A stretch of DNA of 34,223 nt. It comes from a virus. Each line of letters opens with the position of its first letter. Positions within the stretch are counted from its first letter, which is position 1. The DNA lies in the IMG/VR virus record IMGVR_UViG_3300030677_000014, positions 1 through 34,223 of that record; one strand, written 5' to 3'. The position numbers and the translations under genes are program-made. The notes under the pieces are model-generated. The model was not told the DNA's origin. It did no database searches and was given only the letters and a program-made list of their open reading frames with translations. Shown here piece after piece: positions 1 to 34,223 of this stretch.

Positions 1-1614
1 CAACGCTCGGCGGATGTTGTAAATCCCAACCGGGTCCTGGCCCGACAGCAGGGCTTTGGCGTCCGTGGCGGCCATCGGGGCCAGCACGATAGACGGCGGC
101 AGTTCCATCGCCTTGTAGAACAGGCCGGGGTGGCGCTTGAAGCTCCGCATCTTCGTGTTCTCAAGCTGGATCATGTTCAGCGCTTCGTGGCTCTCGACCC
201 TCCATTCACAGTCGGCGGCGGCTGGCAGGGCATTGGACCCCCGCACGCCGCGTTCGCTGTCTTTGCCGGAGTGGGCGATCAGCAGGACGCCGCTGTTCCA
301 TTGCCGCTTGAGGGCGCGGCCGAAGTCGATGAACTTCCTCACGTCTTCGGACTTGTTCTCGGTCTGCTCGCCGTGCATCGTGTAAGCGTAGGTGTCGATC
401 ACGATAAGGCCCGGCACGGGTCCCTGTTCCTTCATCGCCGCGCACCAGTCATCGATCTCGGCCTGAATGGCCATGTCCGGCCACTCCGTGGCGATGGTCA
501 TGTGGTCGGTCTGCTTCTGGTGAGCGTTCTCCCAAGCCTTCGTCCTGAAGTGGGCAAGGTCATCCTCGCCTTCCCCGGCGTAGTACAGAACCTCGTGGCC
601 TTGGGCCTGGAGATCGAGCGACCATTTCACGGCCACGTGGGTCTTGCCGACGTGCTGCGGCCCATAGAGGACTGAGATGGCTCGGGCCGGCAGGATGTCC
701 GGGATTAGGAAGCTGGGTGGAGGTAGTTCACGCAGTTCCTTGATGGTCCACCGCTTGAACCGCCGTACTTCGGGCTCCTGCTTCTCGGGCAACAGGTCCT
801 TGAACGTGTCAGTCGCCGAGATCGCTTCTTCCTCTGCATACGGCGTGTCATAGTCCTCCATGTGGAGGACAGTGCAGCGCTCGATCTCGTATTCTGGCAG
901 GGGGTCGGGCTGGAGCATGTTCCGCTCAAGCATGAGCGCCATTGCCGTCTCGGTGCTGAGGCCACAAGCCAGCAGCATACCCGCCTCGCTGGTCATGCTG
1001 GCGTTCCGAGACCCGAAGTCCCAATTCGGACGCTTGTCCAGCCACGCCTTGGCCCGTGCCAGATTGTGTGGCTTGTCGAGATCAACCCGAGCGCCGGTGT
1101 CTTCCCGGCTGCGGCGTGTACACATCTCGCTTATCCACGGTGGAAGGTCCGCGATGGGCGTGTCGTCGGCGACGTAGGCCACCCCGTTCACGACGGACGG
1201 AGGCACGCAGATGTAGCTGTCATCACCGCGCGTGTCGATCCCAGGCCCGAGCATGTTGCCGGCTGACGGAGGAAGATGGCCGCGATAGAGCCGGTGCCTG
1301 CCGCCGCGTGGGGTGGTATGAGTGCGGGTCGGGAGCGAGCCGTGTACACGCTCTAGCTCCTGGAAGTTCGCCTCGCCGTCGGGCGGGTCGGTGTCCACGA
1401 TCCCAATGCCAGCCGGCCCTGGATAGATTGCCACGTTGCGGTCTGGGTCTTGCGTCCACCATGCATCTATGGTAGCAATATCCGTGGTGGCGTCGAGAAA
1501 GCCTCGGCTACCCTTCAGGGGTTTCTTGGTTCCGGGAGTACACGGAAAGACCGGAAGCCCGCGTGCGGCCCAATCAAGAGCGGCCTGATGTAGCGGTGAT
1601 TTTTCTGTGGACAT
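1..1614 (-). CDS. Primase-polymerase fused to RecA/RepA-like helicase ATPase (3' end outside window)
   Basis: This reading frame stays open for 538 residues from an ATG at 1614 to the left edge, so the C-terminus is missing. Residues about 10-165 resemble the bifunctional primase/polymerase N-terminal domain: a DTD metal motif (74-76), PRGGRH (102-107) and GIDTRGDD followed by VPPS (125-140). Residues about 300-480 form a RepA/AAA_25-type ATPase with Walker A GPQHVGKT (318-325), Walker B LIVID (403-407) and RGVRGSNAL (455-463). Such fusions prime DNA synthesis and unwind the fork in phages and plasmids. The AAGGAGGA element just upstream supports the start. It is the only left-side gene on the minus strand and is divergent from the other replication genes. 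Two GTGTACAC palindromes lie inside it. Family assignment is by motif only, but the motifs are clear. Confidence 0.9.
   Translation of the reverse strand, partial: MSTEKSPLHQAALDWAARGLPVFPCTPGTKKPLKGSRGFLDATTDIATIDAWWTQDPDRNVAIYPGPAGIGIVDTDPPDGEANFQELERVHGSLPTRTHTTPRGGRHRLYRGHLPPSAGNMLGPGIDTRGDDSYICVPPSVVNGVAYVADDTPIADLPPWISEMCTRRSREDTGARVDLDKPHNLARAKAWLDKRPNWDFGSRNASMTSEAGMLLACGLSTETAMALMLERNMLQPDPLPEYEIERCTVLHMEDYDTPYAEEEAISATDTFKDLLPEKQEPEVRRFKRWTIKELRELPPPSFLIPDILPARAISVLYGPQHVGKTHVAVKWSLDLQAQGHEVLYYAGEGEDDLAHFRTKAWENAHQKQTDHMTIATEWPDMAIQAEIDDWCAAMKEQGPVPGLIVIDTYAYTMHGEQTENKSEDVRKFIDFGRALKRQWNSGVLLIAHSGKDSERGVRGSNALPAAADCEWRVESHEALNMIQLENTKMRSFKRHPGLFYKAMELPPSIVLAPMAATDAKALLSGQDPVGIYNIRRAL
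1116..1123. repeat. GTGTACAC palindrome, copy 1
   Basis: Inside the primase-helicase gene; flanks C and A; read as Cys-Thr on the minus strand. Confidence 0.9.
1342..1349. repeat. GTGTACAC palindrome, copy 2
   Basis: Inside the primase-helicase gene; full CGTGTACACG; read as Val-His on the minus strand. Confidence 0.9.
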
Positions 1615-1672
1615 GGGTCCTCCTTGGGCGTAGAGTGCGACCTGTAGACCCGTTTTGTCAAGAGGTTTTCCG
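1615..1672. promoter_or_regulatory. Divergent intergenic region, possible promoter
   Basis: Fifty-eight bases separate the divergent primase-helicase gene and the first plus-strand gene. On the minus strand a perfect TTGACA lies at complement(1656-1661), but no good -10 follows at 17 bases; ACTCTA at a 19-base spacing is the best alternative. The minus-strand ribosome-binding site AAGGAGGA lies at about 1619-1626 and the plus-strand AGAGG at 1661-1665. Position favours a control region, but the promoter itself is weakly supported. Confidence 0.35.
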
Positions 1673-1990
1673 ATGAGCCAGCAGTTGTTTACCCGGATCA
1701 AGCGTGCCGCGCCGGGAGCCGTGATCGTGTACACGCTTCCCGAGATGGCCCAGGCCCATCAGGCTTGGAGAACTGGGGAAGTGCTGCTATATCAGCGGGA
1801 GATCGGGTGGAACAGCAACGCCACCGCCCGCCGCTTCGAGCACTGCGCTCTGAAGCTGTCCCCACTCGCCGCCCGCTTCGTCGAGGCGGTATCAGCAGGA
1901 AAATTCGTCCATGCCAATGCACCCAAAGCTGCTCGCAGCCGCGTTCCTAAGGTGGCGTCGCGCCCGGTCGCTGGACAAGCCGGTCTTTGA
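1673..1990 (+). CDS. Unknown small basic protein, first gene of plus-strand block
   Basis: This gene encodes a 105-residue protein that I do not recognise. The ATG at 1673 is preferred over an upstream in-frame TTG at 1655 because AGAGG lies 7 bases before it. The central part is mixed alpha-type. The last 30 residues are Ala/Arg/Lys-rich and look like a disordered basic tail that could contact nucleic acid; that is inference only. The start of the gene contains a full CGTGTACACG palindrome at 1726-1735. As the first plus-strand gene after the divergent region it is probably early expressed, which is where phages often carry host-takeover or anti-defence proteins. Confidence 0.65.
   Translation: MSQQLFTRIKRAAPGAVIVYTLPEMAQAHQAWRTGEVLLYQREIGWNSNATARRFEHCALKLSPLAARFVEAVSAGKFVHANAPKAARSRVPKVASRPVAGQAGL
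1727..1734. repeat. GTGTACAC palindrome, copy 3
   Basis: Fifty-four bases after the start of the first plus-strand gene; full CGTGTACACG; read as Val-Tyr-Thr. Confidence 0.9.
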
Positions 1991-2168
1991 CCGTGGCCGG
2001 GAAGTCACGGCCCTCTTCTATGACCCCGACTTCAACGGGCTCGCGACCGGCATCCATCGCACAGAAAAGGATCGCCGCGTACCCCGGAACACTGTCACCG
2101 CAGTCATTTGTGGGGACCCTTCCCCCGAACGATCCGCTCTTGGGAGAGCCCATCATGACGACGAATAA
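1911..2168 (+). CDS. Unknown small protein overlapping both neighbours
   Basis: This is an 85-residue reading frame that overlaps the previous gene by 80 bases and the next by 14 bases, in other frames. No family is recognised. The stretch 1991-2090 has very GC-rich third codon positions in this frame, as true genes here do, and it would otherwise be an unexplained 165-base gap; these are the reasons for calling it. Start choice is uncertain: ATG at 1911 or 1917, with only a weak CAGGAAA upstream. The C-terminus ends in His/Asp/Glu-rich residues. It could be translated by coupling to the upstream gene. Confidence 0.5.
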   Translation: MPMHPKLLAAAFLRWRRARSLDKPVFDRGREVTALFYDPDFNGLATGIHRTEKDRRVPRNTVTAVICGDPSPERSALGRAHHDDE

Positions 2169-2415
2169 AGCTGTCCACCGTCTCCAAGAGGCGGTCAAGC
2201 GCTGCAACACGTCGCCCTTCTACATGCGGCTTGTGCTTCACGAGTTCGGGATCGCGGTGCGGGCGTCGTGTACACAGAATGGCGTCAACTTTGGCGATCA
2301 GTACGTCGTGTCCTGGGAAGACCTGGAGAACGCGAACGCCAACGTCCTGATCTATGCAATCGAGCGTGTCGAGAAGGACCTTGACGCCGTCATTCACCCG
2401 AAGGAGACCACCTGA
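2155..2415 (+). CDS. Unknown 86-residue protein
   Basis: This is a compact 86-residue acidic protein of unknown function with predicted helices at both ends and a central segment containing VSWEDLENA. The ATG at 2155 is chosen over the more distant upstream GTG/TTG options because GGGAGA lies 6 bases before it. It contains a GTGTACAC palindrome (2268-2275), read here as Cys-Thr. Its stop overlaps the next start in TGATG, so the two genes are probably translationally coupled. Its place in the early cluster suggests an accessory role, which is inference. Confidence 0.65.
   Translation: MTTNKAVHRLQEAVKRCNTSPFYMRLVLHEFGIAVRASCTQNGVNFGDQYVVSWEDLENANANVLIYAIERVEKDLDAVIHPKETT
2268..2275. repeat. 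GTGTACAC palindrome, copy 4
   Basis: Inside the 86-residue gene; flanks C and A; read as Cys-Thr. Confidence 0.9.
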
Positions 2416-2606
2416 TGGAAGGCCAGAAGACCCCCCGTCGCCTGTCGTGGGAGACGGCGTTCACTATGATGCGCGAGGCTAACTCCCTCGCATCGGCCCA
2501 GGCCGGGGCGTTCCGGCAGCACGGAACTCCGGCTCGTAAGCACCACGTCGCCCACTCACGCGGCATGGTCGGTGAGCGGCTGCGTCGAGCGAGGGACTTG
2601 GGGTGA
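2415..2606 (+). CDS. Unknown 63-residue basic protein
   Basis: This encodes a 63-residue, Arg/His-rich protein with no recognised domain. Its ATG shares a base with the preceding stop (TGATG), and its stop overlaps the GTG start of the helicase gene (GTGA), so it is locked into a coupled series. Third positions are GC-rich as in neighbouring genes. The residue mix (RRLS near the start, RLRRARDLG at the end) would suit a nucleic-acid-binding or partner peptide, but nothing specific can be said. Confidence 0.55.
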   Translation: MEGQKTPRRLSWETAFTMMREANSLASAQAGAFRQHGTPARKHHVAHSRGMVGERLRRARDLG

Positions 2607-4258
2607 TCCTCGACTGGTACCCTTCAACAATGAGCTACGTCCTCACCGTCCCTCGGGGCGATGCGGACGTGCTCGCCCTTATGCAGGAGCACGGCTTTGA
2701 CTACTCGACCGCCGCCTCTACGTCCGCGAAGGCCGTCCTCTATACGCGGGAACCTTATGCCGCCGTCGCGTTCTTCGACTATGGGTCGGACGCCGCGAAG
2801 GCCAACCTCGCTCGCTTACACGAAGAGGTTGAACTGTCCTGGGCCAAGACCTCTGACGCCCACATATCGTGCCCGGCCGATCAGCAACTTGCGCCCTTCC
2901 AGAAGGCGGGGGTTGAGTATGCCCGCCGCCGAAAGAATACACTATTCGGCGATGTACCGGGCCTTGGCAAGACGCCGGAAGCGATTTGCGTCGCCAATGA
3001 GATACAGGCTAAGCGGGTTCTGATCCTCTGCCCCGCGAACATCCGGCTCCAGTGGCAGGCGAAGATCAGAGAGTGGACCACCATGAAGTGGCCCTACATC
3101 ATTCACCCGATCTTGCATGGCAAGCACGGGGTTCACCCCAAGGCGCACTGGACGATCTGTTCCTATGACCTCGCACGTTCACCGGCAATCGGTAAGGCAC
3201 TTGCAAAAGGTCGCTATGACCTTGGCATTTTCGATGAAGCCCACTACCTCAAGACTATCGACAGCCTCAGAACCCGCGCGGTCTTCGGGCGGCATGATGG
3301 AGCAGCTACCACAATATCTGCCCTGGCTGATTGCTGCGATGTCCTTGTGGCTCTCACCGGCACTCCCCTTCCTAACCGCCCTCGGGAGGCATACACCCTC
3401 GCCCGTGGTCTCTGCTTCGACGCCATCGACTGGATGTCCGAGGACAGTTTCCGCGAACGCTTCAACCCATCTCAGACCATAACTCGCATTGACCCGGAGA
3501 CGGGCAAGACGAAGGTCTTCGTAGACGAAAGGTCTGGCCGCCATGGCGAACTTCAATCTCGGCTTCGTTCAAATTTCATGGTCCGAAGAGAAAAGCACGG
3601 ACCTGAGGGGGTGGGATATCAACTTGGGATCGTGGGCGCGCCTGAGTTGGACATTGTTCGTGTGGAAGAAACAACTGCCATCAAGCAAGCGCTCGCAGCA
3701 GAACGACTTCTGGACATTGACCCTGAGGATTGGGAAGGAACAGATAAAGCTTTCGGGGGAGAGATCGCCACCGTCCGCCGCCTCATGGGAGTTGCGGTTG
3801 CTCCCCAAGCTGCCGAATACGTAGACATGCTTCTGCGGGGCGGTGAGCGGAAGCTTGTTGTCTTCGCGCACCACCGGGAAGTTCTCGACATCATCTGTGA
3901 GAAGCTGCATCGCTGGGGCGTCCGCCGGATCGACGGCTCAACGTCGCCCAACAACCGGCAGAAGCTCGTAGACGCGTTCGTGGACAGCAAGGAGGGCGGA
4001 GTGCTGGTCTGCAACACCATCGCCGCCGGCACAGGCACCGACCGTCTCCAAGAGGTATGTGACCACGTGATCCTGGCCGAACCCGACTGGACGCCCGGCG
4101 TGAACCAACAGGCTATCGACCGGATCGACCGGGGCGGCCAGCACAACCGGGTCCAGGGCGATCTTCTGGTGGCTCCCGGATCGTTCGCTGAAAAAGTTCT
4201 TGCATCTGCCATTCGGAAGTTGCACAATACGCACAAGGCGCTCGACCGCCGTATGTAA
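2603..4258 (+). CDS. SNF2/SMARCAL1-like superfamily 2 DNA helicase
   Basis: This is a 551-residue SF2 ATPase. The motifs are in order: Q-like region near 95-100, Walker A GDVPGLGKT (116-124), DEAH (211-214), LTGTP (251-255), IDGSTS in the second RecA lobe, and motif VI QQAIDRIDRGGQ (502-513). Such phage proteins remodel replication forks or strip proteins from DNA, and they commonly sit beside phage polymerase and DUF2800/DUF2815 genes, as here. The GTG at 2603 overlaps the preceding stop; an ATG at 2630 would remove nine residues and is an alternative. The segment 3540-3800 looks less GC-rich than the rest, perhaps an older insertion or relaxed region. Confidence 0.9.
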   Translation: MILDWYPSTMSYVLTVPRGDADVLALMQEHGFDYSTAASTSAKAVLYTREPYAAVAFFDYGSDAAKANLARLHEEVELSWAKTSDAHISCPADQQLAPFQKAGVEYARRRKNTLFGDVPGLGKTPEAICVANEIQAKRVLILCPANIRLQWQAKIREWTTMKWPYIIHPILHGKHGVHPKAHWTICSYDLARSPAIGKALAKGRYDLGIFDEAHYLKTIDSLRTRAVFGRHDGAATTISALADCCDVLVALTGTPLPNRPREAYTLARGLCFDAIDWMSEDSFRERFNPSQTITRIDPETGKTKVFVDERSGRHGELQSRLRSNFMVRREKHGPEGVGYQLGIVGAPELDIVRVEETTAIKQALAAERLLDIDPEDWEGTDKAFGGEIATVRRLMGVAVAPQAAEYVDMLLRGGERKLVVFAHHREVLDIICEKLHRWGVRRIDGSTSPNNRQKLVDAFVDSKEGGVLVCNTIAAGTGTDRLQEVCDHVILAEPDWTPGVNQQAIDRIDRGGQHNRVQGDLLVAPGSFAEKVLASAIRKLHNTHKALDRRM

Positions 4259-4274
4259 TCCCAAGGAGAAGACC

Positions 4275-4931
4275 ATGACTATCAATACCATGGTCGTCCG
4301 ACTGACGGACGGCCTGAAGTCGCCAATCGACTACGCCCCCAACCGGGTCTATGACATCTCGGCGACAATCGACAACCCGACGCCAGATACGCTGGAGCAC
4401 ACGATCACCATGATCCGTGACGCGGGCAACCGCTACCTCAGCAACACCCGCGTCGTCAGTGTGTCGCAGGAGATCGGACTGCCGGGCTCCCCCGAGCACG
4501 CCGAAGCTCTGAAGACGCGCAAGCCCCGGAAGCCGGCCACGCCGGCGGCGGACCCAATGGCCGAGCACGTCATCCTCAATGACCCGCACGTCATCGAGCA
4601 CATCGCCGAGAACAAGGCCGATCTGATCGTCCAGCCGAACGACACGGACATGACCCGGCCGCGCGAGCCGATCCAGCCCGAGCCGGCCATCATCGAGCAG
4701 GATGATCTGGCTGACGTGCTCGGCGCGGCCCCGGCCATCACTGACGAGCAACTCGGCCAGATCGTCCGTCGGCGCAACGCCGAGCTTGGCGAGACCGGCC
4801 CGCAACTGATCCGTGGGCTGCTCAATTCCTACAACCCCGAGCCCGAGACCAGGGTGTTCCAACTGAAGGAACTGACGCAGTCGGATCGCTCCGGCTTCCT
4901 GGACAAGCTCAACCAACTCCAAGGAGCCTGA
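4275..4931 (+). CDS. Unknown 218-residue phage protein
   Basis: The product is 218 residues and not recognised. The ATG at 4275 follows a strong AAGGAG at 4263-4268, so the longer frame from 4200, which overlaps the helicase gene, is rejected. The N-terminal ~75 residues look folded and beta-rich. Residues about 75-150 are Pro/Glu/Asp-rich and probably a flexible linker. The C-terminal ~65 residues look helical. It lies between the helicase and the Nmad5-like gene, with only one base before the next start. A replication-accessory role is possible from position alone. Confidence 0.75.
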   Translation: MTINTMVVRLTDGLKSPIDYAPNRVYDISATIDNPTPDTLEHTITMIRDAGNRYLSNTRVVSVSQEIGLPGSPEHAEALKTRKPRKPATPAADPMAEHVILNDPHVIEHIAENKADLIVQPNDTDMTRPREPIQPEPAIIEQDDLADVLGAAPAITDEQLGQIVRRRNAELGETGPQLIRGLLNSYNPEPETRVFQLKELTQSDRSGFLDKLNQLQGA

Positions 4932-4932
4932 T

Positions 4933-5448
4933 ATGACCCGTCTCACCAAAGACATGAAGAACCAGATCGTGCAAGCGGTGATCGCTGATCTGCCACCGCT
5001 GGTCGATAACTCTGAAGCCGTCCGAAAGGTGATCCAAGCTGTCGCGGTTGAGAGGCTGCCGCCGCTGATCCAACGCGCGTGGAAGGACAGTGCTACGCGG
5101 CCATGGATCAAGACGGGCTATCTGTTTACCGGCGAGACTACCGTCACCTTCCCCACGAATGAGGACGGCTATCACGCGGGTCGTTCACTTAGAGAGCATC
5201 TGCTCATCCAGGCTGCGATCCAAGCCGGCTATGATGCTCGGGCGCTTCGAGACAAGGCTGAAAGTGAGCTTCGGCGCGGGGTTGATCTCTGCACCACCGT
5301 CGAGCAGTTCAAGCGAGCGTTCCCCGATCTGGTCGCCTACCTGCCTGACACTCCGAAGGCTGCGGCGGCGAACCTGCCGGCTCAACTGAGCACGATGGCC
5401 GCTCTCAAAGCCGCCGGCTTCCCTAAGGAGGAAGAGCCATGCACGTAA
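4933..5448 (+). CDS. Nmad5-like (nucleotide modification associated domain 5) protein, tentative
   Basis: The product is 171 residues. The opening RLTKDMKNQIVQAVIAD, with an acidic/helical stretch and a C-terminal segment of the form TVEQFKRAFPDLVAYLP, resembles the layout of Nmad5-family phage proteins. Those are linked to nucleotide-modification gene clusters by context rather than by proven chemistry. I see no catalytic signature of my own to confirm this. The start overlaps nothing and follows AAGGAGCC. Another possibility is a generic phage helical protein. If the assignment holds, it would be the second modification-linked gene here along with the MazZ-like one. Confidence 0.5.
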   Translation: MTRLTKDMKNQIVQAVIADLPPLVDNSEAVRKVIQAVAVERLPPLIQRAWKDSATRPWIKTGYLFTGETTVTFPTNEDGYHAGRSLREHLLIQAAIQAGYDARALRDKAESELRRGVDLCTTVEQFKRAFPDLVAYLPDTPKAAAANLPAQLSTMAALKAAGFPKEEEPCT

Positions 5449-5666
5449 TCGTCCTTCTGCTCACCCTGTTCTTTGCCCCGATCAACGGTCAGCCCGAGAA
5501 CGTCAAGCTGATCGCGGTCGTGGCGCAAGACACCCCGGACAATCGTCAAGGGTGTCCCGTCGCCGCTGAAGTCGAGGTCCAGAAGCTCCGGGCCGCTGAC
5601 AAGACCATCATCGATATCGAGGCGTCGTGCCTCCTTGTCGAGAACCGGAAGGACAAAGCGGCATGA
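5439..5666 (+). CDS. Small secreted protein with signal peptide
   Basis: The product is 75 residues, with a hydrophobic N-terminus (residues 2-14) and a likely signal peptidase site after about residue 17. The mature part, about 57 residues, contains two cysteines (in QGCPV and EASCLL) that could form a disulfide in the periplasm. The ATG lies inside the end of the preceding gene after a very strong AAGGAGGAAG site. Its stop overlaps the next start (ATGA). A secreted protein inside a replication operon suggests an envelope task such as superinfection exclusion; that is inference. A spanin-like role is less likely given its distance from the endolysin. Confidence 0.7.
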   Translation: MHVIVLLLTLFFAPINGQPENVKLIAVVAQDTPDNRQGCPVAAEVEVQKLRAADKTIIDIEASCLLVENRKDKAA

Positions 5667-5860
5667 TCCGTGTCATCGCTCTCCCACTGGCCTGTCTCGT
5701 CGCGTTCCTAGGGCTGACGATGATTGCTGGTCTCGCCGGGCTTTTATTGCCTGTCGTTTCCATCATCGTCGCCGCCGCGATCCTGCTTGCATTCTTGATC
5801 CTGCTCCTGGCCGGTGTCTATCTCGTGCTCGACTGGCTGCTAACCTGGGCGTTCGACTAA
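5663..5860 (+). CDS. Small membrane protein with two transmembrane helices
   Basis: This 65-residue protein is almost wholly hydrophobic, with two likely membrane helices (about residues 3-27 and 31-59) separated by a Pro-containing turn, and an acidic C-terminus (WAFD). The ATG at 5663 overlaps the stop of the secreted-protein gene by four bases, so the two are probably made together and may interact. Small two-helix proteins of this kind act as holins, superinfection-exclusion proteins or membrane anchors. Its position in the early/middle block argues against it being the main holin. The function is unknown. Confidence 0.7.
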   Translation: MIRVIALPLACLVAFLGLTMIAGLAGLLLPVVSIIVAAAILLAFLILLLAGVYLVLDWLLTWAFD

Positions 5861-5864
5861 TCCT

Positions 5865-7079
5865 ATGCCAACAGGACGTGTACACGCGCGGCCCGTCCAC
5901 TCTCCGCTGGGTGCAAGCTCGGCGGAGAGATGGATGAACTGCCCCGGCTCGACGCTGCTCCTGAACATACTGGAGCTTCCCGAGACCGACGAACCCGACT
6001 ACCGGGCTGAAGGCACGGCAGGGCACGAGGCCGCCGCCGTCTGCCTCAACGAGGTGCTGGACGCGTGGGAGGTCATGCACCGCACCTTCAGTGGCGTGGT
6101 CATCAACCAAGAACTCGCCGATGCGATCCAGGTCTATATCGACTACGTGCGGGGCCTGAACGCGGTTGAGTTCTGGGTCGAGTACAGCATCAGCGCACCT
6201 GTTCACGAAAAGTTCTATGGCACCCTAGATTTCGGCTGCGTCGTCCCTCGGGTCAGCCTGGAGCCGGGGGCTTGCCCGCCGCGCTTCAACACCAACGTGG
6301 TACGCGTGGTGGACCTGAAGATGGGAAAGGGGATCGTGGTCGAGGTCGCGGACAATCCACAGCTTAAGTATTACGCTGGCGGGCTGATCTCTCACCACCC
6401 CGAGTGGCTGGATGACATGCCGGTCATCCTGGCCATCTGTCAGCCCCGCGTGGACTGGCACCCTGACGGCGTGATCCGTGAATGGGAGACGACCGTCGGT
6501 GAAATTCGGGCGTGGCTGCATGACGAACTTGTACCGGCCATGCTACGCGCCGAGTACGATGACGAGCTTAACCCTGGCCCATGGTGCAGGTTCTGCCCGG
6601 CCAAGCTTATCTGTCCGATGCTCACGGGGCTGGCACGCGCCGCCGCCCTAGCGAACCCGAAAGAGGTTCCGCACCTGACAGACGAACGGCTGGCGAAGGA
6701 CTACCAGTACCGGGAAGCCATCAAGTTCTACCTCAAGGCCCAGGAAGACGAGACCCTCCGACGCGCGATGAAGGGGGCGACGTTGCCCGGCATCAAGCTG
6801 GTGACGAAGAAAGCCTTCCGCGTGTACACGCCTCAGGGGCAGAAGCTGGCCCCGGCCCTGTTCGGCGATGACGCCTATGAGGACCGGAAGCTGAAGTCTC
6901 CGCCCGAGTTGGAGAAGCTCGGCCCCGAGGCCAAGGACTTCGTCAAGGAGCACGCGTACAAACCTGACACGGGTCTCACGATTGCGCTTGACACGGACCC
7001 CCGCCAGTCTGTTAAGGTGTCTACAGCAACCGAGACCTTCGGTGCAGCCCTTTCAAAACTCCAAGGAACCAAGCAATGA
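5865..7079 (+). CDS. DUF2800 RecB/Cas4-like Fe-S nuclease
   Basis: This is a 404-residue PD-(D/E)XK nuclease of the DUF2800 family. Visible elements are EGTAGHE (49-55), GTLDFG with D122, VVDLKMGKG with the D150/K152 pair, and QLKYYAGG (166-173). Four cysteines (C26, C241, C244, C250) are spaced as in Cas4/AddB Fe-S clusters. Such enzymes trim DNA ends, probably feeding recombination or replication. It stands next to the DUF2815 ssDNA-binding gene and upstream of the polymerase, the usual phage arrangement. The ATG at 5865 lies four bases after the previous stop. Two CGTGTACACG palindromes fall within it, one at codons 5-7. Confidence 0.88.
   Translation: MPTGRVHARPVHSPLGASSAERWMNCPGSTLLLNILELPETDEPDYRAEGTAGHEAAAVCLNEVLDAWEVMHRTFSGVVINQELADAIQVYIDYVRGLNAVEFWVEYSISAPVHEKFYGTLDFGCVVPRVSLEPGACPPRFNTNVVRVVDLKMGKGIVVEVADNPQLKYYAGGLISHHPEWLDDMPVILAICQPRVDWHPDGVIREWETTVGEIRAWLHDELVPAMLRAEYDDELNPGPWCRFCPAKLICPMLTGLARAAALANPKEVPHLTDERLAKDYQYREAIKFYLKAQEDETLRRAMKGATLPGIKLVTKKAFRVYTPQGQKLAPALFGDDAYEDRKLKSPPELEKLGPEAKDFVKEHAYKPDTGLTIALDTDPRQSVKVSTATETFGAALSKLQGTKQ
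5878..5885. repeat. GTGTACAC palindrome, copy 5
   Basis: At codons 5-7 of the DUF2800 nuclease gene, close to its start; full CGTGTACACG; read as Val-His. Confidence 0.9.
6822..6829. repeat. GTGTACAC palindrome, copy 6
   Basis: Late in the DUF2800 nuclease gene; full CGTGTACACG; read as Val-Tyr-Thr. Confidence 0.9.
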
Positions 7080-7447
7080 CCAAGCTCCGCCTCACCCTAA
7101 CCCTTCGCACGGCCACCATCGAAGACGATGGCTCGCTCACGCCCCGCGAAGAGACTGACTTTCAAATGCCGGACGTGTCGAACTTCGCCGCAGCCGGCGA
7201 TGCGGTGGTCGAGGCCATCGACACCTTGACCTGGAAGCTCGCCGGCATGGACACGCACCCCGTCGTCACCCGCATGGTGGGCTACAATCCGGACGGCTCG
7301 ATCCAACACTCGGCTGAGGGCGAGGCGAACGTGAACGCGCTCCTGGAAGAGAAAGCCAAGGAGATACAGGCGGCCATGCAATCCCGGATCGACGCGTTCA
7401 TCGGCGGCCAGCAGAAATCACTTGACAGCGTGATCCAGGAGAGCTAA
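7076..7447 (+). CDS. Unknown 123-residue protein between nuclease and ssDNA-binding genes
   Basis: The product is a 123-residue protein of unknown function, with an N-terminal beta-rich half (alternating Leu/Thr) and a C-terminal helical, Gln/Lys-rich half. Its ATG overlaps the nuclease stop (ATGA), indicating coupled translation and perhaps joint function with the nuclease. The last 26 bases carry a promoter candidate (TTGACA at 7422), and its TAA stop forms the first half of the -10 element. Genes in this position between DUF2800 and DUF2815 are common in phages but uncharacterised. Confidence 0.75.
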   Translation: MTKLRLTLTLRTATIEDDGSLTPREETDFQMPDVSNFAAAGDAVVEAIDTLTWKLAGMDTHPVVTRMVGYNPDGSIQHSAEGEANVNALLEEKAKEIQAAMQSRIDAFIGGQQKSLDSVIQES

Positions 7448-7450
7448 GCT
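7422..7450 (+). promoter_or_regulatory. Sigma70-type promoter for the ssDNA-binding gene
   Basis: TTGACA (7422-7427) is followed after exactly 17 bases by TAAGCT (7445-7450). The -10 overlaps the TAA stop of the preceding gene. The predicted transcript would start near 7457, directly before a small stem-loop, and give a leader of about 50 bases to the ATG at 7510. The same -35, spacer length and -10 recur at 13263-13291. Confidence 0.65.
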
Positions 7451-7460
7451 CCTGTCTGTT

Positions 7461-7474
7461 CCGGCAACTGCCGG
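7461..7474 (+). other. Small stem-loop at predicted 5' end of ssDNA-binding transcript
   Basis: CCGGC, AACT loop and GCCGG form a 5-bp hairpin a few bases after the predicted transcription start. Such 5' stem-loops can protect mRNA from decay. Only a weak T-rich stretch follows, so a terminator is less likely. Confidence 0.35.
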
Positions 7475-7509
7475 GTTCGTTCTAGCATAGCTAGTTAGGA
7501 GATACAGCC

Positions 7510-8139
7510 ATGGCTGATAAACAGAAGTACACTTTCCAGATGACGGAGCCCACTCCGATCACCTACGTCAACCTCGACAAGCCGAAGGCGGTCAAGAACA
7601 AGGGCGCTGAGAAGTACAGCGTCAACTTCGAGTTCGCCCCCGACCACGCCGATGTTCCGGCGCTCAAGGCCCTGCTCGCCCAGATCGCCAACGAAGCCTT
7701 CCAAGGCGTCCCCTTCGACCGCCTTCACTTCCCGCTCCAGTCCGGTGACAAGCTCGCCGACGCTGCCGAGAAGGGCAACCGTGAGTTCTCTCGCGGCAAG
7801 CTGGTCCTGGTGACGCGGACGAACTTCCCCGTCCAACTGGGCGCGATCATCAACGGCAACCCCGTTGACATCGAACAGGACGACGTGGCGTCGATCAAGC
7901 GCTTCATCTATCCGGGCTCCAATGCCCTGGGCAAGTTCGAGTTCAACACCTACGCCGAGTTCAACGGCAAGCCGGGCATCAACGTCTACCCCAAGGTGGT
8001 GTTCAGCTACGCCACCGGCGAGCGGGTGGCCGGCGGTGGTTCGGCGACCGAGACCTTCAAAGGTCACATCGGTCTGAAGACTGACTTCGACCCAACGTCC
8101 GGCGGTGTCGGCGGCGGGAACCAGTCAATCCCCTTGTAA
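7510..8139 (+). CDS. DUF2815 single-stranded DNA-binding protein
   Basis: This 209-residue protein matches the DUF2815 pattern: a beta-rich, probably OB-fold core, conserved stretches such as KYSVNFEF and FNTYAEFNG, and a Gly-rich flexible C-terminus. Family members lie beside phage DNA polymerase and DUF2800 genes and are thought to coat single-stranded DNA. The start is fixed by TTAGGAGA upstream of the ATG. It has its own promoter candidate and a strong hairpin downstream (8243-8278), consistent with higher expression than its neighbours. Codon use is strongly GC3-biased, as expected for an abundant protein. Confidence 0.85.
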   Translation: MADKQKYTFQMTEPTPITYVNLDKPKAVKNKGAEKYSVNFEFAPDHADVPALKALLAQIANEAFQGVPFDRLHFPLQSGDKLADAAEKGNREFSRGKLVLVTRTNFPVQLGAIINGNPVDIEQDDVASIKRFIYPGSNALGKFEFNTYAEFNGKPGINVYPKVVFSYATGERVAGGGSATETFKGHIGLKTDFDPTSGGVGGGNQSIPL

Positions 8140-8242
8140 GGCGGCGCGTGCCGGCGGAGTGATCTGCCGAACACCCAAACCCCTTACCTGCGGGGCTGTA
8201 TGGGCCATGCTGAGTTCCTCCAGCGCGCCCTTGGCCCCACCC

Positions 8243-8278
8243 GCGCCCGCCAGCGTTTGGTCTTCCGCTGGCGGGCGC
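8243..8278 (+). terminator. Perfect 13-bp hairpin before polymerase gene, probable partial terminator
   Basis: The arms at 8243-8255 and 8266-8278 are perfectly complementary (13 bp, GC-rich) with a 10-base loop, TTTGGTCTTC. The hairpin sits in the 159-base gap between the ssDNA-binding gene and the polymerase ATG at 8299. It is followed by ACCTATTTCT, a weak U-tract. It would cut transcription after the ssDNA-binding gene and let a fraction read into the polymerase. A translational control role is also possible, since it ends 20 bases before the start codon. The rest of the gap shows no convincing gene. Confidence 0.6.
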
Positions 8279-8298
8279 ACCTATTTCTGGAGCACCAC

Positions 8299-10314
8299 AT
8301 GTGGATAGAGGTTGACTTCGAGACGGCCAGCATGTGCGACCTCAAGGCCGCCGGGGCTGACCGCTATGCCGAAGACGCCTCGACCGAAGTGCTCTGTCTG
8401 TCCTGGGAATTGGCCGGGGGCAAGCAAGGCCACTGGGTCCCCGACGACGGTATGGCCGTCCCCGAGGACATAGCCTACGCCATCGCCCACGGCTACATGT
8501 TCGTGGCCCACAGTGCCCGGTTCGAGCGCGCCGTCTGGCGGTGCATCATGGCTCGACTGTATGGCTGGCCCGACATCCCCATCGAGAAGTGGCATGACAC
8601 CATGGCCCGCTGCGCGGAGTTGGTGCTGCCGATGAAGCTGGAGATGGTCGCCCGTGTCCTGGGGCTCCCCCAGCAGAAGGACATGGAGGGCTCTCGCCTT
8701 ACCGTCTCCTTGAGCCGCGTAAACAAAAAGACAGGGATGCTGCCGCCGGTCACGCCGGCCATCCGCCAGCGGGTAGTGGCCTACTGCGACCAGGACATAG
8801 GCACCCAGTCGGCCCTACACCGGCGCATCGGCTACCTGCCAGACGACGAACGTGCCGTGTGGGAGATGGACCAGCGGATCAATGACCGGGGCGTGCGCCT
8901 TGACATGCCGCTGGTGCGGTCGATGCGGTCAGTCGTGGACCGGGCGACATACCCCCTGGCCAAGGAGTTCACCGAGATCACCAGCGGCCTACAGTTCACC
9001 CAAATCCAGAAGCTTGGTGCCTGGGTCCGAGACCAGGGGGTGGAGATCGATGACCTTGCCAAGGAGACGGTGAGCAAGCTATTAGGAGGTTCCATTGACG
9101 ATGAAGACGACAGCCTTGCCGATGACGATGCTGGACCGAATGCTTCGTCAGCAACGCTTCCTAGTGGAGTACGGCGAGCCCTCCAAATCCGACAGCTTGT
9201 CGGCTCCGCCTCCATCAAGAAACTCCACTCCATGGAGGCGTGCGTTTGCGCTGACGGTCGCGCCCACGGGGTTCTACAGTACCACGCCGCTGGCCCCGGC
9301 CGCTGGGGCGGGCGCATCATCCAACCCCAGAACTTCCCCCGAGGGACCGACAGCATCATCAAGACGGACATCGAAGGCCGGCTAGACGTGCTGCGGCGCG
9401 GCGACCTTGACGAGATCGAGATGTTGTACGGGCCGCCCGTTGAGACGGTCGTGTCATCTCTGCGGCATACTCTGATCTCCGCGCCCGGAGCGGAGTTCGT
9501 CGTGGGAGACTTCGCCCAGATCGAGGCTCGCATCTGTCTGTCAATCGCCGGGCAGTTCGACAAGATCAAGCTGTTCCAAACCGCCGGCTTCGACCCTTAC
9601 TGCGACATGGCCAGCCAGATATACGGACGGACCATCACGAAGGATGACAAGAGCGAGCGGCAGATTGGGAAGAACAGCGTCCTGGGCCTGGGCTTCGCCA
9701 TGGGCTGGCTCAAGTTCATGATGAAGTACGCCCCCGATCAGTCGGAAGAGTTCTGCCGCAAGGTCGTGGACACGTACCGCAAGGTGTGGGCTCCCGAGGT
9801 TATCAAGTTGTGGCGGGGCCTGGAGCGCGCAGCCCTCCGCGCCGTCCGCACGGGCGGCCCCTGTGAAGCCTACGGGATCGTCTACGAGATGATGGACGAC
9901 TGGCTCACGGCCCGGCTCCCGTCCGGCCGGCTGCTCTATTACTACAAGCCGACCATCTTCTCTAAGCGGTGCCCATGGAATGACAACGAGGGCAACCCGG
10001 TCTTCCAAGACGCGTGGAAGTTCCTGGCTCGGAAGTCCGGCGGCTGGGTGACGGTCCACGCCTTCGGGGGCCTCCTGTGTGAGAACGTCTGCCAAGCCAT
10101 TGCCCGTGACCTCCTGGTCGTGGCGATGAAGAAATGCGAGGCGAACGGTATGCCGCTGGTGCTCACCGTCCACGACGAAGCGATCTGCGAGGTCCCTGGC
10201 CACGGCGACGCTAAGGCGCTGGAGCAGATAATGGTGGACATCCCGGACTGGGCGCGGTATATTGGCGTGCCGGTTGCAGCCGAGTGCTGGGTCGGCGACC
10301 GCTATAGGAAGTGA
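8299..10314 (+). CDS. Family A phage DNA polymerase with 3'-5' exonuclease domain
   Basis: This 671-residue replicative polymerase has an exonuclease domain with D6/E8 (Exo I), HSARFE (71-76, Exo II, with Glu76 where Asp is usual) and YCDQD (162-166, Exo III). The polymerase domain has QNFPRG (344-349), motif A GDFAQIE (403-409), motif B RQIGK (454-458) followed by LGLGF, and motif C HDE (625-627). The residue matching T7 Tyr526 is Leu462, as in some phage-type enzymes. The ATG at 8299 is chosen over an in-frame ATG at 8200 because GGAG lies just upstream and the longer form would run through the hairpin. It probably works with the primase-helicase and DUF2815 protein. Confidence 0.95.
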   Translation: MWIEVDFETASMCDLKAAGADRYAEDASTEVLCLSWELAGGKQGHWVPDDGMAVPEDIAYAIAHGYMFVAHSARFERAVWRCIMARLYGWPDIPIEKWHDTMARCAELVLPMKLEMVARVLGLPQQKDMEGSRLTVSLSRVNKKTGMLPPVTPAIRQRVVAYCDQDIGTQSALHRRIGYLPDDERAVWEMDQRINDRGVRLDMPLVRSMRSVVDRATYPLAKEFTEITSGLQFTQIQKLGAWVRDQGVEIDDLAKETVSKLLGGSIDDEDDSLADDDAGPNASSATLPSGVRRALQIRQLVGSASIKKLHSMEACVCADGRAHGVLQYHAAGPGRWGGRIIQPQNFPRGTDSIIKTDIEGRLDVLRRGDLDEIEMLYGPPVETVVSSLRHTLISAPGAEFVVGDFAQIEARICLSIAGQFDKIKLFQTAGFDPYCDMASQIYGRTITKDDKSERQIGKNSVLGLGFAMGWLKFMMKYAPDQSEEFCRKVVDTYRKVWAPEVIKLWRGLERAALRAVRTGGPCEAYGIVYEMMDDWLTARLPSGRLLYYYKPTIFSKRCPWNDNEGNPVFQDAWKFLARKSGGWVTVHAFGGLLCENVCQAIARDLLVVAMKKCEANGMPLVLTVHDEAICEVPGHGDAKALEQIMVDIPDWARYIGVPVAAECWVGDRYRK

Positions 10315-10317
10315 CCT

Positions 10318-10680
10318 GTGTTTGATAGAAAAGCTCATGACGACGAGTATCGTGCCCAAAATCAGGCTGCCTGTACGGCCCGTTCCAAAGCTTGGTATCA
10401 CGCCAATAAAGACCGGGTTCTCCATAAACGCTATGAGCGCGAGTATGGCTGCACTTGGGAGGACAAGGTAGACATGTTTGAGTGGCAAGGTGGTGAGTGC
10501 GCCATATGCCATGACGAATTAGGCTCGGTAGCGAAAGCTCACCTAGACCACAACCACACCACTGGCGAAATCCGTGCGCTACTCTGTCGCGGGTGCAATC
10601 ACCTTCTGAGCAATGCTAAGGAAAACAAGGCAATCCTTCAGTCGGCGATAGAATATCTGGAGAATTTCAATGCCCAATAG
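10318..10680 (+). CDS. Endonuclease VII-like HNH nuclease
   Basis: The product is 120 residues and typical of the recombination endonuclease VII family. It has a zinc knuckle C61/C64 with C90/C93 around a beta-beta-alpha metal motif LDHNHTTG (76-83) and N94. These enzymes cleave branched DNA such as Holliday junctions, clearing structures before packaging, or act as homing nucleases. It starts with GTG three bases after the polymerase stop. Base composition is visibly less GC-rich than the polymerase and it uses more A/T-ending codons, which suggests a later gain. The Lys/Arg/His-rich N-terminus probably binds DNA. Confidence 0.9.
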   Translation: MFDRKAHDDEYRAQNQAACTARSKAWYHANKDRVLHKRYEREYGCTWEDKVDMFEWQGGECAICHDELGSVAKAHLDHNHTTGEIRALLCRGCNHLLSNAKENKAILQSAIEYLENFNAQ

Positions 10681-10694
10681 GAGCCGCCAGAAAG

Positions 10695-11003
10695 GTGACC
10701 GATTTTGAACGAGATTGTGTTCACCAGCTACAATCCATGGGGGTTCCGGCAGTGCGTGTTCCACTTTCAGGTAGTGTCGGGGGTGACTATGGCTCTGATC
10801 TGCGCGTTTCAGTATGCGGCAATGTTGAGCCGGTGGAGTGCAAAACCCGGAAGCGGGCATGGATGGACCTATTCGGGTGGCTGGCCGCCGCCAAACCTGA
10901 TACTCCCGCCCCCAAATACCTCTTCATCAAAGCTGATCGAACAGATACACTCGTCGTGATGTCACTCGCCGAGTTCGCTAGACTATCAAAAGGAATACTA
11001 TAA
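10695..11003 (+). CDS. Holliday-junction-resolvase-like PD-(D/E)XK nuclease
   Basis: The product is 102 residues. The order E5, D35, E48-C-K50 within GSDLRV and PVECKT fits the archaeal-Hjc/phage resolvase nuclease fold, with RVPLSGS as the usual basic/Ser segment before the Asp. The GTG at 10695 is used (AGGAGCC upstream). It could alternatively be a VRR-NUC or other small nuclease of the same fold. It follows the endonuclease VII gene directly, so the phage carries two unrelated enzymes able to cut branched DNA. Its role would be resolving recombination or replication intermediates. Confidence 0.75.
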   Translation: MTDFERDCVHQLQSMGVPAVRVPLSGSVGGDYGSDLRVSVCGNVEPVECKTRKRAWMDLFGWLAAAKPDTPAPKYLFIKADRTDTLVVMSLAEFARLSKGIL

Positions 11004-11004
11004 C

Positions 11005-12165
11005 ATGAACATCGATCCGAAACTCTACGATTACGCCACGCCGACCCAGAAAATCACACTCGATGCTCTGAAGGAGTGCGACAGCTTCAATGCTGCCGAC
11101 CGTAAGCTGGGCCGCGCTCACGATAAGAGCCGCGACAGCTTCCGCCGGCTGGAGCGACATGCCGCCAAGCTCGGCTACGCCCCCGGTAACTGGACGGGCG
11201 GCACGGCCCCCGGCTATCACCTGGGCAAGGTGACGGTCCACCGTGACGGCAAGGGCGAGGTCGTACAGACCTGGGAACGCCAGCACCCGGACGATGCGCG
11301 GCGAATGATGGAGCTAATCGCCGCAGCCCTTGCGGAGGATATTCCGCGCGCGTCTCCGCTGCCGACACCCGAGTTCACCAGCCGCAAGCTCCTGAACCTC
11401 TACACGCTGACCGACTGTCACGTCGGGATGCTGGCCTGGGGCAAGGAGAGCGGCGAGCCGTGGGACCTGAAGATCGCTGAGAAGACGATCTTCGGCTGCT
11501 TCGAGAAGATGATCGCCAGCGCCCCGCCGGCCCACTACTGCATCGTGAACCAGCTTGGTGACTTCCTGCACAGCGACAGCATGTTGCCGATGACGCCGAC
11601 CAGCCATAACATCCTGGACCAGGATGTGCGGTTTGCCAAGATGGTTCGCACCGCGATCACCCTGCTTCGCCGTGTGGTCGATCTGGCCCTGCAAAAGCAC
11701 AACGAGGTCATCGTGGTGATGGCCGAAGGCAACCACGACATGGCGTCATCGGTGTGGCTGCGCTTGATGTTCGAGGCGCTCTACGAGAACGAGCCACGTG
11801 TACACGTCATCGACAGCGAGCTTCCGTACTACGCCTATCAGCATGGCAAGACCATGCTGGCCTTCCACCACGGCCACCTGAAAAAGCCAGACGAGTTCCC
11901 CCTGGTCTTCGCCGCTCAGTACGGTGAGATGTGGGGCCAGACGACCAAGCGCTACGCCCACTCCGGCCACCAGCACCACCTGTACTCCAAGGAGCACGGC
12001 GGGATGATCGTGACGCAGCACCCCACCCTGGCCGCACGCGACGCCTACGCGGCCCGAGGCGGCTGGTTCGCCGAGAGGGCGGCCACCGCTATCACCTACC
12101 ATGAAGACTATGGTCAAGTCGCGAGTGTGACCATCGTCCCCGAAATGCTGGAGGACAGCGAATGA
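11005..12165 (+). CDS. Metallophosphoesterase with N-terminal helix-turn-helix region
   Basis: The product is 386 residues. Residues about 13-57 look like a helix-turn-helix or winged-helix region. The catalytic domain has the calcineurin-like set: DCH (137-139), GD at 185-186, GNHD (242-245), HHGH (288-291) and GHQH (321-324). The substrate cannot be told; related phage proteins are annotated only as phosphoesterases, and DNA-end or nucleotide processing are options. The HTH suggests DNA binding. It is coupled to the next gene by ATGA. A CGTGTACACG palindrome lies at 11797-11806. Confidence 0.85.
   Translation: MNIDPKLYDYATPTQKITLDALKECDSFNAADRKLGRAHDKSRDSFRRLERHAAKLGYAPGNWTGGTAPGYHLGKVTVHRDGKGEVVQTWERQHPDDARRMMELIAAALAEDIPRASPLPTPEFTSRKLLNLYTLTDCHVGMLAWGKESGEPWDLKIAEKTIFGCFEKMIASAPPAHYCIVNQLGDFLHSDSMLPMTPTSHNILDQDVRFAKMVRTAITLLRRVVDLALQKHNEVIVVMAEGNHDMASSVWLRLMFEALYENEPRVHVIDSELPYYAYQHGKTMLAFHHGHLKKPDEFPLVFAAQYGEMWGQTTKRYAHSGHQHHLYSKEHGGMIVTQHPTLAARDAYAARGGWFAERAATAITYHEDYGQVASVTIVPEMLEDSE
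11798..11805. repeat. GTGTACAC palindrome, copy 7
   Basis: In the metallophosphoesterase gene; full CGTGTACACG, extended to ACGTGTACACGT (12 bp); read as Val-His. Confidence 0.9.
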
Positions 12166-12689
12166 AGTACCACATTCCCGACATAGCGGAGCTTGTATCC
12201 GAGGAAGACTGGCGCACGCTGGCCTCGATCCTCGGGACTGTCCGAGAGCCCGACGAAGTGCTGGCCCCCGGCGGCGAGCCCTACATCTATCGCTGGCACC
12301 TGATCCCGCGCCGGAAGGTGGGCGGCAACGTCTACCTGCATCTCCAGGTCCAGGACGATCCCGACCGGCCGCTGCATGACCACCCGTGGAAGAACCAGTC
12401 GGTGATCCTGTCGGGTGGATATCACGAGGTCTATCAGGAATACCCCCCGCACGGGGAGATCAAGCAACGCGTCGTACTCAAGGGCGACACGGTCCACCGC
12501 ACCGAGGAAGAGGCGCACCGCCTGCATCTTCTGCCGGAGCAGCCGTACTCCATCAGCCTGTTCTCGACCGGCCCAGTGCTGCGCGAGTGGGGCTTCTGGA
12601 CTGGTGACAGCACATGGGTTCCCTACACCGCGATCCGCGAGGCAGGTCCCGACGGCTATGACCAACTGAAGAAAGGAGCCTTCCAATGA
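12162..12689 (+). CDS. Cupin-like protein
   Basis: This 175-residue protein has a cupin-type pattern: HLQVQDD (60-66), LHDHPW (71-76) with two close histidines, GGYHE (85-89), VHR (111-113) and AHRLH (118-122). The spacing of histidines suits a single metal site, as in cysteine dioxygenase-like folds. The reaction is unknown. It is translationally coupled to both neighbours (ATGA on each side), placing it between a phosphoesterase and a nucleotide hydrolase, so a small-molecule or nucleotide-related reaction is plausible; that is inference. Confidence 0.7.
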   Translation: MKYHIPDIAELVSEEDWRTLASILGTVREPDEVLAPGGEPYIYRWHLIPRRKVGGNVYLHLQVQDDPDRPLHDHPWKNQSVILSGGYHEVYQEYPPHGEIKQRVVLKGDTVHRTEEEAHRLHLLPEQPYSISLFSTGPVLREWGFWTGDSTWVPYTAIREAGPDGYDQLKKGAFQ

Positions 12690-13288
12690 CCGGCCTAAAG
12701 CAATGTAACTGCACCGCTTGCGTCCTGGCACGCGACGATGACGCGCGCATCACCGCCACAGAAGTGGAGCACGCCAAAACCAATTGGGTCGATCATGGGC
12801 CATTCGGTCCTCCGCCGGCCCGCGAAGAGACTACGCACCCACCCTCGCAGCTAGTTCCAACCACTTACACGGTCGAAGAACAAGCGCGGCTTACCAATTG
12901 GGTCGGGCATGGGCCGTTCCATCCTGCGCCGCCCGAGGTAGTGGATCGCACAATCACGGTCCTGCGAAACCGTGGTCTGCTACCTCGTGATCCCATCGAA
13001 GCTCAGAAGCGGAAGGAGCGCCCCCTGGCCAGAGGGTGCCTCGACTACTTCCCGGACGCCTTGATGGAAGTCGCCCACGTCAGCTTCATCGGCAACGAAC
13101 AGCACAACCCCGGCGAGGAACTTCACTGGGCTAAGGAGAAGTCCACCGATGAAGCGGACTGCATCCTTCGCCACCTGAAGGATCGTGGCACGCTCGACAC
13201 CGACGGCCTGCGTCACTCAGCTAAGGTGGCGTGGCGCGCCCTGGCCCTACTCCAACGAGAGATTGACAAGGAGCGAGAGACCGCGTAA
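12686..13288 (+). CDS. MazZ/DUF5664-like dATP/dGTP diphosphohydrolase with duplicated N-terminal motif
   Basis: This is a 200-residue protein. Residues 113-192 match the dATP/dGTP diphosphohydrolase N-terminal family (DUF5664, MazZ-type): LDYFPDALMEVAHVS, NEQHNPGEELHWAKEKS, DEADCILRHL and KVAWRALALLQ. MazZ in aminoadenine phages converts dGTP to dGMP and can act on dATP. Many phages without that pathway also have this domain. The N-terminus has a Cys cluster CNCTAC (7-12) and two copies of TNWVxHGPF (32-40 and 70-78). It overlaps the cupin gene by ATGA. The TAA stop is part of a promoter candidate. Confidence 0.8.
   Translation: MTGLKQCNCTACVLARDDDARITATEVEHAKTNWVDHGPFGPPPAREETTHPPSQLVPTTYTVEEQARLTNWVGHGPFHPAPPEVVDRTITVLRNRGLLPRDPIEAQKRKERPLARGCLDYFPDALMEVAHVSFIGNEQHNPGEELHWAKEKSTDEADCILRHLKDRGTLDTDGLRHSAKVAWRALALLQREIDKERETA
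12779..12934 (+). repeat. Internal duplication inside MazZ-like gene
   Basis: The 42-base units at 12779-12820 and 12893-12934 encode TNWVDHGPFGPPPA and TNWVGHGPFHPAPP. They are also close at the DNA level (both begin ACCAATTGGGTCG), so the duplication is fairly recent or kept under selection. Confidence 0.8.
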
Positions 13289-13291
13289 GCT
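13263..13291 (+). promoter_or_regulatory. Sigma70-type promoter before the 85-residue gene and endolysin
   Basis: TTGACA (13263-13268), a 17-base spacer and TAAGCT (13286-13291) repeat the element found at 7422-7450. Here too the -10 contains the TAA stop of the preceding gene. A start near 13298 would leave a leader of about 25 bases before the ATG at 13323 and would drive the lysis end of the plus-strand block. Confidence 0.6.
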
Positions 13292-13322
13292 GCCACTCCC
13301 CCCTAGGAAAGGAACTGTACCA

Positions 13323-13580
13323 ATGACCACCTCTGCCCCCACCCAATCGCTCGCCCAGAAGGTAGCGAGCTTCCTCCAGTCTCTCATTACCCTGCTCCAG
13401 CATGACGGCTCGGCCGTCAACAGCCTCGCCGGCGCAGTCGGCCCCATCGTGTCAGCCGTCGATCCGTCGGCCGCCCCAGTCGTGGCCGGCGTCGAAGCCG
13501 GTCTGCCGCTCGCCGAGAACGCCGCCGAAGGCGCGGCCCAGGTCGGTGAAGACATCGCCAACGGGTTCCAAGCCCGCTAA
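13323..13580 (+). CDS. Unknown Ala-rich 85-residue protein upstream of endolysin
   Basis: This 85-residue protein is rich in Ala, Val and Ser. The N-terminal ~27 residues look like an amphipathic helix. The middle (residues about 33-65) is moderately hydrophobic but broken by Asp and Pro, so a true membrane helix is doubtful. The ATG at 13323 follows AGGAAAGGA; a longer frame starting upstream inside the MazZ-like gene is rejected. It directly precedes the endolysin and has a promoter candidate. It could be a lysis accessory or membrane-associated regulator, but nothing in the sequence proves it. Confidence 0.65.
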   Translation: MTTSAPTQSLAQKVASFLQSLITLLQHDGSAVNSLAGAVGPIVSAVDPSAAPVVAGVEAGLPLAENAAEGAAQVGEDIANGFQAR

Positions 13581-13658
13581 CGAGCTATCGCTCAGGGGCA
13601 CGAAGCGCATTAGCCCCCGCGCCGGTTGAGAGGCCGGCACCCAATTCAGGAGACTGCC

Positions 13659-14120
13659 ATGATTACCCTCGCCCCCAACATCATCGCTGGTGCTCAGAGC
13701 AGCTTCGGCGCGTGGAAAGTGCCCGCCTCAATCAGCCTCGCCCAATTCGGTGACGAGAGCGAGTGGGGCCAGAAGGTCACTGGCAATTACAACTACTTCG
13801 GGATCAAGGCCGTGCCCGGCCAGCCCTTTACCATGTGTCCCACACACGAAGAACGGAACGGCCACTACATGGCGGTGATGCAGCCATTCGCCAACTATCC
13901 CACCCCGTACTGGGCGTTCATGGCCCACGCACAGTTGCTCGCCACCCACCCAGCCTACGCGCCCTTCATGGCGGCGGTGGCTCGGGGTGATATCGAGGGT
14001 GCTTGCAATGCGCTGACCGGCGTCTACGCCACGGGGCTTGGCCCTGGCCACCCGACCTACGGCCAAGTCCTTATCGACATCATCAAGTCTGAGAACCTGA
14101 CGCGGTACGACCCAGCTTAG
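13659..14120 (+). CDS. Endolysin, glucosaminidase (FlgJ-like) family
   Basis: This 153-residue protein fits the glucosaminidase domain: SLAQFGDESEWG (26-37) with the likely catalytic Glu33, followed by GNYNYFGIKA (42-51) and a Tyr-rich stretch YPTPYWAFMAHAQLL (80-94). These enzymes cut the glycan strands of peptidoglycan. It has no signal peptide, so it should need a holin to reach the wall. The ATG at 13659 follows CAGGAGA; an upstream TTG at 13626 is less likely. The gene ends tail to tail with the minus-strand holin candidate, overlapping it by four bases. The 78-base gap before it holds only two weak 5-bp hairpins. Confidence 0.88.
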   Translation: MITLAPNIIAGAQSSFGAWKVPASISLAQFGDESEWGQKVTGNYNYFGIKAVPGQPFTMCPTHEERNGHYMAVMQPFANYPTPYWAFMAHAQLLATHPAYAPFMAAVARGDIEGACNALTGVYATGLGPGHPTYGQVLIDIIKSENLTRYDPA

Positions 14121-14416
14121 GCTTGGTCGGCGGTGTGGGCGAGAGCCACGGCGACGACCTGTTCGGCCGCCTTCTGGACGTTCCGCCGCGCGTCATTGAC
14201 CTTCAGTAAGGCCGCAGCCGTCTCAGCTTGCTGAACGGCGGCTTTGCCATGCAGCAGCGCCTGGATCGTCCGGCTCTCGTAAATCTGGATCGCGTAAAAG
14301 ACGACGGCGAATAGCGTAGCCAACGGCGTCAGCACCCCGCTCGCGGCCCCCAGAATGGTGGCCAGTGATACAGCATGGCCTACGATTACGGCTGGCTCAA
14401 GGCTGCTGAGGCTCAT
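14117..14416 (-). CDS. Putative holin
   Basis: This 99-residue protein has an N-terminal hydrophobic region (about residues 7-46) able to form one or two membrane helices, ending in FYAIQIYES. A helical, charged, Ala/Gln-rich C-terminal half follows, probably cytoplasmic. Size and layout fit a phage holin or antiholin. Position also fits, next to the endolysin but on the opposite strand at the end of the structural operon. Its ATG overlaps the stop of the preceding gene (TAATG). Other small membrane proteins are possible. Confidence 0.6.
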   Translation of the reverse strand: MSLSSLEPAVIVGHAVSLATILGAASGVLTPLATLFAVVFYAIQIYESRTIQALLHGKAAVQQAETAAALLKVNDARRNVQKAAEQVVAVALAHTADQA

Positions 14417-14829
14417 TACAGAACCCCAATCTCGCCTTCGCCTTCGATGGTCAGCGCAGTGGCCGCACCGGCACCGCCGACCAGGAAGTCAGCCACGTCA
14501 AGACGGAGCGTGCCGTACCAGTCGAACACGCTGTTGGCCGCGACAGTGGTCCCAGTACCGGCAGTGAGCGCCCCGGCTGAGGCTGTCCCACCTGCCACGG
14601 CTTCAGTGCCGGCGGCGTTCGCGCCAGTGGCACCGAGCCACAGGGCGAAGTTCGCGGCTGACGCGGTCTTGTTGACAACGCGGATGTGGGAGAGGACGAT
14701 ATAGGTGCTGGCGTTCGTGCCATGCAGGCCAGTGCCCCCAGTGAGGGTGGGCGGGTTCAGAATGTTGGTGGTCGTGGTGGTGGTCAAGGCCACGGGACCG
14801 AAGCCGATACGTTTGTTGGGGGTGGCCAT
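14416..14829 (-). CDS. Small beta-rich virion protein, probably fibre-associated
   Basis: This 137-residue protein is rich in Thr, Gly and Ala with alternating hydrophobic residues, typical of a beta-sandwich virion protein. It has a run of threonines near residues 16-21. Its place right after the fibre gene suggests a fibre tip, adhesin or fibre chaperone-like decoration, but no family is certain. The ATG follows AAGGACG. The 53-base gap between it and the fibre gene shows no clear terminator. Confidence 0.65.
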   Translation of the reverse strand: MATPNKRIGFGPVALTTTTTTNILNPPTLTGGTGLHGTNASTYIVLSHIRVVNKTASAANFALWLGATGANAAGTEAVAGGTASAGALTAGTGTTVAANSVFDWYGTLRLDVADFLVGGAGAATALTIEGEGEIGVL

Positions 14830-14882
14830 GAGGTCGTCCTTTCAGCAGTCAGAGGGAATATAGCACGTGAACACGCATTCGT

Positions 14883-16856
14883 CTAGCCCACGCGATACCA
14901 AGTCGTTGTCGCTAGGACATACTTCCATTTCGCGAAACTGTTGGCCGCGAAAGTGCCAGCCGTGATGCCACCGTCTATGGTCTGCCCCGCGTTGGCCGAG
15001 ACGGTCAGAGCGCTGATGATTTGGGTTGAAGAGACAGTAACTTCCTGCCCATCCTGGGGAGATGCTGGCATTTTCACAGTGCCGGTCGCTAGAGTACCGG
15101 CCGGCGTCAAGATCAGAAAATTGATTGCGTTCCCAATAGTGATAGAGAAACCCGTCGTGGGAGCAGTCTGTGTGTACGGAGAAGCTTGGATGCCCACTAT
15201 GCCGCCGGCTGAACTTATAACCTGTTGCCCGGTTTCGCTGCCGGCGCAGAAGTTTCCGTTATAGACGGTAAAATCAATTACCAGAGCGCCCCCGTGCTCA
15301 GTCCTAAGATACAGCGCCCCCGTCTCGGACCCTGCGGTAGTGTCAACCGCTTCAAACTGGAACGAAGCCCAGGTAATAGAAGAGCCCGCTGAGTTATTTG
15401 CTTCAGCTTGAAAGGCGAAAATGGCTGAATTTGCGGCCAGCGTGGCGTCAGTGCGGACGGCGATAAATTTCATCGCGGCGTCGTCCTCCATGAACATCTG
15501 ACTGGCAGTAAACACGTCGGCTGTCACGCCGCCGCTGCTAAAAGCGATATCACCACTGTCGTTATATATGATCGGGCCGCCGGAACCGATCTGGATTGCA
15601 CCAGCGGTCGAACTGCCAATGCTTGTTACGAGCGGCCCCTGCATGGTGCCGCCGGACAGCGGCATGAAGAGGCCATACGGGAAGCTCGCATCATCGCCGT
15701 CCATTCCATCGTTGCCGGGGATGCCAATGCCTCTGCTCCCCTCAGCCCCCGCAGCCCCAGTAGCACCCCTAGGTCCAGGCGGACCTTGGTCGCCATCGAA
15801 GCCGTCCTGCCCAGGAACTCCAGCAGGACCCTGCGCGCCGGCTGCCCCAGCCGCGCCAGAGGCCCCCGTGGCTCCGGCGGCACCCATGGGTCCTGGAGGT
15901 CCATCAGACCCGTCTAGACCGTCCTGGCCGGGCGAGCCGGAGGGGCCAACAGGGCCTTGAGGTCCGGTCGGACCAGTGGGGCCTGTGGACCCAGATGAAG
16001 ATGACAGGCTAAGCTCGACCAGACAATAGTACCCGTCGGCATTCTGGCCGCCGAAGGTGACGACATAACCGGGCGTCGCGGTGCCCTCTGTTGGGAATGA
16101 TTGGTGGAAGGAGATAAGATCAGCCGACGAATTGGGGTTCGCGGCGGCTTGATCGACGGCCTGACCGTTAGCCGACATGCTGTAGGGGGCCGGCTGGGTC
16201 GAGCCCGACACCGCGCCGAAGCCCACGCCCAGCAGGAGTTCCGCCGAGCGTGTGGTTGTGACCGTGCTGATATCCATAGTGGCCGCTAGGCCGCCGGTGG
16301 CGTCATTGCTGGGGGTGTCGGCCACGTGGTCACTGGCCCAAGTGCCAGTCGCGCCCTCGACTTCCCACATGGCGACGCACCCATACGGATACGTCTGGGT
16401 ATTCGGCGTCTGGGTCGTGCTTTCGCCCGCGCCGGCATACTTATAGTAGACGTAGAGATAGGTCGTTTGGCCGAATGTGTTCGTGAAAGAGTGGGCCGTT
16501 GACAGGTTCCACCCCGCGCCAGTGACCGGGGGTCCCGCGCTGAAGTCCACACCATAGAGCACCGCGACCAGTAGGCCCCCTTCGGTAGGGGCCACCGGCA
16601 GTGTGACAGCCAAGTCCGTCGGCGAACTGGAGTTCGACAGGGCCGACCCGGTCTGTGATACGACCAGACTAGTCGGCCCCACGATGTTTGACGTGGTCGC
16701 CCGTGAGCCGGCGATCCCTATGGACTGGAGCGCGCGGAGGTCAAGGAGTTCCTCTGGCCCGCGCCCGCTGGACGTGCGCCCGATGATATACCCCTTTGGG
16801 ATATTCCGTCCCTGGCCTCGACCTGGGGGTATGATATTGGGGTTACGGCTCGACAT
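14883..16856 (-). CDS. Tail fibre with collagen-like region
   Basis: This 657-residue fibre has an N-terminal part (1-285) with a beta-rich domain that probably attaches to the virion. It is followed by about 29 continuous Gly-X-Y triplets (289-375), a short interruption at GIGIP (376-380) and three more triplets. The C-terminal ~260 residues form beta-rich receptor-binding modules. The last ~80 residues ([16 protein letters not shown] and WYRVG at the end) resemble a common phage fibre tip. The start lies 14 bases inside the end of the ejection protein gene. The C-terminal coding region looks less GC-rich than the rest, as expected when host-binding parts are exchanged. Confidence 0.85.
15690..15992 (-). 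repeat. Collagen-like Gly-X-Y repeat region
   Basis: About 32 Gly-X-Y triplets lie here. Two longer related units start PGQDGLDG and PGQDGFDG, and a shortened third starts PGNDGMDG. They should form a trimeric triple-helix stalk. The repeat structure makes the region prone to length change. Confidence 0.85.
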
Positions 16857-19800
16857 CTTGCGGCGGGTGCTTGGATTGGAAGTTGTCCATCATATGGGTA
16901 GCCGACCGCGACAGCATAACCATGTGGTTCCACACGCTCTCACTGTGCTGAAGCTTCTCGCTGTCTGACAGCTTTGTGTCGTCGTTGATCTTCTGCAATA
17001 TCTGCCGCTGGATCGCCAGCGTATGGGCCACTTGGTTCAGCAGCCCTTGCTGACGCGTGTACACGTACTCCTTCTGGGCGTAGGCGATGTCGCTGCGGTC
17101 GCCGATCTTGAGATCGCGCCGGGCCACGGCGAGGTCCGCCGTCGCGGCGTCGAAGGTCCGCTTCTCCTTGTAGAAGTCCTCGACAGACTGGGCGTCAGCC
17201 CTGGTCTGGGTCATGGCGATCACCCTAGCGAACGGGAGGTCACTGATCTGCCACGGGGCACCCTTGAACCCCTCGAATGGAGCGCCGAGCACCTTCATGA
17301 TCGTGGCCCCGAGCGTGCCAGTGTAGCCGCGTATCATGTGGTCGATGCCGATGGGCGACAGGAATTGCTTCGGCAGAATGTGGGTGGGCTCGATCAAGTT
17401 CGACAGCGCCTTGGCCTCGGGCGATGTGTTCTGCGTCACCTGATAGTGAGCACTGTCCGCTTGGAGCGACGATGGCACGATGGGGCGGCCAGTGCCAAGG
17501 GTCGTGTTCGTGTAGACTTCCAACCCTGGCTGAAGGATCGCTGGCAGTTGCAGCGGGAGTTGCTGCGTAATCATGCTGGCCCAATCGAACATGGGCTTCG
17601 GATTATGGGCCGCCATCGCGTCTAGAATGCGGGTCAGAGCGCCGCCGAAGACCGCGCCCGGACCTTCAGGGAAACGGAGGTGGAACCGCACACCAGCGAT
17701 CTCGGGCGTAATCATGGCGTAGTCCTTCTGCCAGCGCTCGATCTCGCTGTACTGCCGGTCAGGATGGTTCTTCAAGGTCGTCTGATCCTGGATGTAACTG
17801 GCCGCCCACATCAGCGCAGTCGGGATGCCGACGGTCATCGCCGTGTAGCGGGCCGTCTCCCACGGCCGGTCGTGCCACGCGTCCATGAAGTTCTTCATGT
17901 AGAGCAGCTTCGGGCGGAAGAACGGCGTCACCCCGGCGTACCAGTTGACGATGTTGGACGCGGCGCGCTCGGCGTAGTCTATGCCGGCGGTGCGCGCGCC
18001 GGATGCAGCCTTAGTGGGCGCGTAGCCCTTGGCCTTGTAGTGCTCATAGATGCCAGTACGGTTCGCCGCGTCCAGCCTTTCCTGGACCAGTTGGGCCAGT
18101 TGGAGAGGATGGGTGACGTGGTTCAGAAGCTTCGGCCCCAGCCCGGTCTGTTCCATCAGCTTGGGGAGGTCGGTCCATTGGTCGCGATCCATGTCTACCA
18201 GGGCCGCGCCAAGGCCGCCCTTGGCCTGCATGTCCTTGTAGATGTCGTCGTTCTTCAGCACGTGGGTCATGCCTTTGATAAGCGTGAGAAACGGCGGGGG
18301 ATGCGACTGGTCATTGATGAACTGGATCACTTGGTGGCTCATGGCCGAGCGGCCGGCGAAGTCCGGGGTGATCGTGATGCCCGCCCGGTTGAGCGCCGCG
18401 AAGGTCTGCATCGTCCGCGTGATGGCGTCGGCCGGCCCATTGGCCGCACCACCCCGCATCAATTGGGCCATGTCCGGGTCATTGATCTGCCAGACCTCCC
18501 GCTTGCCCTTGTTATAGTAGGCGAACTGTTTGCCCGTCAGGCCCGCGTCTTCGCGTTCGACGATGATGGCCTCGAAAGCTTTCTTCGCGTGATCCCAGGT
18601 GGCGACTTCGGCCGGGTCCAGCTTGCCAGTCAGCGGGTCTTTCTCAGGCTCCTTGAAGCCGTACCGCTTGAGTTCCGCCTCGACGATATCGTCATTCGGG
18701 TCCGTCTTGGAGATGACCTTGTGCAGCCCTTCGCGCACGGCCCACTCGGGGTTCCGTTGCGCCATCTCGACCATCTGCTTCCTGGCCCAATTGGCGTCGG
18801 CGCTCTTGATGACGGCGCGCAGATTGTCCTGGGTCGAGAGCAACGGGTCGGCGATCTGCCTGTCACTGCCTTCCATCCGCTTCAGCGGGGAGCCGATAGT
18901 GAACCCACCCTGGCTGTATGGCTTATCGAAAGCATCGTCATCGCCCATAAGCCGGCGCATCGACACATAGATAGTGTTCATGGCTTTCATCGAAGCGACT
19001 TGCTCGGCGCTATACCGGCCGGCCTTGACCGCATAGTCGAGTGCGCCGTTGTTCGTCTCGGTCCACATGCGCGCGGCTTCCTCATACTTCTCGCGCCAAC
19101 TGTCCCGTTGAACAATCTCATGCGAAGCGTGAGGATTGACCCCGGTGTCGATGCCAGGGTTCTCGCGCGCCTTCTCCAAGTCCCGTTCATTCTGGACGAT
19201 GACTTGGTCGAACTCGTGCTGGTGCTGCTTGATCTCCAGATCGCGCTTGTCCTTCGCCGCTTTCAGCGCCTTGCTGGCCTCTTTCTTGGCCTTGGCCAGC
19301 ACTGTCTTATCGCCCGTGTCACCGGCTTCCTTGAGCTTGGCATTGTAGCGGTCCTGCGCCTTTTGGAATGCGGCGTCGGTCTTCGCCACCTTGTCGGTCT
19401 GCCGGCCGCCGGCCGTAGCCTCTTTCACGCGTGCCTGGGCCTTGGCGATGCGGAGGTTCTGGGTCGCCTTCTCGTCTGTTCTCGCGGCCAGCAGGTACGC
19501 CTTGAAGTCGTTGACATTGCCACCCTTGGAGAGCATCAACTTCCCCGCGTCGAGCAGGCCGTGGGAGCCGGGGATGATGTCTTTCTTGTCGGGGCCGTCG
19601 ATGATCCCGTCACGCACGAATGTCGCGGCCCGACTGGCGGACCCGTAGACCTGACGGAACGCGTCCTCGTTGCCGAAGTCCTTCCGGTCGTAGAGGCCGG
19701 CTTGGACCATCCGGTCGTCGACCCGCTTGGCCGGGATCAGTTCGGAGAAGACCTCCGTGGCGAAGTGTGCCCAGGTGCGGGGGCCGGGGGGCTGCGCTTC

Positions 19801-22062
19801 GCCCAGGTTGCTGCGGATTTCCAGCGACAGGTCCGCATCAGTGGCCCGCTTCCACGTATTCGCCGCCGACAGATCGCCACCACCGCTCTCAGCGAGGGCT
19901 TCACGTTCCTTGGAGATGTCAGCGTCCAGGCTAACCGGGGTCGAGTTCGGATCGAAGGACGGCACAGCCTTGCCGTCGGGCCGACTGAGATCACCCTCGA
20001 CCGGGCCGACGACCTTATTGTTCCTCATGGTGGCAACTTCGCCCCTGGTCTTGGGTCCAAAGCCCACGTGGACGTGGTCGCCTTCCTCTAGGATTTGGTC
20101 GAACGGCAACCCACTGGCTCGCAGTTTGGCGACGACCTCTTGGTTCGTCATGCCCGCCACCTTCACGTCCCACGCGCCATAGCCGGCGCGGAAGTTCGCT
20201 TCACTGTGTTCAGTCGCGTTCGGGGCGGCGGTAGTCTTGCCTTCCCGCACGAGTTCCGCCTGTGACGCCGCCGAGCGTTCGGCCGACGTGATCGTGGTCC
20301 GCGCGCCGAAGATGCCGTCGAAGGTCCCTTGCGGATTGGCGCGTAGTGCAGTGAGCTTGGCCTTGCCGGCGGCGTCCATCTTGGCCGTGGGTGGGGCTTC
20401 CTCGGGGGCGTCGCCGCGCGCCTTCATCCGGCCGTTGGCAAGATACTTCTGGGTCTCGGCCGGCAGGAAGCTCTCGTCACGTGTGGCGGCCACATGATCG
20501 TATCTGATACCGCCCCGCACCGAAGGGTCCTGAGTGGCCTCCAGGCGCACCCCCGGCCCGCTGGCGAGGAACCTGTCAGCTTGCTTCGGACCAGCATTGT
20601 AGGCAATGGACATGGCGTCCATGTTGCCGTTGTATTTCCTGTAGAGGTCGCTCACGATAGTTCGTGCGACTTGGGTGCTATAGGCTCGGTCGGTTAGCTT
20701 GGCCGGGTCGAAGCCATAGGCCCGAGCCGTGGCGGGCATGATTTGAAAGCGGCCGACCGCCCCCATCGGGCTGATCGCCGTGTCCGGGTGCGGGAGGTTG
20801 CCGGTCTCCAGACGCTCGAATACGCCTAGAGCCTCATCGACATTCGCGACGTAGTGCGGCTGGGCCACGGGGTCGAACTTTCCGGGCTCGGGGATATTGC
20901 CGGCCGAGCGGATTACGCTGGTGGCGGGCTGCGTGTACACACCTTGAGCACCACCATTCATCAGGTTCCGCTTCGTAGGCGACGGGGCGGCCGGCGGCTG
21001 GGCCTGGGGCGCGTGCTCGACGGCGCTCGGGGCATTGTACTGGGAGAGAGCAGGGGCGACGCTGTCACCCTCCACGTCCTGAAGGAGAAGCTGTTGCTTG
21101 AACTCAGGGTGCGCCCTGGCCAAAGACAATTGCTCACCGGGCGTCATGCCGGTATGAACCCAGATGTCCTGCATGTTCTTCTGGACGTGAAGGCTTGCCT
21201 CAGGGTTCGACACAAGCTGGGCCGCCGCCGTCTGATAGTCCGCAACCTGCGGGAATTGCCCCTTGACCTGGGGCGAGACTGGACTGCGGGTCACGGCGTT
21301 CGGGTAGACGGATGGGTCGGGAATTTCCCCGGCGCGGAAAGCGGTCATGGCCCCGGCGCGCGCTGCCCTAGCCGCAGCGATGCCCGGCTTGCCCATGACG
21401 GCCAGCGAGGCTTCACCCGTGATGATGTTGCCCAGGATCGATCCGGCTTGCTCACCGTGAACGGTTTCAGCACTGAAGGCCCACTGCGTCGGGTCCAGGA
21501 TATTGGAGGTCGGCGACTTCAGGTCCACCGTGAGACGCGGAGCGGGCACGCCAAGGTCGCCCAGCTTCCGGCCAGCCGGCGCTCCGATGGTGTTGATCGC
21601 CCCGACCAAAGGCGAGAGGACCACATTGATACCATCCCACAACGTCTGCGCGTCGCGGACTGTGCTGCCGTTGACCATCATACCCGATGTCATTTGATCC
21701 ACCATCGTCGGGTTGAATGAGTGCTGCCAGTTGGACCGCTGCTGTTCTTCAAGGCCCTGCCATGCGCCCGTAACTGGGCCCATGAAGTCGCTGCCAGCGT
21801 GTTGCAGGATCGAGGTCGTCAGACCCGCATCAGCAGTTGGGGCCTGCCGGGGGGCCTGCGGCGCGGGCGAGTGAGCCCCGTCGCCCCAGTAGGCGTCGAT
21901 CTTGTCGCTGCTCCACTTCTGTTTCAGGAGCGCCTGCGTCGCTTGTTCCTTCGCAGCCTGGACTACGGCGGGAGCGATGCCGCTCTTGAGCATGTCCTGA
22001 AGCTTCTGCGCGCCCTCAGGGCCTTGCGGCTGGGCGACTTGACCCGGTACTGGATCGGCCAT
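16843..22062 (-). CDS. Large DNA-ejection (internal virion) protein with transglycosylase and M15 peptidase-like domains
   Basis: The product is 1739 residues. Residues about 405-500 form an SLT-type lytic transglycosylase: LETGN with probable catalytic Glu419, [22 protein letters not shown]. Residues about 585-670 look like a zinc M15-type peptidase: ITSAERS, TEHS (H619), AWDV (D632) and DHVHVGF (H663/H665). A charged coiled-coil region spans about 870-970. The C-terminal part (about 1250-1600) resembles large polyvalent-protein-associated domains and has a hydrophobic stretch near 1430. It probably crosses the envelope during DNA entry and opens the wall locally, like T7 gp16. The gene starts one base into the preceding stop (TAATG). 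Confidence 0.85.
17057..17064. repeat. GTGTACAC palindrome, copy 8
   Basis: Near the 3' end of the giant ejection protein gene; full CGTGTACACG; read as Val-Tyr-Thr on the minus strand. Confidence 0.9.
20933..20940. repeat. GTGTACAC palindrome, copy 9
   Basis: In the 5' part of the giant ejection protein gene; flanks C and A; read as Val-Tyr-Thr on the minus strand. Confidence 0.9.
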
Positions 22063-23723
22063 TAATGGCTCCCTGGCATTAGGCGGGCGGCGGCTTGATC
22101 GACTTGTGGCTGAATGTCAGTGCCGCCGGCCCAGGCATTGCTGCCCCTGGCACCCATGACCGGGTGCTGGTTGAAGTAGGCGTAGGGTTGGCCGGAGTGG
22201 GCGGCCTGCTGATAGTAAGCCACGGCGTTGGCGAAGCTGGTGGGATTGTGTGGGTCCATCATAGCCTTGACGGCGTCATTGGGGTTCGTGCCGCTGGCCA
22301 CGTAGTGGTCGAACACTTGGTGCATCGCGCGCCGGGCTTCGGCCGCCGCCGCGAAGCCATTGGGGTCAGTCTGGCCGGGGCCAGCCGTCGTCGGCATATC
22401 TTCGCCATCCGCTCCGAGTGCGGCCTGGGGCGACCGAGTGATCTGGGGCCGGACGCCTTCGCTGAACCACTGGTCGAGTTGCTTCAGCGCACCTTCGTAG
22501 ACGGGGTCGTGCGGGGCGTCAGAGACAGACTTCCGGGCTCGTTCCCAAGTATCGGTGCTTATGGTCTTGTCCGTGAAGTATGCTTTGTCGAGTTCGGTGA
22601 CAGTAGGATAGCCGGGAGTGTGAGGGCCAGCACCGATACGACGGAACAGATTATCCGAAACGGCAGGATTATCTTGCTGATATTTGAAACTATTGCGGTC
22701 TTCGATGTTGCGGTCCATTCCCGTGTCGAGATTAGTGCTTTCCGTAGGGAGAAGTCCCGCATAGGTCTGCCTCCATTGGTCGGCCGCCTTGACCAGGGCC
22801 GGGGGGATTGGCTTTCCAGAGCGCCCAAGTTCGTCGATCTGGTGGGAGATATTGGCATAAGCGGCACGGCCGGCGTCTTCCTGAGACTGCCGGTTGACCT
22901 CGTCTTGCTGACGCTGCATGGTCGCATTGCGTTCTTCGGTGTGGTCAGCGAGGTCAGTGAGGTGCTGAACTTCGTCATGGCCGAGCACGTCGCTGAAGGT
23001 CCCGTCCGCAATGGCTTTGCGCGCGGCGGCGATCCCGTTCGGGCCGCTCTCGATCATACCCTCCAAGCCCTGCATGGCGATGTAGGACTTGCCCTGACTA
23101 TGGATGCTGGCCTTGACGTTGGCCGCATCCTCGGCCGTTAGATTGGAATGGCTGTCAACGACTGCGCCTTGGCCCTGCTCAAACGAGCCCATGATGGTCT
23201 GGATGCCGCGCACGGTGCCGTCAGCGCGAGCCGCAGCCCCGAAGCCATTGGAGGCGTCATTCACATTCTGCTTCGCGGCGATCCCCGCCAGCCGGCCCTG
23301 ATCCCCGAGGGTCATCTCAGTGAAGTGCTGCCTAATCTCGGCCGACTGCTCAGCCGCATAGATTTGGCCCTTCTCAGTCGTGAAGCCGGCCGCCCACTGC
23401 TTCAACCACGGCTCAAGCTTATCTTGCCGCCACTTGTCAGCGGTCGTGGGATCATTCGGATCAGCCGCTTTGGCCGTCGTATTCCAGTCGGTCGTGAGCG
23501 ACGCCCAGCCTTGAGCCTTGACCGCCTCGGCGTGTGTCACCTGTTGGCGGAAGACTTGGTCCTGGTACATCTGACCGTTGTCACGGATGTCCTGGGAAGT
23601 ATCTTCACCGATCTGGTGGAAGTACAGGCCGATCCGACGACCGGCTTGCACGTTCGCTTCGATCCCCGTCTCTGACGGCTGTATTCTCCCCGAGCCCGCT
23701 TCAAACTCTGCTATCTTGGGCAT
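22062..23723 (-). CDS. Internal virion/core protein
   Basis: This 553-residue protein is mainly helical and rich in Gln, Ala, Asp and His, with no clear enzymatic motif. Its position between the gp14-like and giant ejection proteins, and its helical content, fit a second internal core (T7 gp15-like) protein that builds the ejection conduit. It overlaps the next gene by TAATG. The ribosome-binding site is weak. The role is inferred mainly from gene order. Confidence 0.65.
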   Translation of the reverse strand: MPKIAEFEAGSGRIQPSETGIEANVQAGRRIGLYFHQIGEDTSQDIRDNGQMYQDQVFRQQVTHAEAVKAQGWASLTTDWNTTAKAADPNDPTTADKWRQDKLEPWLKQWAAGFTTEKGQIYAAEQSAEIRQHFTEMTLGDQGRLAGIAAKQNVNDASNGFGAAARADGTVRGIQTIMGSFEQGQGAVVDSHSNLTAEDAANVKASIHSQGKSYIAMQGLEGMIESGPNGIAAARKAIADGTFSDVLGHDEVQHLTDLADHTEERNATMQRQQDEVNRQSQEDAGRAAYANISHQIDELGRSGKPIPPALVKAADQWRQTYAGLLPTESTNLDTGMDRNIEDRNSFKYQQDNPAVSDNLFRRIGAGPHTPGYPTVTELDKAYFTDKTISTDTWERARKSVSDAPHDPVYEGALKQLDQWFSEGVRPQITRSPQAALGADGEDMPTTAGPGQTDPNGFAAAAEARRAMHQVFDHYVASGTNPNDAVKAMMDPHNPTSFANAVAYYQQAAHSGQPYAYFNQHPVMGARGSNAWAGGTDIQPQVDQAAARLMPGSH

Positions 23724-23725
23724 GA

Positions 23726-24184
23726 CTAAATCCCGAAGATCGAACCGGCGATATTGCCAAGTCCGTTAACGATGCCCGCTGCACCGGCCGCATTGGCCGC
23801 TTGCTGCATTCCGCTGTACGCTGCGCTCTCTTGCTCGAAGCCGCCTTCAGTCACGAGCCCTTGCGTCTGAATGATCTGCTTTTGCAGAGTACCCTGTGCC
23901 GCCGAAGATTGCAAGAGGGCCAGGGCCGATCCGCTCTCGGCGAGGCCGTTGCCGGCCACGTCGGCCTTCTGCGCTCCGATGGTCTGGGTAATCGCCCGGC
24001 CAGCTTGGCTCTCCTGAATGCGGGTACTCTCCGCCGTGATCTGGGCATTCTGTTTGGCCAGGGTCGCGGCGGTTCCGTAGGACGCACCCTCGGCGAAGTC
24101 GCCGAATGCGCTGAAGAGGTCACCCACACCATTGGCGAAGGAACCAAGGCTGGACGAACTGCTCAATGGATTGCTGGCGGCCAT
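23726..24184 (-). CDS. Internal virion protein, gp14-like
   Basis: This 152-residue protein is Ala/Ser/Gly/Gln-rich, with Gly-containing hydrophobic segments at both ends and a central helical region rich in Gln (KQNAQITAE, GSALALLQSSAAQG, KQIIQTQG). This composition is typical of small internal virion proteins such as T7 gp14 that enter the outer membrane on ejection. It lies between the tail nozzle and the larger core proteins, the usual order. The Ser-rich start and Gly-rich C-terminus are low in complexity. The assignment is by pattern and position. Confidence 0.7.
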   Translation of the reverse strand: MAASNPLSSSSSLGSFANGVGDLFSAFGDFAEGASYGTAATLAKQNAQITAESTRIQESQAGRAITQTIGAQKADVAGNGLAESGSALALLQSSAAQGTLQKQIIQTQGLVTEGGFEQESAAYSGMQQAANAAGAAGIVNGLGNIAGSIFGI

Positions 24185-24185
24185 A

Positions 24186-27100
24186 CTACCTGTCCTGAGT
24201 GTGGAGGAACTGGTTCACGGACAAGATGCTGGCCGGGTACGGGCGACTGATCTGCCAGCACACCATGCCGTTGAAGCTGTACGTGTCGTCGATTGTATCC
24301 CAATAGATGCCAGAAAACAACTGCTGTAGGGTGAGCGGAATGGTGCCGTCGCCGCCATTTGACACCAGATTGGCGGCGCGAAGATTGTCGAAGGTAGTAC
24401 CGACACTGATCCCCAGCGTCAGCGACATCAGGATGCCGACTTGGTGGGTGCGCCGGGTCTTGGCCATGGCCGGCCCGTTAGCGGCTCCGGCTTCCTGCGG
24501 CACGATGGCACGAAGGATTTGCCCTTGGCTGGTGAACGTGAACCCCAGGAGTGCCGGCGCATTGTAGACCAGGGCCGGGGTCGTCGTTCCGGGGCCGCTA
24601 TTGGCCGCCGGGCCGGGAGACGCCCAGGACTGGGTGCCGATGTCATTGATGTTCGCCACGATTTGACCATAGAGATCATCGGTCGAAAAGGGTTGGCCGC
24701 CGAGCACTGTCTCACTGGTGGACGTGGCGGTGCCAGCCAGGGTATCGATCTGATAGATCGTATCAGCCCCGATGTAGTTGAGCAGGCCGAAGCGGATGCG
24801 CGCGGTGTGGAAGTCGTTGCCCCCATTGACCGGGATCGACCACAGGACAGCCCCAGTCCAAGCATCGACTTTAGCGATGACGCATTGACTGCCTCCGCTC
24901 TGGACGAACAGCCCGACGATGTTGCCGTCGGTCTCGTCATAGACGATACACGAAGGTTGCGCCCCCGACCAGGAGGCGTCGAGTTCTGATACTGGCACGC
25001 TGCCCACGCGACCAACTCCAGCGAACAGGGGCCCCTCGACCACGGCCCGGTAGAGGCCGATGGTGGTCTCGGCTTCATCCCAGCATAGGGCGAATGCCGA
25101 GCCTTCCGGGCCTCGGCAAAGTATGGCATTGCTAGGGCTTAGCGACGTGAACTCTTCGTCGAAGAACCCATTGGTCACTTCATTCTGTTCTACATCGGCC
25201 ATCTCAACGATCCACCATTGAGAACTTGACCCTCCCCCCGTCCCGCTGTTGGAACTAATGCCCCAGACGTAGGAAATCCCGCCAAGGTCGATGACCACCG
25301 GCGGCGGCCCGATGGTGCCGATGTCAGACTTGAAGTAGGTCAGGTCCACAGTGTTCGTGGTCGTGTTGAAGCGGTTGAATTGGGTGCTGGTTCCATTGCA
25401 GAAATAGATGTGGCCATCGTAGCCCAGGCACGTCGAATTGGAGTAACCGAGCACGCCGGGGTCGAGCGGACCTTCCAACTGGGCGAAGGTGCCTATGTCG
25501 AAGACGAACAGAGACCGGCTATTAGTGCCCGGATCGCCCGACTGCTGCCCCTGCATGGTGTAGAAGACTTGGGCGTCCCAATCGAACACCACACTCTGGG
25601 CAATCTGCGGATAGGAAGACGGCGAACTCGAACTGGTCGTGTAGTCGGTCAGCGAGCCGAAGGGCGCAGAAAATCCTTGACCGGGGGGCGTGACTTCGAT
25701 ATTAAGGTTGATGTTCCCATACGAACCCCCGGTGAGGCTTTGAAGATACCCCGCAGTCAAGACACCGCCGCCAGCCCCGAGGGGCATGGTGATCGACCCG
25801 TTGGCCGCGACGACGTAGTCGCCGCAGTCCACGCCGCCCAGCCACACACTGATTGTCTCGCCGGCCAGATAGTACAGACCGTAGAAGATGACATCCCCAC
25901 CGTTTATGTACGCCGCCGTGGGACATACAGCCGTGTCAACGAACTGCGCCGTCAGCAGCGAGCCAGTCTCGTCGAAGAATGGGGCGAAGAACTCCACAAA
26001 ATATATGCCAGTGTCCGCGCTGAGCGTAACCATGCTCACGCTATCGGTAGTGCCGTCCGGGCTGGGACCCTCCTGAATGGACGTTATGGTCCGGCCCGAG
26101 CCCAACGCGTGACGATGCCAGCCCATGAAGCTCGCCGGCTGACTAGAGAAGGGGCTTTCCCGCTTATAAGTACAGCCCACCAACTGACCATTGGGGTCCC
26201 GCCCCCAAATGATTGGGTTCGGCTCCCGCTGGTAGACAATCTCCTGAAGACCCGCTTCAGTAAGATGCTTCGCTTTAATAGCAATGTTGGTTCCGATGTT
26301 CTTGCCAGACCAGCTATCGGCGAGATATTCGTAGACCTTTCGCTGATACCGCTCGACGAAGACTATGGACAAGCCGGTCTGACGCGGTTCTACGTTGGCG
26401 TCGCCATACCTAGTCACCCGGTGAGCCTGGATGCTCGTGGGTGTCAATGGGTCCCCGAGGGCCGACGCCTGGAGCAACCATTCTCCGGCGAGGGTCCCGA
26501 GTACTACACCACCCGAGCCCGCAATCGCCCAATAGATCGTATTCACGTCGGTGGCTTCGAGCACCGCCGCGATAGCGTTATTGTCCGCGACCGTGTTGTC
26601 GATCATCGACGGGCTAAACAGGAATGGCTGGTTCGACATGGACGCGTCAATGCGGTTCTGGATCGCGCCGAACAGCAGGAACCTGCCTTCGTGATAGGTG
26701 CCGCCGGTGGGCCAGCCGGTCGTGTCAGAGTAGACACCGAGTTGCCACGTCAGGATTGGCAGGCTGTAGAGCAGCGGGCCGCCAGCCAGGAGGACATTGG
26801 GGTCAGCCTCTGCCAGAGTCACGCTGACCTCACTGGTCGAGATCACCGATTGGATAATGCCCCAGGTGTAGACAGCCGCAGTCGTGCTGATGAACCAGTG
26901 GGTGCCGGGGTCGGCGTCAGGTTCGATGTTCGTGCTGGTCGCGGTGGCTTGATAGTACCCGCCATTGTATTTGACCCGCGACCCGGTGGAATACGTCGTG
27001 CTGGAACTCCAGGTCGGCGGCTCGCTGTAGAGCCGAATGAACCGAGCCACGTCAGTGGACTGGAACCCGGTGCCGTTATTGATGCTGGCGATGCTGGATG

Positions 27101-27965
27101 CTGTCAGATTGATGGTCCCGCTCAGGGCGGAAGGCGTAAGGAAGCTCCCGTCAGTCGGCGGGTCCAGATATGGACCATCCTGAAAGAGGCTGGCATTCGA
27201 GCCTTGGGGCGGTGGTGTCGTCGGCCACGCAGAGGCCCAGTCGAAGGTCTCGAAGCCAGCCGTCGCGTCAAGCCCGGTGTTCGTCAGGGCATAGGGTCGG
27301 ACAGATTGGTTCAAGACCAGGGCGACTGTCTCACTCTGGACTACGCGGATCGCATTATCGGCGATCATTGAGGCCGTGTACACGGTCGCAAAGTCAACAA
27401 TCCGCGCCACAGTGACCGTAGCCCCAGTGACGTTGATTAGGCTACCATCAATGGTGTCCCCCGTGATTGGGTCCGATAGGGTGAAGTCGTTGGCGTCAGT
27501 CACCGTGATCGCGAACTGGCGATTGTAGAGGTACGCCGCCCCACCCGGATTGAAACCGGGCAGGAACGTCACCACGAACTGAACTTGGTCGCCGGTGCTA
27601 TAGCCGTGGGCCACGGGCGTGTTCACGCTGGCCGGGTTGGCGCTGGAGATCGAGGCCACGGTGTGCTCGTTCTCAACCACAAGACTGGGTCCGGCGAACA
27701 GCCGCATGTGGTCGGGGGTGAACTCCAGATCGTAGGGAAGGGTCTGCGTGAAGTCGAACGCCTTCAGCACCGCCCGCACGCCGTTCCGCGTGGTGGCCGC
27801 GAACTGGCTTCCGCTGCGCCGGGTCCAAGCCCCCTCTTCCGTGGGAACTGCATTGAGGCAGACATTCATGGCCGTGCGGTAGGACTGTTCATCCGCGCGC
27901 CCTTGCGCGAATGGGGACCACTCACCGCCGGTGAAGTTCGACTGGAGGAAGGATGCGTCGGGCAT
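24186..27965 (-). CDS. Tail tubular protein B / nozzle-like
   Basis: The product is 1259 residues. The start FTGGEWSPFAQGRADEQSYRT (from residue 11) with NAVPTEEGAWTRRSGSQF matches the opening of podovirus tail nozzle/stabilisation proteins (T7 gp12-like). The rest is beta-rich with many aromatic/Gly turns, in line with a propeller-like nozzle. At 1259 residues it is much longer than T7 gp12 (about 800), so the additional part, probably the latter half, may be an inserted domain. Start and stop overlap its neighbours closely (TAATG at 27965). A CGTGTACACG palindrome lies at 27375-27384. Confidence 0.82.
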   Translation of the reverse strand: MPDASFLQSNFTGGEWSPFAQGRADEQSYRTAMNVCLNAVPTEEGAWTRRSGSQFAATTRNGVRAVLKAFDFTQTLPYDLEFTPDHMRLFAGPSLVVENEHTVASISSANPASVNTPVAHGYSTGDQVQFVVTFLPGFNPGGAAYLYNRQFAITVTDANDFTLSDPITGDTIDGSLINVTGATVTVARIVDFATVYTASMIADNAIRVVQSETVALVLNQSVRPYALTNTGLDATAGFETFDWASAWPTTPPPQGSNASLFQDGPYLDPPTDGSFLTPSALSGTINLTASSIASINNGTGFQSTDVARFIRLYSEPPTWSSSTTYSTGSRVKYNGGYYQATATSTNIEPDADPGTHWFISTTAAVYTWGIIQSVISTSEVSVTLAEADPNVLLAGGPLLYSLPILTWQLGVYSDTTGWPTGGTYHEGRFLLFGAIQNRIDASMSNQPFLFSPSMIDNTVADNNAIAAVLEATDVNTIYWAIAGSGGVVLGTLAGEWLLQASALGDPLTPTSIQAHRVTRYGDANVEPRQTGLSIVFVERYQRKVYEYLADSWSGKNIGTNIAIKAKHLTEAGLQEIVYQREPNPIIWGRDPNGQLVGCTYKRESPFSSQPASFMGWHRHALGSGRTITSIQEGPSPDGTTDSVSMVTLSADTGIYFVEFFAPFFDETGSLLTAQFVDTAVCPTAAYINGGDVIFYGLYYLAGETISVWLGGVDCGDYVVAANGSITMPLGAGGGVLTAGYLQSLTGGSYGNINLNIEVTPPGQGFSAPFGSLTDYTTSSSSPSSYPQIAQSVVFDWDAQVFYTMQGQQSGDPGTNSRSLFVFDIGTFAQLEGPLDPGVLGYSNSTCLGYDGHIYFCNGTSTQFNRFNTTTNTVDLTYFKSDIGTIGPPPVVIDLGGISYVWGISSNSGTGGGSSSQWWIVEMADVEQNEVTNGFFDEEFTSLSPSNAILCRGPEGSAFALCWDEAETTIGLYRAVVEGPLFAGVGRVGSVPVSELDASWSGAQPSCIVYDETDGNIVGLFVQSGGSQCVIAKVDAWTGAVLWSIPVNGGNDFHTARIRFGLLNYIGADTIYQIDTLAGTATSTSETVLGGQPFSTDDLYGQIVANINDIGTQSWASPGPAANSGPGTTTPALVYNAPALLGFTFTSQGQILRAIVPQEAGAANGPAMAKTRRTHQVGILMSLTLGISVGTTFDNLRAANLVSNGGDGTIPLTLQQLFSGIYWDTIDDTYSFNGMVCWQISRPYPASILSVNQFLHTQDR
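27376..27383. repeat. GTGTACAC palindrome, copy 10
   Basis: In the nozzle gene; full palindrome extended to CCGTGTACACGG (12 bp); read as Val-Tyr-Thr on the minus strand. Confidence 0.9.
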
Positions 27966-29293
27966 TAGAGCCTACACGTGATGTAGTCATCCAAGGCTGG
28001 TTCCGTCGATCCGGTCTCGATCCCGTTGACCGTCACCGCATCGTCACGGAATTTCTTGTAGGTCTGCTCGATGGCCTGGAGTTTCTCGCTCGACTGGGTC
28101 ACGCGTTCGACGCTCTCTATGGCCTGTCGCGCAGCGAGGGTCTCGCAGAACATGGGGTCCATGTTGGAGACGACCGTGATGTCGGCGGCGAACCGAAAGG
28201 TCGTCGGCTCGACGGTGCGCGTGGTGAAGAAATCGTCGCCATAGGTCCAGTCGCGGTAGGCGTCCCCCGACGGCGCGCCCAGGTAGCTGGTGCTGCCACC
28301 CTTCGGCTCCTGCGGTGCTTCGCGGAGGAAGCCATTCGGGAGTGGGTAGACATTCAGCGTCGTGGTCTGCTCACTCGGGCCAGTGCCCAGGGGATAGTTG
28401 ATGATCCACGCTGAGAGCCCAGCATTGCCGAGTTTCAGCCATGCCGTGCCGGTCGTGCCCGTGATCTGGTCGGGCTGCGTTGCCGGGATGGTTTCCCACC
28501 CGGTGCCCGGCGCACCAGCGCCGCCAGCGTTGAAGTCCGTCGTGGACTGGTAGACGACGCTGGAGGCAGTGATCGTATCGCCAATGTCGTAATTCTGAGT
28601 GGAGACGAATGCCGCTGGCGCGCTGCTCGGGTTGTCGGTGTTGCCGTTGGTGAGGCTGATGTAGACGTTGAGCGCCGTATCATAGACTAGTTCTCCAGCT
28701 TGGTAGCCGCTGCCGAGCGCGGCCGGGCCGAGAAAGGTCCAATTGACGCCGCCGTCAGTCACGGGATTGTGACCCGTATTGCCGTTGAAATTGCTCATGT
28801 AGTTGTTGTTGTCAGAGCCAATCACAATGGTCCCGGCTGCGTAGTCTCCGCTGGGGGCCCACGGTTGCGGGTTGTTCGTTGCGCCGCCGGCCACCCACGC
28901 CGTGGCATGAACCGAGTGGAAGAACTGCTCCCAGTACACCGGGCTCGTGTCGGGTTCTTGCGCGGCGGGCACGCCTGTTCGGGCTTGGTAGAGGACGCCG
29001 TTATAGGAGACGACCGAACCCTGAAGGTAGGTGTGGACATTCGTCCAGGCGGCCGGGGTGATCTTGCCACTGGTCGTGCTGATCGGCCGCAACATGCACT
29101 TGCGGATCGAGAAGCGCCACACATCGCGCCGAAGTTCATTCTGGCGGAGGGGATTGTAGTTGAAGTTAAGCTCGCTGGCCTGGACCGTATCGTCCGAGAA
29201 GGTGATAAGGCGGCGGACCCCCATGTGCTGGCAGGCCCGGTTCGCAATGTCCAGGGGTGACGAGTAGGTGCCTACCGTGGGGAAGGACGCCAT
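27965..29293 (-). CDS. Tail tubular protein A-like
   Basis: The product is 442 residues. The N-terminal SSPLDIANRACQHMGVRRL (11-29), the FSDD motif, and NPLRQNELRRDVWRFSIRKCML (47-68) match the gp11-like adaptor that links the portal to the nozzle. The central part has several WE/GTGWE segments that look like inserted carbohydrate-binding-like or beta modules, longer than the ~200 residues of T7 gp11. RBS AAAGGAGA precedes the ATG. It directly precedes the nozzle gene, as expected. Confidence 0.82.
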   Translation of the reverse strand: MASFPTVGTYSSPLDIANRACQHMGVRRLITFSDDTVQASELNFNYNPLRQNELRRDVWRFSIRKCMLRPISTTSGKITPAAWTNVHTYLQGSVVSYNGVLYQARTGVPAAQEPDTSPVYWEQFFHSVHATAWVAGGATNNPQPWAPSGDYAAGTIVIGSDNNNYMSNFNGNTGHNPVTDGGVNWTFLGPAALGSGYQAGELVYDTALNVYISLTNGNTDNPSSAPAAFVSTQNYDIGDTITASSVVYQSTTDFNAGGAGAPGTGWETIPATQPDQITGTTGTAWLKLGNAGLSAWIINYPLGTGPSEQTTTLNVYPLPNGFLREAPQEPKGGSTSYLGAPSGDAYRDWTYGDDFFTTRTVEPTTFRFAADITVVSNMDPMFCETLAARQAIESVERVTQSSEKLQAIEQTYKKFRDDAVTVNGIETGSTEPALDDYITCRL

Positions 29294-29305
29294 GTGTCGT
29301 CTCCT

Positions 29306-29593
29306 TTACTCCGCCGGGATGCGGACTAGCGTCACATAAGCGCCGGAAGCACCCGAGGCAAGGACCAGTTCAACTTGGCCCGGCGGAAGTTGGACGATCA
29401 CGGGCGCGGTCGTCAGAGGGGTGCCGGCCGGGATCGCAGTCGCGTTGTCGGGACCTAGCATATTGATGACAGGGGCCGACCCCAGTGTGCCAACGGACAT
29501 GATGGCATAGGTGCCACCCATGATGCCGAAGTAGGCCGAGGTCTCTGCGCCCGTCACGTTGGACGCCAGAACCACGCTTTCATGTGCGCGCAT
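29306..29593 (-). CDS. Small beta-rich virion candidate
   Basis: The product is 95 residues, beta-rich, with GTPLTTAPVIVQLPPGQVELVLASG in its second half as two hydrophobic strands. No named family is recognised, but small proteins of this kind lie between capsid and tail genes in podoviruses and are often virion components. A clear AGGAGCG precedes the ATG. It is the third of three short genes after the terminator hairpin. Confidence 0.65.
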   Translation of the reverse strand: MRAHESVVLASNVTGAETSAYFGIMGGTYAIMSVGTLGSAPVINMLGPDNATAIPAGTPLTTAPVIVQLPPGQVELVLASGASGAYVTLVRIPAE

Positions 29594-29605
29594 TGGGGGC
29601 GCTCC

Positions 29606-29824
29606 TTAGTTGGCCGGCGGGACGGAGGTCGAGAAGCCGGGGTCCGCGAGGAAGCGCCAGATTTGCATAAGGGCGACGTAAACCTGCTTCTGGTTCAGGT
29701 TGCTCGCGTTGATGCGAACTTCGATATCGCCCGCACCCGGCGCGCTGGTGCCCTCAGTCACATCCGAGGATGCGGCAGTGTCGCTTTCGACGCCGTGAGA
29801 CAGAGAGAAGGAAGCGTTGGCCAT
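29606..29824 (-). CDS. Unknown 72-residue protein in head-tail region
   Basis: The product is 72 residues. It has an acidic, Ser/Thr-rich first half (SHGVESDTAASSDVTEGT), then a strand-like DIEVRINASNL and an amphipathic helix (YVALMQIWRFLA). It starts after AGGAGCC. No function is recognised; a minor structural role is suggested by position only. Confidence 0.65.
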   Translation of the reverse strand: MANASFSLSHGVESDTAASSDVTEGTSAPGAGDIEVRINASNLNQKQVYVALMQIWRFLADPGFSTSVPPAN

Positions 29825-29834
29825 GTGTGGCTCC

Positions 29835-30071
29835 TTAGGTAATCAGGGCTTGGACGGCCAGGAGATCGACGGCAAGGTTCTCTTGCACGCCTCCCGAAGC
29901 GGCCTGGGCGTTCTGAAGGTGGACGAGAAGTGTGGAGAACATCGTTCCCACATCGGTCTCGAAAGAGGTCAGGGTCGCGGCCAGAGTGTTGACGTGGGCC
30001 TGGGTAGGCGACGCGCCGTCGGCGACCAGGGTGGCGACATTGGCCTTGAGGGTTGCGTAGTTCGTGGTCAC
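29835..30071 (-). CDS. Unknown 78-residue helical protein
   Basis: The product is 78 residues, predicted mostly helical, with heptad-like Leu/Val spacing and few charges. It starts with GTG after TAGGAGCG. It is the first gene after the UUCG-capped terminator, so its expression should depend on read-through from the capsid transcript. The function is unknown. Confidence 0.6.
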   Translation of the reverse strand: MTTNYATLKANVATLVADGASPTQAHVNTLAATLTSFETDVGTMFSTLLVHLQNAQAASGGVQENLAVDLLAVQALIT

Positions 30072-30082
30072 AAGTCGCTCCT

Positions 30083-30111
30083 AAAAGGATGCCCCCGGCC
30101 GAAGCCGGGGG
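30083..30111 (-). terminator. UUCG-capped intrinsic terminator after capsid/decoration genes
   Basis: On the minus strand CCCCCGGC, TTCG loop and GCCGGGGG form an 8-bp stem (30092-30111) with the very stable cUUCGg tetraloop. It is followed by CATCCTTTT (U-tract at 30083-30086). It lies in the 47-base gap after the 192-residue gene and overlaps the region just before the ribosome-binding site of the next gene. It should end most capsid transcripts while allowing some read-through to the tail genes. Confidence 0.8.
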
Positions 30112-30118
30112 ACTTGGG

Positions 30119-30697
30119 TTAGATGCAGTACTCGGCTTCGATATAGATGTTGCCGCTTACCGCAGTGCCCGCCGCCGTGTGGACAGCAACCACGACATCG
30201 ATATAGCCGCCGGGGTCACCATTGTCGGACGAACCTTCGGGGGTGATCTCGATGCCGAGCGCATTGAACAGGGTCATGTTCAATTCGTTGGCGGTGAAGG
30301 CCGTCAGGACGTTCACGCGAACGCCTTGGGCCGCAGCCCCGTGGCCGACCGCGACCGCAGCGGCGAAGCAGTTGGCGCTGATTAGAGCGCCGCTGTTCGC
30401 CGGACTGGTCCCGTCGTTGTTCGGGCTGTCGGAGTAGTAAGCCCCGACATCGACCAGAAGAGAGGTCGCGCTATCGAGTTCATCCGCGACCAGGGTGAGC
30501 GTCTTGAGGACGGCAATGGTCGGTACTCGGATCAGTCGATAGGTCGAACTGGTCGAAGCCAGTCCGACGGTCGTGGCCAGAGCGTAGTCGGACACGCGCC
30601 GACTTTCGCTCGGGGAACCCATCCCTTGCTGCGGGGGCGACACGATAGCGGCGTCGAGCCCGGTAATAGACGAGGACTTAAGTTGTTCGCCAGCCAT
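30119..30697 (-). CDS. Probable head decoration or minor capsid protein
   Basis: The product is 192 residues. After a disordered ~35-residue N-terminus it becomes beta-rich with hydrophobic strands (TYRLIRVPTIAVLKTLTLVADEL and IDVVVAVHTAAG). It directly follows the major capsid gene, shares its promoter and lies before the terminator, so it should be made in large amounts, as a decoration protein would be. The family itself is not recognised. RBS AAGGAGAA precedes the ATG. Confidence 0.65.
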   Translation of the reverse strand: MAGEQLKSSSITGLDAAIVSPPQQGMGSPSESRRVSDYALATTVGLASTSSTYRLIRVPTIAVLKTLTLVADELDSATSLLVDVGAYYSDSPNNDGTSPANSGALISANCFAAAVAVGHGAAAQGVRVNVLTAFTANELNMTLFNALGIEITPEGSSDNGDPGGYIDVVVAVHTAAGTAVSGNIYIEAEYCI

Positions 30698-30720
30698 AGC
30701 TGTTCTCCTTCAGGTTCAGG

Positions 30721-31644
30721 TTACGGCGTGATGTCCGCGCCCGTGGTGTCGAGGCAGTCGATTTCGACCACCTTCCCAGGCTGGGTGCGGGTAGCGCCGA
30801 AGGTGTGCTTGGAGTACAACTGCCAGGGCTCGCCGGACAGGTCGTTCCGCTGCGACACGCGATTGTAGGTGTCCTGCCACAGGCCGAGGTAGACGCCAGA
30901 CTTCACGTACATGATGCACTGACGGTTGTTCGCGCCGTTGAACTGGAGACGTTCGGACACGACGATGTTCGCGCCCATGAAGCGGGTCACACGGCCATTG
31001 GTCAGGACCGGGCGTTCGTTGAACTCGGTCGAAACGACTTCGACTTGGTTCAGGAGGTCCGAGTGCTGCTTCGAGCCGATGACCAGGGTCAGTTCGTCCA
31101 TCTCCAGGTCATTGTGATAGTGTTCGAGGATGCGCTTGCCCTCGATGATCTTGGCGACGGTCATGCCCACGCTCGCGGACGCCTTGAAGTTCTCGGCGAC
31201 CAGATAGCTGGCAGAGATCGAAGACCACGTTTCGGGGACGAGCGAACCACCGTCGGTGCCGGTCTGGCTGGTGCCGAAGACCGCGCCGATAATGGCGTCA
31301 TCGTAGTCGCGGCCGAAGGCGTTCGCGGCGTTCTCCACGTACCGGGACTTGGGGTCCACGATGGTGCGGAGTTCGTCGAACGTATCGACCAGTTGGGGAA
31401 GTTCGCGGTCGGTCGGGAAGACCCACCGGCGAGTGAAGTCCGCATCGACGCGGGCCATGGGGGCGAAACGCCCGGCCGGCGCGCGAGATTGGACGGCGGA
31501 GATTTGGTTGATCGGCGACGCCAGCTTACCGACGTGAGCGCCTTCAATGACCTTGCCACGGAGCTTCGAGCCGCGTTGTTGCAGCTTGAGTTCCAGGTTC
31601 GTGGAGAACTGGGTCGTCCACAGTTTAATCAGGTTGTCGGACAT
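30721..31644 (-). CDS. Major capsid protein
   Basis: The product is 307 residues. It resembles the phage capsid family in which DRELPQLVDTFDELRTIVDP (79-98) and AFGRDYDDAIIGAVFGTSQTG (109-129) are typical. An HK97-like fold is expected but cannot be read from motifs. Gene order (portal, scaffold, capsid) supports the call. The ATG follows CGAGGATATC. A strong promoter candidate and a 170-base leader precede it, and the UUCG terminator follows one gene later, which fits high expression. Confidence 0.85.
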   Translation of the reverse strand: MSDNLIKLWTTQFSTNLELKLQQRGSKLRGKVIEGAHVGKLASPINQISAVQSRAPAGRFAPMARVDADFTRRWVFPTDRELPQLVDTFDELRTIVDPKSRYVENAANAFGRDYDDAIIGAVFGTSQTGTDGGSLVPETWSSISASYLVAENFKASASVGMTVAKIIEGKRILEHYHNDLEMDELTLVIGSKQHSDLLNQVEVVSTEFNERPVLTNGRVTRFMGANIVVSERLQFNGANNRQCIMYVKSGVYLGLWQDTYNRVSQRNDLSGEPWQLYSKHTFGATRTQPGKVVEIDCLDTTGADITP

Positions 31645-31748
31645 GATATCCTCGGAGGTTGATGTTCACTGCCATTGTGGCCGTGTCCTCACGGGGGCCG
31701 AAAACCCAATCATTGTCCGCCCGTTTCCGAGGTGTGGACGAAAGGGGT

Positions 31749-31787
31749 GCTGGGCGGGCGGATGGTCGCGCACGCCACCCGCCCAGC
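31749..31787 (-). other. Hairpin in capsid gene leader
   Basis: GCTGGGCGGG (31749-31758) and CCCGCCCAGC (31778-31787) are perfect inverted arms around a 19-base loop, lying in the 5' leader of the capsid transcript about 25 bases after its predicted start. On the minus strand ACCCCTTTCG follows, a weak U-tract. It may be an attenuator, an mRNA-stabilising stem, or a terminator for read-through transcripts. The remaining 31645-31856 region shows no convincing gene. Confidence 0.5.
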
Positions 31788-31821
31788 GGCCCCGGTTGCG
31801 CGAGCGGCCGGAGCAAACACC

Positions 31822-31850
31822 AATCTAGCCTATGCCAGAATGATTGTCAA
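31822..31850 (-). promoter_or_regulatory. Sigma70-type promoter for the capsid gene
   Basis: On the minus strand TTGACA (complement 31845-31850) is followed after exactly 17 bases by TAGATT (complement 31822-31827). Transcription would start near 31814 and run into the capsid gene at 31644. It lies in the largest non-coding gap of the window, just after the 55-residue gene. Confidence 0.7.
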
Positions 31851-31856
31851 GAGCGA

Positions 31857-32024
31857 TCAGTGCATCTTTTTCAGAGTGATCGCGAGCCGGGCACGGCGGC
31901 CGGAAGTGCCGCTATCACCCTTGTGCTCCTGTTCGTACTTGGAGTTGGAGACGCCTTCCTTTTTTGCCGCAGCCGTCATCGCGCCGGGGTGCTTGATGGC
32001 CTTTTGTATCCATTTCTTAGCCAT
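31857..32024 (-). CDS. Conserved small phage protein (55 residues)
   Basis: The product is 55 residues, strongly basic. It starts AKKWIQKAIKHPGAMTAAAK and ends GRRARLAITLKKMH, a layout common in small conserved phage proteins of unknown role. It is too short for many gene finders. The ATG at 32024 follows GGAGTAAGTC. It sits between scaffold and capsid genes, so a role in assembly or DNA condensation is possible, but this is inference. Confidence 0.8.
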   Translation of the reverse strand: MAKKWIQKAIKHPGAMTAAAKKEGVSNSKYEQEHKGDSGTSGRRARLAITLKKMH

Positions 32025-32027
32025 GAC

Positions 32028-32918
32028 TTACTCCGATGCCAGAATTGCGTTGAGTTGGCCCATCTCCCGACCGGCGGCATTGTCGCCATTCAGGTAGCGT
32101 TCGACCCACGCGCTGTCGGACTTGAGTTCCGCGATCCGAGCCGCCGCGCCTTCGCGGGTCATAAGACCATTGGAACCCGAGCCAGTGAAATTCGAGACCA
32201 GCCGGTCCTCGCCAGTTCGCATCCCGATAGTGCGGAAGACTTCCATCAGCCCTTTGTAGCCGACTTGGTTCTCCAGGGCGGACATGGCGACGCCGAACTC
32301 TTCCGGCTTCATCCCACTTTCCTTCAGGACTGTCTCGAAGGCGGCTCTGGCGACGACCATGTTGGCTTCATAGCCTGGGCCCCAATTGTTCTTCAGAGCA
32401 TCTCGCTCAGCCTGGAGTTTGGCCGTCATATCCGTCTTTTCCACGGCCTCAGCGTCATCGCCCATCTTGACCAGGGCTTTGGCCAGTTCCGGGGCGCGAT
32501 CCTTCGAGAGGCCGAGACTGTGCGCGAGATTGCGAAGCTCGCCGGTAAGCGCCGGGTCCAGGTCAGAGCCGTCGGCGAACTTGATGCCGTCGAAGGTGTA
32601 GTCCTCGGGCTTAGCGGGGACATTCAGGAGTTCGCGGATTGGAGCCCAGTTGGCTTCGTCAGCGGCGTCCTTCGGCCGGCGGAGGATTTGGTCGGCGGGG
32701 ACGCCGATGTGGCGCTCGGCCTCGCGGTGCGCCTTGACGGCGGCGGCGAACGCCTCCGACGGCGGCTTATCAGCGAAGCCCCGGTTTTGAAGCCAGCCCG
32801 CCGTTTCGGCGTCGATATAGTTCGGTTGAGCCGCATCAGTGGCTTGATACCAGGACGCAGCCGCCGGAGGCGTCGCGCCCGTATCGCCGGGGGCGGCGGG
32901 GGTCGTTTGATCGGTCAC
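32028..32918 (-). CDS. Scaffold protein
   Basis: The product is 296 residues. It is acidic and helical, with an Ala/Pro-rich disordered N-terminus, a middle containing PAKPEDYTFDGIKFADGSDLD (typical of phage scaffolds), and a C-terminal helix region. It lies between portal/Bbp19-like genes and the capsid gene. It starts with GTG after AAGGAGATG, overlapping the stop of the previous gene (GTGA). It should direct procapsid assembly and leave the mature head. Confidence 0.82.
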   Translation of the reverse strand: MTDQTTPAAPGDTGATPPAAASWYQATDAAQPNYIDAETAGWLQNRGFADKPPSEAFAAAVKAHREAERHIGVPADQILRRPKDAADEANWAPIRELLNVPAKPEDYTFDGIKFADGSDLDPALTGELRNLAHSLGLSKDRAPELAKALVKMGDDAEAVEKTDMTAKLQAERDALKNNWGPGYEANMVVARAAFETVLKESGMKPEEFGVAMSALENQVGYKGLMEVFRTIGMRTGEDRLVSNFTGSGSNGLMTREGAAARIAELKSDSAWVERYLNGDNAAGREMGQLNAILASE

Positions 32919-33205
32919 TGGTCATCTCCTTGGATGGCAATGGAATTAGAGCCGTACAGGAACAGCAATTCTTCAGGGCTCATATGAAGGTGCTGGTTCA
33001 GGCGAAGAAAGACACTGCGTCTTCCCGCCAGATAGGCGGTTTTGTGGGGGTCAGCCGACATAGTGTCCTCGGTGGCCCGGCAGAATTTCGCCAAGTCTTC
33101 TAGGACTATGGCCTGGGCGGGACTGTGTACACGCGTTCCGAACGTCAGTTGGTACGCGTGCTTCCGGCGACGCAGGAAGTTGAGTGTTTTTTCGACTACG
33201 TTCAT
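32915..33205 (-). CDS. Bbp19-like phage protein
   Basis: The product is 96 residues. The pattern RRRKHAYQLTF, IVLEDLAKFCRA (33-44) and AGRRSVFLRL (60-69) matches the family named after Bordetella phage BPP-1 Bbp19, a small protein kept beside portal and scaffold genes. Its function is not established. The ATG overlaps the upstream stop (ATGA). It contains the only GTGTACAC copy that is not preceded by C. Confidence 0.75.
   Translation of the reverse strand: MNVVEKTLNFLRRRKHAYQLTFGTRVHSPAQAIVLEDLAKFCRATEDTMSADPHKTAYLAGRRSVFLRLNQHLHMSPEELLFLYGSNSIAIQGDDQ
33125..33132. repeat. GTGTACAC palindrome, copy 11
   Basis: In the Bbp19-like gene; flanks T and G; read as Val-His on the minus strand. Confidence 0.9.
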
Positions 33206-33366
33206 GCGTGGTCACTCCCTTGGCGACGATGCGCCTCCAGGTCGTCGCGAAGTTCCTGGATCGTGTCGCGCGCTTCCTCGATAATGAGGCGCAGAGGGTC
33301 GTCATGGTCGATCAGTTTCATTTGGTGCTCTAGTTCCATGAGCACCTTAGCGATTTTGTGGGTCAT
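33202..33366 (-). CDS. Small helical protein between portal and Bbp19-like genes
   Basis: The product is 54 residues, charged and predicted to be one long helix or coiled coil (MTHKIAKVLMELEHQ through IIEEARDTIQELRDDLEAH). It starts at an ATG overlapping the portal stop and ends overlapping the next ATG, both as ATGA. Such coupling and the clean helical pattern support a real gene. No function is known. Confidence 0.75.
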   Translation of the reverse strand: MTHKIAKVLMELEHQMKLIDHDDPLRLIIEEARDTIQELRDDLEAHRRQGSDHA

Positions 33367-34223
33367 TGGCCGGGTCCTTGTGGCTGAGATTGGTCAGTCG
33401 GGGCTTGCTGGGGCGCGGGAGTGCCCGGTGGAGGTTGTTGCTGGCCCATGCCACCTGGAGCGCCCATTCCGCCCGGAGCCCCACCGCCCCCAGACTTCTG
33501 TTGGGCCGCCTGGGCCTTCATCAATGCGGCCTGGGCCGGGGCGGCCTGGATTTGCTCCTGTCGTTGCTGGGCTTGGGCGCGACCTTGGCGCTTTTGCTGC
33601 ACTTCCTTGTCGGTGGCCATCCAGGTAATCGGGACAGACTGGACATCGACCGCGATCTCAGGGATCGCTCGGTCGAACGCAAACAGATCGAGCGGCGACG
33701 GGTCTTGCGTGACCTGGACGACTTCCTGGACAACACTCAGGGTACGCATGAAGCCGGCAGCTTCCTGCGCGCGCATCGCCTTACTCAGAGGGCTGGTGTA
33801 ATATACCTCATACGCGCCCAGAGCTTTGCGTAGCTGAGGGGGCATGGGGGGTAGCAGCCCCATGCGAGAAGCCAGATCAATCTCTCGCTCAATGAGAGGA
33901 CCCAGATACTCGGATTGCTGGCGACCAACCGTTGGAGCCAGGAGTATGCCTTTTTCATTGGTCCTCTCGATCACTTCAGTCGCCGTCATCTGCGGCGTCT
34001 CTTCCAAAATCTGAAACAGGCTAACGAGGAACGCATCACCGATCAGCGACCGTTCTTCATCCATCATCTCCTTGGAAACCTGGATTTGGCCGGTGGGGAG
34101 GATTGTGACCAGGGGTTTACCATCTGACGTGACGCCGCCCTTGTTGAGGGCCCCTGGTCGCAGCGAGACACCGTCAATGAGGCCATCATCAGCAGTGAGC
34201 AGAACAGGGTCTGCGGCGCGGCC
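33363..34223 (-). CDS. Portal (head-to-tail connector) protein, C-terminal part
   Basis: The frame is open to the right edge, giving the last 286 residues of a podovirus-type head-to-tail connecting protein. Key matches are ALNKGGVTSDGKPL, the METxQ-like ETPQMTATEVIERTNEKGILLAP and VGRQQSEYLGPLIEREIDLA. The protein ends in a ~70-residue low-complexity tail of Gln/Ala, then APGGMG twice and Pro/Gln, likely disordered inside the head. The N-terminus lies outside the window. It is followed by coupled small head genes, as in related phages. Confidence 0.9.
   Translation of the reverse strand, partial: GRAADPVLLTADDGLIDGVSLRPGALNKGGVTSDGKPLVTILPTGQIQVSKEMMDEERSLIGDAFLVSLFQILEETPQMTATEVIERTNEKGILLAPTVGRQQSEYLGPLIEREIDLASRMGLLPPMPPQLRKALGAYEVYYTSPLSKAMRAQEAAGFMRTLSVVQEVVQVTQDPSPLDLFAFDRAIPEIAVDVQSVPITWMATDKEVQQKRQGRAQAQQRQEQIQAAPAQAALMKAQAAQQKSGGGGAPGGMGAPGGMGQQQPPPGTPAPQQAPTDQSQPQGPGQ

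Follow-up and report, generated by a model that had tools for sequence, protein, structure and literature searches.

The DNA-protein crosslink proteases SPRTN/Spartan and Wss1 resemble the phage metalloprotease considered here in the HExxH motif and in the zinc-binding part that follows the protease part; in predicted fold SPRTN is its best match, though tied with the small protease selecase. The phage protein differs from them in that its zinc ribbon appears to recognize one particular palindrome in double-stranded DNA, and no sequence-specific SprT protease was found among the literature matches listed. That a mobile element can carry a metalloprotease that binds DNA is known from ArdC of plasmid R388, which acts in anti-restriction and has a Spartan-like metalloprotease domain; according to PMC7213743, it binds single-stranded DNA non-specifically through its N-terminal domain, and its protease activity is not needed for anti-restriction. 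The order of the parts is also different: in ArdC the domain that binds single-stranded DNA precedes the protease, whereas the protease match of the phage protein starts at residue 11 and its extra part is C-terminal. Many copies of one binding word across a phage genome, with a specificity that diverges between relatives, are known from the L5-type stoperators, described in PMC9283540 as 13-bp sites, asymmetric and with a fixed orientation, that lie in promoters and in short spaces between genes and are read by a repressor with HTH and Stoperator domains. Compared with that account, the sites reported here share the dispersal of one word and the divergence of its specificity, but they are palindromes, mostly within genes and tied to a metalloprotease. 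No published report of these sites was found among the matches listed by a full-text literature search, nor by keyword in the R5C genome paper (PMC5454422) and the Arthrobacter AZ paper (PMC8758107).

The stretch of DNA analyzed (the window, 34,223 nt) is a tailed-phage fragment: genes for Prim-Pol, helicase, exonuclease and DNA polymerase occupy one side, and those for the major capsid protein and the tail the opposite side. A related capsid protein was found in 36 phage records, of which 22 were Pelagibacter phages. Scanning the window against Rfam (gathering threshold) and for tRNAs returned nothing. The top over-represented 8-mer by Markov score was GTGTACAC, a perfect 8-bp palindrome present in 11 copies against 0.29 expected (maximum of 2 in 100 shuffles), which confirms the number and the positions given in the earlier note. 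All 11 occurrences of TGTACA in the window lie inside this word, a C precedes it in 10 of the 11 copies and a G follows in 8, and 7 copies extend to CGTGTACACG. When one mismatch was allowed, 19 matches were obtained, including the 11 exact ones, against 8.23 expected; the one-mismatch copies are at chance level. Two sites fall in the Prim-Pol gene (1116–1123, codon phase 2; 1342–1349, phase 1, as CGTGTACACG), one in the first plus-strand gene (1727–1734, also as CGTGTACACG) and one in the small gene at 2155–2415 (2268–2275). The exonuclease gene at 5865–7079 holds two, one close to its start (5878–5885) and one further inside (6822–6829), and the DNA repair exonuclease gene at 11005–12165 holds one (11798–11805). 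The remainder lie in a gene for 1739 aa (17057–17064 and 20933–20940), a gene for 1259 aa (27376–27383) and the gene at 32915–33205 (33125–33132). Thus, all 11 copies are in coding sequence; they are spread over the three codon phases (5, 4 and 2 copies), and therefore it is the DNA word that is conserved and not a peptide.

Four of the sites, within 1116–2275, had been singled out by the earlier note as a cluster around a divergent start. That start is a 58-bp gap (1615–1672) between the minus-strand Prim-Pol/AAA primase gene (1–1614, read leftward from 1614 and cut at the window's left end) and the first gene of the plus-strand early operon (1673–1990), for which no Pfam family was found. 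The gap itself contains no GTGTACAC; the nearest copies are 55 bp into the plus-strand gene and 266 bp off inside the minus-strand gene. It is overlapped by a weak sigma-70-like match on the plus strand (1608–1636; one found versus 0.3 expected from shuffling). In simulations with 11 random sites, four fell within 1152 bp in 3.8% of runs (P 0.038, for a cluster chosen post hoc), and the variation in spacing over the whole window was not unusual (P 0.26). The cluster is therefore real but statistically weak.

The right end of the window (34222–34223) is not the end of the phage, as near-identical contigs (L096 and L118) run on beyond it; the overlapping contig showed 3 mismatches in 13,500 compared bases, 2 of them at the very end. 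Past this point are the portal, terL and terS genes, then a noncoding gap that holds another three sites, and beyond it, in divergent orientation, a SprT-like gene, the remainder of which is carried by a further overlapping contig. The joined contigs contain 17 distinct copies of GTGTACAC in about 41 kb, and the three that lie in the noncoding divergent gap between SprT and terS, outside the window, are upstream of the SprT-like gene. Direct repeats were also noticed in this gap. A TerL scan gave eight loci, half of them the same phage; a Prim-Pol scan of viral contigs found nothing, and no phage record was nearly identical to the first 25 kb of the window.

The SprT-like protein has a protease fold match from residue 11 and an extra C-terminal part, the zinc ribbon. 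HExxH was found in 177 of 178 loci, and H92, E93, H96 and H105 were invariant in a structure alignment of 60 sequences. Scores against Pfam PF10263 were 21.7 and 20.3 bits, below the curated cut-off of 25.6 (E 2e-4 and 5e-4), for two proteins, the first of which was cut at 165 aa. The protein was predicted with high confidence (pLDDT 94), and residues 11–125 of the model were matched best by 6mdw in VIA-align (Z 8.6 over 99 residues), followed by 6mdx (Z 8.3), by selecase 4qhf, tied with SPRTN at Z 8.3, and by Wss1 5xbn (Z 7.5). Foldseek alone gave no match to the model at E under 0.001, and a PDB sequence search with the protein gave nothing at E up to 1. The family phrog_6361, whose function is listed as unknown and to which the "SprT-like protease" of Arthrobacter and Microbacterium phages is the closest known counterpart, was matched by all eight proteins tested. 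Six of the eight actinophages tested lacked GTTTAAAC, and in seven (all but Marky) the zinc ribbon was without its first Cys pair.

The relative L097, which has the gene and whose capsid protein is 82% identical, carries another palindrome: it has 11 copies of GTTTAAAC in 22.6 kb and one GTGTACAC in 20.5 kb, and three of its GTTTAAAC sites occupy the SprT/terS gap, in the same place as in this phage; for orthologous positions of the late sites, no alignment with L097 spanned the sites. All 17 other relatives, fetched by other genes and searched whole, lacked SprT, and the six of them that were counted whole had 0–1 GTGTACAC. The outcome for the enrichment near divergent starts that the earlier note expected in relatives is thus mixed: L097 shows it at the SprT/terS gap, but as GTTTAAAC, and the six sister records without the gene have next to no GTGTACAC. 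Its proposal of protein-binding sites was the right kind of answer, with the evidence instead favoring a SprT-like reader; repression survives for the SprT gene itself, while looping or repression of both early operons is without direct support.

Phages were also collected by their SprT-like gene, which gave 178 loci. Two 80-locus sets were the best 80 of 134 and the best 80 of 378, and both sets, like the capped lists behind them, were centered on two SprT proteins; among the 178 loci, some contigs appear two times. Proteins were joined at 80% identity into lineages, each represented by its best-scoring member. Enrichment for GTTTAAAC, CTTTAAAG, ATTTAAAT or GTGTACAC was seen in 47 of 73 SprT lineages versus 1 of 105 control loci (by locus, 129/178; with scores rounded to one decimal, 49/73 and 133/178), and in 46 or 48 of 73 when a lineage was judged by half of its members or by its longest locus. 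The general form of the palindromes that accompany the gene is NTNTANAN. Controls were loci L005–L117, from which eight loci belonging to this phage and to L097 had been taken out, without dereplication; SprT was sought in them with one tblastn query against the locus DNA, 17 records being searched whole. The single exception among them was L094, where 12 kb contained three GTTTAAAC and the whole 21-kb record was free of SprT; the other SprT-less relatives showed no enrichment of the four words. At the cut-off, 26 of the 73 SprT lineages lacked the four words (23 had nothing, 3 another palindrome), and many of these, such as L138 and L346, have an intact loop, Cys pair and zinc ribbon and yet no word. 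The combined density of three of the words was 0.9–1.1 per kb within 500 bp of the start of the SprT match, compared to 0.14–0.19 per kb 5–10 kb upstream and 0.44–0.51 per kb 5–10 kb downstream; three reversed control words never exceeded 0.08 per kb.

Half of the named isolates carry GTTTAAAC. We counted 17 copies of it in Dinoroseobacter phage R5C, 16 in Pseudanabaena phage Pan1, 7 in Enterobacter phage Arya, 4 in Persinger, 3 in Soondubu, 2 each in Marky and F_TK1718 and 1 in 4A, and none in the other 8 of the 16 isolates with a SprT-like gene. In Arya, Persinger and F_TK1718, sites begin 18–28 bp upstream of the SprT start. A site within 200 bp upstream of that start was present in 19 of 69 loci, near-copies included, and over 18 loci or pieces 53 sites touched noncoding sequence versus 18.4 expected (summed, with rough ORF calls). 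Spacing was more even than chance in R5C (P 0.03), Pan1 (P 0.003) and L309 (0 of 20000 simulations), clustered in L132 and L097, and unremarkable in the others. Loss of the zinc ribbon's first Cys-x2-Cys pair was considered as a cause of missing sites. Among the 16 isolates the word was present in 7/7 with the pair and 1/9 without it (the pair being lost in 8/8 isolates without GTTTAAAC and kept in 7/8 with it; P 0.0014, related phages included), but the pair did not predict words across 72 lineages (39/56 with it, 10/16 without), and this candidate was rejected.

The strongest evidence that the SprT-like protein reads the sites is covariation between protein residues and site letters. The scan covered 189 protein columns in the 49 lineages to which rounded scores (one decimal) assign a word; the residue grouping had been noticed before the scan tested it. 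One column alone separated GTGTACAC without overlap (Y, H and H versus M in 24, L in 19, N in 2 and Q in 1), one alone separated CTTTAAAG (S, A, Y and G versus R in 45), and the two columns adjoin each other. Both are in the loop K-K-Q-x-T-R-X: its Arg is replaced in the four CTTTAAAG lineages, including L209, whose loop alignment is poor, and is retained by the remaining 45. In the residue after it, all 40 GTTTAAAC lineages have Met, Leu, Asn or Gln, and the three GTGTACAC lineages have Tyr or His. Further columns also rose above all 400 shuffles, mainly through the ATTTAAAT clade. Each of the two adjacent columns is the only one to separate its word cleanly, and therefore the C-terminal zinc ribbon is the likely reader, both at its own gene and over the rest of the genome. 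A tree of 72 of the 73 lineages (the one left out lacks HExxH) needs three changes each for GTGTACAC and CTTTAAAG; with only three plus three switches, significance at 0.05 is out of reach for a sign test on the tree. The independent pairs with branch support agreed in 3/3 and 2/2 cases, and supported sisters with different words, GTGTACAC versus GTTTAAAC, were L118 beside L121 and L177 beside L199. Whole contigs contained 7 GTGTACAC in L137 (37.9 kb) and 11 in L177 (25.6 kb) versus 0 in L199 (39.0 kb). ATTTAAAT accompanies the loop K-K-Q-P-T-R-L in one clade only, so shared ancestry may account for that link, and L201 has this type of loop and yet no ATTTAAAT in 11.6 kb. Similarly, L139 is Arg-less and yet has no CTTTAAAG in 11 kb, and the Trp-bearing L140 has 2 GTGTACAC in 43 kb.

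These results are weighed most seriously against a reading in which the palindromes are operators or stoperators of a phage repressor, SprT-like or other, that halts transcription both at the early promoters and at numerous further points in the genome. Such an arrangement is possible but rather unlikely. It is favored by the upstream sites in 19 of the 69 loci, by the modest noncoding enrichment and by the use of dispersed sites by mycobacteriophage repressors (PMC9283540); set against these are the location of the sites mostly inside coding sequence (11/11 in the window), the palindromes' lack of orientation where the stoperators of that account are asymmetric and oriented, and a scan of 20 window proteins, which represent part of the genome, in which neither a repressor nor an integrase family appeared. 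That the reader is a different phage protein whose gene simply accompanies the SprT-like gene is improbable. Partners are indistinguishable by co-occurrence alone, most loci are fragments, and a partner that evolves fast or lies far away would escape the blastp family search (E 1e-4, within 6 kb); even so, in the 80 loci searched (best 80 of 134) SprT alone was present in 80/80 and the next most frequent family, presumed reverse-strand SprT shadows set aside, in 26/80, and the covariation is located in SprT itself.

Slightly less probable again are replication, partition or packaging sites, parS-like or origin repeats, with no part in regulation or protease placement. The gathering of sites beside terS/SprT in this phage and L097, the direct repeats in the gap and the even spacing in R5C, Pan1 and L309 all fit such sites, but other loci are clustered or unremarkable, and sites spread through late genes too; no ParB family was found among the window proteins scanned. 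The words could also be a restriction-modification relic, i.e., targets of host or phage enzymes. PmeI cuts GTTTAAAC and SwaI cuts ATTTAAAT, so that two of the four words are 8-bp restriction sites; this origin is nonetheless very unlikely, in that such targets should be depleted and not enriched, and the words follow the SprT residues. Operators of the GntR/HutC type resemble GTNTANAC; they were not preferred. No GntR family was among the window proteins scanned, which represent part of the genome. Finally, that chance or codon usage explains the repeats is barely conceivable with 11 copies versus 0.29 expected and three codon phases in use, and solely the weak P of the four-site cluster counts for chance.

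We therefore return to the SprT-like protein. The palindromes are probably its address, i.e., putative binding sites of the phage's own metalloprotease, because the words accompany the gene in many phages and their letters change with two adjacent residues; that this protein is the reader we consider likelier still. The genomes themselves give the site enrichment, the SprT co-occurrence, the density peak at SprT and the two-residue covariation, and from these we infer direct binding. The reader would be a metalloprotease with an HExxH domain and a C-terminal zinc ribbon, encoded just outside the window, whose loop K-K-Q-x-T-R-X, leading into the ribbon, would read the 8-bp palindrome N1-T-N3-T / A-N-A-N. 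The palindromic site suggests a dimer, and reading would presumably be by that dimer. Arg162 (L118 numbering) would go with G (or A) at position 1 and its loss with C, and the following residue would go with position 3, Met, Leu, Asn or Gln with T and Tyr or His with G; the predicted outcome in this phage is GTGTACAC. Control of its own gene would be the most likely effect of the nearby sites, and from their location just upstream we give such autoregulation about an even chance. More tentatively, the dispersed sites, which are mostly intragenic and evenly spaced in some phages but clustered in others, may hold the protein along the phage genome and so serve to place the protease there, where its substrates would be proteins that sit on phage DNA or attack it; which targets it cuts is speculative.

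Extended to the family, a site-addressed protease may exist in many phages, with the zinc ribbon confining proteolysis to phage DNA and a two-residue code that was switched several times in evolution, although we regard this as a possibility somewhat short of probable. Such a protease would clear host silencers, defense proteins or roadblocks, and whenever the code changed, all the addresses in the genome would have been exchanged along with it. If the reading is correct, sequence-specific DNA recognition is a likely property of phrog_6361, an unexplained repeated word becomes a readable protein-DNA code that predicts effects at two residues, and the system suggests how a protease could be kept to viral DNA.

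The word GCGATCGC was enriched in two Microbacterium phages, with 15 copies in Armstrong (L241-L242) and 13 in Celaena (L243-L245), and the SprT-like proteins of these phages possess an unusual loop in which KSRSG replaces KKQxTR. Zeta1847 contained six copies of ACACGCGTGT.

A DoxX-like membrane protein gene lies downstream of the SprT-like gene both in L118, a contig of the window phage (5288-5719; protein judged by eye), and in the relative L097 (834-1283; Pfam DoxX). Inspection by eye of the noncoding gap between the SprT-like gene and terS revealed direct repeats of ∼40-55 bp in L096, another contig of the window phage (about 830-1010), and in L097 (2755-2860); the repeat sequences of the two loci are dissimilar. 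This repeat-bearing gap may represent an origin or a regulatory region. The early operon of the window also contains, at 10318-10680, a candidate HNH/recombination-endonuclease gene, recognized by reading its sequence.

Three loci related to the window phage through the product of its DNA repair exonuclease gene (11005-12165) yielded no match when their DNA was searched for a SprT-like gene. These loci, L081, L094, and L077, were enriched for TACGCGCGTA (6, 4, and 4 copies, respectively), a 10-bp palindrome unlike the SprT-associated words, which possibly marks another dispersed-site system.
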